A DNA stretch of 64,000 bases from positions 1-64,000 of the forward strand of contig JAEUUL010000024.1 of NCBI GenBank assembly GCA_016787485.1. The letters run 5' to 3'. Every line of letters starts with the position of its first letter. Position 1 is the first letter of the stretch. The DNA comes from Bacteroidota bacterium (GTDB lineage Bacteria > Bacteroidota > Bacteroidia > NS11-12g > UBA955). The notes beneath the pieces were generated by a model, which saw only the letters and a list, made by a program, of their open reading frames with translations, was not told the DNA's origin and ran no database searches. Shown here piece by piece: positions 1 to 64,000 of the stretch. A program made the position numbers and the translations under genes.

Positions 1-2403
1 ATCCCGGCCATGGTTGGCAAATCCGTTCACTACGATGTCGCCATACACAAAGCATTGTGTTTTCAGCGGTTTCGGTGCCCAGCTCACCACAGGCAGCGTG
101 TTCACCTTCACCACCACTGTATCGCGGTGTTCGCAGGTGTAGCCGTTCTGGGTCACTTTCAGGAACAGTTCGTAGGCAAAGTTCTGCGCTGCTCCTCCCG
201 GAGGGTTCGTATTCTTCGGGCTCACCGTATAGTCGGTGTTGCTGCCCAGCGCTGTGCCTTTGTTTATATCCGTCCACATATACTGGCCGGCGAAGCCCAC
301 AGGGCGCTGTCCGCCACTGAGCAGGGTGCTGCTGTTGGTGCATATCGCACGGTCTTTACCTGCCAGGGATACCACTGTATCATTCACATTCAGTATGGCG
401 GTATCCTTGCTTTTGCACAGGAACTTGGGTTCGGTAATGGTTACAATATAGGGGCCTTTCACATGCTTGGTAATGGTGCGTGTGGTATCGCCGCTGTTCC
501 AGCTGTAGTAAACAGTATCGTTATGGCCGGCATCGAAAGTAGCCTGTTCATAGGTACATATCCGCTGGTCTGCCATGGGTTGAATAACGGGCAGGGGTTT
601 CAGGTACACCACAGCAGTATCATAGAAAACACAACCATCCGCATCGGTTACTTTCACCTGTATCGTACTGTCACGGGTGATGTTATTCACAGTCAGTGAA
701 CTCAAAGTATCTCCGGTGATATGTGTTGTGGGACGGGTCCAGTAATAGCGATAGGGAGTTTTTGCATACCGGATATCAGCATTGAGCATGATATTGGTAC
801 CATGACAGGCAAAGGTATCGGCAGTGGCCAGTTTCACCTGTGGAGGCAACGGCAGTTCTACTGTATCCCTGTAAATGGTAGGACAGTTGTCGCTGTTGTT
901 TACGGTATGTACGATAATGATTTTTCCGCCATATTTGGTAAACCACACAGAGTCTTTGGCTTTCGTGCGGTAGAACAGTTCCTGGTTACCCAGACTGTCG
1001 CGGATACTCCATTTGTAGGAAGGAGATCCTTTGAATCCTGCAGGAGTCACAGCCTCAAACTTGAACATACCGCATTTCTTAATGGTGTATTTGCGGGTGC
1101 TGGTGGCTTTGTATTTCACACGAACCTTAAATCCGCGAATCGCTTGGGAAGGTTTGGGGCAGTGGTCGTCTGTAGCAGTAACGGTGAATGAATAAGCCAC
1201 ATCGCTTGCCTGGCCCACTTTGGTTTGCCAGCAGAACTCTGCGGTTTTTTCGCGGTCTTTGGGGTTCAGTATGGTAAAGGTAGCACCCGGAATACCACGG
1301 TTCCATTTCAGTTGCACTGTATCTGGTATGGTTTGATGCGGGGTAAAGGTTTCGTCCTTCCCATCAATTTTGAAGCAAATTTTATCCCCCTCGCACACAT
1401 AATTCGTAGTGGGGCCCTCAATCGTTGGTGCTTTATTATAACCGCAGTCGTCTTTGACAATCAACTGCATATCCCTTCGGGTTTTGCCTATCATCAGGTA
1501 GGCACCGGTGGCACTATCCCGCCGCCATTCCGTTATTTCAATTACCACAATTCCCACCTCATCGCATTTGGTAGGTGTAAAGATGATATCCCCTGTGGCA
1601 GTATCCATAAGGAAACCACGGGGAGGCTTGGTGTTTGGATTAGGAGCACAGGTAATACTGGTGGGAGGCACACAGTAAGGAGTCATAGGGTACCTGTAGC
1701 TAAAGGGTGAAGCATAGCTTACAGTGCTGCTGGGCAAACTGGAAATACCAGGAACCAGCTTATAGCTGAAGGAGTCGTAATCCACGGTATCGATGGCACC
1801 ATTGTTGAAATAGTAAGCCTGGTTGCAGCAGAGGAAACCAATGGGTTCATTACTCAATTGTGGGCTTGAGTTGCACTTGTTTTTGGTTTTGGGAATGTTG
1901 CAAATGTTGATCATACAGGTGGTCCAGAAATCGTTTCCGGCGGGACCTGTTGTAATTGCACCGTTGCGGCAGCACTGCCCTATGGCAAAAGTCACCTCGC
2001 AGCAACTGGTTTTGTTTTTGAAATTACTCAGCGGAGATGCGTTGAAATCCACTGTGGTTTCGAATGTGTGCTCTTCAATACCTTCACCGGTGCCACCTGT
2101 GTTCTGCGGATTGCAGGGTTTGCTGGTGGTAGAGCACCGTGGGGTCACATCGCGGATACTCACGCGGGTAATGGACATGTTGTAACTACCGCAACTGTTG
2201 CCGCCATTGGTACCACCAAAAGCCACAAATGAAGGGCCGTTGAATGAGATACCACGACAATCCCTGTAAATCTTAGCAGTAATCTTGTACTTACCGCCAC
2301 CCAGGCATTTGTAGCTCATGTCCGCCCCCATCATGTGTGAGGCGCGGAGCTGCGCAAAGCTGCCGGTAAGCAGCAGGAATAAAACGGGTAAGAGTCTTTT
2401 CAT
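1..2403 (-). CDS. Giant secreted Ig/PKD-like repeat protein, N-terminal part (partial at window edge)
   Basis: An uninterrupted minus-strand frame opens at the ATG at 2401-2403 and runs off the left edge, giving 801 codons with no stop. The first 20 or so residues (MKRLLPVLFLLLTGSFAQLRA) are a Sec signal peptide. The mature start reads SHMMGADMSYKCLGGGKYKI, then YRDCRG. This opening is typical of very large Bacteroidota surface proteins annotated as gliding motility-associated or T9SS type B cargo. The visible part has many cysteines and beta-rich, PKD/Ig-like segments with repeated short phrases such as VTDxDGC and YTCEHRDT. The sorting domain that would prove T9SS export lies beyond the edge. 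Its 5' leader shares 16 nt with that of the lipoprotein at 61791. Surface adhesin or motility cargo is the best inference; no enzyme domain is visible. Confidence 0.8.
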   Translation of the reverse strand, partial: MKRLLPVLFLLLTGSFAQLRASHMMGADMSYKCLGGGKYKITAKIYRDCRGISFNGPSFVAFGGTNGGNSCGSYNMSITRVSIRDVTPRCSTTSKPCNPQNTGGTGEGIEEHTFETTVDFNASPLSNFKNKTSCCEVTFAIGQCCRNGAITTGPAGNDFWTTCMINICNIPKTKNKCNSSPQLSNEPIGFLCCNQAYYFNNGAIDTVDYDSFSYKLVPGISSLPSSTVSYASPFSYRYPMTPYCVPPTSITCAPNPNTKPPRGFLMDTATGDIIFTPTKCDEVGIVVIEITEWRRDSATGAYLMIGKTRRDMQLIVKDDCGYNKAPTIEGPTTNYVCEGDKICFKIDGKDETFTPHQTIPDTVQLKWNRGIPGATFTILNPKDREKTAEFCWQTKVGQASDVAYSFTVTATDDHCPKPSQAIRGFKVRVKYKATSTRKYTIKKCGMFKFEAVTPAGFKGSPSYKWSIRDSLGNQELFYRTKAKDSVWFTKYGGKIIIVHTVNNSDNCPTIYRDTVELPLPPQVKLATADTFACHGTNIMLNADIRYAKTPYRYYWTRPTTHITGDTLSSLTVNNITRDSTIQVKVTDADGCVFYDTAVVYLKPLPVIQPMADQRICTYEQATFDAGHNDTVYYSWNSGDTTRTITKHVKGPYIVTITEPKFLCKSKDTAILNVNDTVVSLAGKDRAICTNSSTLLSGGQRPVGFAGQYMWTDINKGTALGSNTDYTVSPKNTNPPGGAAQNFAYELFLKVTQNGYTCEHRDTVVVKVNTLPVVSWAPKPLKTQCFVYGDIVVNGFANHGRD

Positions 2404-2412
2404 CCGTATGAT

Positions 2413-2428
2413 TTTGTTTTTTAGTTTC
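2413..2428 (-). promoter_or_regulatory. Conserved A-rich 5' leader motif of the giant secreted protein
   Basis: On the minus strand this reads GAAACTAAAAAACAAA, ending 9 nt before the ATG. The same 16 nt occur at 61770-61785 on the plus strand just before another ATG. A-rich leaders without a Shine-Dalgarno are common in Bacteroidota; the exact identity suggests a shared initiation or mRNA-stability element. Confidence 0.45.
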
Positions 2429-2575
2429 ATGTTCGGTTGTCTTAGGGGTTTTTAACTTCTCTCTTCAAACCCATAGACAGTGCATTCTGGAGGAATGTTG
2501 CCTCAAAAATAATTTTTTTTTGTGACCTGTCCAACAACTCTTGCATTATAATAATGTACAGTGCCGTGCGGGCAT

Positions 2576-2612
2576 AAAAAAACCGGCTTCCTGTAAGGGT
2601 TAGCCGGTTTTG
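2576..2612 (-). terminator. Rho-independent terminator of the 2632-3126 gene
   Basis: On the minus strand a stem AAACCGGCT / AGCCGGTT with a 13-nt loop is followed by a run of seven T. It lies about 20 nt downstream of the stop codon. Confidence 0.85.
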
Positions 2613-2631
2613 TCAAAAAAATCTTACATCC

Positions 2632-3126
2632 TCAGGCCGAGGGTGGTTCTTCGGTCTTCGAAGCGTCTGTTTCAGATTCAGCGGAAGGTGTCGCCGGCTC
2701 ATCATCCCCTTTCAGGTCATGGATCACTTCCTGCACTGTTTCTTTTGCAGTTTCCCAAACATCGCCTGCTGTTTCCTTAACCTTTTCCACGGCGGGTTCC
2801 AGCATATCGTCTACCTTCTCCAGCACTCCTCCGGCCGATTCCTTTGCCTGACTCAGTGCAGGTTCCACATAATCATCCACTTTGTCCCAGGTCTCTGCAG
2901 CCACCTGGGTAATCTTTTCACCCGCGTTGTCTACAAAATCACTGGCTTTTTCAGTGGCTGTTTCCGCCACATCTCTGGCCTTCTCCCAGGCCGATTCTGC
3001 GGCATCCTGTATCTTGTCCATCAGTCCTTCCTCCTTCGGCTGGGTCTGAGTTGTGTCTGCAGTGGCAGGTGGCGGGGTCTTGCTTCCTCCGCCGAAAAGT
3101 TTCTTTAATCCGTCAAAAATTCCCAT
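2632..3126 (-). CDS. Helical low-complexity protein, YtxH/LEA-like
   Basis: The gene encodes 164 residues from the ATG at 3124-3126 (MGIFDGLKKLFGGG). The frame stays open upstream, but that part would run into the divergent pepP gene and looks unlike the rest. After a glycine/proline linker the protein is almost entirely amphipathic helix, with repeated units of the form AWEKARDVAETATEKA, DKVDDYVEPALSQAKE and EKVKETAGDVWETAKE, and an acidic Ser/Thr/Glu tail. There is no signal peptide or membrane segment. The composition resembles YtxH or LEA-like stress proteins, which is a resemblance in pattern only. It is divergent from pepP with a 48-nt shared promoter region and is followed by a good terminator, so it is monocistronic. 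Confidence 0.7.
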   Translation of the reverse strand: MGIFDGLKKLFGGGSKTPPPATADTTQTQPKEEGLMDKIQDAAESAWEKARDVAETATEKASDFVDNAGEKITQVAAETWDKVDDYVEPALSQAKESAGGVLEKVDDMLEPAVEKVKETAGDVWETAKETVQEVIHDLKGDDEPATPSAESETDASKTEEPPSA

Positions 3127-3145
3127 AGCTTTTTCTTTAGTATCG

Positions 3146-3153
3146 CAAATTTG
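3146..3153. promoter_or_regulatory. Palindromic -7-like element in the divergent pepP region
   Basis: CAAATTTG is its own reverse complement and matches the Bacteroidota -7 box TAnnTTTG at all defined positions but one on either strand. It lies 21 nt before the pepP ATG and 18 nt before the ATG of the divergent gene. No convincing -33 element was found. Confidence 0.35.
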
Positions 3154-3174
3154 CATCTTATTTCGCACGATTCG

Positions 3175-4455
3175 ATGAAATACAATCAAATTTCCCGGGA
3201 ACTTTTTATCAAAAACCGCAAAAAACTGGCTGAACGCATGAAACCCGGCAGCATCGCTGTTTTTCACAGCAACGATGAAATGCCCAGAAACGGCGATGCC
3301 AGTTTCCGTTTCAAACAGAACTCAGATGTGTTCTACCTTACAGGTGTAGACCAGGAAGAAACCATTCTGGTGCTGTTTCCCGATTCGCCCAATCCCCTTT
3401 TCAGGGAAATGCTGTTCATCCGTGAAACAAGTCCCGAACTGGCTCGTTGGGACGGCGCAAGACTTACTCCGGAAGAGGCGTATGAGGTTTCCGGAATTTC
3501 AAAAGTCTTCTGGTACCACGAATTCACGAAAACCACCCACCCTGCCTTTCTGCTGGCCGAACAAATTTACTTTGATCTGAATGAAAACGACAGATACACA
3601 GACCGGTTCGATTATGCAGGTCTGCGCATGGCCCGCGAGCTGAAACGCAAATATCCTGCCCACACCCTGCTGCGTTCGGCACCCATAATGGCCGACCTGC
3701 GCATGTGCAAAGAGCCCGAAGAAATTGAACTGCTGAAAACAGCCATAGAGATCACACGGCACGGATTTGAACGGTTGCTGAAATTCGTCAAACCGGGTGT
3801 TTGGGAATATGAAATTGAAGCTGAACTGATTCACGAATTCACCCGCCGCCGCAGCGGTGGCTTTGCGTTTGACCCCATTATTGCCAGCGGTGCCAGTGCC
3901 TGCACCCTGCACTACATAGAAAACAACAGACAGTGCAAAGAGGGTGACCTCCTGCTGCTGGATTTTGGGGCAGAATATGCCAATTACAATGGCGACCTTA
4001 CGCGCTGTATTCCGGTAAACGGCAGGTATTCAGACCGGCAAAGAGCCGTGTACAATGCCGTTTTGCATGTACATAAGGCAGCCCGCGAATTGCTGAAGCC
4101 CGGAAAACTCCTGCCCGATTATCATGCGGAAGTATGCCAGGTGATGACCGAACAATTGCTGCAATTGGGCCTGCTTACCAGCCAGGAAATAAAAGACAAC
4201 CCGAATGCTTTTATGAAATACTACATGCATGGCACCAGTCACCATCTGGGCATAGACGTGCACGATGTTATGCACCGCTGGAAACCCATACCTGCCGGCA
4301 GCGTGCTTACCATTGAACCGGGTATTTATATTCCGGAAGAAGGGATAGGTGTGCGCATTGAAAACGACGTGATACTTACTGAAAATGGCATTGTGGACTT
4401 GATGCAGGATTACCCCATTGAGGCCGATGAAATTGAAGCTTTGATGGCCCGCTGA
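3175..4455 (+). CDS. pepP: Xaa-Pro aminopeptidase (M24B)
   Basis: This cytoplasmic metallopeptidase removes N-terminal residues that precede proline. The product is 426 residues from the ATG at 3175; an upstream in-frame extension would read through the divergent promoter. An AMP_N domain covers about residues 1-150. The pita-bread catalytic domain follows, with metal ligands visible as Asp263 and Asp274 (LLDFGAEYANYNGD), His356 (HGTSHHLGIDVHD), Glu381 (EPGIYIPEEG) and Glu396 (RIENDV). All five are present, so it should be active. The gene is convergent with pcm, the two stops lying 1 nt apart with no terminator between. Length and motif order fit PepP rather than methionine aminopeptidase. 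Confidence 0.93.
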   Translation: MKYNQISRELFIKNRKKLAERMKPGSIAVFHSNDEMPRNGDASFRFKQNSDVFYLTGVDQEETILVLFPDSPNPLFREMLFIRETSPELARWDGARLTPEEAYEVSGISKVFWYHEFTKTTHPAFLLAEQIYFDLNENDRYTDRFDYAGLRMARELKRKYPAHTLLRSAPIMADLRMCKEPEEIELLKTAIEITRHGFERLLKFVKPGVWEYEIEAELIHEFTRRRSGGFAFDPIIASGASACTLHYIENNRQCKEGDLLLLDFGAEYANYNGDLTRCIPVNGRYSDRQRAVYNAVLHVHKAARELLKPGKLLPDYHAEVCQVMTEQLLQLGLLTSQEIKDNPNAFMKYYMHGTSHHLGIDVHDVMHRWKPIPAGSVLTIEPGIYIPEEGIGVRIENDVILTENGIVDLMQDYPIEADEIEALMAR

Positions 4456-4456
4456 G

Positions 4457-5134
4457 TTATTTTTCCGCGTCCCAGCCTTCCTTGCCCCGCAGAGGCACGA
4501 ACCTGAATTGGCCGAATACCTCTGTGCGGGTCTGATTGCCAGCCAACCGGGTGATGCGCATCATGCGCTGATTGTCCGGTTTCTCGCCCACCGGAATAAC
4601 CAGTCTGCCACCCGGTTTCAACTGATTTATCAGTGATTTTGGCACTTCCGGAGCACCGGCTGTCACCAATATGGCATCGAATGGCGCATGGGCAGGCAGA
4701 CCCAATGAACCATCACCGTGAAACAACTGAATTTCATTGTCCAGTTTTTTAAGCACCCCCGAGGCTTCCTTCAGCAGCGGAGCAAGTACTTCCACAGAAA
4801 AAACCCTGACTCCCATAGCCGAGAGTACCGCTGCCTGATATCCGCTGCCTGTGCCGATTTCAAGCACTTTGTCGCCTGTACTCAATTGCAGCAGTTGGGT
4901 TTGGTAAGCCACCGTGTAGGGTTGTGAAATCGTTTGGTCATGTCCTATGGGAAAAGCCGCGTCTCTGTAAATGAATTTCTCAAAATCTCGGGGAAAGAAC
5001 AATTGACGCGGAACCACTCCCATGGCCCTCAAAACCTCAGGCGAGGAAATTCCTTTTTGCCGCAATTCCTCCACAAGCTTTCTGCGCTGTCCTGCCAGCA
5101 AATGGCTCTCCTGTATATCTGGGATTGTAAACAT
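4457..5134 (-). CDS. pcm: Protein-L-isoaspartate O-methyltransferase
   Basis: The enzyme transfers a methyl group from S-adenosylmethionine to L-isoaspartyl residues, starting repair of aged proteins in the cytoplasm. It has 225 residues from the ATG at 5132-5134 (MFTIPDIQESHLLAG), close to the usual 205-225; a longer frame upstream lies in the divergent promoter region. The SAM site is seen as VLEIGTGSGYQAAVL. Just before it, GHDQTISQPYTVAYQTQLL is the hallmark PCMT segment, and the C-terminal part has GGRLVIPVG. On the minus strand, TATTTTTC lies 5 nt before the ATG, one base from the -7 consensus. It may be co-regulated with the divergent oxidoreductase-like gene at 5211. Confidence 0.93.
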   Translation of the reverse strand: MFTIPDIQESHLLAGQRRKLVEELRQKGISSPEVLRAMGVVPRQLFFPRDFEKFIYRDAAFPIGHDQTISQPYTVAYQTQLLQLSTGDKVLEIGTGSGYQAAVLSAMGVRVFSVEVLAPLLKEASGVLKKLDNEIQLFHGDGSLGLPAHAPFDAILVTAGAPEVPKSLINQLKPGGRLVIPVGEKPDNQRMMRITRLAGNQTRTEVFGQFRFVPLRGKEGWDAEK

Positions 5135-5210
5135 TTGTGAAAAATACCGGTTTGAAACTGAGATGACTTCATAGCCACCTTTGTTCTGCGGTGCAAAATA
5201 AACAGCGCCT

Positions 5211-6170
5211 ATGTATAAAACCGTCATACTGGGTTCACAACGAAAATCGGAGCAGTGGCTTCCGGAACTGGACAGATCTTCTGACTTCCGGTTTACCGGA
5301 TTTTATGATCCGGATGATTCTGCAAATGCTGATCCGCTGGGACAGTTGATGTATGGAATGGAACTGGCACAATCGGCTGATGTTTTTATCGTTGACCGGC
5401 ATGTGCGCAAGCTCGATCCCTCTTTTCTGCATCACATCACACGCAGCGGCTGCCATGTTTTGTTCGATGGGTACCATTTGCAGGAATGCGATGAAGCATC
5501 GGAATTGCTGAAATTGCAGACTGAAGGCCGCAACTGTATTCATATCGGAAACGTGCTTTACAATCAGCCCCTGTTTACAACCGCTAACCAGTACATACGC
5601 AAGCCGCGGCTAATCCGCATAGAAAAACACTGCACTGTGCCGCAGAACGGCCATTTCAAAAGCTGGTTTTATAAAAACCTGGCCGAAGAAATGGATATAC
5701 TCCTGCGCATCTCGCAAAGCAATGTAAGACATATAACAGCAAGACCTTTATTCCTTTTTGGCGATAAACCTGACCTGCTGAATATTCATATTGAATTTGA
5801 CAACGATTCTATTTGCAATATCGCTGCCGGAAGAGCTATAAAACCCGGTACCCACCGTTTCCGCATTTTTCAGCAGGACAAACTGTACGATCTCAATTTT
5901 ACACAAAACCGACTTCTGGAATACCGGCAGACAGATAACCGGGACCAACTTTCATTTCTTGAAGACGATGAAGTGAGTTCTGTTGCGGGTTTTACCGAAA
6001 TAGAAAGGCCTGTTATGCCATTTGATGTCTGGAAAACGGAATTGCGCAATTTTTCAGAAAACATTAGTAAATCGCTGACCCCAATCAGCAGCATGGAAGA
6101 AATGGTGCAGGTTTCTTTGGCCTGCCAGTCTGTAACCGACAAAGTGCAACGACGCTACATGGAAGTGTGA
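5211..6170 (+). CDS. Gfo/Idh/MocA-like oxidoreductase, degenerate
   Basis: The protein has 319 residues and no signal peptide. The N-terminal third looks like a Rossmann fold (YKTVILGSQRKSEQW, then FTGFYDPDD, then SADVFIVDRH and GCHVLFDGYH), ordered as in Gfo/Idh/MocA sugar dehydrogenases. The glycine-rich NAD(P) loop is weak: LGSQRKSE in place of GxGxxG. The usual catalytic EKP motif appears only as RIEKHCTV at about residue 142. The remainder is a beta-rich C-terminal domain. It may be a divergent dehydrogenase or a non-catalytic relative. It precedes a lipoprotein and a sugar transferase, which would fit a role in surface sugars, but that is inference. The family assignment is uncertain. 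Confidence 0.5.
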   Translation: MYKTVILGSQRKSEQWLPELDRSSDFRFTGFYDPDDSANADPLGQLMYGMELAQSADVFIVDRHVRKLDPSFLHHITRSGCHVLFDGYHLQECDEASELLKLQTEGRNCIHIGNVLYNQPLFTTANQYIRKPRLIRIEKHCTVPQNGHFKSWFYKNLAEEMDILLRISQSNVRHITARPLFLFGDKPDLLNIHIEFDNDSICNIAAGRAIKPGTHRFRIFQQDKLYDLNFTQNRLLEYRQTDNRDQLSFLEDDEVSSVAGFTEIERPVMPFDVWKTELRNFSENISKSLTPISSMEEMVQVSLACQSVTDKVQRRYMEV

Positions 6171-6187
6171 AGTAAGCCGTTCTGACT

Positions 6188-6195
6188 TATTTTTG
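6188..6195 (+). promoter_or_regulatory. -7 promoter box TATTTTTG of the 6202 lipoprotein
   Basis: It matches TAnnTTTG exactly and ends 6 nt before the ATG at 6202, so the mRNA should have almost no leader. Confidence 0.55.
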
Positions 6196-6201
6196 CAGTC
6201 C

Positions 6202-7086
6202 ATGCGCTATTTGTATTCCGTTGCAATTGTCTTTGGTGTTCTTCTGGCATCCTGCAAAGGAAAAAATGAGACGATTCCAGCCTATGTGCAAATTGACTCC
6301 CTGATGATGCAAACCACTGCTGGACAGGGCAGCAACGTGCATGATCTTTCTGCTTTTCAGTTGTATCTTGACGGAGATTACAGGGGTTATTTCGAACTGC
6401 CCGCCAGGGTTCCGCTACTGGCTGAAGGAAAGCATAAAATCACTTTGATTCCTGCTGTTCGCCTGAATGGTGCTGCAAACCAGTTCTCTCTGTTCAGGTC
6501 TCTGCAAGCCATAGACACAACCGTTACCCTCACAGCGGGACAAACCCTGTCCCTTGAAAAGGTTATATTCAGGTTCCGCAGCAATTGTCAATTGCCGTGG
6601 GCAGAAGATTTTGAAGACAATTCCGCCACCCTTATTCCGTTGTTTACTGCACCCGGCGACACTTCCTATATCACTACTGAACCATTTAGCCTGAAAGGCC
6701 GTTTTTCTTCAGATTCCAAAGTATACACTGCCTTTTTTACACCTTCGGATACGCTGAAATACATGGATTTGATGTCCTTTGCCACCTTCAGCAATCTGCC
6801 GGTAAACGGAACGGATATATTTCTTGAACTGGATGTAAAGTCACCCATACCTGTGCAGGTAAGTCTGCAGCGCATTACTTCATCCAAAAATGAATATGTA
6901 CCCTACTTATATATCAATGAAACCGGAGGGCTGTGGAAGAGATTCTATATCAACCTTACCTACGAACTCGCCGGTCAGCCATCCGATGTAAAGGTAAGGG
7001 TGTTGCTAAGCCTGAATAAGCCTGCAGAATTAAATCAGGCAGTACAGGTGCATATCGACAATCTGAGATTGAATTATCTGCAATGA
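6202..7086 (+). CDS. Lipoprotein of unknown function
   Basis: The product is 294 residues from the ATG at 6202. An in-frame TTG three codons earlier lies inside the likely promoter and is not chosen. MRYLYSVAIVFGVLLASC is a lipoprotein signal with lipobox LASC, so the mature protein is membrane-anchored, probably periplasmic or surface-facing. The body is beta-rich. Its N-terminal part resembles a small carbohydrate-binding or PEGA-like fold (FQLYLDGDYRGYFELPARVPLL), followed by a jelly-roll-like segment ending HIDNLRLNYL. I recognise no family. The stop overlaps the start of the sugar transferase (ATGA), which implies translational coupling and a shared role in cell-surface glycan assembly. 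Confidence 0.75.
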   Translation: MRYLYSVAIVFGVLLASCKGKNETIPAYVQIDSLMMQTTAGQGSNVHDLSAFQLYLDGDYRGYFELPARVPLLAEGKHKITLIPAVRLNGAANQFSLFRSLQAIDTTVTLTAGQTLSLEKVIFRFRSNCQLPWAEDFEDNSATLIPLFTAPGDTSYITTEPFSLKGRFSSDSKVYTAFFTPSDTLKYMDLMSFATFSNLPVNGTDIFLELDVKSPIPVQVSLQRITSSKNEYVPYLYINETGGLWKRFYINLTYELAGQPSDVKVRVLLSLNKPAELNQAVQVHIDNLRLNYLQ

Positions 7087-8489
7087 ATAAGAGAATTCAA
7101 ACCGCCCTGTACATTTGTGCTGATCTGTGCATGGCCGCATTGGGCTGGTACCTCTTTTTCCTGTACAGAAAACACATTGTAGAAGCGGGCAAACATGGGT
7201 ATGAAGTCCCGGTCAATCATGACATTAAGCTTTACCTGGGCCTCATTCTCATACCCCTGTGCTGGGTGCTTTTATATACGGCCACCGGGTTTTACCGCAA
7301 CATTTTCCGCCGCAGTCGTCTGCGCGATGTGCAGAGCACCTTTACTTCTTCGGTTGTGGGAATTCTGTTTATTTTCTTTGTTCTTATTCTGGATGACAGT
7401 GTGGCGAATTACCGTGATTATTACCTGTCTCTGGTAGTGCTTTTTCTGCTTCACTTTATTCCTACCCTCCTGCTGCGCCTGATTATTACCACACGTACCA
7501 TTCGCAAGGTACAGCACAGGTTGTGGAGCTTCAACACCATACTTGTCGGGACAGGAAACAATGCAGCCAGGTTGTTTGCTGAGTTGGAATCTGCCCGCAA
7601 ATCTGAAGGATTCCGCATTGTGTCGGTTTTGCGCGAACATGCAGAGGAATCTAGCGGAACCTTGCCTTCTGCCGGGTCGTGGAAAGAACTCCCTGAAAGA
7701 ATTCGCTTAACCAGTGCTGAAGATGTGATTCTGGCACTGGACGATAAGGATCACAACCTTGTACCGCAAATCGTAGACCTGATACAGAATGAAAATGTGC
7801 ACCTGAAAATCATGCCGGACAGTTACGGAATGGTAATGGGTATGGTGAAGATGAACAACATACTCGGTGCAATGCTCGTTGAAGTGGATTTTGAGGTGAT
7901 GCCCCAATGGCAAAAAACAGCCAAACGGATATTCGATATCCTCTTCTCCACTCTGGCTCTCGTTATTGCTTCACCGTTTTTACTCCTGATAGCCATTGCC
8001 ATTCGTGCAGACAGTCCGGGCCCGGTCTTTTTCCTGCAGGAACGGATAGGGCTCAAAGGCAAGCCTTTCCGAATCGTGAAATTCCGGAGCATGCGCGTAG
8101 ATGCCGAAAATGCCGGACCCCAACTCAGCAGGGAGCACGACAAACGCCATACCCGGGTGGGTTCATTTCTCCGTAAAACCAGACTGGATGAATTGCCCCA
8201 GTTCTGGAATGTGCTGAAAGGCGAAATGAGTGTGGTGGGACCGCGCCCGGAAAGACAATTTTTTATTGATCAGATTGTAACAAAGGCGCCTTATTATTTG
8301 CGACTTCACCGCATTAAACCCGGCATTACCAGTTGGGGTCAGGTAAAATTTGGGTATGCTGAAAATGTGGACCAGATGGTGGAACGTATGAAATATGACA
8401 TACTGTATCTGGAAAACATGTCGCTGGGTCTGGATGCCAAAATTTTGATTTACACTGTTCTCATCATGGTGCAGGGACGCGGGAAGTAA
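7083..8489 (+). CDS. Polyprenyl-phosphate hexose-1-phosphate transferase (WbaP/WcaJ family)
   Basis: The enzyme starts exopolysaccharide or O-antigen repeat-unit assembly by moving a sugar-1-phosphate from a nucleotide sugar to undecaprenyl phosphate at the inner membrane. It has 468 residues. About four transmembrane segments lie in residues 5-150, then a CoA-binding-like domain (TILVGTGNNAARLF), another membrane hairpin near 280, and the PF02397 catalytic domain. That domain shows PGPVFFLQERIGLKGKPF, FRIVKFRSMRVDAEN, TRLDELPQFWNVLKGEMSVVGPRPE and the final PGITSWGQVKFGY. All signature blocks are intact. It is coupled to the upstream lipoprotein. No other glycosyltransferases are adjacent, so the rest of the pathway must be elsewhere. 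Confidence 0.92.
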   Translation: MNKRIQTALYICADLCMAALGWYLFFLYRKHIVEAGKHGYEVPVNHDIKLYLGLILIPLCWVLLYTATGFYRNIFRRSRLRDVQSTFTSSVVGILFIFFVLILDDSVANYRDYYLSLVVLFLLHFIPTLLLRLIITTRTIRKVQHRLWSFNTILVGTGNNAARLFAELESARKSEGFRIVSVLREHAEESSGTLPSAGSWKELPERIRLTSAEDVILALDDKDHNLVPQIVDLIQNENVHLKIMPDSYGMVMGMVKMNNILGAMLVEVDFEVMPQWQKTAKRIFDILFSTLALVIASPFLLLIAIAIRADSPGPVFFLQERIGLKGKPFRIVKFRSMRVDAENAGPQLSREHDKRHTRVGSFLRKTRLDELPQFWNVLKGEMSVVGPRPERQFFIDQIVTKAPYYLRLHRIKPGITSWGQVKFGYAENVDQMVERMKYDILYLENMSLGLDAKILIYTVLIMVQGRGK

Positions 8490-8500
8490 TAACTGGTTCA

Positions 8501-8519
8501 GACCCTATAGGGTTTTTTT
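8501..8519 (+). terminator. Probable terminator after the sugar transferase
   Basis: The 12-nt palindrome ACCCTATAGGGT is followed directly by a run of seven T. The stem is short, so it may be leaky. Confidence 0.6.
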
Positions 8520-8528
8520 CTATAATTC

Positions 8529-8577
8529 TTTGTAAAACTTATAGTATCTATTGTATGTTTGTATAGCAATGCTATAC
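8529..8577 (+). promoter_or_regulatory. Promoter and perfect palindromic operator of the TetR-exporter operon
   Basis: The -33 element TTTG (8529-8532) and -7 element TATGTTTG (8554-8561, exact consensus) are 21 nt apart. A perfect inverted repeat GTATAGCA-A-TGCTATAC (8561-8577) starts at the last base of the -7 box and covers the expected transcription start and the ATG at 8569. It is the right size for a TetR dimer operator and would block both polymerase and start codon. Autoregulation is inferred. Confidence 0.7.
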
Positions 8578-9252
8578 ACAACGGATAAGTTTACTTATCA
8601 GGTAAGGGTTTCCCTTCCACCTGTGCTGTATATCAAAAACCCACAGGAAACGGCCCTGGGTCAGTCTTTACTGGAGCATGCAGCGGCCTGTATTTCGCGG
8701 GATGGATTGGAAGAATTCAATTTCCGCAAATTGGCTCAGGCGGCGGGTTGCACCGAAGCTACGGTATACCGCTATTTTGAAAACAAGCACAAACTTGTTT
8801 TGCTTCTCATGAATTTGTTTTGGGGTTATGTGGATTTTCAGATACAACAACGTATCAGGTTTGAACCCAAAGCCGAAGCTGCTTTGAATGCCTGTCTGAA
8901 CGAATTGGGCAATTTGCAGCTGCATGAAATTCATAATCCCCATTTTGCAGAATTGCTCGTGCATCTGGCAGCCCGGGAGGGAGTAAAAATGCATCTGGGA
9001 AAAGACATTCACGCCGAAACGCAGGATGGATCCCTCACCCACTACCTGCGTCTCCTGCAAACTGTTGAAGATTTATTGCGCCTGAATCATGTATCCTATC
9101 CCAGAGCTCTTGCCGGATTGCTGCTCGACAGTGCACTTCAGCAACATTTTTACAGGCATAACGAACCACTGCTTACAGATTCGGCTTGTGAAGAGGAAGG
9201 GTGTGTTCAATTTCTGCAATCACTGATTCACAGAGAAAGGGGCCAAAAATGA
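8569..9252 (+). CDS. TetR/AcrR-family transcriptional regulator
   Basis: The protein has 227 residues from the ATG at 8569; an upstream TTG would lie inside the promoter. After an unusual extension of about 30 residues, a canonical TetR helix-turn-helix follows (FNFRKLAQAAGCTEATVYRYFENKHKL, residues 50-76). The C-terminal ligand-binding domain is all-helical and diverged. The gene is first in an operon with an ABC protein, an HlyD adaptor and a TolC channel; its stop overlaps the next start in ATGA. A perfect palindrome lies over its own start codon. It most likely represses the operon until an exported compound binds; the ligand cannot be told from sequence. Confidence 0.88.
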   Translation: MLYTTDKFTYQVRVSLPPVLYIKNPQETALGQSLLEHAAACISRDGLEEFNFRKLAQAAGCTEATVYRYFENKHKLVLLLMNLFWGYVDFQIQQRIRFEPKAEAALNACLNELGNLQLHEIHNPHFAELLVHLAAREGVKMHLGKDIHAETQDGSLTHYLRLLQTVEDLLRLNHVSYPRALAGLLLDSALQQHFYRHNEPLLTDSACEEEGCVQFLQSLIHRERGQK

Positions 9253-10919
9253 TTGCGGACAACAATACCCCACCCCTGCGCCGGATATTGAATCTGGTAA
9301 AACTGGAAAGGCGCAATATCCGTTTCCTTTATGCATATGCCATCATCAGCGGTGCACTCAGTCTTTCCATTCCGCTGGGTATACAAGCTCTGATGGGGCT
9401 GGTTCTGGGCGGACGCCTCAGTTCCGGCTGGTTCATTCTGGTATTACTCGTAGTATTAGCCGTTATTGTGGCCGGGATATCCCGGCTTGCGCAAATGAGT
9501 ATTCTGGAAAATATTCAGCGCAAACTTTTTGTAAGAAATGCCTTTGAATTCGCTTCCCGCCTGGTGCACTCAAGACTGGCAAGGCGATTTCCCAGTCTCG
9601 TGGAACTGGCAGAAAAATTTCTGGATGTAATTACAGTTCAAAAGAGTTTTTCAAAACTGGTGCTGGATTTTACCGCAAGTGTGCTCCAAATTGCTTTCGG
9701 AGTGCTTCTTTTAATCATTTATCACGAAGCATTTATCCTTTTTGCCGGCATTCTGGTTCTCATTGTTTTTGTTGCGCTGCGCCTCAGCTGGCAGCGAGGT
9801 ATAGAATCCGCACGTGCAGAAAGTGATTATAAATTTAAAACGGCATGGTGGCTTACCGAAATTGCACAGAACAAATATACTTTCCGGCTTAAGTCTGACC
9901 ATGGTTTTCACCTCAGCAGAACCGATGACTACCTGAAAGGCTATGTACACAGCCGGTCTGAGCACTTTAAAGTACTTTACAGTCAGGCCAGACTAGCCAT
10001 ATTTTTAAAAGTCTTTTTAACAGCCGCATTGCTCATCATGGGCAGTATTTTATTGGTGGAACAAAAAATCAGTCTGGGGCAGTTCCTTGCATCTGAGATA
10101 CTAGTTATCACCTTGCTGGATGCTGTTGAAAAATTGATATTAACCGTAGAAAATATTTATGACTGCGGAATTGCATTGGAAAAACTCGGTTTTGTTACAG
10201 ATGAAGACGCACAAGAGCATACAGGACTGGACATTTCTCTCAAATCGGCACCTGATTTATGTTTTCGCAATCCCATTTCAGGAGAAATAATCAATCTGTT
10301 AAAGAATGGTGAAGATTTAGGCATTTGCGGCTACCGTGGCACGGGGCGCACAGCGGTTTTAAAAACAATTCTGGGTGAACATCACCCTGCCCTTTCTGTT
10401 CAGATCAATCAGATTCCTGCCACCAATTATAATCTTGAAAAGCTGGGTAATCATGTGGGCCTTTGTTTGCAAAACAGTGGTCTGTACGAAGGTACACTGC
10501 TGCAGAATATTACCATGGGTCAGGAAACCTACATGGACCATGTTACTGAACTGCTGGATGCGCTGAGTCTGAACGAGTACGTGGGTTCATTAAACATGGG
10601 CTACAATCACCGTTTTGAGCTGAATGCAAGCGTACCGGACAATGTGCAGAAAAAAATCCCGCTGGCACGCGCACTCTATGGGTCTCCACCCATGGTGCTC
10701 ATCGATGATATCTGGACTTCTTTTGACCGGGTGGAAATGAAAAAAATACTCACCTACCTTAAAAAAATCGATAGTACATTGGTTATAGTCAGCAATTATT
10801 TACCCGTATTACAGGCCATGGATCAACTTATGTTTGTAGACCAGGCAGGATTCCGGAATCCGGGTTCAATAGACACAGCTCTTTCTCAGTCGGACATTCA
10901 GAACATCATCTGGAAATGA
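9249..10919 (+). CDS. ABC half-transporter with degenerate nucleotide-binding domain
   Basis: The protein has 556 residues from the ATG at 9249, which overlaps the tetR stop. The N-terminal half (about 20-320) is an ABC-exporter membrane domain with five to six transmembrane helices; the C-terminal half is a nucleotide-binding domain. Every catalytic motif there is changed: Walker A reads GYRGTGRT with Arg367 in place of the invariant Lys; Walker B is MVLIDDIW with Asp where Glu is expected; the signature is VPDNVQ rather than LSGGQ; and the switch histidine is absent (VIVSNYLP). The frame is intact and coupled to hlyD and tolC genes, so it is under selection. It may hydrolyse ATP poorly, partner another ABC subunit, or act non-catalytically. 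No peptidase C39 domain is present. Confidence 0.85.
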   Translation: MIADNNTPPLRRILNLVKLERRNIRFLYAYAIISGALSLSIPLGIQALMGLVLGGRLSSGWFILVLLVVLAVIVAGISRLAQMSILENIQRKLFVRNAFEFASRLVHSRLARRFPSLVELAEKFLDVITVQKSFSKLVLDFTASVLQIAFGVLLLIIYHEAFILFAGILVLIVFVALRLSWQRGIESARAESDYKFKTAWWLTEIAQNKYTFRLKSDHGFHLSRTDDYLKGYVHSRSEHFKVLYSQARLAIFLKVFLTAALLIMGSILLVEQKISLGQFLASEILVITLLDAVEKLILTVENIYDCGIALEKLGFVTDEDAQEHTGLDISLKSAPDLCFRNPISGEIINLLKNGEDLGICGYRGTGRTAVLKTILGEHHPALSVQINQIPATNYNLEKLGNHVGLCLQNSGLYEGTLLQNITMGQETYMDHVTELLDALSLNEYVGSLNMGYNHRFELNASVPDNVQKKIPLARALYGSPPMVLIDDIWTSFDRVEMKKILTYLKKIDSTLVIVSNYLPVLQAMDQLMFVDQAGFRNPGSIDTALSQSDIQNIIWK

Positions 10920-12250
10920 AATCAAGATTCGCAATCGACTTTGAACAGCACCCATTGCTCATGAACAGCCCATGGGTGCGCACCAAAATATCACGCATTA
11001 TCAGCATATTTTTTATTGGTGCATTTTTATTCATGTTTTTACCCTGGACCCAGAATATTCAGGCAGATGGTGCTGTTACCACATTATTGCCCAACCAGCG
11101 TCCGCAGGAAGTGCAAACAATCATCGGTGGCCGCATAGAAAAATGGTATGTACGTGAAGGGGATTTCGTGAAAAAGGGTGATACCATTATTAAAATTTCC
11201 GAGATAAAAGACAGCTATCTGGATCCGGGACTACTGGCACAAACCAATACCCAGATTGATGCAAAGGAAAAATCCATGCTCAGCTACGGCAGTAAGGTGG
11301 ATGCAATCAACTCCCAGATAGAGCAGTTGGAAATTAACCGCGATTTAAAACAAAAACAGTCGGTAAATAAATTGCAGCAGGAAGAGTTGAAACTCAAAGC
11401 GGAGAAGGCAGATTTTTCTGCGGCCAGAATTTCTGCAGATATTGCACGGCAGCAGTTTGTGCGCGACAGTATTTTACAGAAACAAGGTGTAAAATCGCCA
11501 CTGGATGTAGAAAACCGCAGGGTAAAATGGCAGGAAACGGTTGCCAAACTCACGAGTGCGGATGCCAAAGTTCGCAGCGCAGAGGCTGCAGTAGAAAATG
11601 CAAAATTTGAAGTGCGGAACGTAACGGCAGAATACAGCGAAAAACTTTCCAAAGCAGAAAGTGACCGTTACAGCGCTTTGTCTGCGCAGATGGAAAGTGC
11701 TGCGGAAGTATCAAAACTGCGCAATGCTTACAGCAATTACAGTATCCGGCAGGGTTTTTATCTGATTACTGCACCTCAGGACGGGTTGGTAACAAAGACC
11801 TTGGCTCAGGGTTTGGGTGAAACCATCAAAGAAGGAATGCCCGTTTGTACCATCATGCCTGCCAATGCCACAAAAGCAGTGGAAATGTATGTGCAACCGG
11901 TAGATATGCCGCTGGTGCACAAAGGCTCCTATGTGAGATTTGTGTTTGATGGCTGGCCTACCATCGTTTTCAGTGGATGGCCGCAACTTTCATACGGTAC
12001 ATTTTCCGGAAATGTGTTTGCCATAGACAATACACCCAGTGCCAACGGAAAATTCAGGGTACTGGTGGCTCCTGCAGATAAGGAAAAACCATGGCCCGAC
12101 GCACTGAAAGTGGGTACAGGCAGCCATGCTTACCTGCTCATGAAAGATGTTCCTGTATGGTATGAAATCTGGCGGCAACTGAACGGTTTTCCTGCGGACT
12201 ATTATATCAATAAAAACGAAGCCACACCGGCCAAAAAAGGCAGTAAATGA
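10916..12250 (+). CDS. HlyD-family periplasmic adaptor (membrane fusion protein)
   Basis: This protein joins the inner-membrane ABC component to the outer-membrane TolC channel in a type I-like exporter. It has 444 residues: a short cytoplasmic tail, a single membrane segment at about 25-45 (IISIFFIGAFLFMFLPW), a first lipoyl half (GGRIEKWYVREGDFVKKGDTI), and a long coiled-coil hairpin at about 100-260. The second lipoyl half (LITAPQDGLVTKTLAQGLGE) and a beta-barrel domain follow. It overlaps the ABC gene upstream and the tolC gene downstream by 4 nt each (ATGA), so all four genes are one transcript. The overall size fits adaptors of bacteriocin or peptide exporters rather than RND pumps. Confidence 0.9.
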   Translation: MKSRFAIDFEQHPLLMNSPWVRTKISRIISIFFIGAFLFMFLPWTQNIQADGAVTTLLPNQRPQEVQTIIGGRIEKWYVREGDFVKKGDTIIKISEIKDSYLDPGLLAQTNTQIDAKEKSMLSYGSKVDAINSQIEQLEINRDLKQKQSVNKLQQEELKLKAEKADFSAARISADIARQQFVRDSILQKQGVKSPLDVENRRVKWQETVAKLTSADAKVRSAEAAVENAKFEVRNVTAEYSEKLSKAESDRYSALSAQMESAAEVSKLRNAYSNYSIRQGFYLITAPQDGLVTKTLAQGLGETIKEGMPVCTIMPANATKAVEMYVQPVDMPLVHKGSYVRFVFDGWPTIVFSGWPQLSYGTFSGNVFAIDNTPSANGKFRVLVAPADKEKPWPDALKVGTGSHAYLLMKDVPVWYEIWRQLNGFPADYYINKNEATPAKKGSK

Positions 12251-13671
12251 AGAAAGGAGCAGTTAGCATTTTACTCAGTCTGGGCTTTTTTCTGTCATTG
12301 CAGGCACAGGATTCCCTCAGCCTTACTCTCGGCCGGGTACTGGCTCTGGTGCAGGATAACCACCCTGTGGCAAAGCAGGCTTCCCTGTTGCCGGAGGAGG
12401 CGGGTGCCTATCTGCTCAAGGCAAGGGGCTCATTCGACCCCAAACTTCAGTTCCAACAGAGCAATAAGTATTACAACGGATCCAACTATTATGAAATAAA
12501 AGAAACCGGACTGAAAATCCCCACCTGGTTTGGGCTGGAACTCGCAGCAGGCTGGGAATCGGCAAAAGGCAGCAGTTTAAATCCGGAAGATAAAACCCCG
12601 GCAGAAGGTCTTTCTTATGCCGGAGCAAGTCTGCCCTTGCTGCGCAATTTAATTACCGACCAGCGTCGTACACAATTAAAACAGGCCAAACTGATGCGTG
12701 AAGGCGGCAACTATGCAAAGAATGTGGTTCTGAACGAACTTGCTGCTGAAGTCATAGAAACCTACCTGCAATGGTATACAGCATGGCGTGAGGTGAAACT
12801 GTACGAACAGGGCTTGCAATTGTCTCAAACCCGTCTGCAGGCCATAGTATCAGAATTCCAGGCAGGAGGCAGGGCAGCTGTGGATACAATAGAAACAGCA
12901 CTGCAGGTTCAGAACTTTGCAGTTGCTTTGAAAGAGTCACGCTGGTATGAATTGAAATGGCGGCTCATGCTCAGTGCCCACCTTTGGAATGGCCGCGGCG
13001 AACCACTGGAACCAGAAGACAACACCATACCTGCCGCATCTGGCCTCGATGCGCTGGACAGCCTGGTGGCTGCTTTCCCAGATTCCGTTGTAATTTCCAA
13101 TTTGGCAGAGCAGCACCCTGAAGTGGTTTTGCGCGAACTGGGACTGCAGTCACTGCAACTGGATTACCGGTTACAAAGACAAAATCTGTTGCCGGATATT
13201 CAACTCAAGTACCAGAGCCTTTCCAATGGTTGGTTCAATCACGCATCCACACCCGGAATGATGTATGACAACTATAGATTCGGATTGCACATGGGCAGCA
13301 GCTTGTTTCTGCGCAAGGAAAGGGGTGAGTACAAACTGAGCAGGCTGAAACTGCAGGGAACAACCTTTAAATTCGGTCAGAAAAACCGGGAACTGACCCA
13401 GAAAATCAAATCGCAATGGCAGCAGGAACGTACACTGGGCAGTGTATATAGCAGTTATGACGGAATTGTTTCCGGATACGAGGCTTTGTACAACATGGAA
13501 ATTCAACGTTTTCAGGCGGGCGACGGAACCCTGTTTCTTTTGAATACCCGCGAGCAACGGCTGGTAGAATCAAGGCAGAAACAAATTGGTTACTACAGAA
13601 AATGGAAGCAAAGCCAGTCTGATTATTTGCAGCAAAGCGGTGTTTTGTGGAATCTGATATCCAGGCCCTGA
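12247..13671 (+). CDS. TolC-family outer-membrane efflux protein
   Basis: This is the outer-membrane exit duct of the exporter. The product is 474 residues with a Sec signal peptide ending in AQA (MKKGAVSILLSLGFFLSLQA). Two outer-membrane-efflux repeats of long amphipathic helices can be seen (VLNELAAEVIETYLQWYTAWREVKLYEQG and, in the second half, KNRELTQKIKSQWQQE), with beta-strand segments between them. It is last in the operon and starts within the stop of the hlyD gene. A small hairpin just after the stop has no T-run, so where the transcript ends is unclear. Confidence 0.88.
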   Translation: MKKGAVSILLSLGFFLSLQAQDSLSLTLGRVLALVQDNHPVAKQASLLPEEAGAYLLKARGSFDPKLQFQQSNKYYNGSNYYEIKETGLKIPTWFGLELAAGWESAKGSSLNPEDKTPAEGLSYAGASLPLLRNLITDQRRTQLKQAKLMREGGNYAKNVVLNELAAEVIETYLQWYTAWREVKLYEQGLQLSQTRLQAIVSEFQAGGRAAVDTIETALQVQNFAVALKESRWYELKWRLMLSAHLWNGRGEPLEPEDNTIPAASGLDALDSLVAAFPDSVVISNLAEQHPEVVLRELGLQSLQLDYRLQRQNLLPDIQLKYQSLSNGWFNHASTPGMMYDNYRFGLHMGSSLFLRKERGEYKLSRLKLQGTTFKFGQKNRELTQKIKSQWQQERTLGSVYSSYDGIVSGYEALYNMEIQRFQAGDGTLFLLNTREQRLVESRQKQIGYYRKWKQSQSDYLQQSGVLWNLISRP

Positions 13672-13689
13672 TGCCTTTTTGAAAGGCAT
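13671..13689. other. Perfect 8-bp hairpin after the tolC-like stop
   Basis: ATGCCTTT-TTG-AAAGGCAT begins at the last base of the stop codon. Without a following T-run it is not a typical intrinsic terminator; it could stabilise the mRNA 3' end or be a weak terminator. Confidence 0.4.
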
Positions 13690-13800
13690 ATCCCGAACCC
13701 TGATTCTCAGCGCAGGATAAACAGGGGTATCACAGACTGAAAATCCTTATTCCACCTTGGGAAATTGTGGAAAAGTACACGTCGTCTCATCACCCGATAG

Positions 13801-15804
<2,004 letters not shown>

Positions 15805-15822
15805 TTCAGGCCATCATCCAAT

Positions 15823-15855
15823 AAAAAAAGGGGAAGTTTTACTTCCCTTTTTTTT
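15823..15855. terminator. Bidirectional terminator between gyrB and the LolE-like gene
   Basis: The stem GGGAAGT / ACTTCCC with a TTT loop is flanked by A-run and T-run on both sides, so it can stop transcripts from either direction. Confidence 0.9.
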
Positions 15856-15883
15856 GCTCCCGGATTTTTTCCAATGTGGCTGC

Positions 15884-17116
15884 TTACTGAAAACGAATCG
15901 CCTTCAGCGGATTCAGCCTGCCCACTACAAGGGCCGGCAAAAACAAGACCAGAAAACACAGCAACAGGGTACCTGCATCTACCGCCGGAACATGCCAGGG
16001 CTGCAGATCAATGAGTACCTTATTTACATAATATGTTTCTACAGGTAGGGTAATCCACCCAAAATGCTGCTGGCCCCAACAAAAGACTATGGCGATGATA
16101 TTGCCAGCCAGCAAACCGGTAATGGCAATGAACAAACTCTGAAAAATAAATATCCGGCGTATGGGTCCATTTCTGGAACCCAAAGCTTTCAGTGTACCCA
16201 CCATCTGGGTTCTTTCCGTAACGAGAATCAGCAGTGTTGTACACATGGTAATACTTGCAACAATGAGCATGAGAGATAGTATAATCATCACATTGGTATC
16301 CAAAATACCCAGCCAGTCAAAAATCTGCCGGTTGTACCTGCGCGCGGTATTTACATTAAACAAGCCCGCTGGCAGCTGGCTTTGAATCTGAAAGGCCACA
16401 TCCTCTGCACCATCAAAATCTGCTACTCTCACCTCCCATTGTGTAAATGCCGTTCCTGGTGGTAAACCCTTGCGAACCTGAGACATATGGGTAATGGCCA
16501 GCAATTTATCGTAGTCTTCAAGTCCTGTACTGTACAATCCGGTTATCAATGGATTGATTGCCCTTGCCCGCTGATTCCCGTTGCTGTCTTCTTTAAAAAA
16601 AATGGCTTGCAGGTGATTGCCGGGCTTAAGTCCCAACCGGTTGGCAGTAAGTGTTGATATCAATACAGTATTGCTGTCAGTCTGAAAATCGGGCAATTTG
16701 CCTGATACGAGATGCTGTCTGAAAAAAGACCAGTCGTAGTTGGTTTGTACTCCTTTGGCCACCATTCCGTCTATTTCCGTTTCACCACGGGCTATGCAGG
16801 GCCGCACGGTGCATGCCGAAACGGATACCACACCTTTTACACTTTTAATCTTCTCAGTGAGCTTCAGATGTTCATCCACCAGCGGTGTGGGTTCAGAGCC
16901 TTCTACATTGGTAATATCATCTACCACAATATGCCCGTTCAGACCTATAATCTTATCTTTGATGCCATTTTGAAAACCCGCCACAGTGGCCAGTGCTATG
17001 ATCATAACCGCAGAACTGAGGGCTACCGCCACTATAGCAAGCAGTACAATGATTTTTGAAAAACTTTTTTGCCGACCCGTAGAAAGTTGCCGGGCCATTC
17101 TCAAAGGCCAGTTCAT
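15884..17116 (-). CDS. FtsX-like ABC permease, LolC/LolE type
   Basis: A 410-residue inner-membrane permease of the MacB/FtsX family, closest in layout to LolC/LolE, which extract lipoproteins for transport to the outer membrane. One membrane segment lies near the N-terminus (IIVLLAIVAVALSSAVMIIALA). A large periplasmic domain (about 60-260) is followed by three membrane segments in the last 150 residues, with the coupling motif TQMVGTLKALGSRNGPIRRIF. The start MNWPLRMARQ at 17116 fits the family and lies 9 nt after an exact -7 box; 16 further in-frame residues upstream are less likely. Its start codon shares the CATG with the divergent namZ-like start. No ATPase gene is adjacent. Confidence 0.85.
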   Translation of the reverse strand: MNWPLRMARQLSTGRQKSFSKIIVLLAIVAVALSSAVMIIALATVAGFQNGIKDKIIGLNGHIVVDDITNVEGSEPTPLVDEHLKLTEKIKSVKGVVSVSACTVRPCIARGETEIDGMVAKGVQTNYDWSFFRQHLVSGKLPDFQTDSNTVLISTLTANRLGLKPGNHLQAIFFKEDSNGNQRARAINPLITGLYSTGLEDYDKLLAITHMSQVRKGLPPGTAFTQWEVRVADFDGAEDVAFQIQSQLPAGLFNVNTARRYNRQIFDWLGILDTNVMIILSLMLIVASITMCTTLLILVTERTQMVGTLKALGSRNGPIRRIFIFQSLFIAITGLLAGNIIAIVFCWGQQHFGWITLPVETYYVNKVLIDLQPWHVPAVDAGTLLLCFLVLFLPALVVGRLNPLKAIRFQ

Positions 17117-18329
17117 GCGCGTGGTCAAAGGTACTATTTGCGGCTTGTTCTGTGTGCAATCCATTGCTTTATCTTCTCAGAACGGGACGGGATCTCTGCC
17201 TGCCCGCCCCGGAGCTTGGCGCACAGAGGTGTATTTCCCATTGCTGCAAAAGAAAAGAGTGGCTCTGGTGGCCAATCCCACATCTACCATTGGCGCGGTT
17301 CATCTGGTAGACAGTTTGCGTAAAAGTGGCATTAAAATCACCAGGGTTTTTGCTCCCGAACATGGATTTCGCGGTGACGCGGCAAACGGAGAAAAGATAA
17401 AATCCGGTGTAGATATAAAAACCGGAATCCCGGTAGTATCCCTGTACGGAAACCATTATAAACCCACTGCAAGAGAACTGCATAATGTAGATGTTGTGGT
17501 CTTTGATGTGCAGGATGTAGGGGTCAGATTCTACACCTATCTCAGCACCCTGCACTATGTCATGCAGGCCTGTGCCGAGAATTGTATTCAGTTGCTGGTG
17601 CTGGACCGTCCCAATCCGAACGGTTATTATCTGGACGGGCCCATACTGGAACCGGAATATAAAAGTATGGTTGGTCTGCACCCTATTCCGCTTGTGCATG
17701 GCATGACACTGGGCGAACTGGCCCGTATGATCAACGGAGAGAAATGGCTGGGCACCAGAGACAGTTGCAAGCTCACAGTTATCAAAGTGCAAAACTGGCA
17801 CCACAACAAAAAATATATTGTGCCGGTAGCTCCTTCGCCCAATCTGCCCACATCAGAATCTATCACTCTCTACCCCACCCTGGGTCTGTTGGAAGGCACC
17901 CCTGTAAGCATGGGCCGCGGCACCTCCTCGCCTTTTGAGTGCTTTGGTGCACCCTGGCTCAAAACAGGTTCTTACCACTTTGTACCCCGCAATATTCCGG
18001 GCAAAGCCACAAACCCTCCATGGCTCGGAGATACATGCCGGGGTATTTTACTCAGTGATTTTGCCCGCAACTACCTGCCGGATTTCAAACATCTGTATGT
18101 GGAATGGTTCGATTTGCTTCTGAAACAATGTCCGGATAAAAACGCATTTTTCACGCCCTTTTTCGATAAGCTTGCCGGAACAGCCACTCTGCGCAAACAA
18201 TTGCTTTCAGGCATGAGTGCCAATGAAATACGGCTGTCGTGGAAACCCGGACTGGAAACATTTTACACTCAGAGGGCACCGTATTTGCTGTATCCATTTG
18301 ACTACAATTTGGGACTGCAGGAGGAGTAA
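17115..18329 (+). CDS. Exo-beta-N-acetylmuramidase NamZ-like protein (DUF1343/YbbC)
   Basis: Members release terminal N-acetylmuramic acid from peptidoglycan fragments (NamZ of Bacillus subtilis). The product is 404 residues from the ATG at 17115, giving the signal peptide MRVVKGTICGLFCVQSIALS; a longer in-frame extension would lie wholly within the opposite gene. Family blocks are visible: VALVANPTSTIG, FAPEHGFRG, FDVQDVGVRFYTYLSTLHYVM, LDRPNPNGYYLDGPILEPEY, PLVHGMTLGELARMING and TLGLLEGTPVSMGRGTSSPFE. Sec export predicts a periplasmic role in peptidoglycan recycling. Its start overlaps the LolE-like start. The neighbouring LtaS-like protein may also act on the envelope. Confidence 0.9.
   Translation: MRVVKGTICGLFCVQSIALSSQNGTGSLPARPGAWRTEVYFPLLQKKRVALVANPTSTIGAVHLVDSLRKSGIKITRVFAPEHGFRGDAANGEKIKSGVDIKTGIPVVSLYGNHYKPTARELHNVDVVVFDVQDVGVRFYTYLSTLHYVMQACAENCIQLLVLDRPNPNGYYLDGPILEPEYKSMVGLHPIPLVHGMTLGELARMINGEKWLGTRDSCKLTVIKVQNWHHNKKYIVPVAPSPNLPTSESITLYPTLGLLEGTPVSMGRGTSSPFECFGAPWLKTGSYHFVPRNIPGKATNPPWLGDTCRGILLSDFARNYLPDFKHLYVEWFDLLLKQCPDKNAFFTPFFDKLAGTATLRKQLLSGMSANEIRLSWKPGLETFYTQRAPYLLYPFDYNLGLQEE
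17126..17133 (-). promoter_or_regulatory. -7 box TACCTTTG of the LolE-like gene, inside namZ-like coding sequence
   Basis: On the minus strand TACCTTTG matches the consensus exactly, 9 nt before the ATG at 17116. It lies within codons 4-7 of the divergent gene. Confidence 0.6.
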
Positions 18330-18354
18330 AAGTTACCAAACTGTTATCCCTGCG

Positions 18355-18362
18355 TAACTTTG
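18355..18362 (+). promoter_or_regulatory. -7 box TAACTTTG of the LtaS-like gene
   Basis: Exact consensus, ending only 4 nt before the ATG at 18367. Transcription should start at or within a base or two of the start codon. Confidence 0.65.
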
Positions 18363-18366
18363 CAGT

Positions 18367-20238
18367 ATGCGCAGCTGGCGATATTATACATTATTGGCTT
18401 TCACAGCCATTCTGTTGCTGTTTGCCCTCCGCCTTCTTTTTTTCTATTATAACAATCAGGAACTTGTATCACACCCCCCTTCCGGCAGCTTGTGGCTGGG
18501 TTTGCGGTTTGACCTCCTCGTGATTTCATATTGGCTCGCCCCTGCCGTGTTGCTGAATGTGATTTCACATATCCGGACATTGCCTGGTTTCCTGCGCAGG
18601 ATTGAGAAGTATTACCTGCATGCAGGATTGCAATTGCTGCTGCTGGCAGGAACAGCAGACATCGTTTATTACCATTACTTCTTCAGTCACCTCTCTGCCG
18701 GCATTCTGCAGTACTTGTCTTCTCCGGCCGAAGCCTTGTCCATGCTTTGGCATGAAAACCTTTACCGTTATGCCTTTTTTCTGATGTTACTGGCGGGTAT
18801 TGGCCTGTATCTGTGGAATCGCTTGCTGCTGCAGTCTTACCTCGCCGAAAAACAAACGCACCGCACTTCCCGGCAAATTGCCATCGGGTTTACCTGCCTT
18901 GCCCTGGTTTTTCTGGGGATGAGAGGACGGCTGCAGGGAAAACCCATAGGAATGAGGGAATTGAGAAGTCAATCTCATGATTTTTTCAATCAGGTGGCCG
19001 GTAATCCCCTGTTTCTGCTGGTGGAAAAATCCATCGGAGGATCTAACCTCAGATTCCCTACTCTGGATGAATCGCTGGCTTGGATAGAAATGAATGTGGG
19101 TCATACACTGGTGCCTGACCAGCCACACCATCACCTTCAACAACAAGGCGTTACCCCCGACAGGCCAAATATTGTTTTCATACTCATGGAAAGCATGGGC
19201 AGGGTGAGTATGGGTAAGCATGATACAGCCACCAGCCTTACCCCGTTCCTGGATTCCCTTACCCTGCAGGGCATTTATTTCGACAGTTTTTATGCCGCAG
19301 GAGAACATACCTATAATGGTGTTTTTTCTGCCCTCTATGGAATGCCTTCACTGGCTGGCAAACACATGTTGCGTTTTGCCGAGAACAGGCAACTGGGTGG
19401 GCTTCCGGGTTGCCTGAAACAGTATGGGTACCGTAATATTTTTCAGATTCCCCATACCCGGAGCTTTGACAATATGAATGCCTTTTTGTGGAAGCATCAT
19501 TTTGATTCCCTGACTGATGTGGCGGTTATGCCCGCCCGCTACAAAGGCGGTTCTGCATGGGGCACCTGCGACCACAAAATGTTCCAATACACTTTGGACA
19601 ATCTGGACACCCTTACGTCACGGAAAAAACCCGTCTTCAGCGTGCTCCTTACCATCAGCAATCACCCACCCTACGATTTGCCTGCAGGCTCCCCGGAATT
19701 TCTGCAAAAACTGCCTCCCGATAAGGCCGCCATCGCATATGCCGACTGGAGTCTGAGAGATTTTTTTACACGCGCTTCGACCAAAAAATGGTTTTCAAAT
19801 ACCGTTTTTGTGCTGGTGGGAGACCATGGTAAAGCACCTGTTGCACAAGACTTTCCGTTGCCTCTCAGCTACCATCACGTTCCCTGCATTTTTTACGGTA
19901 AAGGAATCAAACCAAAGAAGATTCATAATCTGGCGACCCAATACGATATTCCCCTGACCCTTGCAAGGGTTTTGGGTTTCCGTTACACCTTTCCCACCCT
20001 CGGGGCCGATGCCATTAACAAGCCCGGAAATACTGCATTTTTTTGCAGTGAATACATGTATGGATTTATCCGCCAGGGAAAATATTCCACTTTGGAAGAA
20101 GATGGGAACTGCAATGAATACGCACTTTTCGCCTCTCCAAAGGTGCAGTCAGCAACTCCCGTTACCCTCGAAGCGGATAAAGGGCTGCTGTCTTATATCC
20201 GGGCCACATCACAATTGTTGCAGCCTGATGCCAATTAG
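18367..20238 (+). CDS. LtaS-like sulfatase-fold membrane phosphotransferase
   Basis: A 623-residue inner-membrane protein of the alkaline-phosphatase superfamily. Five hydrophobic segments fill about residues 5-190 (for example YYTLLAFTAILLLFALRLLF). The periplasmic catalytic domain starts with PNIVFILMESMGR, carries the likely nucleophile threonine in AAGEHTYNGVFSALYGMP, and later has TVFVLVGDHGK and LSYHHVPCIFYGKGI metal-ligand blocks. The layout is that of LtaS and of phosphoglycerol or phosphoethanolamine transferases. As Bacteroidota lack lipoteichoic acid, modification of an envelope polysaccharide or lipid is more likely; the substrate is unknown. It has its own near-leaderless promoter after namZ. 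Confidence 0.85.
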   Translation: MRSWRYYTLLAFTAILLLFALRLLFFYYNNQELVSHPPSGSLWLGLRFDLLVISYWLAPAVLLNVISHIRTLPGFLRRIEKYYLHAGLQLLLLAGTADIVYYHYFFSHLSAGILQYLSSPAEALSMLWHENLYRYAFFLMLLAGIGLYLWNRLLLQSYLAEKQTHRTSRQIAIGFTCLALVFLGMRGRLQGKPIGMRELRSQSHDFFNQVAGNPLFLLVEKSIGGSNLRFPTLDESLAWIEMNVGHTLVPDQPHHHLQQQGVTPDRPNIVFILMESMGRVSMGKHDTATSLTPFLDSLTLQGIYFDSFYAAGEHTYNGVFSALYGMPSLAGKHMLRFAENRQLGGLPGCLKQYGYRNIFQIPHTRSFDNMNAFLWKHHFDSLTDVAVMPARYKGGSAWGTCDHKMFQYTLDNLDTLTSRKKPVFSVLLTISNHPPYDLPAGSPEFLQKLPPDKAAIAYADWSLRDFFTRASTKKWFSNTVFVLVGDHGKAPVAQDFPLPLSYHHVPCIFYGKGIKPKKIHNLATQYDIPLTLARVLGFRYTFPTLGADAINKPGNTAFFCSEYMYGFIRQGKYSTLEEDGNCNEYALFASPKVQSATPVTLEADKGLLSYIRATSQLLQPDAN

Positions 20239-20276
20239 TATGGAATTATTCGCTTTTTCTGTATTTCTTTGAAACC

Positions 20277-20717
20277 ATGAAAAAGTGGATATTCACCTTC
20301 GTACTTGGCGCCGGCATGATGGCTTCCTGCAACCAAACCGACTACGGAAAGCCGGTGGACATATCCAAAGCGATCAGTGTGGATGAAGGGCTTAAAGCCT
20401 TCAGGGATAAAGGCACCTCTGCGGCTGTTATCAAAGGTCAGATAGGCGATGTTTGCCAGTCTGAAGGATGCTGGTACAATTTCAAAACCAGCTCAGGTGA
20501 TCAGTTTGTGGATTTTAACCACAAATTCACCATTCCCAAAGACAGCAAGGGCAAAACCGCAGTTGCAGCAGGAAAGTTTTTTTATGATACCGTGTCTGTG
20601 GAACAGCTCAAAGAATATGCAAAGGACGACGGCAAGACTGATGAAGAAATCTCAAAAATTACTGAACCAAAAATTGAAATTCACTTTTTAGCAGAAGGTT
20701 TGAAGTTCACCAAATAA
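20277..20717 (+). CDS. DUF4920 lipoprotein
   Basis: A 146-residue lipoprotein with signal MKKWIFTFVLGAGMMASC, lipobox MASC. The body has the features of DUF4920: AAVIKGQIGDVCQSEGCWYNF, with two cysteines six residues apart, then FVDFNHKFTIPKD and a GKFFYDTVSVEQLKEYAKDDG segment. The CxxxxGCW motif suggests metal or redox binding, which is inference; the family has no established function that I know. It follows the LtaS-like gene by 38 nt, with TTTCTTTG 5 nt before its ATG, a weak -7 match. It ends at a strong terminator. Confidence 0.85.
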   Translation: MKKWIFTFVLGAGMMASCNQTDYGKPVDISKAISVDEGLKAFRDKGTSAAVIKGQIGDVCQSEGCWYNFKTSSGDQFVDFNHKFTIPKDSKGKTAVAAGKFFYDTVSVEQLKEYAKDDGKTDEEISKITEPKIEIHFLAEGLKFTK

Positions 20718-20721
20718 CCAC

Positions 20722-20755
20722 AAAAAAAACCGGGCTTATGACCCGGTTTTTTTAT
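20722..20755. terminator. Bidirectional terminator between DUF4920 and accC
   Basis: The stem AACCGGG / CCCGGTT with a 7-nt loop is flanked by an eight-A run and a seven-T run, serving both converging genes. Confidence 0.92.
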
Positions 20756-20771
20756 CAATTTTTCATTCAGA

Positions 20772-22109
20772 TTATTCGATTTCAAACGTATTCATAAATG
20801 CGGTTGTGAAATTACCTTTGCGGAAATCTTCATTTCGCATGATTTGCCTGTGCAGGGGAATGGTGGTTTTTACTCCTTCTATCACAAACTCACTCAGGGC
20901 GCGTTCCATTTTCACAATGGCCTCTTCCCTGGTTTGTGCAGACACAATCAGTTTGGCAATCATACTATCGTAGTAAGGCGGTATGGAATACCCGGCATAA
21001 ATGTGGGAATCCACCCGTGTACCATGACCACCCGGCTTGTGCATGGTGGTGATTTTGCCTGGACTGGGTCTGAAATTGTTGTAAATATCCTCTGCATTTA
21101 CCCTGCACTCAATGGCACATTTGGTGGGTAGATAATCTTTACCACTGATGGGGACTCCGGCGGCAATCAGAATTTGTTCTTTCACCAGGTCATAGTTGAT
21201 GACTTCCTCGGTTACAGGATGTTCTACCTGTATGCGGGTATTCATCTCCATAAAGTAGAAATTCCTGTGCTTGTCTACCAGAAACTCTACCGTTCCCACC
21301 CCTTCGTATTTGATGATTTCCGCAGCCGCTTTGGCAGCCGCACCCATTTTATCACGCAGTTCAGGCGTCATAAAAGGACTGGGTGTCTCTTCAATCAGTT
21401 TTTGGTGCCTGCGCTGAATGGAGCAATCCCTTTCACTCAGATGGCATACTTTTCCATATTGGTCACCGGCAATCTGTATTTCTATATGCCTGGGTTCTTC
21501 AATGTACTTTTCCATGTAAATGCCATCGTTGCCAAAGGCAGCACCGGCTTCCTGCCGGGCACTGTTCCAGGCATTTTCCAGTTCACTCTCATCCCACACA
21601 ATGCGCATACCACGACCCCCGCCACCCGCTGTGGCCTTCATGATTACAGGGTACCCAATCTTTTTTGCAATTTTCTTGCCCTGGTCTACCCCATCCAGAA
21701 GCCCATCGGAGCCCGGAATCGTAGGCACACCTGCACGTTTCATGGTATCCTTCGCATTTGCCTTGTCTCCCATTGAGTCAATCTGCTCAGGAGTAGCACC
21801 GATAAACTTGATACCATGGTCTCTGCATAAAGCACTGAATTTGGCATTCTCACTCAGAAAACCATATCCGGGATGAATGGCATCGGCATTGGTCACCTCA
21901 GCCGCCGACAATAAGGCAGGCATATTCAGGTAACTGTCTTTGCTCGCCGGCGGTCCTATGCAAACGGCCTCATCGGCAAATCTCACATGCAGGCTGTCTC
22001 GGTCTGCCGTGCTGAATACAGCTACAGTTTGTATACCCATTTCCCGGCAAGTGCGTATAATACGCAGGGCTATCTCTCCCCGGTTGGCGATCAGAATCTT
22101 TTTAAACAT
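20772..22109 (-). CDS. accC: Biotin carboxylase (acetyl-/acyl-CoA carboxylase)
   Basis: It carboxylates biotin on the carrier protein using ATP and bicarbonate, the first half-reaction of acetyl-CoA carboxylase in fatty-acid synthesis. It has 445 residues, the standard length. Seen are the N-terminal [23 protein letters not shown], the ATP-grasp glycine loop [16 protein letters not shown], the biotin/bicarbonate block [35 protein letters not shown], and the metal and catalytic segment [18 protein letters not shown]. It lies 19 nt after accB and forms an operon with it. pccB is on the same strand about 5 kb upstream, so the same pair may also serve a propionyl-CoA-type carboxylase. Confidence 0.96.
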
Positions 22110-22128
22110 GTTGCCTCTCCTTTCCTGA

Positions 22129-22614
22129 TCAGATGGGTTCTACCAGAAACAAGGGTTGGTCATACTCTACCGGTGTCGCATTCTCTACCAGTACTTTCAC
22201 AATCCGGCCCGAAACTTCACTCTCAATTTCATTGAACAATTTCATTGCCTCAATAATGCATACCACTTTACCGGCTTTTACCTCATCTCCCACGTTTACA
22301 AATGCTGGTGAATCGGGATTGGGCATGCGGTAGAAGGTACCTACCATAGGGGATTTTATGGTAAGCAGATTGTCGGTTTGGGCTGGCGCAGACGGTGCTG
22401 CCGGTGTTGCGGCAGGCGCTGCTGCAGTAACAGGAGCAGCTACAGGCGCGGCCGGAGCCGCCGCTGGCAGATGAACCACCTGGGCTGCCGGGGCTGCGTA
22501 TTGTACAGGGTTCTTTTTAATCAGGAGTTTGAAATCCTTACGGTTAATCTCCACCTCATCTACGGCATTGACAGATACGAATTTGATCAAGGCCTGTATT
22601 TCTTTTAAATCCAT
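22129..22614 (-). CDS. accB: Biotin carboxyl carrier protein
   Basis: The carrier shuttles carboxybiotin between AccC and the carboxyltransferase. It has 161 residues: an N-terminal helical segment typical of AccB ([20 protein letters not shown]), a long Ala/Pro-rich swinging linker at about 40-85, and the biotinyl domain. The biotinylated lysine lies in [13 protein letters not shown]. The thumb segment ([17 protein letters not shown]) is that of acetyl-CoA carboxylase AccB. It is cotranscribed with accC. Its upstream region holds only a weak hairpin from the preceding barrel gene. Confidence 0.95.
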
Positions 22615-22684
22615 AATGATGTTTGGCTAGGGGGGCAAATAACGCACAAAATTCGCATTTTGACCCCTTTTTGTGCAGAAATCG

Positions 22685-22705
22685 ATGCCTTTTCAGGCAT
22701 TTTTC
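22685..22705. terminator. Weak hairpin between the barrel gene and accB
   Basis: ATGCCT-TTTC-AGGCAT has TTTTC after it on the plus strand and only CGATTTC on the minus strand. It may be a weak terminator for the minus-strand barrel gene. Confidence 0.3.
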
Positions 22706-22721
22706 ACAAAAATCAGCTGTT

Positions 22722-23423
22722 TTAGAAGCGAATGGTGGCTCCAGCCTGCAACATGCTTTTAGCGAGTCCCGCCTCAGCATACAGTGCAATAGGAGGCAAT
22801 ATATGATAGCGCACACCCATGGTGAAATCCAGTCCCACTGTGGGCAAACTCAATGATTTCGGTATAATCCGGTTCACCCCAAGCACCTTTACCGGAAAAT
22901 CCCACCAGTTCTTATCCGGGTCATTGCTGCTTACCGAAAAGGAATTCGACCTGTACCCTGCCCCGATACCCGCATACAAATCCAGATTCTGCTCGGACAG
23001 TACATGAAAATTGTACCTGAGCAGGGCACTCCAACTGCGGTATTTCAGCTTACCCTGAACCTTTACATTGTATTTTGTAAGGCTATCCAGCGAGGCATCG
23101 ATATCCAATCCGGAACCAGCCACGTGAAAACCCAATCCCTGGTGTTTTCCAACTGCGTATTCTCCTTTTGCATACCAAACCGAACGCTGATGCACCGATA
23201 CATCCTTCCAGTTCGGGGTAATGGAGTTCTTTAAACCGTTGATGACAGCACCGGATGGATTGAGGAAGCCATATCCGCCACTCAGGTACACTTTGCCTTT
23301 TACGAATCCGTACAAATCATTGTCCCAGGCCATGGGCTTGCCAGCCGGAACGCGAACCGGATCCCCCGCCGCCGCATAACGAGACGAAAGAATAAAAAGC
23401 AGTGAGAAAATAAATCTGTTCAT
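22722..23423 (-). CDS. Outer-membrane beta-barrel protein
   Basis: 233 residues from the ATG at 23421-23423, with a Sec signal peptide (MNRFIFSLLFILSSRYAAA). The rest is alternating polar/hydrophobic strands and glycine turns (FVKGKVYLSGGYGF, YAGIGAGYRSNSF, LPTVGLDFTMGVRYHILPPIALYAEAGLAKS) and ends in phenylalanine (ATIRF), as expected for a Bam-assembled barrel of about eight to ten strands. It resembles the PF13505-type small barrels. It follows the caspase-like gene on the same strand with a 68-nt gap, so the two may be cotranscribed; a link to caspase function is only suggested by position. Confidence 0.8.
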   Translation of the reverse strand: MNRFIFSLLFILSSRYAAAGDPVRVPAGKPMAWDNDLYGFVKGKVYLSGGYGFLNPSGAVINGLKNSITPNWKDVSVHQRSVWYAKGEYAVGKHQGLGFHVAGSGLDIDASLDSLTKYNVKVQGKLKYRSWSALLRYNFHVLSEQNLDLYAGIGAGYRSNSFSVSSNDPDKNWWDFPVKVLGVNRIIPKSLSLPTVGLDFTMGVRYHILPPIALYAEAGLAKSMLQAGATIRF

Positions 23424-23491
23424 TGTCTGTATCTGCAATATTAAAGCAAGATTGGTGCCGGTTTCCAGATGGGGTGTATTGTGCCGATTGA

Positions 23492-26400
23492 TTACCTGTC
23501 TTTTATTTTCCAGTCACCTTCCGGATTGAATGTGTTCACACGGATTTGCTGGTTCGATCCGGAAATTTCCTGTACCCGTGCATTTAATTTTTGCTGCAGT
23601 TGCAATACCGTTAGTTCCCTGTTCGCCGGATTGTTTAATATCTCCAGCAGGCACCATGTGAAGAGCCCATGTTTCAAATCACCACTTTCATAGGCGTAAC
23701 CGGTTCCATCGGCTGCTGCAATAACAGTGGTACCACTATTCAGTTTGTAAGAACCCAGAATCTGGTCCATCAGCGGTCCTGCACTGATTACATCCGTGCC
23801 GGAAAATTGACTGTTCTCCATTCTTGCACCCCTTGCCTTGGCAACCAATGAGTCATGTTGCAATACAGTGTCCTTTTCCTTCAGGGTTATCAGGGTGCCG
23901 CTGTGACAGGCATCAAGCAAAATCAGTTTTCGCCCCGCCTCCAGTTTATCCACTGTATTCACCAGTTTATTATAATTGAATCCTGTTTTTTCCGGATTTG
24001 TAAAATTCATATTCCACGGAGCAAAACAAAAACGATTCTGGCTGTCCAGCAATCCGTGACCGGCCATGAAAACAACAACCACTTCTTTTGGTCTTGCCCT
24101 GCTCAGCCACCCCAGCAATTCAGCCGGATTTCCATGCACCTGCCGGTCTGTAAGCAATTTGGTCTTTACCCTGTGAAATCCAATCTTTTTTCCCTGTTGT
24201 TGAAAGTATTCTGTTACAGAACGCGCATCACGGGCTGCATACTCCAGGTTGTATTGACTATCCAGATAATGGCTTACACCCAAACCAAGAACGTATACAT
24301 TTCTGCGGATTTCTCCTTTTCGTGTGCAATAGACCCACTTTTCAAAAGGTTTGCTGCGAAATCCACTGGTATCTGTAAAATTGATCTGAAAATGATTCAT
24401 CCCCGGCTCAATGGGCAATTTATTCAGGTGCAAATCCTCTTTCCACGATCCGGTTGCGGTCCATCCCGTGTGATCTACTTTCAAATAGCGGTTTCGGATC
24501 TTGTTTCGGTTGCCATTAAGGGTGAAGTCCACTCCCTCAATTTCATGAAAACTCTCTACGGTACAGTGTATATCTGTGTGTCTTTTATGGGTAATTTCCG
24601 GAAATTCCAATTTGTAATTGCCGGTGAACAAATCTTCTTTCTCATTATACAAACCTGGAGAATAGATATGCGGCGCATCGGGATTCTCTCCTTCCAGAAG
24701 TTTTTTGGCATATTGAGCACTGTCAAAACCCAACAACCGCAAACGCCTTTCCCAAAGTTGGTTCAGCAGCGCCACCATTGTTCCTTCTGCATGGCCCATC
24801 CTGCGCAGAATGATATCAGGCCGGTTTAACAACAATTCATATTCCCGAGCTGAATAAGTAAACCCGTTTTCTTTGTTTACATGATATACATAGTGAACAT
24901 GTTCCGGATTGCACATGTAATGATATCCGTCACTGAGAATCCAGCTCATTTCATAGGTGCTGGTATTCATGGCCGGATAGATGGTGTAAAGTGTCGAATC
25001 CAGATTTTCGGAACGGCAACTGATTTCCTGTGTCTCTGTCTGAATGTACCAGATCTTTTTCTCCGGCAAAAAGGCCAGATGCTTTACACTGCTTGCCACA
25101 TCCCGCTGTTTGATAATTCTTCCTGAGGGATGAATCCAAAACAACTGCCCGAAATCAGTAGCCGCCACAAGAACAGAATCTCCCGGCATATGCGCCACAT
25201 CATTTACAGGATGCTCTATTCTGATTTTAGTGAATGTATTGTTTTTTATGTGGTAGATTTCTGCACTGTCATAATACTGCCGGTGGCTAATAAGCAACGT
25301 ACTATCACTGAGAATAAAAATTGCAGGATTCAGTTTGACCTTGTATACACTGTACCGTGGTTCAAATGCACGATTCAGTAGGATATCTCCGGTTGCAAGG
25401 TTTGCCAGAAAAAATGAATCTCCTGATATGGAAAAAAGGGATTTTGAAGGCAGATAATCCTGGTGTCCGGGTCCGTCTGAAACCTTTCCGGTAAACTTGT
25501 TCAATTGATAGTATGCGATTCGGTTTCCGGTTGACAATTGCCATCCGATCAGTCTGGTGCCATTGTAATATTTCCATAGTGTATCTCCTGTTTCACTAAA
25601 AAACAACTTGCCATATTCTATCCCACTCGTTGATCCCTTGTGTGTGAATTCATGCTCTGTCTTTCCACTGTTTGCATGAATCAACCGGATGGTTTGTATT
25701 CTTTTCTTCTCGCCTGCAATGGAAGAATCCAATCGCACTTCTCCGGCAATCCACTGCCCGTCTGTGCTGAATGTAAATGAGCCGGGGTTGAATCCTGTAT
25801 TGCGGGGAAACCAATGATAGGTGGGATTCATACCGGTTTTTAAATCCAGCAATTGTCCCATTCCGGTAACAAACCGCCCATCAGGTGATACCTGCAGCGG
25901 ATTATGTGTCATGTAATTTCTTACAGTACCGGTCTTTATTTCAACTGTTTTTTTATTTCCCTTTTCACCAAATTCCAAATCATGGTTGTTCAGTATCAGA
26001 TATTTATCCCCTCCGCCTTCTGCCAGAAAACTCTCTGCAAACCGGTCCAGTTTTATCGTCAGCTTCAATGCAAAGGGTCTCAGTAATGGCGGCAATATAC
26101 TCACCCGTTTCAACCCCGAATATTCGTTTCGCACATACAGAAATTTATCATTTTCCCCGGCAAACTGCATTTGAACAACCGGATTAAGTCCTGTGCCGGA
26201 TGAATATTCCTTTTTAATCCGGAAAGAACCATCTTTCAGGCTATATACAGATCCGTTTTCCATACCGATGAACAATTTCTTTCGCACTGTTGAATACAAC
26301 AGAAATGAAATTTTTTTCTTCATTTTCAACACTGTATCGGTACTTAATTGCCAGGAATCACTGTAGAACGTAAGCAACCGAAGTTGACTGCTCTTCTTGA

Positions 26401-27034
26401 AATTGGTGGTCACAGCCAGCCTTTCTGTTTTTATACCTCCATCGAGGTGTTCAATCAAATCCGGGTTTTGTATGGGAATGGTCCACCAGTGATATTGTGT
26501 ATCTGAAACATAATGATGGCAGATTTTGTTGCGCGAAATAAACCAGGCAGCATATTCACCCGCTGCCATGTCTACTATCGGATCAGGAATATTGATTCTG
26601 CCTTCATTACTGGTTTGTCCATTGCTGAAAACCGTGAAAAACAAATGTCCGTAAACACCTCTCGCCGTATCATTATCTCCCAGCAGGCCAAATGCCTTTA
26701 TGGATTGAAAACCCCGGTATTTGGGCAGAGGAGGAATGATTTTTATATATTCGGCATTGCCTGTAACATAGGTACTGCTGATTACATTCAAAGTTAGTGG
26801 GTCCCACATTGTAATATTGCGTTCACCGTACCCTATGATTACAGGATGATTGGAAGCTTTCCAGCCCGGACTCAGGTTAGGCACTGCATTGCAATCAGGC
26901 AGCAGTTGTTCTACAGATTCTGAACCATCAAAGCCCTTTACTCCCAATCGAAATGGCAGTTGCGCAGAAACAATTGTGGTGCAAATCTGAAGGAAAAAAA
27001 ACACAATAGATTGACGAAACAAGAACCGGATCAT
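23492..27034 (-). CDS. Secreted caspase-like (C14) protein with beta-propeller domain
   Basis: 1180 residues from the ATG at 27032-27034 (MIRFLFRQSIVFFFLQICTT signal peptide); an upstream in-frame extension overlaps pccB and is not chosen. Residues of about 30-760 form irregular WD/YVTN-like propeller blades (for example SPDGRFVTGMGQLLDLKTG, STDGQWIAGEVRLD). An Ig-like region follows (VEGVDFTLNGN...). The last 250 residues are a caspase domain with the dyad His993 (VVVVFMAGHGLLD) and Cys1043 (KLILLDACHSGTL), 50 residues apart as usual. Both catalytic residues are intact. With a Sec signal it should act in the periplasm or outside. It sits 34 nt after pccB. Propeller plus caspase suggests a protein-sensing protease; the trigger is unknown. 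Confidence 0.88.
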   Translation of the reverse strand: MIRFLFRQSIVFFFLQICTTIVSAQLPFRLGVKGFDGSESVEQLLPDCNAVPNLSPGWKASNHPVIIGYGERNITMWDPLTLNVISSTYVTGNAEYIKIIPPLPKYRGFQSIKAFGLLGDNDTARGVYGHLFFTVFSNGQTSNEGRINIPDPIVDMAAGEYAAWFISRNKICHHYVSDTQYHWWTIPIQNPDLIEHLDGGIKTERLAVTTNFKKSSQLRLLTFYSDSWQLSTDTVLKMKKKISFLLYSTVRKKLFIGMENGSVYSLKDGSFRIKKEYSSGTGLNPVVQMQFAGENDKFLYVRNEYSGLKRVSILPPLLRPFALKLTIKLDRFAESFLAEGGGDKYLILNNHDLEFGEKGNKKTVEIKTGTVRNYMTHNPLQVSPDGRFVTGMGQLLDLKTGMNPTYHWFPRNTGFNPGSFTFSTDGQWIAGEVRLDSSIAGEKKRIQTIRLIHANSGKTEHEFTHKGSTSGIEYGKLFFSETGDTLWKYYNGTRLIGWQLSTGNRIAYYQLNKFTGKVSDGPGHQDYLPSKSLFSISGDSFFLANLATGDILLNRAFEPRYSVYKVKLNPAIFILSDSTLLISHRQYYDSAEIYHIKNNTFTKIRIEHPVNDVAHMPGDSVLVAATDFGQLFWIHPSGRIIKQRDVASSVKHLAFLPEKKIWYIQTETQEISCRSENLDSTLYTIYPAMNTSTYEMSWILSDGYHYMCNPEHVHYVYHVNKENGFTYSAREYELLLNRPDIILRRMGHAEGTMVALLNQLWERRLRLLGFDSAQYAKKLLEGENPDAPHIYSPGLYNEKEDLFTGNYKLEFPEITHKRHTDIHCTVESFHEIEGVDFTLNGNRNKIRNRYLKVDHTGWTATGSWKEDLHLNKLPIEPGMNHFQINFTDTSGFRSKPFEKWVYCTRKGEIRRNVYVLGLGVSHYLDSQYNLEYAARDARSVTEYFQQQGKKIGFHRVKTKLLTDRQVHGNPAELLGWLSRARPKEVVVVFMAGHGLLDSQNRFCFAPWNMNFTNPEKTGFNYNKLVNTVDKLEAGRKLILLDACHSGTLITLKEKDTVLQHDSLVAKARGARMENSQFSGTDVISAGPLMDQILGSYKLNSGTTVIAAADGTGYAYESGDLKHGLFTWCLLEILNNPANRELTVLQLQQKLNARVQEISGSNQQIRVNTFNPEGDWKIKDR

Positions 27035-27068
27035 GTCCTTTATTGATTCGTGTTTCCTGCAAACAGCA

Positions 27069-28610
27069 TTACAAGGGAATATTGCCGTGCTTTTTTCGCG
27101 GCAGATTGCGCACCTTGTTCTCAAGCATTCCAAATGCCTGTATCAATCTCTGCCGGGTTTCTTCAGGAAAGATAACCTCATCCACAAATCCGCGTTCTGC
27201 TGCCCGATAAGGATTGGCGAAAATTCCTGCATATTCCATCTCTTTCTCCTTAAGCGCCTGCTCGGAGTCTGAAGCTGCATCAATATCTCTTTTAAAGATA
27301 ATTTCGGCTGCACCCTTTGCCCCCATCACCGCAATTTCAGCGCCCGGCCAGGCAAAATTCATATCTGCCCCTATATGCTTGCTGTTCATTACATCGTAGG
27401 CGCCACCATACGCTTTGCGGGTTATCACGGTAATGCGGGGAACGGTAGCTTCGCTAAATGCATAAAGCAATTTTGCCCCGTTTGTAATGATGGCGTTCCA
27501 TTCCTGATCCGTGCCAGGCAAAAATCCGGGCACATCTTCAAACACGAGGAGGGGAATATTGAAGGCGTCACAAAAACGTACAAAACGGGCCCCTTTCTGG
27601 CTGCTGTGCACATCAAGCACACCCGCCAGGTGAGCCGGCTGGTTGGCAACAATGCCGATAGAACGACCGCCCAAACGGGCAAATCCCACAATGATATTCT
27701 CCGCGAAATTTTTATGTACCTCAAAAAAACTATCTTCATCCACCACCCCTTCTATCACTTCGTGCATATCGTAGGGCTGGTTTGCATTCTCTGGTACTAT
27801 GTTTTTCAATACATCGCGCAATTCATGACTACCTTCAACAGGCAACGACACAGGCCTGCCCTCACAGTTCTGCGGCAGGTATGAGAGCAATTTCTTGATA
27901 TGCAGAATACATTCCATCTCATTGGCAGAAGTGAAATGGGCCACTCCGCTTTTGCTGCCATGTACGCTGGCACCACCCAGATCTTCGCTGCTCACATCTT
28001 CATTGGTAACCGTTTTTACCACATTGGGTCCGGTTACAAACATGTAGCTGGTATTCTCTACCATGAATATAAAGTCTGTGAGTGCCGGAGAGTAAACCGC
28101 ACCTCCGGCACATGGGCCCATGATGGCCGATATCTGAGGCACCACTCCACTGGCCATTACATTGCGGTAAAAAATATCTGCATATCCACCCAGAGATACC
28201 ACACCTTCCTGTATGCGGGCTCCGCCACTGTCGTTCAACCCGATGAGGGGGGCACCGTTCTCCATGGCCATGTCCATTACCTTGCATATTTTCTCGGCAT
28301 GGGTTTCACTCAGGCTGCCGCCAAAGACAGTAAAGTCCTGTGAAAATACATAAATAAGCCGGCCATGCACCGTGCCATATCCGGTTACCACACCATCACC
28401 TGCAATTTTCTGCTTATCCATGCCGAAATCGGCACTTCGGTGCATCACCAAAGCCCCTATTTCACAAAAACTTCCCTCATCCAGCAACAAATCTATACGT
28501 TCACGGGCAGTGAGTTTCCCCTTGGCATGCTGGGCTGCTATACGTTTTTCTCCACCACCGGCCAGGGCTTCTCTGCGCTTGGCCGACAAAATTTCACGGG
28601 CATCTGACAT
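27069..28610 (-). CDS. pccB: Acyl-CoA carboxylase carboxyltransferase (propionyl-CoA carboxylase beta type)
   Basis: It transfers CO2 from carboxybiotin to acetyl- or propionyl-CoA. The product is 513 residues from the ATG at 28608-28610 ([19 protein letters not shown]). This ATG lies 6 nt after an exact promoter box, so the longer frame upstream is rejected. Two crotonase-fold halves are visible: the N-terminal one has [35 protein letters not shown] and [17 protein letters not shown]; the C-terminal one has [33 protein letters not shown] and [11 protein letters not shown]. Alternative names in Bacteroidota are methylmalonyl-CoA decarboxylase or carboxylase alpha subunit. It heads a same-strand run with accB/accC further down. 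Confidence 0.93.
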
Positions 28611-28616
28611 CGGCTG

Positions 28617-28647
28617 CAAATGTACAGTCTGAAAAAACGCCTGCAAA
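28617..28647 (-). promoter_or_regulatory. Promoter of pccB
   Basis: On the minus strand TTTG (28644-28647), 19 nt, then TACATTTG (28617-28624, exact -7 consensus), 6 nt before the ATG. A near-leaderless transcript is expected. Confidence 0.72.
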
Positions 28648-28651
28648 CTAT

Positions 28652-28683
28652 TTTGCGGGTATGCAGCGTTCACTGTTACTTTG
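28652..28683 (+). promoter_or_regulatory. Promoter of the 28689 lipoprotein
   Basis: TTTG (28652-28655), 20 nt, then TTACTTTG (28676-28683, one mismatch to the -7 consensus), 5 nt before the ATG. Confidence 0.55.
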
Positions 28684-28688
28684 TATAT

Positions 28689-29159
28689 ATGACCCGCGAT
28701 CGCCTTTTGCCGGTAGTATGTGCTGGTTTGTTCTGCCTGATGGGTGCGGGCTGCAAAAAAAAGAATTCCAACACCCCGAATCTGCCCCCTGTTTATACGC
28801 CTACCCTGCTTGAATCCCTATTTGAAAGCATGATTCTCAACAGGCAAACCATCATTCAGCAAGCCAATGATTCGGCTGGTACCGACATTACCAACAGCTA
28901 TACCGGATACATTTTTATGCTGAAGAAGAACACCTACCACGATGGGCCATTTGTATGCACCACCCCGGACTCCACCTTCACCGGAACCTGGAGCTGCAAT
29001 GCAGATTACAGCCAGATGCTGCTGCACCTGACGGGTAAACCGGAATTTGAAAATTTCAATATCTACTGGAAGTTTAAGTCAAAAAGCAATACCAAAATTG
29101 AACTCCTGCCCTGGTTCAGTTTTCAGGGTAACCGCTACCTGCGTATTGTTCCCAAATAA
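28689..29159 (+). CDS. Small lipoprotein of unknown function
   Basis: 156 residues from the ATG at 28689; the longer frame upstream crosses the promoter. [22 protein letters not shown] is a lipoprotein signal with lipobox GAGC, followed by KKK. The mature protein is a lipocalin-like beta fold by pattern ([20 protein letters not shown], then [18 protein letters not shown]), of the kind often seen in small Bacteroidota lipoproteins; that is a guess from strand spacing. It is divergent from pccB with about 78 nt between the starts, and is followed by a strong terminator shared with porV. Confidence 0.7.
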
Positions 29160-29160
29160 A

Positions 29161-29183
29161 AAAGACCCGGATGGCCGGGTCTT
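29161..29183. terminator. Terminator between the lipoprotein gene and porV
   Basis: The stem AGACCCGG / CCGGGTCT with an ATGG loop is flanked by an A-run and TTTATAT, and converging genes share it. Confidence 0.82.
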
Positions 29184-29205
29184 TATATCACACAATATAT
29201 AATTT

Positions 29206-30402
29206 TTATTCGTCAGACAACGCGCCCAAATCAAACAGCAAGGAAAACCTCAACTGGTTCTGCAATGGGTGACGCTTGGCAAATGGAACCAGCATGGCCA
29301 CATCCACCGCGATTTTCTCGTATTTGATACCCAGCCCGAAAGTCACATACTGACGGCCTCCTTTGGTCTTGGCCTCGTTAAAATATCCGGCACGGGCGGC
29401 AAACTGATTGTTGTACCAGTATTCAGCCCCAAAACTCTGGGTCCACTCATTCAGTTCTTCCTTTATTCCACCTGGTGCATCATAAAACGATTGTATCATT
29501 CCGGTAACAACACCTACATTGTTGTCTTCACCCACGTACTGACGCACCCCATTGATTACAGAGTCGTCTCCTTTCCAGTTCAGCAAATAATAAGGACGTG
29601 TGGGCACCAGCAACTTATTCAGATCAAAGTACAAACCCACTTTATTGTACTTGTCAATCTCGTATTTCCAGCCGGCACCCAATTTCAGGTTTGTAGGAAT
29701 AAAATCACGCTGCTCCTTGCCGGTATAAGTCATTTTTGCACCGATGTTCTGAATATTCATACCCAGATTCAATTGCGATTCTTTGCCGCCTTTCATTTTC
29801 ACGCGGGTTTTATACAGCAGATTTACATCTCCTGCGCCAGACATACCTGGTTTTGTGCTTATTCCGTTCAATACACGGTTGCCGGCAATGTTGCTGTAGA
29901 TATAGCGCAAATTCACCCCCATGCTCAGTTTCTTGTTGAAACGGGTGGAATATCCTGTTTCCAGGCTGAATTCATTGGGATTAAAATTACCGGTAGGATT
30001 GCCTTCAAAGTCCGTGAAGTTGATATTGCCCAGTGAAAAATAACGAATGGCACCACCTATGGCACTGTTCTTTCCCATTTTGGTATAACCGGAAAGGTAA
30101 GAAAATCCGACATCAGTAACCAATTGGCGCAGCCATGGGGCATACGAAAGAGAAAACCCGGTCTTTTTCTCGGCATTCACCAGATTCGCCATGTTCCAGC
30201 TCACACTGTTGGCATCCGGACTGAAAAGAGCCACACCCGCATCGCCAAGACCGGCAGACCGGCTGTCGGGGGTTATGGTAAGAAATGGCACCATGGTGGT
30301 CACCGTATTCAACTGTCCGGAAAGCGTTTTGCTCGAAATTTGAGCATGTGCTGTCATAACCGTTCCGCAGAGGAATAAACCGGAAAGCAGGAGTTTGTTC
30401 AT
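29206..30402 (-). CDS. porV: T9SS outer-membrane shuttle protein PorV (LptO)
   Basis: PorV is a FadL-like outer-membrane barrel that carries cargo from the T9SS translocon to the PorU attachment complex. It has 398 residues from the ATG at 30400-30402 with signal MNKLLLSGLFLCGTVMTAHA. The PorV/PorQ hallmark start is present: TTMVPFLTITPDSRSAGLGDAGVA, then SPDANSVSWNMANLVNAEKKTGFSLSYAPWL. Repeated barrel strands end in a hydrophobic RFSLLFDLGALSDE. It lies downstream of porU on the same strand with a 126-nt gap holding its own -7 box, which matches the porU-porV pairing conserved in Bacteroidota. Confidence 0.95.
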   Translation of the reverse strand: MNKLLLSGLFLCGTVMTAHAQISSKTLSGQLNTVTTMVPFLTITPDSRSAGLGDAGVALFSPDANSVSWNMANLVNAEKKTGFSLSYAPWLRQLVTDVGFSYLSGYTKMGKNSAIGGAIRYFSLGNINFTDFEGNPTGNFNPNEFSLETGYSTRFNKKLSMGVNLRYIYSNIAGNRVLNGISTKPGMSGAGDVNLLYKTRVKMKGGKESQLNLGMNIQNIGAKMTYTGKEQRDFIPTNLKLGAGWKYEIDKYNKVGLYFDLNKLLVPTRPYYLLNWKGDDSVINGVRQYVGEDNNVGVVTGMIQSFYDAPGGIKEELNEWTQSFGAEYWYNNQFAARAGYFNEAKTKGGRQYVTFGLGIKYEKIAVDVAMLVPFAKRHPLQNQLRFSLLFDLGALSDE

Positions 30403-30416
30403 GAAATTCAAAGGCA

Positions 30417-30424
30417 CAAAAATA
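30417..30424 (-). promoter_or_regulatory. -7 box TATTTTTG of porV
   Basis: Exact consensus on the minus strand, 14 nt before the porV ATG, within the porU-porV gap. Confidence 0.5.
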
Positions 30425-30528
30425 GGATTTCCTGACAAATGGATGGGATTAAACCCTTTCTTTTTAGTAAGCATAGTGAGTAATTTTGCTCTTATCCGCG
30501 CTGCTGTTAGGTTTCTCTTATTCGGTTA

Positions 30529-33500
30529 TTATTGTCTCACAACTCTTCCGGATACTGTTTCTCTCCGTCCATCGCTGCATTTCAGCAGAACACGGTAAAT
30601 ATACAATCCTGCCGGCAATTCAGCCCCCTGGGCATTGCGTCCATCCCATGATAATCGGGTTTCACGGGCCATAGACTGTGGAAGCCCAAAGTGTTGTTTC
30701 ATGATGATTCTGCCCTGAAGATCGGTAATTTCCAGGTCGGCGTCCAGTTCTTCTCCCGCCAGATTGTGTTCCAGCACAATCTGGGTGGTTTCATGAAATG
30801 GATTGGGCATAGGATAATGCTTCTCAACAGTGAAAATATTTTTACCGGTAACATGGAACCTAAGGGTAGACTCACCCGAATTGTTATAAATATCCCAGAT
30901 ACGGAACCGTATGGTATGATCGCCGGAAGTAAGACCTGCAAAAGGAAACCGAACAGTTCCCAATGTAAAACTATTCAGGTCGTAATTGAAGTAATCGTTG
31001 AGTAACACAGTTTGCTCTGCCGGTGTGCCGGGGTCCAGCGTAGCTGTGATATCCCTGCCTATTCCGGCTCCGGTTGTGTTCAGCCCGTTTTCGTCATATA
31101 CCCTTGCCAGAAAATCGGCATCCGGTTCCACACTGCCTCCGTATCTGAAAGTAGTGTCGTTCATATACAGCCGCACTACCGGCCCTTTGATATCGGGCTT
31201 CAGATTCGTTTCACTGCCACCTACTTTCAGTTTCAGTGCACCTGCGGCGTCTGTGCTTCCATTGTGGGCATACATCAGTATTTTGCCCAAACCGATATTG
31301 TAAGCTATGTCTTTGGGAACGGGAAACACAATGGTAAAATCACCGTTTACCACGCTGACCATGCCTTTGTAAATCACGCTGTTTTGCTCTGTAAACTTCA
31401 ACGGAGCAGATTGTCCATCGTTGGCAAGGGTATATCTTACCTGTGGTTTGTCCAGAACCTTTACCCACAGGTTGCCGTTAAAGCTGTTAAACTTACCGCC
31501 AAGCCTCTGGTCTATATGACCTTTCAACCGGGCCACACTGAATGCCTTCAATGTATCTGCCGCAGATTGTGTGGCTTTGCCATTTACACTGTCTATCACA
31601 ATAGAATGTTCTGGAAATGCCACTGGCATGCTGGGGTCACCCAGAAGTGCAAACTTGTTGTCTTCTGAAGTAATGGAAGGCCGGTTCTTCATGGTCTTAA
31701 ACAAATCTCCCAGCACAGGCAACGGTTCATTCGGTTTGGGGAAACCATAGTTTGTCCAGAAATCGGCATTGATTTGCGAATTGCCACTGGCATATACCAG
31801 CCGGGTTGTGCTCATCAGTGCGACTGCCCCGCCTTCAGGATTCAACAAGGCCAGTTCTCCTCCGCTTTGCAGTTCAGGATTGTCGTAACGGCTGAATTCG
31901 CAGGTGGCGGTGAACAATATCGGCTGTTTGTAAGGATTCTTCCATGCCCGTATCATCGGAACGGTAAGAAACGCCTCCTGAGCCCAGCCTTTTTCTCCTC
32001 CATGACCCATATAATTGGTAAAAAGGCTGCCATTGTTCATGGTGCGGTCTATGGCGGCGCTTACTTCGGGAAATTTTTCAGTATTGCCGGTCGACACTTG
32101 CTTATAAGCATCAGCAAAAACCTTGCTTACCTCCATATCCGGATGTGTATTGTCAATATCCGAGGAGAAATCTTCACTGTCTTTGGTAAACATGGCTTCC
32201 CAGGATTCGTCTACATCATCAGCAATAAATGTTAGCAGACTGCGCCATGGACCCAGAGATTCCGGATCTCCATAGCGTTTCAGCTTGTTGTAAACGGCTT
32301 CTGCCTCGGCAAGTGTTCTTGCCGGTATACGACCGATGGATATGGTGAGCTTATGGTTACCGGTTTGAGGGTTTCCTGAACTACTGTCCAGGTATCCGTA
32401 AAAATCATCCAGACAAAAATTGGCCGCTTTTGCATGGCTCGCACTCTGATAAATGGGCACCATATTGGTATTCCCATGCGTTTTGTCTTTGTAATCGAAT
32501 GAAGCACTGCCCAGCAGCAAGGCATACTTGAGTGGGTGTGCACTTCCTGCGGAACGCTTGTAAATATGCCGTAAAAACTGACGTATGGCTGCGATATCCT
32601 GTACACCGGCATTGTATTCCTTGTAAATATCTTCAGGTGTGGTTACCAGTACCTGCAATCCCTGACGGGTAGCCCGAAGTGCGGCAATTTTCTGAGCCGT
32701 ACTGAGCAATGTGGGGTCTGAAATTATGACAAAATCCACAGCCGTTGAACCTGCCAGATTTTGATTGCTAACAAGCCCTTTCATCTCTGGCTTCAGCGCT
32801 GTTCCAGGCGTAAAAAGGGCAAAAGCTGAATTTTTTGCAGCCGCATCGGTGCGGAAGTAGGTATATCCGCTGCCACTGCCAGTTTGCAACTCCATGGCCG
32901 CAAACGGATTGCTTACATTCCACACACGAAAACCGGTGCCGGAAATACGGCACTCTGTATTTCCCGAAAACGCCGCAGCAGTCATATTGCGGTACATCAC
33001 GCTTTCGCTGCCAAACAGTGCCGGCATGGTCCCGATAAGTTCAATATAGTCTATCCAGGCACTGCTTTCACTGTTGGGCCGTGTCAACTGATATTGCATA
33101 TTCAATACCCCGGAAGCTATCCGTATCATTATTTCCCGGTAATCGGGCCTGAAATCCTCACTATCTGTATTTACTGCTCCAAGTGGAATGGAGAGGTTTG
33201 TCACATTGGTCCCGGCTATAGCCGATACCTGCAGATTTCCGCTGCCGTCTTTCATACGGGCAGCAACGGCTGTGCGCAGGGTTACCGTATCGGAAATTCC
33301 CACCGGAGTATTTACAGTGATGGTGCGTTTCAGGGTTTCGTTGCCCATTTTAGCTCCCAACCATATTCGCCCCATCCCTGCCGGATTTGAAATATCGCTG
33401 TCGTGATACCACAGGTACTGCGCCCTGTCTGTAACCATACCTGCGGTTGCCGGCATGGTGCTCTGGGCACTCAGCCTCTTTCCTGCTCCAGTGCCTTCGC

Positions 33501-33912
33501 CCAGATACAAATACGCATCATCGCTGTACAAATGCGTTCTGTGTCGGTAGGTTCCACCCTCCCATACCCAGCGCCCGGTGCTTTGTCCGTAAAACAGTAT
33601 ATAATCCGACGGGTCAAATTTGCCATCACTTTCCCCGATTACCTCTATAGCCACTTCCTGCATGTAACCGGTTCCGGTATTCTCTTCAGGCAGCATGGCG
33701 CCCTGAGGACCCATCATCTTCCAGTTTCGCGGGTCGGACGCATCCACAGGAAATCCGGCAGTCTTTAAATCAGTGTATGTGATTTTGTACACCCCCTCCT
33801 TTTGAATACGCAGTTTCAGCCAGGTCCCTGAGGCAATCGGACTTTGAGCCCGCGCTGCAGTAATGCAGAAGGCCATGAATAGAAATGCCGGGTTGATTCT
33901 TATACGTATCAT
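30529..33912 (-). CDS. porU: T9SS sortase PorU (C25 gingipain-like)
   Basis: PorU removes the C-terminal sorting domain of T9SS cargo and attaches cargo to the cell surface. The product is 1127 residues from the ATG at 33910-33912 (MIRIRINPAFLFMAFCITAARAQ signal); an ATG at 33939 is an alternative nine codons longer. The C25 domain has catalytic His637 (NYMGHGGEKGWAQ) and Cys671 (ILFTATCEFSRYDNPE), and residues before it (GRIPARTLAEAEAVYNKL, LLTFIADDVDESWE) match gingipain-type peptidases. An Ig-like and a sorting-like C-terminal domain follow (YPMPNPFHETTQIVLEHNLAG... LPAGLYIYRVL). PorU keeps its own domain in other species. It is paired with porV and divergent from porP and gldJ. Confidence 0.94.
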   Translation of the reverse strand: MIRIRINPAFLFMAFCITAARAQSPIASGTWLKLRIQKEGVYKITYTDLKTAGFPVDASDPRNWKMMGPQGAMLPEENTGTGYMQEVAIEVIGESDGKFDPSDYILFYGQSTGRWVWEGGTYRHRTHLYSDDAYLYLGEGTGAGKRLSAQSTMPATAGMVTDRAQYLWYHDSDISNPAGMGRIWLGAKMGNETLKRTITVNTPVGISDTVTLRTAVAARMKDGSGNLQVSAIAGTNVTNLSIPLGAVNTDSEDFRPDYREIMIRIASGVLNMQYQLTRPNSESSAWIDYIELIGTMPALFGSESVMYRNMTAAAFSGNTECRISGTGFRVWNVSNPFAAMELQTGSGSGYTYFRTDAAAKNSAFALFTPGTALKPEMKGLVSNQNLAGSTAVDFVIISDPTLLSTAQKIAALRATRQGLQVLVTTPEDIYKEYNAGVQDIAAIRQFLRHIYKRSAGSAHPLKYALLLGSASFDYKDKTHGNTNMVPIYQSASHAKAANFCLDDFYGYLDSSSGNPQTGNHKLTISIGRIPARTLAEAEAVYNKLKRYGDPESLGPWRSLLTFIADDVDESWEAMFTKDSEDFSSDIDNTHPDMEVSKVFADAYKQVSTGNTEKFPEVSAAIDRTMNNGSLFTNYMGHGGEKGWAQEAFLTVPMIRAWKNPYKQPILFTATCEFSRYDNPELQSGGELALLNPEGGAVALMSTTRLVYASGNSQINADFWTNYGFPKPNEPLPVLGDLFKTMKNRPSITSEDNKFALLGDPSMPVAFPEHSIVIDSVNGKATQSAADTLKAFSVARLKGHIDQRLGGKFNSFNGNLWVKVLDKPQVRYTLANDGQSAPLKFTEQNSVIYKGMVSVVNGDFTIVFPVPKDIAYNIGLGKILMYAHNGSTDAAGALKLKVGGSETNLKPDIKGPVVRLYMNDTTFRYGGSVEPDADFLARVYDENGLNTTGAGIGRDITATLDPGTPAEQTVLLNDYFNYDLNSFTLGTVRFPFAGLTSGDHTIRFRIWDIYNNSGESTLRFHVTGKNIFTVEKHYPMPNPFHETTQIVLEHNLAGEELDADLEITDLQGRIIMKQHFGLPQSMARETRLSWDGRNAQGAELPAGLYIYRVLLKCSDGRRETVSGRVVRQ

Positions 33913-34043
33913 GAATGGAGAAATCCCATTGAATGCCATATTTAACTGCAAATCTCAACATATATTGCCCATGGTTTTCAACAGGAATGTCATAATTGTA
34001 CCATCAAAAAAAAATATTTGCTGCCAGAAAACGTTTTCCTTTG

Positions 34044-34051
34044 TAACTTTG
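34044..34051 (+). promoter_or_regulatory. -7 box TAACTTTG of the porP/sprF gene
   Basis: Exact consensus, 11 nt before the ATG at 34063; a TTTG lies 23 nt upstream. Confidence 0.6.
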
Positions 34052-34062
34052 TCCATCATACT

Positions 34063-35076
34063 ATGAGAAAAGGATTACTTAAAGGTTTTACATTGCTTCT
34101 TGGGGTGGGAGTTATGTCTGTGGCTAAAGGCCAGGATCCTGAACTTACCCAGTTTTATGCAGCTCCGGTTTATACAAACCCTGCACTTGCAGGTTCAGCA
34201 GTATGTAATTTTGGTGCTGCGGGCCGTGTTGCCCTGAATTATCGCAATCAGTGGCCCGGACTGCCGGGAACTTTCCGTTCCTTCTGCGCATCCTGGGATC
34301 AGCACATTACTTCTATCGGAGGCGGTCTTGGCGCCATGGTTTTTCATGACGTTGCAGGCTCCGGATTGCTCACCACCACCACCATAAGCGGGGTATATTC
34401 TTACCTTCTGCCGCTGAACAGGGGAAAAACATTCATGCGCTTCGGACTGCAAGGTTCATACGCCTTCAAATCCATCAACTTCAACCGGTTGAAATTCGCC
34501 GACCAGATCAACCCCACTCAGGGATTTGTATACAATACAGGAGAACAAATTCCTTCTACCACTATTTCTTATCCTAATTTTAACGCAGGATGGATTGTAT
34601 ACACATCCAAATTGTACTTTGGATTGGCCGCACACAATATTATTGAGCCGAACTGGAGTTTTTACAAAAACCCCAATGAAGTATTGCCCCGCAGATACAC
34701 TGTGCATACCGGTGCTGTAATTCCGCTTACCAAATCGCGTTTCCGCCAGGATGATGCCGCGACTTTCAGCCCCAATGCCCTGTTTATGATGCAGCGCAAC
34801 TTCACCCAGCTGAACCTCGGTTTCTATGCAAGCAAAGGTCCTCTGGTGAGTGGTTTGTGGTTCCGTCAGACATTCGGTCAGTTCAAGAATTCTGATGCGA
34901 TTATTATGCTAATCGGCTTCCGTAAAAACCGCTTCAAGTTTGGTTACTCCTACGACTTTACGGTAAGTGATGGCCGCAGTGCTATTCCTGCCAGCCATGA
35001 GGTAAGTGCAACCATAGACTGGTGTGTACCTCCCGGCCGTCATGTATTCAAGCCTTTGCGTTGCCCTGAATTCTAA
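34063..35076 (+). CDS. PorP/SprF-family T9SS outer-membrane protein
   Basis: The family makes 14-stranded-type outer-membrane barrels that anchor T9SS and gliding components or specific cargo. 337 residues from the ATG at 34063 (MRKGLLKGFTLLLGVGVMSVAKG signal peptide). The family signature is clear: DPELTQFYAAPVYTNPALAGSA, then RVALNYRNQWPGLPGTFRSFCASWD and GGGLGAMVFHDVAGSGLL. Barrel strands run to the FRKNRFKFGYSYDFTVSD segment. It lies between the divergent porU and the gldJ gene, with its own promoter. Bacteroidota have many PorP/SprF paralogs; the position next to gldJ supports a core or motility role, but the exact ortholog cannot be named. Confidence 0.9.
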   Translation: MRKGLLKGFTLLLGVGVMSVAKGQDPELTQFYAAPVYTNPALAGSAVCNFGAAGRVALNYRNQWPGLPGTFRSFCASWDQHITSIGGGLGAMVFHDVAGSGLLTTTTISGVYSYLLPLNRGKTFMRFGLQGSYAFKSINFNRLKFADQINPTQGFVYNTGEQIPSTTISYPNFNAGWIVYTSKLYFGLAAHNIIEPNWSFYKNPNEVLPRRYTVHTGAVIPLTKSRFRQDDAATFSPNALFMMQRNFTQLNLGFYASKGPLVSGLWFRQTFGQFKNSDAIIMLIGFRKNRFKFGYSYDFTVSDGRSAIPASHEVSATIDWCVPPGRHVFKPLRCPEF

Positions 35077-35161
35077 ACAAATCAGACATTTAAAACTTCT
35101 GCAAACCACAGTCAACTGTGCTTTCAGTACCCACGATGATGGTGCTAAGCATATTTTTCCT

Positions 35162-35169
35162 TATGTTTG
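35162..35169 (+). promoter_or_regulatory. -7 box TATGTTTG of gldJ
   Basis: Exact consensus, 40 nt before the ATG at 35210. Confidence 0.55.
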
Positions 35170-35209
35170 CGAAATAATTTAGCCATACGTGCGTTATACA
35201 ATAAAGCGA

Positions 35210-36739
35210 ATGAACAAGATGCGTTTTGTACAATCAACCGGATTGTGGGGCCTGGCAGCCGTAATGGTGCTGGGTGCCTGCGGGCCTAAGAACAACAGCA
35301 AAACCACAGGCCAGGCCTACAACAACCCTAAGTGGGGCGGCTTTGCCAATCCCAAATACAAGGGCCAGGAAACCGGTCCGGGTTTGGTGCTGATTGAAGG
35401 CGGTGCTTACACCATGGGTTCTACTGAAAAAGATCTTCAGTATGACAATAACAATGTGGAACGCAACGTAACCGTGAACTCCTTTTATATGGACGAAACG
35501 GAAGTGAGCAATCTGCAATACCGTGAGTATGTGTACTGGCTGGCCAAGACTTTTGTGGATTATCCCGAAGTTTATCAGCGCGCCTTGCCTGATACCAACT
35601 GCTGGCGCAGCAAACTCGGCTATAATGAGCCTTTTGTGGAATATTACTACCGCCACCCTGCCTATAAAGACTATCCTGTAGTGGGTGTAAACTGGCAGCA
35701 GGCTGCCGATTACGCTTCCTGGCGTACCGACCGGGTAAATGAAATGATTCTGGACCGTGAAGGCATCATTAAATACAATGTAACTGCAGATGCTGCCGGC
35801 GAAAACAACTTCAACACCCGTGCTTATCTGGCAAATCAGTACGACTTTCTGAAAAAGGGTAAAAAGCCCCTGAAAGATTATAGCAAAACGAAGAAAAAAG
35901 ACAGCAAACGCACCCGTGTTATCATGGAAGACGGAATTATGCTGCCTGAATACCGTTTGCCTACAGAGGCAGAATGGGAATACGCTGCACAGGGAAACAT
36001 TGGAGAAACCCAGTTTGACAACGTAGATCAGAAGAAAATTTACAGTTGGGATGATTATACCCTTCGCATTAAAGAAGGTAAAGAACGCGACCGCGGTAAG
36101 ATTCGCCTGAATGCCATGCGTGCAAAAGGTGATATGGGTGGTTTGGCCGGTGGAAACCTCAACGACGCAGGTTTTATCACCACACCAGTATACAGCTACT
36201 GGCCAAACAGCTATGGTCTGTATAACATGGCCGGCAATGTAAGTGAGTGGACCATGGATGTGTTCCGCCCCTTGTCTCTGGAAGATATGGACCAGTTCAT
36301 GCCTTTCCGCGGAAACGTATACAAAACCGTTCTGCTGGATCAGTATGGTGCCATTGAAGCCAAAGATTCACTGGGTCGTCTGCAATACCGCGACGTAACT
36401 GAAAAGGAGAATGCAAACCGTCGCAACTACCGCAAGGCTGACAACATTGGTTTCAAAGATGAAGACAACTATAACAACGGTGAAATGACCTATGAATATG
36501 GTGTGACTTCTCTGGTGAACAACAAAGCCCGCGTAATTAAAGGTGCAAGCTGGAATGACCGTATTTACTGGGCATCTCCCGGCACCCGCCGCTACCTGGA
36601 TGAAAAACAGGATCTCTCCACTCTCGGTTTCCGTTGTGCAATGATCCGCATCGGCGCACCTGTAGGTAACAGCAAGAAGCGTTACAACAAACTGCCTTCT
36701 TCAGGTATTAACAAAAAGACCAAAGCGAAATACAGATAA
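35210..36739 (+). CDS. gldJ: Gliding motility lipoprotein GldJ
   Basis: GldJ is an outer-membrane lipoprotein needed for gliding and for stability of GldK and the T9SS. It has 509 residues from the ATG at 35210; a GTG seven codons earlier and a second ATG three codons later are alternatives. Lipobox VLGAC is at about residue 24. The rest is a formylglycine-generating-enzyme (SUMF1/FGE) fold: GPGLVLIEGGAYTMGSTEKD, FYMDETEVSNLQYREYVYWL, YPVVGVNWQQAADYASWRTDRVNE, YRLPTEAEWEYAAQG, GLYNMAGNVSEWTMDVFRP and GASWNDRIYWASPGTRRYL. The RTDRVNE and MEDGIMLPEYR segments and the basic C-terminal tail fit GldJ better than GldK, and gldLMN do not follow. The porV-porU-gldJ neighbourhood also agrees. Confidence 0.88.
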   Translation: MNKMRFVQSTGLWGLAAVMVLGACGPKNNSKTTGQAYNNPKWGGFANPKYKGQETGPGLVLIEGGAYTMGSTEKDLQYDNNNVERNVTVNSFYMDETEVSNLQYREYVYWLAKTFVDYPEVYQRALPDTNCWRSKLGYNEPFVEYYYRHPAYKDYPVVGVNWQQAADYASWRTDRVNEMILDREGIIKYNVTADAAGENNFNTRAYLANQYDFLKKGKKPLKDYSKTKKKDSKRTRVIMEDGIMLPEYRLPTEAEWEYAAQGNIGETQFDNVDQKKIYSWDDYTLRIKEGKERDRGKIRLNAMRAKGDMGGLAGGNLNDAGFITTPVYSYWPNSYGLYNMAGNVSEWTMDVFRPLSLEDMDQFMPFRGNVYKTVLLDQYGAIEAKDSLGRLQYRDVTEKENANRRNYRKADNIGFKDEDNYNNGEMTYEYGVTSLVNNKARVIKGASWNDRIYWASPGTRRYLDEKQDLSTLGFRCAMIRIGAPVGNSKKRYNKLPSSGINKKTKAKYR

Positions 36740-36758
36740 TTTCGTAAAACATAATTAC

Positions 36759-36792
36759 AAAAGCCGGCCCAGCATAAAGGCCGGCTTTTTTG
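36759..36792 (+). terminator. Terminator of gldJ
   Basis: The stem AAAGCCGGCC / GGCCGGCTTT, with about a 9-nt loop, is followed by a T-run. Very stable. Confidence 0.92.
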
Positions 36793-37071
36793 TGTTGTAT
36801 GCATCTGCTGATGCTCCATTCCGCCAGCAGTCTGTTCGTTTTCATATGCGATGACAAGCTTGCAAGGAAGAATAGGCCGTCGCAGAAGTTTAACCTGCAG
36901 ATACTTCCCGGAAAAAGAATCTCAGAGAAGTAATACAATGCAGATGTCTCCCATTCAAAAGAAAAAATGCCCGAAACGGTGACGGGGTTCTGTAAGTCGG
37001 AAAACGTGTTGCCTGCAATTCTGGAAATACATCACCGATCAGCCAATCAGATTTTGTATTATCCGGGGTAC
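36793..37071. other. Intergenic stretch with no recognisable gene
   Basis: Between the gldJ terminator and the first 53-bp repeat I see only short unrelated open frames on either strand, with no domain, promoter pair or RNA fold that I can support. It may include old sequence left by the cassette next door. Confidence 0.5.
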
Positions 37072-37124
37072 CCCCCCAAAAAGAAAAGCCCCGTTTCCGG
37101 GGCTCTGTGGAGCGAGAAACGAGA
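37072..37124 (-). repeat. 53-bp direct repeat, distal copy: tRNA-Gly 3' end plus terminator
   Basis: Identical over 53 bp to 37462-37514, 390 bp away. On the minus strand it holds the last 17 nt of tRNA-Gly (TCTCGTTTCTCGCTCCA, including CCA) and then the complete terminator hairpin and T-run. This copy is not attached to a tRNA, so it is a duplicated target fragment. Confidence 0.9.
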
Positions 37125-37147
37125 TGCCGACGCTTGCGGTCGTGCAT

Positions 37148-37182
37148 CCCCGATAATCCAATTAGAAATTGGATTCATCGGG
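37148..37182. other. Hairpin over the GIY-YIG stop codon
   Basis: CCCGAT-AATCCAATT pairs with AATTGGATT-C-ATCGGG around an AGA loop: 15 pairs with a single bulge. It spans the nuclease stop codon and has no T-run. It could be a recombination or processing site, or a weak terminator. Confidence 0.5.
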
Positions 37183-37458
37183 ACTCGAACTTGCTGCAGG
37201 AAATTTATTACCCCCGTATTTCTCTACAAATCTCCGCAGTCTTTCAGGGCTATGAAGATTCTTTAATTTCTTTTCAAGTTCAATGGCTTCTTTTCTGCTC
37301 GGCTTTTCTGCATGCCAGACCAATACCCATGGTTTCCAAGCCTTAGTGGATGGATTTAATCCCTGGTTATGAACGGATAACCTATGGTTTAATTCATTGG
37401 TTTGACCTATGTAAAACCGACCTGAGGATGGACTCCATAAAATATAAACAAAATACAT
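37162..37458 (-). CDS. Small GIY-YIG nuclease inserted at tRNA-Gly
   Basis: A 98-residue freestanding GIY-YIG domain protein. Catalytic elements are MYFVYILWS (the GIY strand), RFYIGQT (the YIG strand), NELNHRLSVHNQG with the conserved Arg, and the metal-binding Glu in RKEAIELEKKLKNL. The ATG at 37456-37458 lies only 3 nt after the proximal 53-bp repeat. I see no -7 box for it, so it may depend on read-through past the tRNA terminator. The last nine residues (SSSPDESNF) are encoded by a T-arm-like sequence GTTCGAGTCCCG, as though tRNA sequence had been joined to the frame. Such small proteins are usually annotated only as GIY-YIG family; here the tRNA context suggests a target-specific nuclease. 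Confidence 0.88.
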   Translation of the reverse strand: MYFVYILWSPSSGRFYIGQTNELNHRLSVHNQGLNPSTKAWKPWVLVWHAEKPSRKEAIELEKKLKNLHSPERLRRFVEKYGGNKFPAASSSPDESNF

Positions 37459-37461
37459 CTG

Positions 37462-37514
37462 CCCCCCAAAAAGAAAAGCCCCGTTTCCGGGGCTCTGTGG
37501 AGCGAGAAACGAGA
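37462..37514 (-). repeat. 53-bp direct repeat, proximal copy within tRNA-Gly and its terminator
   Basis: This copy is the real 3' end of tRNA-Gly with its terminator, identical to 37072-37124. The last shared base before divergence falls inside the tRNA T-arm 3' strand. Confidence 0.9.
37468..37494 (-). terminator. Terminator of tRNA-Gly
   Basis: On the minus strand the stem AGCCCCG / CGGGGCT (GAAA loop) is followed by TTTCTTTTT, directly after the tRNA CCA end. A second copy is at 37078-37104. Confidence 0.88.
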
Positions 37515-37573
37515 CTCGAACTCGCGACCCTCACCTTGGCAAGGTGATGCTCTACCAACTGAGCTATTCTCGC
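37498..37573 (-). tRNA. tRNA-Gly (anticodon GCC)
   Basis: 76 nt including an encoded CCA. The acceptor stem GCGAGAA / TTCTCGC is perfect. The D-arm AGCTCAGTTGGTAGAGCA, the anticodon loop TTGCCAA between TCACC and GGTGA, and the T-arm GCGAG-TTCGAGT-CTCGT all fold. Its 3' 17 nt plus terminator are duplicated 390 bp downstream around the GIY-YIG gene. Confidence 0.97.
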
Positions 37574-37606
37574 TTTTTGCAGATGAGGTTCCCCTCAAAA
37601 GCACTG

Positions 37607-37637
37607 CAAAAGTAATGAATGAATAATCACAGGTCAA
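37607..37637 (-). promoter_or_regulatory. Promoter of tRNA-Gly
   Basis: On the minus strand TTG (37635-37637), 20 nt, then TACTTTTG (37607-37614, exact -7 consensus). The tRNA-Lys promoter has the same spacing and the same following bases CAGT. Confidence 0.78.
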
Positions 37638-37661
37638 GTGCTCATTCAAACTTTCCAATAA

Positions 37662-38064
37662 AAAATGGCAGTCCTGTAAGCCGGGTTCTGTTATCCATGC
37701 CACTTGCGCGGCACAGATATTCTATCATTTATCTGGGCCTGACCTCACAGCCAGGCTCAATCAGCCTACCCTCCCGGCCATACTGGCTATGCCAGTAACG
37801 TGGACGGGCAGCCCACATGCCGGGTTTATTTGGCCTTTCAACCCGTAAGGTTTATCCCAATCCCGGCTCGCACCGGAACGAGTGGGCTCTTACCCCGCTG
37901 TTTCACCCTTATCCGGAGTGTGACCTCCGGACGGTTTGGTTTCTGTGACACTTTCTGTCATGATACACTTACGCATACCATGCCTTCCTGTTAGGAAGTA
38001 CGGTGCCCTGTGTTGCCCGGACTTTCCTCTGTGGTGTTACCCACAGCGATAGAACGGACTGCCG
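37662..38064 (-). ncRNA. rnpB: RNase P RNA
   Basis: About 400 nt. The diagnostic block GAGGAAAGTCCGGGC lies near the 5' end, and ACAGAACCCGGCTTACAG, the P4 partner, near the 3' end. The terminal helix P1 pairs GGCAGTCC with GGACTGCC. The central part has the expected GGTAAGAGCCCAC segment. It is the catalytic RNA that trims tRNA 5' leaders. A run of T follows P1 at about 37661. It lies just upstream of tRNA-Gly on the same strand but has its own promoter. Confidence 0.95.
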
Positions 38065-38067
38065 TTG

Positions 38068-38075
38068 CAAAGGTA
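38068..38075 (-). promoter_or_regulatory. -7 box TACCTTTG of rnpB
   Basis: Exact consensus on the minus strand, 3 nt before the predicted RNA 5' end. This fixes how close to the box transcription begins in this genome. Confidence 0.7.
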
Positions 38076-38195
38076 GGCCTTTTTTCAAAACGCTTCTGTC
38101 CGAAGCACTTACAGAAATCCATTGCCCGTGTAAAACTGCAATCTCTGTTGCAATATCTGTTATCTTCCCTATCATGAGGAGTGGGACCCATTCTG

Positions 38196-38203
38196 TATCT
38201 TTG
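38196..38203 (+). promoter_or_regulatory. -7 box TATCTTTG of gatB
   Basis: Exact consensus, 33 nt before the gatB ATG; it probably also drives the following acylation cluster. Confidence 0.6.
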
Positions 38204-38236
38204 CCAGGAATAGCACAGGACTCCTTCCATTATCCC

Positions 38237-39685
38237 ATGAACAATACCGAATTTGAAGCCGTAATCGGGCTTGAAATACATGTACAGTTGCTCACAGCGA
38301 GCAAGGCATTTTCTTCCGACAGTGCTGAATACGGCGGCCTGCCAAACACACAGATCAGTGCTATCAGTCTTGGACACCCCGGCACCCTTCCACGCCACAA
38401 TAAATCTGCTGTGGAAATGGCGGTAAAAATGGGGCTTGCCCTTCATTGCGACATCCGTAAATACAATTCCTACAGCCGTAAAAATTACTTTTACGCGGAT
38501 TTACCCAAAGGTTACCAGATTACCCAATTCGATACCCCATTGTGCAACAACGGTTACGTGCCTATCAGGCTGAAAGACGGCACCCGCAAACAGATCGGAC
38601 TTATCCGCATCCACATGGAAGAAGACACAGGCAAGAGTATGCACGACCAGGACCTTACGGATACGCTGGTAGACTACAACCGTGCCGGTACTCCCCTCAT
38701 TGAAATAGTAAGTGAGCCTGAGATCCGCACCGGTGATGAGGCTTATGCCTTTGTTACCGAAATTCGCAGGCTGGTGCGCTATTTGGGCATTTGCGACGGC
38801 AACATGGAGGAAGGCAGTTTGCGATGCGATGCCAATATCTCTGTAAGACCGCGTGGAACCACGACATTTGGCACCAAGGTGGAAGTGAAAAACATGAATT
38901 CCATCAGCAATGTGAAACGGGCCATTGATTTTGAAATTGCCCGGCAGACCGAGCTTATCTTGTCTGGTGGCACCGTTGTGGGTGAAACCCGCGGATTTAA
39001 TGCCCTGGCGGGCACCACCTTTTCCATGCGCCGAAAAGAACTGGTGAATGATTACCGCTATTTTCCGGAACCGGACCTGCCACCCCTGATTCTAACCGAC
39101 CAGCAGATAGAAGCGGTAAAACACCTGATGCCGGAACTGCCTGATGCCCTGTATGCGAGGTTTACTGAACAATACGGTCTTTCTGAATATGATGCAGGTG
39201 TGCTGGTAGACGATAAACACACTGCTTTGTATTACGAAAATCTGGTAAGACATACCAGCAATTATAAAGCAGCTGCCAACTGGGTTTCTGTTGCCATACG
39301 CGGATATCTGAATGAACAGGCTATGGGGATGGAAGATTTTTCACTTCAGCCCGAAAAAATAGCAGATATTATACATCTGATAGACAAAGGCGTACTCAGC
39401 CATAGTGCGGCTGTGCAAAAACTATTTCCTGCCATGGTGCAGGACCCGGCGGTTTCGGCCGAAGAATGGGTGCAAAAACTGAATCTGGTGCAAAATACAG
39501 ACAACGATTTTATCGAAAAACTTGCAGATGAAGTGCTGGCTTCCATGCCCGAAAAAGTGGCAGAGTACCGCAATGGAAAAACCGGACTCCTGGGTCTGTT
39601 TGTTGGCGAAGTGATGAAGTTGAGCAAGGGTAAAGCAGAGCCGCGCAAAACAAACGAAGTGATTCGCCGCAAACTGGACGCATGA
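38237..39685 (+). CDS. gatB: Asp-tRNA(Asn)/Glu-tRNA(Gln) amidotransferase subunit B
   Basis: GatB is the kinase-like subunit of the GatCAB complex that makes Gln-tRNA and Asn-tRNA by amidating misacylated precursors. It has 482 residues from the ATG at 38237 (MNNTEFEAVIGLEIHVQLLT); the open frame upstream covers rnpB and is rejected. Hallmarks include LGHPGTLPRHNKSAVEMAVKMG, YADLPKGYQITQFDTP, RIHMEEDTGKS, VDYNRAGTPLIEIVSEPEI and SLRCDANISVRPRG. The C-terminal GatB/Yqey tail domain is present (VLASMPEKVAEYRNGKTGLLGLFVGEVMKLSKGKAEP). Its stop overlaps the start of the ligase (ATGA), linking translation of a housekeeping gene to the acylation cluster. Confidence 0.96.
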   Translation: MNNTEFEAVIGLEIHVQLLTASKAFSSDSAEYGGLPNTQISAISLGHPGTLPRHNKSAVEMAVKMGLALHCDIRKYNSYSRKNYFYADLPKGYQITQFDTPLCNNGYVPIRLKDGTRKQIGLIRIHMEEDTGKSMHDQDLTDTLVDYNRAGTPLIEIVSEPEIRTGDEAYAFVTEIRRLVRYLGICDGNMEEGSLRCDANISVRPRGTTTFGTKVEVKNMNSISNVKRAIDFEIARQTELILSGGTVVGETRGFNALAGTTFSMRRKELVNDYRYFPEPDLPPLILTDQQIEAVKHLMPELPDALYARFTEQYGLSEYDAGVLVDDKHTALYYENLVRHTSNYKAAANWVSVAIRGYLNEQAMGMEDFSLQPEKIADIIHLIDKGVLSHSAAVQKLFPAMVQDPAVSAEEWVQKLNLVQNTDNDFIEKLADEVLASMPEKVAEYRNGKTGLLGLFVGEVMKLSKGKAEPRKTNEVIRRKLDA

Positions 39686-41184
39686 TCATTTCCTTCCCCA
39701 GCCAACTGTTACACCAACTGCAAAACGGTGCAGACAGGGTTGCTTGCGTGGTTAATGATGAACAGTGGACCTATTCCAGACTTGCGCTGAATACCGGAGG
39801 TATTCAAAAACGGATTCACCGCACAGGGTCCGTGGTTGTTGGCGTGGTTACACAAAACCATCCCTCTACATATGCCACACTTCTGGCCATATGGCTTACC
39901 GGAAAGGCTTATGTGCCGGTGCAGGCATCCTATCCGGCAGAGAGACTGCAGAGTATCGTTGCAGACAGTGGACTTACCCATGTTTTCTACGCTGAAGAAA
40001 ATGATGAAATAGCCGCACTTAAAGCCAATCTGCCCGACCTCAGATACGAATGCAGTGCTGAACTGGAATCGGACGAATTGTACAATACCCACCCGGACGC
40101 AGGCAAAAACGCTTACATCCTATTTACGTCCGGTACCACCGGCAAACCCAAAGGAGTACCCATTACCTTTGGCAATCTGCAGGCATTCCTCAGTGGTTTT
40201 TACCAATTGGGATACTCCCTTTCCGACGAAGACCGGTTCCTTCAAATGTTTGAACTCACCTTCGACCTTTCAGTAATCAGTTTTCTGGTCCCATTAACTC
40301 TGGGGGCCTCCTTTTATACCATACCCAGCGGAATGATCCGCACCCTGGGACTGTACCATGTACTGGACCATTATCAAATCACATTCAGCCTGATGGTGCC
40401 TTCTGCCGTGAATTTGCTTGCACCTTACCTGGAAGACGAAGAATTGCCGCATTTGCGGTACTCCCAGTTTTGCGGGGAAGCCCTGCGCACCGATTTGCTG
40501 GAAAAATGGATGCGCTGTGTACCTAATGCCTTGGTTGACAATGTGTATGGCCCTACCGAAGCCACCATTTATTGCACCACACAACGCATGTCAGGAACGC
40601 AGGCAGATAAACTCAGTTACAACGGTGTGGCCGGCATTGGCAAACCTATGGCCGAAGTGGGTGTATTAATCCTTGCCGAAAACGGAACAGAAGCCAATGC
40701 AGATGAGGTGGGTGAACTTTGTTTGTCTGGAGCCCAACTCACACCGGGTTACCTGAACAATGCAGAACAAAACCAGCGCGCTTTCTTTATCCGTAATGAT
40801 ATCCGTTATTACCGCACCGGTGATCTCGTTTTCTGCGACAAGCATGGAAATATACAGTATGTGGGCCGTGCCGATGACCAGATAAAAATTCAGGGATTCC
40901 GGATTGAACTGGCGGAAATAGAGCTGGCAGCAAGACGGATATTGCCCCAGCAAACACATGTTGCAGTGGGTATACAAGACCCCCAGGGAAACTGGCATTT
41001 GGTATTGTTTGTGCATCAGTTACTGGCCGACCCGGAGGTGATACGCGATGAACTATCACGGCTGCTCCCCGAGTATATGCTGCCCCACAGCGTGCTGCAT
41101 ACCGATGATGTACCACTGAATGCCAATGGGAAAACAGACCGTAAGGCTCTGCGTAAATTGGCCATAGAGCTGCTGTTTCAATAA
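39682..41184 (+). CDS. DltA-like amino-acid-adenylating ligase
   Basis: An ANL-superfamily enzyme of 500 residues that would activate a carboxylic acid as its adenylate and load it on the carrier protein at 41877. Core motifs in order: AYILFTSGTTGKPKGVPIT (A3), FELTFDLSVISFLVPLTLGA (A4), DNVYGPTEATIYC (A5), YRTGDLVFCD (A7), GRADDQIKIQGFRIELAEIE (A8) and NGKTDRKAL (A10 with the catalytic Lys). The TFDLS and QFCGEALR segments resemble D-alanine ligase DltA. It is a stand-alone domain without carrier or condensation modules. It starts in the gatB stop. The substrate cannot be read from sequence; D-alanine is a guess from cluster context. Confidence 0.85.
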   Translation: MIISFPSQLLHQLQNGADRVACVVNDEQWTYSRLALNTGGIQKRIHRTGSVVVGVVTQNHPSTYATLLAIWLTGKAYVPVQASYPAERLQSIVADSGLTHVFYAEENDEIAALKANLPDLRYECSAELESDELYNTHPDAGKNAYILFTSGTTGKPKGVPITFGNLQAFLSGFYQLGYSLSDEDRFLQMFELTFDLSVISFLVPLTLGASFYTIPSGMIRTLGLYHVLDHYQITFSLMVPSAVNLLAPYLEDEELPHLRYSQFCGEALRTDLLEKWMRCVPNALVDNVYGPTEATIYCTTQRMSGTQADKLSYNGVAGIGKPMAEVGVLILAENGTEANADEVGELCLSGAQLTPGYLNNAEQNQRAFFIRNDIRYYRTGDLVFCDKHGNIQYVGRADDQIKIQGFRIELAEIELAARRILPQQTHVAVGIQDPQGNWHLVLFVHQLLADPEVIRDELSRLLPEYMLPHSVLHTDDVPLNANGKTDRKALRKLAIELLFQ

Positions 41185-41200
41185 TTCTGTCCAGTATCCT

Positions 41201-41875
41201 GTGCAAATCCCTGAAAAAACATCACAAAATTTTACAGTGAGAACGGCCTCAGAAAAGGACATTCCTTTTTTGGCAAAGGCCATTACTGAATCAGAAAAAT
41301 CAGGAACTGAAACCTTGTTTTATTCAGCAGTATTCGGCCTTTCCACTACAGAGACCGAACAATTGTTCGGCAAAATACTGGAAGAAGAAATAGAAGGTAT
41401 GGAATGGTGTATTTCCCATTTTCGCATACTGGAATGTGGCGAGGAACCTGCCGCTTGTCTGAGTGCATGGATTGAAGGTATTGATGGCATGTCATCTTCT
41501 ATCATCAGGGCTCAAACCCTGCAATATTTCTTACCCCTGCAATGGCAGAATTCAATTGAAAAATTGCAACAGGCCTCTGCCCTGCAGATACCCAGAACCA
41601 AGGGAGCATTGCAACTGGAGTGTATTTACACGGAGCCCGCACACAGGGGAAATGGGTATGCCGGCAGGCTGATAGAAGCGGTTATTGAAATGGAAAAGAC
41701 GGCACATCCTGCACTATCAAGGGCAGAAATACAGCTGATGGGTGAAAACAAAGCGGCAATATCCTCTTACACAAAATGTGGATTTCTCCTGCTCACCGAA
41801 AAGTCATCTGAAAACGACTCCATCTTAACTTTGCTTCCAGGGAAATCAAGGGTTTCTCTCGGCAGGCAGATTTGA
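41201..41875 (+). CDS. GNAT-family N-acyltransferase
   Basis: 224 residues starting at a GTG (41201), the only start that keeps the whole N-terminal strand (FTVRTASEKDIPFLAKAI). The acetyl-CoA-binding block is LECIYTEPAHRGNGYAGRLIEAVI (motif A with RGNGYAG), followed by the C-terminal IQLMGENKAAISSYTKCGF. A middle insertion is longer than in minimal GNATs. It lies between the DltA-like ligase (16-nt gap) and the carrier protein (1-nt gap), so it belongs to this operon. It may acylate the amino group of the activated or transferred unit; this is inference. No GNAT is part of the classical dlt operon. Confidence 0.82.
   Translation: MQIPEKTSQNFTVRTASEKDIPFLAKAITESEKSGTETLFYSAVFGLSTTETEQLFGKILEEEIEGMEWCISHFRILECGEEPAACLSAWIEGIDGMSSSIIRAQTLQYFLPLQWQNSIEKLQQASALQIPRTKGALQLECIYTEPAHRGNGYAGRLIEAVIEMEKTAHPALSRAEIQLMGENKAAISSYTKCGFLLLTEKSSENDSILTLLPGKSRVSLGRQI
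41826..41833 (+). promoter_or_regulatory. Possible internal -7 box TAACTTTG before the carrier protein gene
   Basis: Exact consensus inside the end of the GNAT gene, 43 nt before the carrier ATG. No -33 element seen; may be chance. Confidence 0.3.
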
Positions 41876-41876
41876 A

Positions 41877-42119
41877 ATGGAAAGAGACACTATCGTACAA
41901 AAACTACAGGAAATTTTCGCCCGTGTTTTTCAGGAACCGGGAATTCAGATTCATGACGGGCTTACTGCTGAGCAGGTTTCCCGCTGGGACTCCCTCTCCC
42001 ACCTCACTATGATTTCCGATGTTGAACAATCGTTCGGTATTAAATTCAAACTGAAAGAACTGATTGGTATGAAAAATGTGGGAGAATTGATACAGTTGAT
42101 TTCCCAAAAAACCACCTGA
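41877..42119 (+). CDS. Acyl/D-alanyl carrier protein (DltC-like)
   Basis: An 80-residue carrier protein. Ser39 in RWDSLSHLTMI is the 4'-phosphopantetheine site. Four-helix pattern and length fit ACP or DltC. The flanking sequence (WDSLSH rather than the DSLD of fatty-acid ACP) and the charge pattern point to a dedicated carrier rather than the housekeeping AcpP. It lies 1 nt after the GNAT gene and 2 nt before the first SGNH gene. It would hold the unit activated by the ligase and present it to the MBOAT protein at the inner membrane. Confidence 0.9.
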   Translation: MERDTIVQKLQEIFARVFQEPGIQIHDGLTAEQVSRWDSLSHLTMISDVEQSFGIKFKLKELIGMKNVGELIQLISQKTT

Positions 42120-42121
42120 TC

Positions 42122-43507
42122 GTGAACCACGCAAAACCCAACCGGCCCCTGGCAGTATTGCTGCTATGCACCGGATTGTTGGGTGTGTGCGTTCTGCTTT
42201 TCAGTCTGCCCGTTACAGGGGACTGGCTCAGGAAAAACGGGCTGCAATTCATCAGTGCGCAGGAATTGGAAAAGACCTACCTTCAAAAAACTGCGGCAAA
42301 ACCGGCCCCACGAAAGAAATCTGTGGATACAGCAAGCCGTGCTCAACTCACCACAGCAGAGAAACGAAAACTGGATACCCTGCGAAACAAAATCCAGTTT
42401 TTAGAAAATTTCAGTACCAAAGACAAGACCTCTCTTTCCTCCTTTTTTGCATCCCTCTCCAGTTGCAGAGACAGTGTAGTGCACATTTGGTACTATGGAG
42501 ACTCGCAGATTGAAGGCGACCGCATCACCCAGGATTTGCGCAAACTGTTACAGTCCCGTTTTGGTGGCAGCGGTCTGGGTTACATCCCTTTTGCAGATGT
42601 AGCTACTTACCGCAGTATTGAGCTGAAACCTTCAGCCAGTCTGATCAAACAAAATTGCTTCACGCATAAATCTCCCAAAGGATTTGGCTTTGCCGGTAAA
42701 GTTTTTAAGCTGAATATTCAGGACAGCAGTTATCAGAATATCACCGGACTATGGATTGCTCCTTCACAGAAATTCCAGACACTGAGTCTGCTTTACGGCA
42801 AATCTGCAGGTGGTTCGCTGCGTTTAATGGGTAAAGACAGTTCATTGAAGAAAAGCATAAAATTACCTGTAACGAATGAATGTGGAATTGTAAGGCTTTC
42901 TTCTTCGCCGTTTTCCGGTAATTTCAGTGTGGCTCTGCCCGCAGAAACCCAATACCATGGCTTTGTAATGGATGGAGTGAACGGTATACAGGTAGACAAC
43001 TGTGGCATCAGGGGGCATAGCGGAGACGGTCTCTCGCACATTCAGAACGAGGTTTTGCGTCTGCAGGCTGCTCAACTGAATACACGGCTGGTGGTTTTCC
43101 ATTTCGGCAACAACATGATTCCCTACATCAAGCCGGGCAAATACATGGATTATTACAAAAAGGAATTTCAGGCCCTGTTTTCCCGTTATAAACGAGTGCT
43201 CCCCGGTTGCAGTTTTCTGGTGGTTAGCAGCGGAGATATGGGCACAGTGCGCAACGGGGAGGAACAGAGCTATCCATACATTCAGGAATTTACGGATATG
43301 TTGCATGAAGCTGCACAAAGTACCGATTGTGCATTTTTTGATATGCATGCTCTGATGCAGAAAGACGGTGGAATTCTGGCATGGGTAAAGAAGGGTTATG
43401 CCAACCTGGACGGGCATCTTTCACCTGCCGGCCAATACCGTTTCAGCCGCATTTTGTATGATGAACTTATGCGTGAATATGATATTTTTAACATGATGAA
43501 CAATTGA
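42122..43507 (+). CDS. Membrane-anchored SGNH-like protein of the acylation cluster
   Basis: 461 residues from a GTG at 42122. One N-terminal membrane anchor (LAVLLLCTGLLGVCVLLFSLPV) is followed by a Lys/Thr-rich linker and a periplasmic SGNH fold. Block I is IWYYGDSQIEGDRIT. Block III reads HFGNNMI, with Asn rather than the usual Asp, and block V is LDGHLSPAGQYRFSR. A glycine-rich block II (GIRGHSGDG) lies between. DltD, the fourth protein of the dlt system, is likewise a single-span SGNH-like protein, so this may be its functional counterpart. The altered block III may change activity. Tightly coupled to the genes on both sides. Confidence 0.82.
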   Translation: MNHAKPNRPLAVLLLCTGLLGVCVLLFSLPVTGDWLRKNGLQFISAQELEKTYLQKTAAKPAPRKKSVDTASRAQLTTAEKRKLDTLRNKIQFLENFSTKDKTSLSSFFASLSSCRDSVVHIWYYGDSQIEGDRITQDLRKLLQSRFGGSGLGYIPFADVATYRSIELKPSASLIKQNCFTHKSPKGFGFAGKVFKLNIQDSSYQNITGLWIAPSQKFQTLSLLYGKSAGGSLRLMGKDSSLKKSIKLPVTNECGIVRLSSSPFSGNFSVALPAETQYHGFVMDGVNGIQVDNCGIRGHSGDGLSHIQNEVLRLQAAQLNTRLVVFHFGNNMIPYIKPGKYMDYYKKEFQALFSRYKRVLPGCSFLVVSSGDMGTVRNGEEQSYPYIQEFTDMLHEAAQSTDCAFFDMHALMQKDGGILAWVKKGYANLDGHLSPAGQYRFSRILYDELMREYDIFNMMNN

Positions 43508-45285
43508 AAAAAGGGAAAATTATATTGCTTCTTTTGATAAGTATGTCCTTCACTTTCAGGCATACCACAGATGAACCCAAATGGCCGGCAGAAGATTATT
43601 ATCCATATAGTTTTTTACATACGGAATTAAATGCATTGCAATTTTACGATGCAAAAGTTCTACAACCATTTATGGAAAAACTACAGCATGCACATGAGAA
43701 AAAAGTGCGGGTGCTTTACATAGGCGATTCACATGTACAGGCAGACGGATTTACGAATGAAGTGCGTGAAAGGCTGCAGCAGACCTTTGGTTATGGCGGC
43801 AGAGGCATGGTGTTCCCATACAGCACAGCCCGCACCCACGCTGCGGTAGACTACACCACAGAACATACAGGTCGCTGGCTGTATGCCAAGAATGTAGAAC
43901 AGTTTCCAGAGTTGCCATTGGGTATTAGCGGAGTTTCTTCCCGCACAACGGACAGCAATGCCACATTCAAACTGCATTTCAGAAACAGCATACGACCGGA
44001 GTTTCGCAAAATCCGTATTTACTGCAAAAAAGGACCGGAAAGCTATGATTTAAAGGTAAAAGCCCTGAATGAGGAATTGCCGGTAACGGTTTACAACAGG
44101 GAATCTCCCGGAGGCAACGGGGAGCAGGTGGTTGAAGTTATGCTTTCTCAGGGAGCCAATGACATTGGGTTCTATCTGGTAAAAAATGACGGCAGTCAGA
44201 AACAGTTTGAATTGTATGGAATAAGCATCGAGAATCCTGATGATCGTGGTGTATTGTTTCACAGCGTAGGCATCAATGGTGCAGGTCATTATTCTGTTTT
44301 GCGGGAAAATCTCCTGGAGTCTCAGCTTCCTCTTTTAAATCCCGATTTGGTCGTGCTTGATTTGGGTGCCAATGATTTTTACCGTGGTGGGATAAACCGT
44401 GCGGAATACACCGCGAATCTGGAAAAAATCGTGGCCCGTATCCGGTCGGCTTCGCCGCAGGCGGCAATTATGCTCAGTTGCTCTCAGGATATATACAGGG
44501 GTGGTTTCAGCATTCCGGATTGTGCAGTTTTTTCTGAAATCATCCGCGATTTTGCACGCGACCACCAATGTGCATTTTACGACTGGTACTGGATAGCAGG
44601 TGGGCGGTTCAGTATGCTCAAATGGAATGCCAGCCTCCTGAGCAGTTGGGATTTGGTGCACCTGAACGGAACTGGTTATAAACTGAAGGGTCAACTCATC
44701 ACACAGGCATTTCACCGCACCTACGACTGGTACCTGAACAGAGATACCCAAACGCGGCTTATTTATCCGCTGGACTCGCTGCTGAACCCAAAACCGGATA
44801 CTTCACAGAAAGTGGCATCTTCAGTGCTGGTTCAACCACAGATTCGCTATCAATGGATTTACCACAGGGTAACCCGGGGACAAAACATCTGGGGCATTGC
44901 TTCCTGGTATGGTGTATCTGCCTATCAGATCAAAGTCTGGAACGGTCTTCGTACCAATTATCTCTGGATTGGGCAGGTATTGAAAATCTATGCACCGGTA
45001 AAGGTGAATGTAAACCCACCGGTTAACAATACCCCTGCACCCAAACCCACGCCGGCACCACAACCTGCAAAACCTGCCACTCCGCCGGTTAAGACCAATC
45101 CTGTTCCGGTAAAACCCGTGCCCAAGCCTGTACCCAAACCTGTGGCAGTGTACCATAAGGTAAAAACCGGGGAAACCCTGTTTGGAATAGCCCGCAAATA
45201 TGGTACCAGCACAAGTTCAATTATGAAACTGAATAATTTAAGAACACATACCATTAAATCCGGACAGGTATTGCGTGTGAAATAA
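43504..45285 (+). CDS. SGNH hydrolase-like protein with two C-terminal LysM domains
   Basis: 593 residues starting at a TTG that overlaps the previous stop (TTGA); without it the signal sequence MKKGKIILLLLISMSFTF would be lost. The SGNH domain at about 60-400 is complete: VLYIGDSHVQADGF (block I Ser), SVGINGAGHYS (II), VVLDLGANDFYRGG (III) and WDLVHLNGTGY (V, Asp-His). Two LysM repeats follow, at about 430-480 (YHRVTRGQNIWGIASWYGVS) and 545-593 (YHKVKTGETLFGIARKYGTS), joined by a Pro/Lys/Val-rich linker. LysM implies peptidoglycan binding, so the transferase or esterase activity is probably aimed at the cell wall. It precedes the MBOAT gene by 2 nt. Confidence 0.9.
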   Translation: MKKGKIILLLLISMSFTFRHTTDEPKWPAEDYYPYSFLHTELNALQFYDAKVLQPFMEKLQHAHEKKVRVLYIGDSHVQADGFTNEVRERLQQTFGYGGRGMVFPYSTARTHAAVDYTTEHTGRWLYAKNVEQFPELPLGISGVSSRTTDSNATFKLHFRNSIRPEFRKIRIYCKKGPESYDLKVKALNEELPVTVYNRESPGGNGEQVVEVMLSQGANDIGFYLVKNDGSQKQFELYGISIENPDDRGVLFHSVGINGAGHYSVLRENLLESQLPLLNPDLVVLDLGANDFYRGGINRAEYTANLEKIVARIRSASPQAAIMLSCSQDIYRGGFSIPDCAVFSEIIRDFARDHQCAFYDWYWIAGGRFSMLKWNASLLSSWDLVHLNGTGYKLKGQLITQAFHRTYDWYLNRDTQTRLIYPLDSLLNPKPDTSQKVASSVLVQPQIRYQWIYHRVTRGQNIWGIASWYGVSAYQIKVWNGLRTNYLWIGQVLKIYAPVKVNVNPPVNNTPAPKPTPAPQPAKPATPPVKTNPVPVKPVPKPVPKPVAVYHKVKTGETLFGIARKYGTSTSSIMKLNNLRTHTIKSGQVLRVK

Positions 45286-45287
45286 AT

Positions 45288-46694
45288 ATGGAGTTCAATT
45301 CTGCTGCCTTTATTGTTGTTTTTCTGCTGTTTTACGTCATCTATTGTGCCGTAGGAAACAGTGTTTTCTGGCGTAGAAATTTGCTGTTGGTTTTCAATCT
45401 GTTCTTTTATTTTCTTCTCAGTAAATCAGGGCTTTTTATACTGCTTGCAATTGCTTTGTGGGATTATTTTCTGGCCTTGAAAATTGGCAATACACAGGAT
45501 GAAAACAAACGACGAAGGTTTTTGTATTTTTCCGTTGTTCTGGACATAGGAAGTCTGCTGTTATTCAGGCATTTTACCGATTGGTTTGGTCCTTCTGTGT
45601 TGGGATTCTGGCCTGCTGTTATCGGAATCAGTTATTTCGTATTCCGCAGCATGGGTTACGTGTTGGATGTATATCATGAAAATGTAGAAATCCCTGAAAA
45701 AAACTGGTTTTCATACCTCACCTATTTGTCCTTTTTCCCGCTGATACTGGCCGGCCCAATCTCTCCTGCCCGGGACTTTCTTCCTGCACTACAACAACCA
45801 TTTGTGCCTAGAAGTGTACCTTCCGGAAAGGCTGTTTTCCTGCTGATTACTGGTATTGTTAAAAAATTCATTTTCTCCGGCTATCTGGCAGTTAATTTTA
45901 CAGACCGTGTGTTTGCAAGTCCGCACCTTTTTACCGGCATGGAAAACGGACTGGCTGCCATATCTCAGGCATTGGTTGTCTATCTTGATTTCAGCGGATA
46001 TACAGATCTGATGCTGGGGGTAGGTCTGTTACTCGGATTTTCCCTCTCAGAAAATTTCAATTTCCCCTATACCTCTGCAAACATTTCTGAATACTGGCGC
46101 CGCTGGCATATGAGCCTTAGCAAGTGGCTCAATGAATATTTGTTTTTCCCTCTCAGTTTCAGCCTTCGGCGCTTCCGCACCGCCGGCACCATTATGGCCG
46201 TTTGTATCACATTCGCCATCAGCGGTTTCTGGCATGGGACAGCCTTTCATTTCACTTTCTGGGGCTTGCTGCATGCCGTGGCACTGTCATGGGACATTCT
46301 CAGCAACCGGCTGCGTGACAGGATGAAGAAGTACATTTACGGCCCGGTTTACACCGGCATATCTGTACTGCTCACATTTGCATTTCTGGCCCTGTCGGGA
46401 ATCTTCTTTAAAGCACCCGATATGGCAGCCGGTTTCCTAATGGTGAAAAAAATATTTACCGACCCACAATTTGGATATTTTGCAGACTGGCTGCAGGCGT
46501 ATAAATGGGTATTTGTAGTCATGCTGAATGTGCTTATTTGGCATTGGATACTGCCTGACAGTTACGAAAAGGTTTTGGGCGCAGCAGAAAAAATCCCCTG
46601 GTGGCTGCAGGGACTTGCATTATTTGCGACTGTCTTCCTGGCTTACACCATCAGCGGACTGGAGGCACAGCCCTTTATTTATCTTCAGTTTTAA
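45288..46694 (+). CDS. MBOAT-family O-acyltransferase (DltB/AlgI-like)
   Basis: 468 residues with about ten to eleven membrane segments. The MBOAT core is clear: YLSFFPLILAGPISPARDFLP, QALVVYLDFSGYTDLMLGVGLLLG, NFNFPYTSANISEYWRRWHMSLSKWLNEYLFFPLS, and the active-site histidine in FAISGFWHGTAFHF. In dlt and alginate systems this protein moves an acyl group across the inner membrane to an exported acceptor. Last gene of the cluster; its stop is 5 nt from that of the convergent elyC-like gene, with no terminator between. Together with ligase and carrier it makes a complete DltA-DltC-DltB-like set. Confidence 0.93.
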   Translation: MEFNSAAFIVVFLLFYVIYCAVGNSVFWRRNLLLVFNLFFYFLLSKSGLFILLAIALWDYFLALKIGNTQDENKRRRFLYFSVVLDIGSLLLFRHFTDWFGPSVLGFWPAVIGISYFVFRSMGYVLDVYHENVEIPEKNWFSYLTYLSFFPLILAGPISPARDFLPALQQPFVPRSVPSGKAVFLLITGIVKKFIFSGYLAVNFTDRVFASPHLFTGMENGLAAISQALVVYLDFSGYTDLMLGVGLLLGFSLSENFNFPYTSANISEYWRRWHMSLSKWLNEYLFFPLSFSLRRFRTAGTIMAVCITFAISGFWHGTAFHFTFWGLLHAVALSWDILSNRLRDRMKKYIYGPVYTGISVLLTFAFLALSGIFFKAPDMAAGFLMVKKIFTDPQFGYFADWLQAYKWVFVVMLNVLIWHWILPDSYEKVLGAAEKIPWWLQGLALFATVFLAYTISGLEAQPFIYLQF

Positions 46695-46699
46695 AGGCT

Positions 46700-47488
46700 T
46701 TACAATTTGCCGGTAGCTGCATAAACCAGGTACCCCACCCATTCTTTACTGATTGCATCAAAACGAAACAGCGCCTCGCTGCTTGGTAAAATCCAGTCGG
46801 CAAAGGTGTAATGCCGGCCTTTGTCGCTGATGAAATGCACAGGCCAGGGAACGGGTTTAAATCCTGCTTTTTTAAAGGTGGCAAAGGCACGGCGCATATG
46901 AAAGGCGCTGGTAATCAGCAAAACGGGTTTGTTTTTTTCTACACCGGGCAAGGATGCACTGTACTCCGCATTTTCCATCGTATTGCGGCTCCGGTTTTCC
47001 ACCAGTATATCTGTGCTGTCCACACCCAGTTGTATCAGATACGGTTTTACAATGTCACTTTCAGGCTTCACTTTACCGGTAAGACTCACAGAACCACCAG
47101 AAAGCAGAATTTTTTGAATGCTCCCGAGGCGGTAAAGGATAACTGCAGAATACAACCTGTCTGCTGCTTCACTCATCTGAACCCGGTTCCTGTCTGTATC
47201 CTCTTCGGCATATCCTCCCAAAACAATTGCCATAGCAGGAAAGGCAGCATGGGTTTGAGGCGGCTCAGTTTCCCAGGCACGGGCCATTTCATTCACCAAT
47301 ACCTTGTTGCTCACAAGAAACAACATCACTGTGAGAATAATGAGTATGCGTTTTCTGCGCCTTGTATTCTTTGTCAGCAGTGCCCAAATACCAAGGGCAA
47401 CTGCCCAGCAAATGGGCCGCAACAGAATGACAAACAACTTGGACAAGAAGAAAAACACCCTGCGAAGGTATCTGTGGACGGGAAACAA
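46700..47488 (-). CDS. DUF218 (YdcF/ElyC/SanA) membrane protein
   Basis: 262 residues. Two N-terminal membrane segments (VFFFLSKLFVILLRPICWAVALGIWAL and ILIILTVMLFLVSN) precede a periplasmic DUF218 domain: AIVLGGYAEED, EAADRLYSAVILYRLGSIQKILLSGGSV, and ESDIVKPYLIQLGVDSTDILVENRSRNTMENA, followed by PVLLITSAFHMRRAFATFKKAGF. ElyC of E. coli affects peptidoglycan and enterobacterial common antigen lipid-carrier use. This gene lies convergent to the acylation cluster, so both concern the envelope, but a shared function is not shown. It has no -7 box that I can support; tRNA-Lys read-through upstream is possible. Confidence 0.85.
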   Translation of the reverse strand: MFPVHRYLRRVFFFLSKLFVILLRPICWAVALGIWALLTKNTRRRKRILIILTVMLFLVSNKVLVNEMARAWETEPPQTHAAFPAMAIVLGGYAEEDTDRNRVQMSEAADRLYSAVILYRLGSIQKILLSGGSVSLTGKVKPESDIVKPYLIQLGVDSTDILVENRSRNTMENAEYSASLPGVEKNKPVLLITSAFHMRRAFATFKKAGFKPVPWPVHFISDKGRHYTFADWILPSSEALFRFDAISKEWVGYLVYAATGKL

Positions 47489-47522
47489 ACAAAGCGGGCT
47501 TATTTGCTCCCTTTCATCCCTT

Positions 47523-47557
47523 TGGGACTTTGCCTCGTGGATAAACTCCGAGTCCCA
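47523..47557. other. T-arm-like sequence and hairpin downstream of tRNA-Lys
   Basis: TGGGACT (47523-47529) and AGTCCCA (47551-47557) can pair. The plus strand reads CTCCGAGTCCCATCAGGACA, resembling a tRNA T-arm, opposite in orientation to tRNA-Lys. It recalls the T-arm-like tail of the GIY-YIG gene at 37162 and may be an element remnant. Confidence 0.3.
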
Positions 47558-47565
47558 TCAGGACA

Positions 47566-47594
47566 CAAAAAAAGCGACCGTATGTCGCTTTTTT
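47566..47594 (-). terminator. Terminator of tRNA-Lys
   Basis: On the minus strand the stem AAGCGAC / GTCGCTT with a 5-nt loop precedes a run of seven T. Confidence 0.88.
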
Positions 47595-47598
47595 CTAG

Positions 47599-47671
47599 TG
47601 ATCCCGCTGGGACTCGAACCCAGGACCCATACATTAAAAGTGTATTGCTCTACCAACTGAGCTACGGAATC
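47599..47671 (-). tRNA. tRNA-Lys (anticodon TTT)
   Basis: 73 nt to the discriminator A; CCA is not encoded (CTA follows). Acceptor stem GATTCCG / CGGGATC with one G-T pair, D-arm AGCTCAGTTGGTAGAGCA, anticodon loop CTTTTAA between ATACA and TGTAT, T-arm CTGGG-TTCGAGT-CCCAG. Confidence 0.96.
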
Positions 47672-47691
47672 ATTCCCGTTTTTTGGGACTG

Positions 47692-47722
47692 CAAAAGTAG
47701 GAAGTGTCTGTAAAATTGGCAA
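47692..47722 (-). promoter_or_regulatory. Promoter of tRNA-Lys
   Basis: On the minus strand TTG (47720-47722), 20 nt, then TACTTTTG (47692-47699, exact -7 consensus), followed by CAGT and a 5' leader of about 15 nt for RNase P. Confidence 0.78.
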
Positions 47723-47828
47723 CTGTTTTTAGAAAAATATTCAAAACTGTTGTTGCACTGCTGTTTCTAAGGTCAGTCGGGCCACAGTTACAAGTGCCTC
47801 AGCGTCTGATTTTCATTCATTCCGGAGA

Positions 47829-49202
47829 TCAGCGAGATTTGTCTGGTTCCAGAGAAAAATTTTCATCTCCGGGTTGATACAGCGTATACGTGATGATAAA
47901 CTGAAACATCTCGTCAGTGGCCCGCATGCTGGCCCCTCCGTAGTCCAGCCTTTCTCCTACCTCCTTCGGTGGCTGGTTCGGGTTGTTTGGATTCCTGTCC
48001 GTATTGTCAAACACCGCTTCAGCTATGATTTCACTTCCTGCAGGTATGTGTACCATCTTCTGAAAAGTATAAAAATACTGCCAGCGGAAATCCCACCGCG
48101 ATATGCGAATCAATCGTATGGTATCACCGTTTGGTTTTATGGCATAAGCGAGAAAAGACTTACCCAGCAGGTGCAGATGTGGATTGATGGTCAAAACCGA
48201 AATGTCTTTATCTATGCGGAACCTTGTACTATGGGTTTGTACTTTGCCGGGTGCAATTTTCAACGGTGGCACAATCGGGCTTACCCCATTGGTACCCAGC
48301 ATAATTTCCGCCACGGGTCTGGATGGTGGCTTGTTGCTAAAGAACAGATTCAGGTAACTGCGGTCTGTAGCAAGCCTGTCAGCGGGTCCGTAATGCATGT
48401 CATTTCCGACAAAGGCGAACTCCCTGCTGATGCGGAATGTGCCAAGTCCTGCAGGGTAAGCAGTACCCAGAACTCCCGGCAAATAATTCACTGCACTGTG
48501 CACCCTTTCAGGAATGCTACCGTCATTATTGAACAGATTCAAAACCTTGAAATCCGTCTTGTACTCTCCGCTGCTCACTTCCACTTTCATGGGTTGCTGA
48601 AACAGATTGCGGTTTGCGCCAGGTTTATACAACAGCAGGTGACCATTGAAATGATGCACCAGATCCTGATTTCCGGCTACAAATTCCACGGCCCTCACCC
48701 AGGTATCCCTGTCCAGCATTCCGGGAATCTTGATGATGAAAAAACGGTCTTTCAGGTTTGGAAACAACCTGACTGAATCCAAAGGAAGTACCATATCCGG
48801 TTTGCCAATCTGGCTGCGCCAGGTGGGTGGCTCATACCGGGGCAAATCTTCCGCTGCACCCTCAGTCATCCCGGTTTCATACCAGCGACGGAAGACAGCG
48901 ATTTCCTGATCGCTAAGAAAATTTTCTCCCACAAAATGGGTGTATGAAGCATCGGCGGGCCACGGTGGCATGTACCGCTTTTCGGTCACTTTTGCGATGG
49001 TTTTGGCTTTTCGTTTCGTCTGCTCATAGTTTATCAGGGAAAAAGGAGCTACCCCACCCTCGCGGTGACAAGGTGTGCAATGTTTAAACATAAGCGGTGC
49101 CACATGCTTGTTAAAGGTGGGCTTGTCTGGCACACCGTTGCCCGCGCCGCAGGCAAACAACAGCAGACAAACCCCTGCAACCAGGAAAGTGTTCCCATTC
49201 AC
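47829..49202 (-). CDS. Lipoprotein with cytochrome c motif and copper type II monooxygenase-like domain
   Basis: 457 residues. The lipoprotein signal ends at Cys18 (lipobox LFAC). A c-type heme site follows at Cys42-Cys45-His46 (HCTPCHREGGVAPFSL), in a short cytochrome-like region with MPPWPAD downstream. The rest resembles ascorbate-dependent copper monooxygenases (PHM/DBM fold), with candidate copper ligands in LVHHFNGHLL, FVGNDMHYGP and TINPHLHLLGKS. Such cytochrome-monooxygenase proteins occur in Bacteroidota and Planctomycetota, often with a redoxin; here a redoxin of the matching type is coded 3.3 kb away at 52475. Substrate unknown. It would face the periplasm or surface. Confidence 0.82.
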   Translation of the reverse strand: MNGNTFLVAGVCLLLFACGAGNGVPDKPTFNKHVAPLMFKHCTPCHREGGVAPFSLINYEQTKRKAKTIAKVTEKRYMPPWPADASYTHFVGENFLSDQEIAVFRRWYETGMTEGAAEDLPRYEPPTWRSQIGKPDMVLPLDSVRLFPNLKDRFFIIKIPGMLDRDTWVRAVEFVAGNQDLVHHFNGHLLLYKPGANRNLFQQPMKVEVSSGEYKTDFKVLNLFNNDGSIPERVHSAVNYLPGVLGTAYPAGLGTFRISREFAFVGNDMHYGPADRLATDRSYLNLFFSNKPPSRPVAEIMLGTNGVSPIVPPLKIAPGKVQTHSTRFRIDKDISVLTINPHLHLLGKSFLAYAIKPNGDTIRLIRISRWDFRWQYFYTFQKMVHIPAGSEIIAEAVFDNTDRNPNNPNQPPKEVGERLDYGGASMRATDEMFQFIITYTLYQPGDENFSLEPDKSR

Positions 49203-49286
49203 TGCTTCAAAATTAGGACAACTGCCAGAAAGTAAAACCCGGTTGACTCATTTCCCTGATGTCTGTGCTTAAAACGGTCGATCCAT

Positions 49287-49294
49287 TATCTTTG
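49287..49294 (+). promoter_or_regulatory. -7 box TATCTTTG of the Crp-like gene
   Basis: Exact consensus, 40 nt before the ATG at 49335. Confidence 0.5.
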
Positions 49295-49334
49295 TTTTTC
49301 AATCCTTCTCACCAGAATTTTCCAATCCGGCAGA

Positions 49335-49895
49335 ATGCAAGCCTTGACCGCCCTGATTCAAACCATTTGTTCAATAGATGACAGTGCGCAAAAAGCACTC
49401 AGCGAAATAGCAGAAATCAAGAGCTATCCGCGCAATGCAGTGGTGCAGGAAATTGGCACCAGTTGCAAAACCGTCTATTGGGTTCAATCCGGATGCGCGC
49501 GCATTTATTACGACAAAGATGGCAATGACATTACGGAGTATTTTGCATTTTCGGGAGACATCGTAGTGCGTGCCGAAAGTTTATTTACAGGATTGCCTGC
49601 AACCAAAGGTATTCAAACCCTTGAAGAGACCGTCCTTGTCGCCATTTCTTCCGAAAAATTGTTCAGGCTTTTTGACACCCACCATGATCTTGAACGTATG
49701 TTTCGGCTGATGGTGGAAAAGGCATTTGTACAAACCGTAAAACGGATAGAAAGTCTTCAGTTTAAATCTGCCCGGGAAAGGTATCTGGAATTACTGGAGA
49801 CCACACAATGGGTTCAAAAAATTCCACTTAAATACATTGCCTCCTATCTGGGCATCACTCAGGTATCGCTGAGCAGAATCAGGGCAGGTATTTAA
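49335..49895 (+). CDS. Crp/Fnr-family transcriptional regulator
   Basis: 186 residues: a cyclic-nucleotide-binding-like barrel at about 20-125 (YPRNAVVQEIGTSCKTVYWVQSGCARIYYDKDGNDITEYFAFSGDIV) and a C-terminal helix-turn-helix (IPLKYIASYLGITQVSLSRIRAGI). The phosphate-binding cassette of true Crp (GExxxxRSA) is not present; the matching region is VVRAESLFTG, so it probably does not bind cAMP. Small Crp-like proteins of this form are common in Bacteroidota. It is divergent from the monooxygenase lipoprotein with 132 nt between the starts, so it may control that gene. Confidence 0.88.
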   Translation: MQALTALIQTICSIDDSAQKALSEIAEIKSYPRNAVVQEIGTSCKTVYWVQSGCARIYYDKDGNDITEYFAFSGDIVVRAESLFTGLPATKGIQTLEETVLVAISSEKLFRLFDTHHDLERMFRLMVEKAFVQTVKRIESLQFKSARERYLELLETTQWVQKIPLKYIASYLGITQVSLSRIRAGI

Positions 49896-50407
49896 AATCA
49901 ATCACATTGCAGCTCCATCCTGATCTGCGATAACATCTGATTGCTTATTTCAGTATATTCTTTTTACAACACATACTTAGAAGCCATCTCAAAATTCCTT
50001 TTGGCCAATTCATTTCTTTTGGCTTATACTGAACGAATCATCGCCTTTTTGCGTAATTCTGCGTCACTTCTTTTGTCCAGGCCGCCAGCCTGAACTGCAA
50101 TAAGTTCCTTGTCTTTCACAAAAAAACTCGAAATTGGCTCAAAACTCATCTTTGAGATAGCTTCTATTGATTAACCAATCTGAAAAATAATTCCTGTTAT
50201 TGTGGTGTATTCACAGGTTTATGCCCACATGGAATGAATTAAAAAAACAGAAATAAATTCAATCTGCATATTCATGCAAAGTTTCGGCAGGATGGAATCC
50301 ATTTGCAGCAGTTGTAAATAAATTTATGAGCATCGGAATTTCATTTTTGCAGAACCCATCATTTCATTTTTTATCATTTGTTAAATAGTCTCCGCGAGGG
50401 CTGAAAG
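49896..50407. other. Long intergenic region carrying a MITE-like element
   Basis: About 510 bp without a gene. The middle is a 185-bp inverted-repeat element (49980-50164). The rest is AT-rich, with no open frame, RNA or repeat that I can support, up to the MFS promoter at 50408. Confidence 0.6.
49978..50166. mobile_element. MITE-like element, 185 bp, with terminal inverted repeats and TA flanks
   Basis: The left end GAAGCCATCTCAAA (49980-49993) and the right end, reverse-complemented, GAAGCTATCTCAAA (50151-50164) match at 13 of 14 positions. A TA dinucleotide flanks both ends (49978-49979 and 50165-50166), as left by elements that duplicate TA. The interior has no coding potential, so it would be a non-autonomous element moved by a transposase elsewhere. 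It is not similar to any IS that I can name. Confidence 0.6.
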
Positions 50408-50415
50408 TAATTTTG
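50408..50415 (+). promoter_or_regulatory. -7 box TAATTTTG of the MFS-rhodanese gene
   Basis: Exact consensus, 15 nt before the ATG at 50431. Confidence 0.5.
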
Positions 50416-50430
50416 TACAACGATACTGTT

Positions 50431-51978
50431 ATGCAAAACAGAACGCCCAAACCCGGACTGAAAGAGAACTGGAAAGCCTTTGCACTGCTTGTAGGCATCA
50501 ATGCCCTGGTGGGTGGCATGGTGGGCATAGAACGCAGTATTTTTCCGGAATATGCCGAAACCATTTTCGGCATTGCTTCAAAATCTGCTATTCTCAGCTT
50601 CATCGTCGCTTTCGGTTTGTCCAAAGCTGTGGCAAACTACTTCACAGGTCGCTGGGCGAATCGTGTGGGTCGTAAGAACTTATTGCTCGCAGGCTGGCTT
50701 ATATTCCTTCCTGTGCCAATGCTACTGATGTGGGCGCCGGACTGGAGCTGGGTAGTCATTGCAAATGTGCTGTTGGGTTTTGGACAGGGCCTTGCTTGGA
50801 GCAGTACAGTAGTGATGAAAATTGACCTTGTGGGTGTTAAAAACCGCGGGCTGGCTATGGGACTGAATGAATTTGCGGGCTATCTGGCCGTGGGAATCAC
50901 GGCGTATATTACAGGTTGGATTGCCGGGCAGTTTGGTGTCGTTCCCTACCCATTTTATCTGGGACTTGCCATTGCTGTTTCCGGGTTTGTTCTCACCCTG
51001 ATCTGGGTAAAGGATACACGTGGTTTTGTTGAACTCGAAAGTGTGGAGCACACAGGGGAAAAGACGGATCATATATTCTTAGAAACCACCTGGAAAAACA
51101 AAACCCTGAGCAGTGTAACCCAGGCCGGACTTGTGAATAACCTGAATGACGGGATGATTTGGGGACTGCTCCCCATGTATTTGCTCTCATTGAAACTGAC
51201 TATGCAGGAAATCGGGATGATTGCTGCGGTTTACCCAATGGTGTGGGGCTTAGGACAACTGATTACAGGCAAAATGGCCGATCATTTTTCCAGAAAATCC
51301 ATGTTGGTTTGGGGCATGTTGCTGCAGGGATTTGCTATTGTTCTGATTCCCTTTAGCCATCAACTGACTACACTTGCAGCTCTCTCTGCACTGCTGGGTA
51401 TAGGAACTGCTCTGGTATACCCCACTTTTCTCACTGAAATCGCCCACTCTACCCATCCGGCACAGCGGGCAGGGAGCATGGGGGTTTTCAGATTGTGGCG
51501 GGATCTCGGGTATGCCATTGGTGCCATACTTTCTGGTATGGTTGCAGACCAATTTGGAATCACATATGCCATTGTTCTGGTTGCGGCCATTACTGCTTTA
51601 TCTGCATTAATTGTTCAGATCAGAATGCCATCAGGTCAAAACACTTGTGAATGCATAAAAGCAGAAACCGTGCTGCATGCTTTGCGCCTGCACAAACCGG
51701 TAAAGCTGCTGGATGTAAGAAGTGCAGCAGAATACAATGAAGCACATATACCCAATGCTATACATGTTGCATTGGATGAACTGGATGTGCGATTGAATGA
51801 ATTGAACAGGAAAGAAACCATCATAACCGTTTGCGGGAAAGGCGGAGGCCGTTCTGCTGCGGGGGCAAAACGACTGCGGGAACTCGGGTATAAGGCAAAA
51901 TGGCTTTGTGGTGGTACTTTTGCATGGTTGGGGATTCATCCTGAATCCGGAAGCACAGCTTCGGGTATGCCGGTCTGA
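50431..51978 (+). CDS. MFS transporter fused to a C-terminal rhodanese domain
   Basis: 515 residues from the ATG at 50431. Residues of about 10-400 form a 12-helix major facilitator with the GRWANRVGRKNLLLAG loop 2-3 motif and a second copy (GKMADHFSRKSMLVWG). Residues 415-515 form a cytoplasmic rhodanese domain: KLLDVRSAAEYNEAHIPNAIHVAL and the active-site loop VCGKGGGRSAAGA with an intact Cys. The fusion suggests transport of a sulfur compound, or persulfide transfer linked to transport; the substrate is not known. The arr gene follows by 22 nt, so the two may share a transcript. Confidence 0.9.
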   Translation: MQNRTPKPGLKENWKAFALLVGINALVGGMVGIERSIFPEYAETIFGIASKSAILSFIVAFGLSKAVANYFTGRWANRVGRKNLLLAGWLIFLPVPMLLMWAPDWSWVVIANVLLGFGQGLAWSSTVVMKIDLVGVKNRGLAMGLNEFAGYLAVGITAYITGWIAGQFGVVPYPFYLGLAIAVSGFVLTLIWVKDTRGFVELESVEHTGEKTDHIFLETTWKNKTLSSVTQAGLVNNLNDGMIWGLLPMYLLSLKLTMQEIGMIAAVYPMVWGLGQLITGKMADHFSRKSMLVWGMLLQGFAIVLIPFSHQLTTLAALSALLGIGTALVYPTFLTEIAHSTHPAQRAGSMGVFRLWRDLGYAIGAILSGMVADQFGITYAIVLVAAITALSALIVQIRMPSGQNTCECIKAETVLHALRLHKPVKLLDVRSAAEYNEAHIPNAIHVALDELDVRLNELNRKETIITVCGKGGGRSAAGAKRLRELGYKAKWLCGGTFAWLGIHPESGSTASGMPV

Positions 51979-52000
51979 TTTTTTCCCAGCCAGAAAGACA

Positions 52001-52420
52001 ATGACAACGGATGAAAAACCGGTGGTTCCAAAACTTTTTTATCATGGAACCAAAGCAGATTTAAAACCCGGAGACTTGATAGAACCCGGTTTTCGCAGCA
52101 ATTACGGCACTGGCCGAAAAGCGAAATATGTCTATTTTTCCGCAACGCTGGAGGCTGCTGTCTGGGGTGCGGAACTGGCGCAGGGAGAGGGCACCGGGCG
52201 GATATATACTGTGGAACCTGCAGGTATCATGGAAGATGACCCAAATCTTACGGACAAAAAATTCCCAGGCAATCCTACCCTATCTTTCCGCACGGCACAG
52301 GCTCTGAAGGTGACCGGTGAGATACATGACTGGACCGGACATTCAGCAGAGCTGCTGAATAGCATGAGGGCACACCTTGAAAAATTAAAACAAGAGGGAA
52401 TTGAAGCCATAGAAGAATAG
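52001..52420 (+). CDS. arr: Rifampin ADP-ribosyltransferase
   Basis: 139 residues from the ATG at 52001; an upstream extension overlaps the MFS gene. The Arr fold covers the whole length: LFYHGTKADLKPGDLIEPGFRSNYG, KYVYFSATLEAAVWGAELAQGEG, RIYTVEPAGIMEDDPNLTDKKFPGNPTLSFR and VTGEIHDW. Length and order match Arr enzymes, which use NAD to ADP-ribosylate rifamycins at the C23 hydroxyl and so inactivate them. Environmental homologs of Arr are chromosomal and may act on natural rifamycins or other substrates. It follows the MFS-rhodanese gene by 22 nt on the same strand, without a terminator. Confidence 0.93.
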   Translation: MTTDEKPVVPKLFYHGTKADLKPGDLIEPGFRSNYGTGRKAKYVYFSATLEAAVWGAELAQGEGTGRIYTVEPAGIMEDDPNLTDKKFPGNPTLSFRTAQALKVTGEIHDWTGHSAELLNSMRAHLEKLKQEGIEAIEE

Positions 52421-52474
52421 ATTTGTGCGAAAAACAATGGACACCAGGAACACAAATTCCCGGCTATCTGTTTT

Positions 52475-53092
52475 CTAGTTGTTCTCAATAAAACAGCCGA
52501 TGGCTTTCGTTTCTCGTACTTTTGGCTTTTCTCCTTTGCGCAAAGATTGTAATGCATCTGTCAGGTAAAACGCTGTGGCTTTGGTGCGGTGCTTACCTAT
52601 ATCGTAGGCCCAATTATCTATTGCGCCTTTGTATTCAACCAAGCCATTTTCTGCAATGACAATGACTTCCGGAGTAACGGTTGCTTTAAAAATTTCATGC
52701 AAGGGTATTTTACCCATGTCGCCATACTCTATAGCTGCGTAATCCCCATTGATATTCAATGAATCCAGATCGGTGCGCACCACCATTATTCCAAACATGG
52801 AATCCATCCTCAGAGAATCTTCCAGATGATGAATCCATGGTTTGTAATTTTTGCATAAGGGACAATCGTTATTTACAAAAAATACGATTGTATATGGCCT
52901 GATGGGTGACACCTGAAAAAACGCATTGTTCAGCGGATTGTAATCTGCTGGCAATTCATTTGTGGGAGCATGTTCCCTGATATGTTGGCAAGCTCCTTTA
53001 AAACCAAGAAAACGCAGCAAAATCAAAGACACGATCAAAATGGAAAATAAAGAAATATTCCGGCGGGTGAAAAAGTCGGACTTTAAATCCAT
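52475..53092 (-). CDS. Membrane-anchored redoxin (thioredoxin-fold) protein
   Basis: 205 residues from the ATG at 53090-53092; a TTG seven codons earlier overlaps the previous stop and is an alternative. One N-terminal membrane segment (ISLFSILIVSLILLRFLGF) precedes a thioredoxin fold with the active site NDCPLCKNYKPW, the cis-Pro region TVTPEVIVI and a C-terminal ALQSLRKGEKPKVRETKAIGCFIE. That ending, with a third Cys, is typical of redoxins found with cytochrome c and copper monooxygenase domains, as in the protein at 47829. Probably periplasmic. It lies 18 nt after the stop of the unknown 708-aa protein and is likely cotranscribed with it. Confidence 0.82.
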   Translation of the reverse strand: MDLKSDFFTRRNISLFSILIVSLILLRFLGFKGACQHIREHAPTNELPADYNPLNNAFFQVSPIRPYTIVFFVNNDCPLCKNYKPWIHHLEDSLRMDSMFGIMVVRTDLDSLNINGDYAAIEYGDMGKIPLHEIFKATVTPEVIVIAENGLVEYKGAIDNWAYDIGKHRTKATAFYLTDALQSLRKGEKPKVRETKAIGCFIENN

Positions 53093-53109
53093 AAGTAAAA
53101 TAGGTTGGG

Positions 53110-55236
53110 TCAAATACCCTGAAAAGCCTTCACAAATTTAACCCCAAGATTTTGGTTCGGAGGAATATAATCTTTCCATTTATCATTGTTTTTCAATTTG
53201 GGATCCAGCAATTTCCAGAGTGTTTCCCAGTCAATTTCCCCGCTGCCCTTGCGCATCATTTCATTCATGTCTTTCAGCAAGACATTGTTCACAGTCCAGG
53301 TGCCTATTTGTTTGCTGCTCACTATCTGGGCATCGGTGGCATTTTCCAGCACCCGGCTGATATTCTGATAGCCCCCGCAACTGCCAAGCACGGCTACTTT
53401 GGTATTGTTTGTAAGCTGGTCAATGGTGGTACCCAGATGATAGCTGTGTCCCCGATGCACCACAATATCGGGATAGCGGTTCTGGCTTTCGTATAATTTG
53501 CGAAGGGTTTCCAGGCCCGTTTCCGATTTGGGTTTATTGGCATACAATACAATCTTTTTTCCGGTTACCGATTCAATTTTAACATAGTCTGCAGCCTCTG
53601 TAACCTTATAGTTTTTATCTGTGCGGAACTGCGCAGTAAAACTGGCATAGGCTGCTTCACCGTCCTCATCATCGTAATAAATGTGTTGCTGCACATTTTT
53701 TCCATCGGGAAACAAAAGGCCTGCTTCAACCCTGCTCAGATCGGGAATATCAAAACGCAGTGCTGAGCCGGTAATTTCATTGGGGTTTTGTCCGCACAAT
53801 TTGTAGAGCAGCCCATACAGTCTGGCACCATATGTGTTGCCTGCAACAAAACATCGCTGCAATTCCCTTTTCAGTTTCCCTGCCAGCAACTGCCGCAAAC
53901 TACTGTCAGCTATGCTGCCGTATATATCTGCGACTTCTACGGCAGGCGCCAGGTTCCCACCGGTTTTTTCAAGGTCTTTTACAATCTCATCAAGCAGTTG
54001 GTCTTTTTCTGCTGCAGACATGGTGTTCAGCATAGGCTGCAGGGAATTGTACCCGGCAGCGGTTTGTATAAACGTTCGAAACCGGTTGAATTCGATTTTC
54101 TGAAAAAACACAAACAGACTGCTGTCTTTGCGTTTGGCCATCATCCGCTTGAAAAGTCCCAGAAATGAGGAAGTGAAAATTTCATCACGGCTGTAAACGA
54201 TGAGGTTGTAAATCTCTTCTGCACTCAGATTTTTGGCGAGGGCAAAACGAATGCGTTCATCTTTTTCATCGTGCAGCAAATTGATTTTGCGCACCACTTT
54301 CAGGCTGTGTTCTTTGATTTCGTCGTCCACGGAGTACGAACCCAGAATGTTCTGTTTCCGGCGCAGTTCGCACAGGGTGCTGTACCATTTGTCGGGATTT
54401 GCAGCCAGATTTTCACTTTCTTCAATTGAAAGTTTGCCATTATACACCAGGTCGATATTTGTAAATCCGCTGCTGCTGCGGCCGTATTCGCTGTAAATTT
54501 CATACAGTTTCAGCACCACCGGGTCTTTGCTCATTTTGAGGACATTGTTTACCGGGTGGCCTGTACCAAAGTATTGTTTAATGGCATTGGGGTCATTGCG
54601 GGCCACTGTTTCCAGAATATCAAGGAACCATTTTTCACGGTTGTAATCCAGATATTTGGTGAGCACATCGTACGGTTTTTTTGTAGCTGCAAATTTCAGA
54701 CACTCATTGGCATAGCCGCGTTTCACGTAGAAAGGAATACATTCAAGAGCCATGGGAATATGGTTTTTGAGCAATTCCATATCCTTTTGGGTGCCTTGAT
54801 TTGCTGAGAGATCCCGAACCATGGTAAAATATTGTTCGAAAAAGCCCAGATAACGTGCATTGGTTTTATTCAGTCCCTGCAGGTTTTGAACAAGTGCAGT
54901 ATAAAACCCGGCATATTCAGCGGCAGGAAAAGCCGTTTTCTGCAAATTGACCTGAATCTCATCCAGGAGCCTGAAGTAAACATCTTTGCTGCGGCGGGTT
55001 TGTGCGGCTGTTGGGAATTTGATTGCAGAATCCCGCTTGCCATCGAGCATATCAAGCCGCAATTGTTCAGCATCTGCCAGTCCGGGCCATGCTTCCCGTG
55101 GCTGCGCGTTTAAAGCGGTCAGGCAGATGAAGGCAATAGTGGCAAATAGCCCTTTGCAAATTCCCAGAGAACAATGCCTGCTGCAACCGAAATGTTGAGG
55201 GAATGCTTGGTGCCGGCCTGGGGAATTTCTATGCAT
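53110..55236 (-). CDS. Secreted protein of unknown function with possible clan CD-like His/Cys pair
   Basis: 708 residues from the ATG at 55236, which lies 118 nt inside the preceding trmH gene. The hydrophobic signal (GLFATIAFICLTALNAQ) begins only at residue 30, so the real start may be a non-standard codon nearer to it. About residues 50-450 are helical with no repeat that I recognise. Near the C-terminus, VVHRGHSYHLG (His597) and KVAVLGSCGGYQN (Cys620) resemble the His and Cys blocks of clan CD peptidases or CHAT domains, though only 23 residues apart. I do not recognise the family; protease function is a hypothesis. It probably forms an operon with trmH and the redoxin. Confidence 0.72.
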   Translation of the reverse strand: MHRNSPGRHQAFPQHFGCSRHCSLGICKGLFATIAFICLTALNAQPREAWPGLADAEQLRLDMLDGKRDSAIKFPTAAQTRRSKDVYFRLLDEIQVNLQKTAFPAAEYAGFYTALVQNLQGLNKTNARYLGFFEQYFTMVRDLSANQGTQKDMELLKNHIPMALECIPFYVKRGYANECLKFAATKKPYDVLTKYLDYNREKWFLDILETVARNDPNAIKQYFGTGHPVNNVLKMSKDPVVLKLYEIYSEYGRSSSGFTNIDLVYNGKLSIEESENLAANPDKWYSTLCELRRKQNILGSYSVDDEIKEHSLKVVRKINLLHDEKDERIRFALAKNLSAEEIYNLIVYSRDEIFTSSFLGLFKRMMAKRKDSSLFVFFQKIEFNRFRTFIQTAAGYNSLQPMLNTMSAAEKDQLLDEIVKDLEKTGGNLAPAVEVADIYGSIADSSLRQLLAGKLKRELQRCFVAGNTYGARLYGLLYKLCGQNPNEITGSALRFDIPDLSRVEAGLLFPDGKNVQQHIYYDDEDGEAAYASFTAQFRTDKNYKVTEAADYVKIESVTGKKIVLYANKPKSETGLETLRKLYESQNRYPDIVVHRGHSYHLGTTIDQLTNNTKVAVLGSCGGYQNISRVLENATDAQIVSSKQIGTWTVNNVLLKDMNEMMRKGSGEIDWETLWKLLDPKLKNNDKWKDYIPPNQNLGVKFVKAFQGI

Positions 55237-55664
55237 AGGTCACAAATTTCTAATACTTCCTGACTAATACCATCAATTTCATTGCCAAAAACGAAAACAT
55301 GGGGTTTTTCACCCCAAAAAATTTCATGCAATGGAGTGGATTTCACAGCCTGTTCCACAGCTGCGATGGTGTAACCCTCCTTTTTTAGCAACAGCGCAAT
55401 CTCCAGTGCAGATGGGCTGTATTCCCATAAAACAGACTTGTCTGCTCCAATGGCTGTTTTGGTGATTTCCCGGTGTGGCGGGCAGCCTGTAATGCCGCAG
55501 AGAACAATTTTTTCCAGACGGAAAGCATCGGCTGTGCGGAAAACGGAACCCACATTGTGCATACTTCTCACATTATCCAATACCGCAATACATGGAATTT
55601 TGGCGGCTTGCCGGAATTCTTCCGTGCTTAGCCTGTTCAGATTTTGCAGCGATAGCTTCTGCAC
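55119..55664 (-). CDS. TrmH/SpoU-family RNA 2'-O-ribose methyltransferase
   Basis: A 181-residue SPOUT methyltransferase for tRNA or rRNA. It starts at a GTG (55662-55664, reading VQKLSLQNLNRLS), 4 nt after an exact -7 box; the longer frame upstream lies outside the transcript and is unlike the family. SpoU motif 1 is AVLDNVRSMHNVGSVFRTADAF, motif 2 HVFVFGNEIDGIS, and motif 3 IEIPQAGTKHSLNISVAAGIVLWE with the knot. It lacks the N-terminal RNA-binding domain of RlmB, so it is the short TrmL/TrmH type. Its 3' end overlaps the next gene by 118 nt in another frame. Confidence 0.92.
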   Translation of the reverse strand: MQKLSLQNLNRLSTEEFRQAAKIPCIAVLDNVRSMHNVGSVFRTADAFRLEKIVLCGITGCPPHREITKTAIGADKSVLWEYSPSALEIALLLKKEGYTIAAVEQAVKSTPLHEIFWGEKPHVFVFGNEIDGISQEVLEICDLCIEIPQAGTKHSLNISVAAGIVLWEFAKGYLPLLPSSA

Positions 55665-55668
55665 CCCG

Positions 55669-55701
55669 CAAAGGTATGGATTAAGCCATGTGCTGATCAA
55701 A
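55669..55701 (-). promoter_or_regulatory. Promoter of trmH
   Basis: On the minus strand TTTG (55698-55701), 21 nt, then TACCTTTG (55669-55676, exact), 4 nt before the GTG start. It supports a leaderless GTG-start mRNA. Confidence 0.72.
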
Positions 55702-55799
55702 GGGTAAAAGCAGAACCTTGGTTTGGAACAAAAAAAGAAAAGAGAAAGAAAAATATTTACAATGTTCACCTTCATTTTTATGAATCTTTGAACACCCGA

Positions 55800-56525
55800 A
55801 TGAACTTTACCGACTGGATGCTGCAACAAGGTGCCGTTTTGCTCACATCAACCGAGCAGGGACTGTCATTGTTCCGTTTTCCGGGAACTGAAAGGCGGGT
55901 GGAATTTCACCCGCTGCGTGCAACAGAGATTCCGGCAGCAGATATCGTGGTGTGGGAAGATGTATGGCACAGGCACAGGAAGGCAGTACAAAACCGTTTG
56001 CTTTCATTCATGGGTAAATGCCAGCGTTTGCATGGCAGGTTGTGCAGGGTGCAGCGAATTACAAAACCAGAGGCTGAGACTTTTCTTGAGGACTGGCATA
56101 CAGCAGGATATACCGGTGCTGCCTACCATTTCGGACTGTTCCGGCAGAAGGAGCTTGTGGCTGTGGCGAGTTTTTCAAAATCACGCACGCTTACAAAGCG
56201 TGAAAAACCTTTGCGTTCCTGCGAACTGATACAATACGCCACAAAAGGAGGATACCGTGTGGCGGGCGGACTGGGTAAACTCCTGCAATTTGCAGCCGAA
56301 GACCGCAGGTTTGAACACTTAATGACATACGCCGATCTGGAGTGGACTGACGGGGCTGTATACCGCAGACTGGGTTTTAAGGAGGATTCACATACGGAAC
56401 CTATCCGTTTTCTGGTGCACGAAAAAACAAGGGTGCGTGTACCGGCAGGGAGACAAGATGCGGTGGCCGCCGGCTGGGTGAAAATTGCGAACCGCGGCAA
56501 TATCAAATTCGTGAAATTGGTATAA
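55800..56525 (+). CDS. Acyltransferase-fold protein of phage type, unknown function
   Basis: 241 residues from the ATG at 55800; an in-frame TTG four codons earlier lies in the likely -7 region (AATCTTTG). About residues 95-200 have a GNAT-like pattern: FLEDWHTAGYTGAAYHFGLFRQKELVAVASFSKSR, then RSCELIQYATKGGYRVAGGLGKLL and HLMTYADLEWTDGAVYRRLGF. I know this arrangement (conserved Tyr/Gly, CELIRY and YADxRWSxGxLY blocks) from phage-encoded and homing-endonuclease-associated proteins. No nuclease motif is present here. It is divergent from trmH and has its own terminator. Function unknown. Confidence 0.7.
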   Translation: MNFTDWMLQQGAVLLTSTEQGLSLFRFPGTERRVEFHPLRATEIPAADIVVWEDVWHRHRKAVQNRLLSFMGKCQRLHGRLCRVQRITKPEAETFLEDWHTAGYTGAAYHFGLFRQKELVAVASFSKSRTLTKREKPLRSCELIQYATKGGYRVAGGLGKLLQFAAEDRRFEHLMTYADLEWTDGAVYRRLGFKEDSHTEPIRFLVHEKTRVRVPAGRQDAVAAGWVKIANRGNIKFVKLV

Positions 56526-56526
56526 A

Positions 56527-56555
56527 AAAAGTCCGGCGTATTTGCACCGGACTTT
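56527..56555. terminator. Terminator between the 55800 gene and the coiled-coil gene
   Basis: The stem AAAGTCCGG / CCGGACTTT with a 10-nt loop is preceded by an A-run, so it works best for the minus-strand gene. Confidence 0.8.
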
Positions 56556-56577
56556 AACAAACGGATGTTTGAAAGAA

Positions 56578-57525
56578 TTAATTCAATTCAAATGTATTCT
56601 TCTGTTTCAGCAACTGACGGGACCACAGCTCAGTAGTGTACTTGCCCTTTTTCAGTTTCCCTGCTACGGTTCCGGAAGTGGGGTAATACCATTTCACTTT
56701 GTGCATTTCACCATCAGAAATAATGGTTTGTTTCAGTGAATACACACTGCTTTTATCGGCCAGTTTCTGATTGCTGGTACTCAACACTTCACCTTCGGGT
56801 CCGATGAGACGGATGGTTACTTCTTCTTCTACCGGTTCTTTAATCAGCGGATTGTCCAGCACATCGAAAGTGATTTTCAGTTTTTCTATGCTCTTGGCTT
56901 TGGTGCTTTCCACCTGCTGATCACCTTTTTTGGCAATACCTGCGGTAATCAGTGTACCAAACTGGGGAATGGCTCCGCGGGCAATGCGGTCTTTCATATC
57001 GGCATTTTCCCTTTCCATATTGGCTTTGCCATCTTTTTCTGCCTGCACCTGGGCCGCATAGTCGTCGCGCTGTTTGGTTATTTCGCTGATTTGCGCCATG
57101 AGTGAGTTTACTTTTTCTTTTTCTTCCTCCAGCAGTTTTTTCAATTCAGCCAGTTTTTTCTGCTCCTCTTTGGTCAGCGGTTTTCCACCGCTACTGGCTA
57201 TGGCAGAACCGGCATTGGTAACGCTGGCACGCAAAGAAGCAATCTGTGAAAGCAATGCTGCAATGCGCGGATTTTTATCTCCTTCGAGCTCGTCAATTTT
57301 GCTTCCCAGCCGTTGATTCTCCTCCTGATAATTGGTAAGTAAAGGACGGATAGAATCTTCCATTTTTTGCAATGCACGCTGTAAAGAATCTTTGGTGGCC
57401 AGGACTTCCAACTTTTCCTTCACCGCTTTGTCCCCGGCAGACTTTTTCCAGGCTAGGAATCCGTTGCCGGCCAGTGAAAGCAGTAACAGTACCCCTAATA
57501 CTGCTGCAAGTGTGTTCTTGTTCAT
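56578..57525 (-). CDS. Membrane-anchored coiled-coil protein
   Basis: 315 residues. An N-terminal anchor (LAAVLGVLLLLSLAGNGFLAW) is followed by a long heptad-rich coiled coil at about 28-175, broken by a Gly/Ser stretch (NAGSAIASSGGKPL). The C-terminal 120 residues are a beta-rich domain (KLKITFDVLDNPLIKEPVEEEVTIRLIGPEGEVL, then MHKVKWYYPTSGTVAGKLKKGKYTTELWS). I do not recognise a named family, but similar anchor, coiled-coil and beta-domain proteins are frequent in Bacteroidota. Gap to the upstream thioredoxin-like gene is 53 nt on the same strand, so cotranscription with it is possible. Confidence 0.75.
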   Translation of the reverse strand: MNKNTLAAVLGVLLLLSLAGNGFLAWKKSAGDKAVKEKLEVLATKDSLQRALQKMEDSIRPLLTNYQEENQRLGSKIDELEGDKNPRIAALLSQIASLRASVTNAGSAIASSGGKPLTKEEQKKLAELKKLLEEEKEKVNSLMAQISEITKQRDDYAAQVQAEKDGKANMERENADMKDRIARGAIPQFGTLITAGIAKKGDQQVESTKAKSIEKLKITFDVLDNPLIKEPVEEEVTIRLIGPEGEVLSTSNQKLADKSSVYSLKQTIISDGEMHKVKWYYPTSGTVAGKLKKGKYTTELWSRQLLKQKNTFELN

Positions 57526-57578
57526 AATTGTTTTACGTGATGTGCAATATTAAGTAAAAAAATCCCCCTGTGTGCAAA

Positions 57579-58865
57579 TTACTTCTTTACCCCGTCCAGA
57601 TATTCGGACACTTGTAACGGAGAAATCCCGTTGAACAGCACTTTTTGTTTGCGGTTAATCAGTATTCCTGAAGGAATTTTTTTCACTTTCAACAACCCGT
57701 TTATGTCATTGCTGCTGAAACCCTGCAACAATTCAATATCATACCTTTTATTGTAGCGGTATACATATCTTCCGCTGGCACCGTAATTGAGGCACAACAC
57801 AGTAAAATCCTTTTTACGCAATCTGCCCAGCGCATGCAATGCCGCACTATCCTGCGCAAACTCCTCTGCCCCATCGCGCCAAACATATATATAAACGGTT
57901 TTGCCTTTCAGCTTCCGCACCGATTTTCTTTTCTGGGGTTTGGTGGCAGTGCAATACTTGAATCGTGGTATTTTTTCTCCGGTATTCAATGTGTTTTTCA
58001 GCCAGGCTGCTGTGTCCCGCAGTAAAATCAATTCTGCGACTTCCATATCAATGCCCAAAACCGTGTAGGCTGCATTGTTCCACTCCAGATAGGCTTTGCC
58101 TTTTGCATTGAGTGTTATTCCCTGCAAATTATCGGGCGTTTTGTTGTAATCGGTAATCATGACCACATCGGTCTCATGGTCACCATAATTTCCATTGCAA
58201 TTTTCGTCTTTTACAGCAATAAGAAAACTATCCGAGCTGCTTTTCCATCTGCCTGCCAATACATTTAACCTGCGTTCGCGAAAGCAGGATGCGCTGCCCA
58301 GAAAGAAACGGTTTCCCTGCACTGCTTCCACACTGCGGTCATTCATATTGGCAAACATGGGAAACTGATCTACCGGAAAATGCTCCAACCATAGTTTAAA
58401 CCCATTATAATTGTCACCCGCCAAATGTATGATTGCAGGTTTTGACATTGTCATCGTATCCGGATTTCCATCGTCGGTCAGGTTAAAGTTGTGATTGCGG
58501 TCTACCCATATGCGGGTGGGATAGGCAGTCCAGCCCGGGTTTTCTATTACCAGCAGGGAATGGCTGCCGGAAAACTTATCCTGAACGGAGCCATCATAAA
58601 CCCAGGCATAGGCCATGCGCATGTTTTTATTGTATGCAGGAGGCACGATGTTTCTCCAATACACGGGCTCGCCCTTAACAGCGCTGCTCACGTCCAGAGG
58701 ATTTGAGACAGAGTCACCCTGCAGAAAAAATGTTTGGGTAACCATAATCAACTTAGAGTACTGCGCATCCTCTACCCTTTCAGTCAACGGAATGCGCAGC
58801 GTTTGCGCCTGCATCCATGCCGGGAGAATGGCAAAGATTGTAAGAAAACAGGATGTAAACCTCAT
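57579..58865 (-). CDS. Secreted protein with cysteine-free thioredoxin-like C-terminal domain
   Basis: 428 residues with a Sec signal peptide (MRFTSCFLTIFAILPAWMQA). The first 300 residues are beta-rich with Asp/Asn-rich calcium-like loops (WVDRNHNFNLTDDGNPD, KDENCNGNYGDHETD), each looking like a small lipoprotein-type repeat. The last 110 residues follow a thioredoxin pattern (KTVYIYVWRDGAEEFAQD, FTVLCLNYG, VKKIPSGILINRKQKVLFNGISP) with the cis-Pro site kept but no CxxC, so it should not be a redox enzyme. Likely periplasmic or exported. It follows the 50-aa membrane protein by 30 nt and may be in the lon operon. Confidence 0.75.
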   Translation of the reverse strand: MRFTSCFLTIFAILPAWMQAQTLRIPLTERVEDAQYSKLIMVTQTFFLQGDSVSNPLDVSSAVKGEPVYWRNIVPPAYNKNMRMAYAWVYDGSVQDKFSGSHSLLVIENPGWTAYPTRIWVDRNHNFNLTDDGNPDTMTMSKPAIIHLAGDNYNGFKLWLEHFPVDQFPMFANMNDRSVEAVQGNRFFLGSASCFRERRLNVLAGRWKSSSDSFLIAVKDENCNGNYGDHETDVVMITDYNKTPDNLQGITLNAKGKAYLEWNNAAYTVLGIDMEVAELILLRDTAAWLKNTLNTGEKIPRFKYCTATKPQKRKSVRKLKGKTVYIYVWRDGAEEFAQDSAALHALGRLRKKDFTVLCLNYGASGRYVYRYNKRYDIELLQGFSSNDINGLLKVKKIPSGILINRKQKVLFNGISPLQVSEYLDGVKK

Positions 58866-58895
58866 GGATTGTCTGCCTCTGTTATGCGGTCAAAA

Positions 58896-59048
58896 TTAAC
58901 TGCAAAACCTGATCAGCATAACCACAATGGCTATCAAAAAGAGAAAGATACTGATTTTGTTGATTCCATGCATAAGTTTCAGGTTGGTATTGGACCCGGA
59001 ACCCTGCCTGCGGAAAGTGAGATATGACCAGATTTTGCGGAAAATCAT
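58896..59048 (-). CDS. 50-residue single-span membrane protein
   Basis: A short frame with ATG at 59046-59048 and TAA at 58896-58898. The N-terminus is basic (MIFRKIWSYLTFRRQGSGSN), then NLKLMHGINKIS, and the rest is one membrane helix (IFLFLIAIVVMLIRFC). It begins 11 nt after the lon stop and ends 30 nt before the next gene, all on one strand, so it fills what would otherwise be an empty gap. The basic head, MHGIN phrase and terminal helix fit a small conserved Bacteroidota family (DUF6728-like; this name is from memory). Function unknown; a link with Lon is only positional. Confidence 0.7.
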   Translation of the reverse strand: MIFRKIWSYLTFRRQGSGSNTNLKLMHGINKISIFLFLIAIVVMLIRFCS

Positions 59049-59059
59049 CGGATGTAATC

Positions 59060-61585
59060 TTACACTGTGGGTGATTCTGCCGACTTAAGGGCGGCCTTGC
59101 GCACTGGTTCCATGGTATCTATGGGATTGTCGGCAAAGTCACGGAGCAGCGCTATGTCCAGCACTTCCAGCATGTTTTTCACGTAGCTGAATTTCATGCC
59201 TTTCAGGTAACCCGGATTGATATCCTCTATGTCTTTGCGGTTGGCTTCACACAAAATTACATGGGTAATGCCGGCCCGGCGCGCAGCAAGAATTTTTTCC
59301 TTGATGCCTCCTACCGGAAGCACTTTACCCCGCAGTGTAATTTCCCCGGTCATGGCCAGATGGCTTTTTACCTTGCGCTGGGTAAATAACGAAGCCAGAG
59401 AAGTGAGTATGGTAATACCCGCACTGGGTCCGTCTTTGGGAATGGCACCGGCCGGAAAATGCACATGCACATCCCAGTGGTCAAATACACGGGCATCAAT
59501 ATCCAGATAATCGGAATGTGCCTTAAGGAAACTACGGGCAAGGGTTACTGATTCTTTCATCACATCACCCAATTGACCGGTAATGTGAAAGTTGCCTTTT
59601 CCCGGTATCAGTTTGCTTTCCACAAACAAGACAGATCCGCCCATGGGACTCCAGGCCAGACCTGTTACCACCCCGGGCCATTGATTGCTCTCATACATTT
59701 CCGGTTCCATTTTTTCAGAACCCAGTATTTTTTCAACCTCAGGCAGGCCAAGTGTTTTTTTCAGGGCTTCGCCCATGGCTATGCTTTTGGCTGCATTGCG
59801 CGCCAGAGCTGCTATTTTCTTATCCAGACCGCGCACACCGCTTTCTCGGGTATACTGCTCTATCACCAGCTCCAGGGCTTTGTCAGACAGGTTGAAATCT
59901 TTGGTCTTCAGGCCATGTGCTTTGCGCTGTTTGGGTATCAGGTATTTCTTCCCGATTTCCACTTTCTCCTCCAGACTGTATCCGCTGATGTCGATAATCT
60001 CCATACGGTCGAGCAAAGCGGGTTGGATGCTGTCCAGTGAATTTGCTGTGGCTATGAACAATACCTTGCTCAGGTCATAATCCAGTTCGAGGTAATTGTC
60101 ATAGAATGTACTGTTCTGCTCAGGATCCAGCACTTCAAGCATAGCACTGCTCGGATCTCCCCGAAAGTCGCGGCCCATTTTGTCTATTTCATCCAGTACA
60201 TAAACAGGATTGCTGGTGCCTACCTTTTTCAGGTTCTGAATAATCCGGCCCGGCATAGCCCCGATATAGGTTTTGCGGTGACCGCGTATTTCACTTTCAT
60301 CGTGAAGACCGCCCAGACTCATGCGCACATACTTGCGGCCCAATGCCCTGGCAATACTGCGACCCAGACTGGTTTTTCCCACACCCGGAGGTCCGTAGAG
60401 GCAAATAATGGGACTTTTCATATCCCCTTTCAATTTCAGCACCGCCAGATATTCCAGAATGCGCTTTTTTACTTTTTCCAGCCCGAAATGGTCTTCATCC
60501 AGCACCTTTTCGGCGTGTTTCAGGTCGAAATTGTCTTTGGTATACTCATCCCAGGGCAGGTCCAGCATCAACTGCACATAGTTGAGCCCTACTGAATAAT
60601 CGGGAGATGCGGGGTTGACCCGCTGCAGACGGTCCAGCTCTCGGTTGAAATGCTGGTGCACAGATTGGGGCCACTTTTTCTGGTTACCCTTTTCACGCAG
60701 ATTCAGAATTTCCTTATCCGGACTGTCGCCACCCAGTTCCTCCTGCAAAGCGCGTATCTGCTGCTGAAGGAAATACTCTTTCTGCTGCTTGTCAATATCA
60801 GTACGCACCTTATTCTGAATCTGATCTTTCAGTTCCAGCATCTGCAACTCGTGGGTTACATACTCCAGCACGGTGGTAGCACGGTGGGTAGGATCTGTAT
60901 CGTTGAGGATTTCCTGTTTTTCGGCGACTGAAATATTCAGGTTGCTGGCCACAAAATGAACCAAAAACCGGCTGCTGTCTATATTTCGCAGGGCAATGCT
61001 TGCCTCACTGGGAATATTGGGTGCCAGATTGATGATGCTGTGGCTGGTATCGCGGATGGAATCAATAATGGCTTTGTACTCCTTATCCTCCTTCTGTTTC
61101 TGATCGGGCAACGCTTTTACTTTTGCCCTGAGGTAGGGCTCAGACTGTGTGAGTTCTGTGAGCTCTATGCGCTTTCTGCCCTGAATGATTACCGTAGTGC
61201 TGCCATCTGGCATTCGCATCATACGCACAATCTCTGCCAGGGTACCCACAGTATAAAGGTCCTCGAATGACGGGTCTTCTATTTCCGGATTGCGCTGAGA
61301 TACAACCCCTATAATCTTATCCTTTTTATTGGCTTCGCGGATTAACCGGATGCTTTTATCCCTGCCGACTGTAATTGGGAAAACCACACCTGGAAACAGC
61401 ACGGTGTTGCGTATCGTGAGTATGGGTAGTTCTTCGGGTACGGGCAGTTTGTTGTTTTCATCTTCATCCTGCTTGGAAAACAGCATAAACTCCTGGCTTT
61501 CGTCGTTCTCGAAATCGCCCTGAAAACCGAACATTGCTTCTTTGGGTTCGAACATGTGTAGAAACCTTGTCAATGGATATGCCAT
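59060..61585 (-). CDS. lon: ATP-dependent protease Lon
   Basis: Lon degrades misfolded and regulatory proteins in the cytoplasm. 841 residues from the ATG at 61583-61585; in-frame ATGs at residues 11 and 18 are also possible. The N-terminal LON domain starts [20 protein letters not shown]. The AAA+ module has Walker [19 protein letters not shown], Walker [14 protein letters not shown] and the sensor region [20 protein letters not shown]. The C-terminal protease domain has the catalytic Ser in [13 protein letters not shown] and the Lys in [15 protein letters not shown]. The N-terminal acidic stretch ([12 protein letters not shown]) is usual in Bacteroidota. Ends 11 nt before the small membrane gene. 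Confidence 0.97.
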
Positions 61586-61769
61586 TCAAGGAGGCGGGGT
61601 TCAAATATCGCATATTCCGGACAGAATTGCAGGCAGAACAGAATAATTCGATACACGGGTCGGGTTTATGCCATTATGACAGCGCCAATGTCATATAAAG
61701 GTGAAACTCCTTTGTGAAATTGGGGGAAAAGGGTTGGAATTGTGTATGAAAGTACGAAATTTGCGAACC

Positions 61770-61785
61770 GAAACTAAAAAACAAA
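61770..61785 (+). promoter_or_regulatory. A-rich leader motif of the 61791 lipoprotein
   Basis: GAAACTAAAAAACAAA, ending 5 nt before the ATG, is identical to the leader motif at 2413-2428. An AAATTTG upstream (61758-61764) may be the end of a -7 box. Confidence 0.45.
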
Positions 61786-61790
61786 TCCAT

Positions 61791-62651
61791 ATGAAATTCA
61801 AATTCCAACACATTCTGATGGCTCTGGCGGTTCCCGCTATTGCCCTGCTTGCCGCATGCGGCGATGACGGAACAACCAGTGCTCCTAAACCTACCCTTAC
61901 ATTCCAAACCGGTGCCGGATTCACATTCAGTGCTGCACAGGCACAGGTAGACTCTGTGATGACCATTGGTATGATTGCAACCAGCAACGACAAGAAACTG
62001 AAAATGATTCAGGTGAAATTGTCTACCAACGGCGGAACTGCCGGCGTGGTTAAAGACACCATCACCAGCGCCAAAACCATTACCTGGGTTTACAAATACA
62101 AAGTACAGGGTACTGTAGGTGATGTGCTTACACTGACTGCTCTGGTTACTGACGACAATGGTGAAACTGCAAGCCAGAGTTTCAACATTGAGATTGTTCC
62201 TCCCCAGGCTCCTGTAAAACTGGTTCAGAACCAACAAGTATGGAATCTGCAAGGCCCGAACAAAGGTGCTTATGACCTGAACCTCGAAGCTGAAGTAGGT
62301 GCAGGACAACCTCCTCTGACCAAAGATTTGCTGGATAAAACCACAAGCACTGCTCCTATTACTTTCTCCAAAGCATGGACCAGTGGCAATGGTACTACCA
62401 AATTTGTACGTGTTACCAAAAATGACTGGGACAACACCACCAATTCCAACTACCTGTGGAACCTTTACAAAACCAATGCTGCGAATACCACCACCAGCAT
62501 TTCCAACCTTGCTTTGGGTGACTACATCCTGGTAAAAACCGGACAAAGTGTACCTTTCAGTATTTACATTATCCGTGTGGATGAGGTGAAAGACACCCCT
62601 TCAGACAACAACGACTACGTAAAATTCAGCTTTTACAAAGCCGATATCTGA
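61791..62651 (+). CDS. Lipoprotein of unknown function
   Basis: 286 residues from the ATG at 61791; the longer frame lies in the 5' region. The lipoprotein signal MKFKFQHILMALAVPAIALLAAC has lipobox LAAC, then GDDGT. The mature part has an Ig-like domain (PTLTFQTGAGFTFSAAQAQVDSVMTIGMIATSNDKKLKMIQVKLSTN, VLTLTALVTDDNGETASQSFNIEIVP). A second beta domain follows with Thr/Asn-rich strands and a SKAWTSGNGTTKFVRVTKNDWDNT segment. The pattern is that of abundant surface lipoproteins. I do not recognise a named family. The strong A-rich leader, good terminator and regular codons suggest high expression, which is inference. Confidence 0.78.
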   Translation: MKFKFQHILMALAVPAIALLAACGDDGTTSAPKPTLTFQTGAGFTFSAAQAQVDSVMTIGMIATSNDKKLKMIQVKLSTNGGTAGVVKDTITSAKTITWVYKYKVQGTVGDVLTLTALVTDDNGETASQSFNIEIVPPQAPVKLVQNQQVWNLQGPNKGAYDLNLEAEVGAGQPPLTKDLLDKTTSTAPITFSKAWTSGNGTTKFVRVTKNDWDNTTNSNYLWNLYKTNAANTTTSISNLALGDYILVKTGQSVPFSIYIIRVDEVKDTPSDNNDYVKFSFYKADI

Positions 62652-62677
62652 TTTCGTACGACGAAGATTGTTACTGG

Positions 62678-62708
62678 AAAACCTGCCCGCAAGGCAGGTT
62701 TTCTTTTT
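62678..62708 (+). terminator. Terminator of the 61791 lipoprotein
   Basis: A perfect 10-bp stem AAAACCTGCC / GGCAGGTTTT with loop CGCAA is followed by CTTTTT. Confidence 0.92.
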
Positions 62709-62748
62709 GTGTACAGCTTTCGCCCCGAATTGCTTTTTTTTGTAGCCA

Positions 62749-63717
62749 GTGAAAAAGATAGGGGTTTTTACATCAGGGGGAGATTCTCCGGGCATGAATG
62801 CCTGCGTAAGGGCTGTGGTAAGAACCGCCGTACACAATGGGTTACAGGTATTTGGCATTCGGCGCGGATACCAGGGAATGATAGAAGGAGATATTACCGA
62901 ACTTTCGGCTCCCAGTGTGGCAAACATACTCCAATACGGAGGTACATTACTGAAAACAGCCCGGAGTGCAGATTTTTTAACTCCTGAAGGCCGAAAAATC
63001 GCCGCAGACCAGTTGCACCGGCATGGAATCGAAGGCCTTGTATGTATAGGAGGCAATGGTACGTATACCGGTGCCATGGTTTTTGAAAAAGAATACGGTA
63101 TTCCGGGTATTGGCTGCCCCGGCACCATAGACAACGATTTGTACGGAACCGATTATACCATTGGGTTCGATACGGCCATCAATACCGCCATGGAAGCCAT
63201 AGATAAAATACGTGACACTGCAGACAGCCATAACCGTGTTTTCTTTGTGGAAGTAATGGGACGGCATGCAGGTCATATTGCCCTGCTATCAGGCATTGCC
63301 GGCGGAGCTGAAGGCATTTTTGTGCCTGAAAGACAAAATGAATTTGAAGCGGTGATACATACATACAGTCAGAAAAGCCGCAACAAGGAATTTTCGATTT
63401 TTATAGTGTGTGAAGGGGATGAAGAAGGCCATGCCTATGAGGTGGCACGCCGTTTTCAGGAAGTGTACCCGGATACGGACTGCCGCATTACGGTTTTGGG
63501 GCATGTACAACGTGGTGGCAGCCCCACCGCTATGGACAGGATACTTGCATCCCGGTTGGGTGCCCATGCTGTAAAAGGCCTGCTCGAGGGCCGGAAAAAC
63601 TGCGCCGTGGGTGTGGTGAGCAATGATATTGTTTTTACCCCGTTTAGTGAAGCCATTTATAAAAAGAAGGATATCCCGGAAAACCTCTGGTCTCTGAATG
63701 CAATGATTAGCCGCTGA
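62749..63717 (+). CDS. pfkA: 6-phosphofructokinase
   Basis: It phosphorylates fructose 6-phosphate at C1, the committed glycolytic step. 322 residues from a GTG at 62749 (MKKIGVFTSGGDSPGMNACV), with a TTTTTTTG upstream 7 nt away. Other blocks: PGTIDNDLYGTDYTIGFDTAINTAMEAIDKIRDTADSH with catalytic Asp128, VEVMGRHAGHIALLSGIAGG, CEGDEEG and LGHVQRGGSPTAMDRILASRLG. The metal-binding GGDGS loop of bacterial PfkA reads GGNGT, with Asn103 where E. coli has Asp103; Gly104 is kept, which points to ATP rather than pyrophosphate as donor. The stop overlaps the recN start (TGATG), so the two are coupled. Confidence 0.94.
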   Translation: MKKIGVFTSGGDSPGMNACVRAVVRTAVHNGLQVFGIRRGYQGMIEGDITELSAPSVANILQYGGTLLKTARSADFLTPEGRKIAADQLHRHGIEGLVCIGGNGTYTGAMVFEKEYGIPGIGCPGTIDNDLYGTDYTIGFDTAINTAMEAIDKIRDTADSHNRVFFVEVMGRHAGHIALLSGIAGGAEGIFVPERQNEFEAVIHTYSQKSRNKEFSIFIVCEGDEEGHAYEVARRFQEVYPDTDCRITVLGHVQRGGSPTAMDRILASRLGAHAVKGLLEGRKNCAVGVVSNDIVFTPFSEAIYKKKDIPENLWSLNAMISR

Positions 63718-64000
63718 TGTTACTGAATCTCACTGTAAAAAACTTCGCCCTGATAAGGGAACTGTGCTACGAGCCGGGCAAAGGCTTCAATGTTGTTACC
63801 GGCGAAACGGGTGCTGGTAAGTCAATATTGCTGGGCGCACTGGGTTTGGTGCTTGGTAACCGGGCAGAATCAGGAGTGTTGCTGAATGCGGAACAAAAAT
63901 GTATTGTGGAAGCTACCTTCAATATCGAGGCACTCCAATTGCATGACTTTTTCCAACAGGAGGAACTTGACTATGAGCCTACGACCCTATTGCGCAGGGA
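63717..64000 (+). CDS. recN: DNA repair protein RecN, N-terminal part (partial at window edge)
   Basis: The frame opens at the ATG at 63717, sharing its A with the pfkA stop, and runs off the right edge, giving 94 codons. It starts LLNLTVKNFALIRELCYEPG, then has the Walker A loop FNVVTGETGAGKSILLGALGLVLG, the signature opening of RecN, an SMC-like ATPase for double-strand break repair. The rest (coiled coil, Walker B) is beyond the window. Confidence 0.92.
   Translation, partial: MLLNLTVKNFALIRELCYEPGKGFNVVTGETGAGKSILLGALGLVLGNRAESGVLLNAEQKCIVEATFNIEALQLHDFFQQEELDYEPTTLLRR

Follow-up and report, generated by a model that had tools for sequence, protein, structure and literature searches.

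Candidate tRNA-rebuilding homing cassettes carrying a small GIY-YIG nuclease at tRNA genes of Bacteroidota

Fungal mitochondria harbour mobile ORFs, described in Allomyces atp6 and in Glomus atp6, atp9, cox2 and nad3, that are associated with duplicated gene ends (PMC3630166). In these systems, as at the locus described here, an endonuclease ORF inserts into a gene, a new 3′ end rebuilds that gene, and the native end is displaced downstream (PMC3630166), which by analogy makes them the closest in logic to the bacterial cassette. The cassette works like a mitochondrial mobile ORF but is not a member of that group: the fungal elements target mitochondrial protein genes, the Glomus atp6 case encodes a LAGLIDADG enzyme, and no junction hairpin has been described for them (PMC3630166), whereas the cassette belongs to a bacterial family that extends across a phylum and follows tRNA identity, and it encodes a UPF0213-type GIY-YIG protein. 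A second point of comparison is SegB of phage T4, a free-standing GIY-YIG homing endonuclease in a tRNA cluster (PMC2988022). The Seg enzymes share with the cassette a free-standing GIY-YIG domain and an association with tRNA genes, and spread by cutting and repair; SegB, however, lies between tRNA genes, has an intergenic target, is phage-borne and shows neither a duplicated tRNA half nor junction hairpins (PMC2988022).

Three further comparisons are instructive. Integrase elements at tRNA sites (integrative and conjugative elements, satellites and islands) likewise flank their insert with a tRNA 3′-end repeat and rebuild the tRNA, but the cassette has no integrase, measures only 300–390 bp, varies its insertion point with the type of tRNA and also occurs in upstream versions. 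Group I introns with homing endonucleases in tRNA genes are also selfish insertions that spare the tRNA; the cassette, in contrast, has no ribozyme and no splicing, and the gene is repaired by sequence duplication. Finally, proteins of the UPF0213/SLX1 type are closest to the cassette nuclease in sequence and fold, yet these belong to the host or act in repair, with neither a known link to tRNA genes nor a duplicated target. The 2006 survey of the GIY-YIG superfamily (PMC1564403) mentions neither "Bacteroid*" nor "UPF0213" and reports no link to tRNA genes, and a search of the open-access journal literature returned no account of bacterial tRNA-rebuilding GIY-YIG cassettes. Relative to known systems, the cassette would place homing and the rebuilding of its target in new surroundings and add a new part, the junction hairpin.

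The locus lies in a 64-kb stretch of DNA from a Bacteroidota bacterium, hereafter the window. A preliminary description had reported a perfect 53-bp direct repeat, consisting of the last 17 nt of tRNA-Gly and a terminator, around a single 98-residue GIY-YIG gene and lacking any integrase, and each of these points held on re-examination. The two copies are identical at 53/53 positions with a spacing of 390 bp, and they form the only exact repeat of at least 30 bp in the window, excluding a chance origin; ARAGORN and Rfam place the tRNA portion, TCTCGTTTCTCGCTCCA, at the end of the tRNA gene. The features of the locus are as follows.

37498–37573, minus strand: intact tRNA-Gly(GCC), the putative invaded and rebuilt target (ARAGORN; Rfam tRNA, 70.7 bits)
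37462–37514, minus strand: tRNA-proximal 53-bp copy, comprising the 17-nt tRNA end (within the intact tRNA) and an intrinsic terminator (repeat search, 53/53)
37162–37458, minus strand: GIY-YIG nuclease gene, 98 aa (Pfam PF01541, E=1.2e-17; UPF0213/SLX1 relatives in the PDB; AF2 model, pLDDT 90)
37184–37194, minus strand: T-arm fragment of the pseudo-tRNA, GCAAGTTCGAG (GCGAGTTCGAG in the intact gene), ending at the insertion point (direct repeat D2)
37147–37183, minus strand: hairpin 1, TCCCGATGAATCC...ATCGGGGA (fold −18.7 kcal/mol; region z = −3.4)
37125–37146, minus strand: hairpin 2, TGCACGAC...GTCGGCA, abutting the distal repeat (fold analysis and sequence)
37072–37124, minus strand: distal 53-bp copy, the displaced tRNA 3′ end and terminator (repeat search)

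In our model, the proximal copy is the left end of the inserted unit. The nuclease gene starts 3 nt past this copy, and its C-terminus, SSSPDESNF, is translated from the pseudo-tRNA and hairpin sequence. Read on the tRNA strand from the 3′ end of the gene onward, the order is GCAAGTTCGAG, the two hairpins, TCTCGTTTCTCGCTCCA and the terminator, where the intact tRNA-Gly has GCGAGTTCGAG-TCTCGTTTCTCGCTCCA; in the distal copy, two hairpins thus interrupt a tRNA T-arm. The junction, read from the sequence, shows the 53-bp repeat beginning precisely at the hairpin end. With room for one gene only, the 390-bp unit encodes the GIY-YIG protein and neither a tyrosine nor a serine integrase. A group I intron was dismissed as an explanation, there being no Rfam intron match to a ribozyme core in 36500–38500 at E≤1. 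The gene for class A RNase P RNA (37661–38065) lies 87 bp upstream of the tRNA-Gly, in a neighbourhood conserved in the family.

We interpret this locus as a site-specific, tRNA-rebuilding homing cassette, a member of a Bacteroidota-wide family of tiny mobile units, and assign this reading a probability of roughly 0.65. Each unit would enter one particular tRNA gene at a fixed point, and its leading copy of the tRNA segment 3′ of that point would rebuild the interrupted tRNA at once; behind this copy would follow the GIY-YIG gene, then tRNA-like sequence that ends in one or two hairpins, and finally the native 3′ end of the tRNA, now displaced. In a mirror-image type, the nuclease would lie upstream and the 5′ part of the tRNA would be resupplied. 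We infer that the nuclease cuts unoccupied tRNA genes at or near the insertion point, and that repair of the break uses an occupied copy as template and the tRNA halves as homology arms, so that the unit is copied in; as these arms consist of tRNA sequence, homology, and not the enzyme alone, could account for part of the specificity. In the displaced copy, the hairpins split the target and may protect it against cutting, while renewed cutting of the rebuilt tRNA could add adjoining units, giving tandem arrays. The rebuilt tRNA would, however, still hold the putative target, which counts against homing. It is possible that the host is spared by low expression of the nuclease behind the terminator, yet the gene directly follows the tRNA in some loci.

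The neighbourhood of gldJ, tRNA-Gly, RNase P RNA and gatB is kept, with a plain tRNA, in about 29 relatives, in which alignment to the window locus starts from the terminator within the proximal copy of the repeat. Genera other than the one designated g11 have the gene order of the window; in g11, the block of tRNA-Gly and RNase P RNA is inverted between gldJ and gatB (L159–L165, compared with window 36700–38100). A GIY-YIG gene at the orthologous tRNA-Gly of a second genus (genome G024, locus L007) was set aside as not being the same insertion: in oriented positions 352–960, a gene for a distant GIY-YIG protein follows an imperfect tandem repeat (ATCCGGACACTGCGCAGCAG...), and there is no tRNA tail copy.

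Occupied and empty alleles of a nuclease in or beside its target, as expected of free-standing homing endonucleases, were found among congeners at other tRNA genes. In genus g11, the tRNA-Asp locus is occupied in three genomes (G035, G037 and G038) and empty in two (G034 and G036), with one 342-bp unit missing from G034 relative to G035 and the flanks aligned on both sides. In genus g61, a 300-bp insertion in tRNA-Ser(TGA) of genome G107 is absent from all seven congeners checked (7/7, both flanks aligned), whose T-loop reads GGTTCGAATCCC. The occupied locus consists of the rebuilt tRNA-Ser, the gene, GGGGTTC, two hairpins, GAATCCC and the native terminator, with the insertion point at TTC^GAA; that this terminator, after the distal copy, is the native one is evident from the seven empty congeners. 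Occupied and unoccupied loci also occur at tRNA-Leu in genus g4, although flank divergence there is too high for an exact boundary. The empty tRNA-Gly loci that the preliminary description proposed to look for exist, and we saw neither relatives that had lost only part of the unit nor vertical conservation of the nuclease without empty sites.

An alternative that we consider unlikely is that the host owns these structures: an old tRNA duplication with a nuclease in its spacer, of which one copy decayed, with arrays arising by unequal crossing over and the nuclease, inherited vertically with frequent loss, serving the host, for example by resolving structures at tRNA genes. The repeats are indeed identical, terminators included, and together with the identical tandem units they resemble plain duplication. 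In genus g11, moreover, cassette and flanks have diverged about equally, which fits an old vertical presence with loss there and counts against homing. Against a host duplication stand the patchy occupancy and the many empty orthologous sites. The tRNA-Ser case is also difficult for it, as only a piece of the gene is duplicated and the native terminator lies distally, which argues for insertion and not duplication of a whole gene.

Relatives of the cassette are widespread, and a check proposed in the preliminary description, for the same nuclease at other tRNA genes, came out positive at many of them. Two further such loci are present in the same genome: at tRNA-Arg(ACG), a relative directly follows the tRNA and is accompanied by a 52-bp copy of the tRNA end and terminator, and at tRNA-Cys, a relative precedes the tRNA, with 39/40 nt of the tRNA 5′ half repeated upstream. 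At the level of the family, such genes were found in 15/70 genomes, mostly beside tRNA genes of many kinds. A search of the phylum, which we take to be Bacteroidota in the GTDB sense, using a profile (A1) built from 24 proteins, detected relatives in 128/198 near-complete genomes, with up to 22 per genome and often in tandem units.

Next, we examined 122 loci sampled by protein score alone, about eight of which are repeats of one site. A same-strand tRNA was present within 500 bp in 100 of these protein-chosen loci, and in none of the 122 was the nearest tRNA within 500 bp on the opposite strand. A 4-Mb genome has some 45 tRNA genes, so that linkage to a tRNA is expected by chance in about 1% of cases. 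The tRNA lies upstream of the nuclease in 81 of the 100 linked loci (type I, like the window) and downstream in 19 (type II, the mirror image); the remaining loci of the sample are mainly at contig ends, in long arrays or without a detected tRNA. At three loci with tRNA-Ser or tRNA-Pro (L057, L116 and L118), the start codon of the nuclease lies at most one base past the last base of the tRNA with no terminator between them, which requires a common transcript for tRNA and mRNA. Draft contigs often stop in or near cassettes (L079, L080, L109, L110, L111, L116 and others), and the number of cassettes in draft genomes is therefore probably underestimated. No copy of the cassette was matched in phages, a search of IMG/VR viral contigs with the tRNA-Met lineage returned no match, and plasmids gave a single weak match, in Rhizobium; this absence of phage and viral copies, along with only one weak plasmid match, counts against the homing-cassette reading.

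In a tree of 139 nucleases, lineages track tRNA identity across host families: counting one row per genome and tRNA, the tRNA isotype changes 36 times on the tree, compared with a mean of 70 and a minimum of 65 when shuffled, while host family is less clustered (54 versus 66). When the tRNA-Met (initiator) lineage was used as the query, 80 loci were recovered from named genomes, 68 with a tRNA in reach, and in 67/68 of these tRNA-bearing loci there was a tRNA-Met(CAT) on the same strand; the tRNA-Met loci with printed sequence are mostly of the initiator type. Their hosts include Bacteroidota, Balneolota, Rhodothermota, Ignavibacteriota and KSB1. Three occupied tRNA-Met copies in Niabella ginsengisoli were set aside because the surrounding 3.5–4.2 kb is duplicated at 99%. 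With regard to horizontal spread, lineages cross host families and phyla, but 84 aa resolve few branches of the tree and one genus fits vertical descent. In Pedobacter, several distinct nuclease lineages occupy the same tRNA within one genus, which also speaks against a duplication owned by the host.

The insertion point is constant within each tRNA type. Thirty loci, almost all at tRNA-Met, have it 27 nt from the tRNA 3′ end (AAGGT^C); it lies at GGTTC^GAATC in tRNA-Ser, at GTTCG^AG in tRNA-Asp and some tRNA-Gly, and at TCGAG^TCTCG in the window; elsewhere, insertion points also fall in the variable and D-loop regions, and there are upstream insertions. A tail copy could be measured in 78 type I cassettes; in 61 of them the end of a hairpin lies at most 2 nt from the start of the repeat, compared with 1 in the shuffled control; the window, whose hairpin 2 is imperfect, is not part of this strictly filtered count. 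A breakpoint that is fixed for each tRNA type and abuts a hairpin is a further argument against host duplication. Hairpins number 80, against 3.5 expected, and begin with T and end with A in 67/80 cases; at tRNA-Met, their pairing is retained by a few compensatory changes, for example from TCCGCC/GGCGGA to TCCGTT/AACGGA. A dispersed family of mobile palindromes was dismissed as the source of the hairpins, the palindrome TCCCGAT...ATCGGGA occurring only 0–9 times per genome.

The hairpins could instead point to transposition, with the GIY-YIG protein recognising them as mobile ends and transferring strands directly into tRNA loops without repair-based homing. Their position exactly at the junction, the pairing kept through a few compensatory changes and the resemblance of the protein to the structure-specific SLX1 would all agree with this proposal. 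We nevertheless regard it as improbable, given that there is no such hairpin at the left ends and that the rebuilt tRNA segment is more simply explained by homology-based repair; moreover, GIY-YIG enzymes are, to our knowledge, hydrolytic nucleases and not known transposases. Very improbable, in our assessment, is a non-autonomous integrative element that uses the tRNA 3′ end as attachment site and an integrase encoded elsewhere, with the nuclease as cargo. Such an element would share its tRNA 3′-end anatomy with the cassette, and the unit does lack an integrase of its own, but the nuclease is the one constant gene and follows tRNA identity across families, unlike cargo, and attachment sites of this kind have no hairpin ends, nor would they account for insertions in variable and D-loop regions or upstream.

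Arrays of the cassette show a polarity. Where the two ends of an array are unlike, the tRNA-adjacent unit is whole and the far unit broken in 24 cases, with the reverse in 4 (p = 2e-4; the count includes a few duplicates and contig ends), which fits growth at the tRNA. One array (locus L065; genome G122, contig C34:5500–11500) comprises eight units whose nucleases belong to the tRNA-Met lineage, and no tRNA was detected in the 6 kb examined. Short tandem tRNA-like fragments, in units of about 70–107 bp, flank an intact tRNA at four further loci (L123, oriented positions 1400–1950; L058; L109; L110); some units are broken in the anticodon loop and there is no nuclease in each, and these arrays are perhaps remnants or a nuclease-less form. 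That the split pseudo-tRNA is a functional RNA, a decoy or processing signal, with the nuclease acting on tRNA or its precursors, is highly improbable: hairpins and tRNA arms are retained, and at loci without a terminator a single transcript may span the tRNA, the gene and the pseudo-tRNA, but the pseudo-tRNA is often partial, the hairpin position depends on the lineage, and empty sites, arrays and mirror-image units would go unexplained.

The protein itself meets the fold and catalytic-residue definition of the GIY-YIG superfamily (UPF0213/SLX1-like). Tyr5, Tyr16, Gly18, His30 and Glu62 are invariant and Arg26 is near-invariant among 24 relatives, which would fit an active enzyme. Its nearest solved relatives are a UPF0213 protein (1zg2, E=2.4e-15), which is also the best PDB match of the predicted model, and SLX1 (E from 5e-8); that these nearest relatives are structure-specific nucleases would suit a host function. 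At 80–100 aa, these proteins consist of the catalytic domain and a short tail, with no recognisable separate DNA-binding domain, and a bare catalytic domain whose nearest solved relatives are not sequence-specific homing enzymes counts against homing. The median dN/dS is 0.16, and all 253 pairs tested lie at about 0.5 or less, indicating purifying selection on the nuclease although the units are dispensable.

At the level of sequence, then, the anatomy, the empty sites, the fixed hairpin-adjacent insertion point, the tie between nuclease lineage and tRNA, and the purifying selection are established. The minimal tRNA-rebuilding homing element proposed in the preliminary description gains support from the empty loci and from the nuclease at other tRNA genes, while its cleavage of tRNA DNA and its homing are inferred. 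Beyond that single-locus view, the family adds a hairpin-split pseudo-tRNA, a mirror-image architecture, tandem arrays and an insertion point fixed for each tRNA type. We suggest, tentatively, that these units might form a distinct class of mobile DNA: integrase-free and hairpin-ended, 300–390 bp long, with a bare GIY-YIG domain, one fixed position in a tRNA loop, a tRNA rebuilt from the carried half and tandem arrays at the tRNA, in which the hairpin would both mark the end of the element and confer immunity to re-cutting.

If the homing-cassette reading is right, these units would be among the most widespread selfish elements of Bacteroidota, overlooked because they measure 300–390 bp, lie in tRNA spacers and leave the tRNA working. 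They would account for odd tRNA fragments and for the C-terminal tails that small GIY-YIG proteins of the phylum derive from tRNA sequence, and would constitute a natural set of site-specific cutters sorted by tRNA, whose target specificity the nuclease lineages and fixed breakpoints make directly testable. They would also illustrate how a minimal nuclease is able to persist within essential genes and leave them intact.
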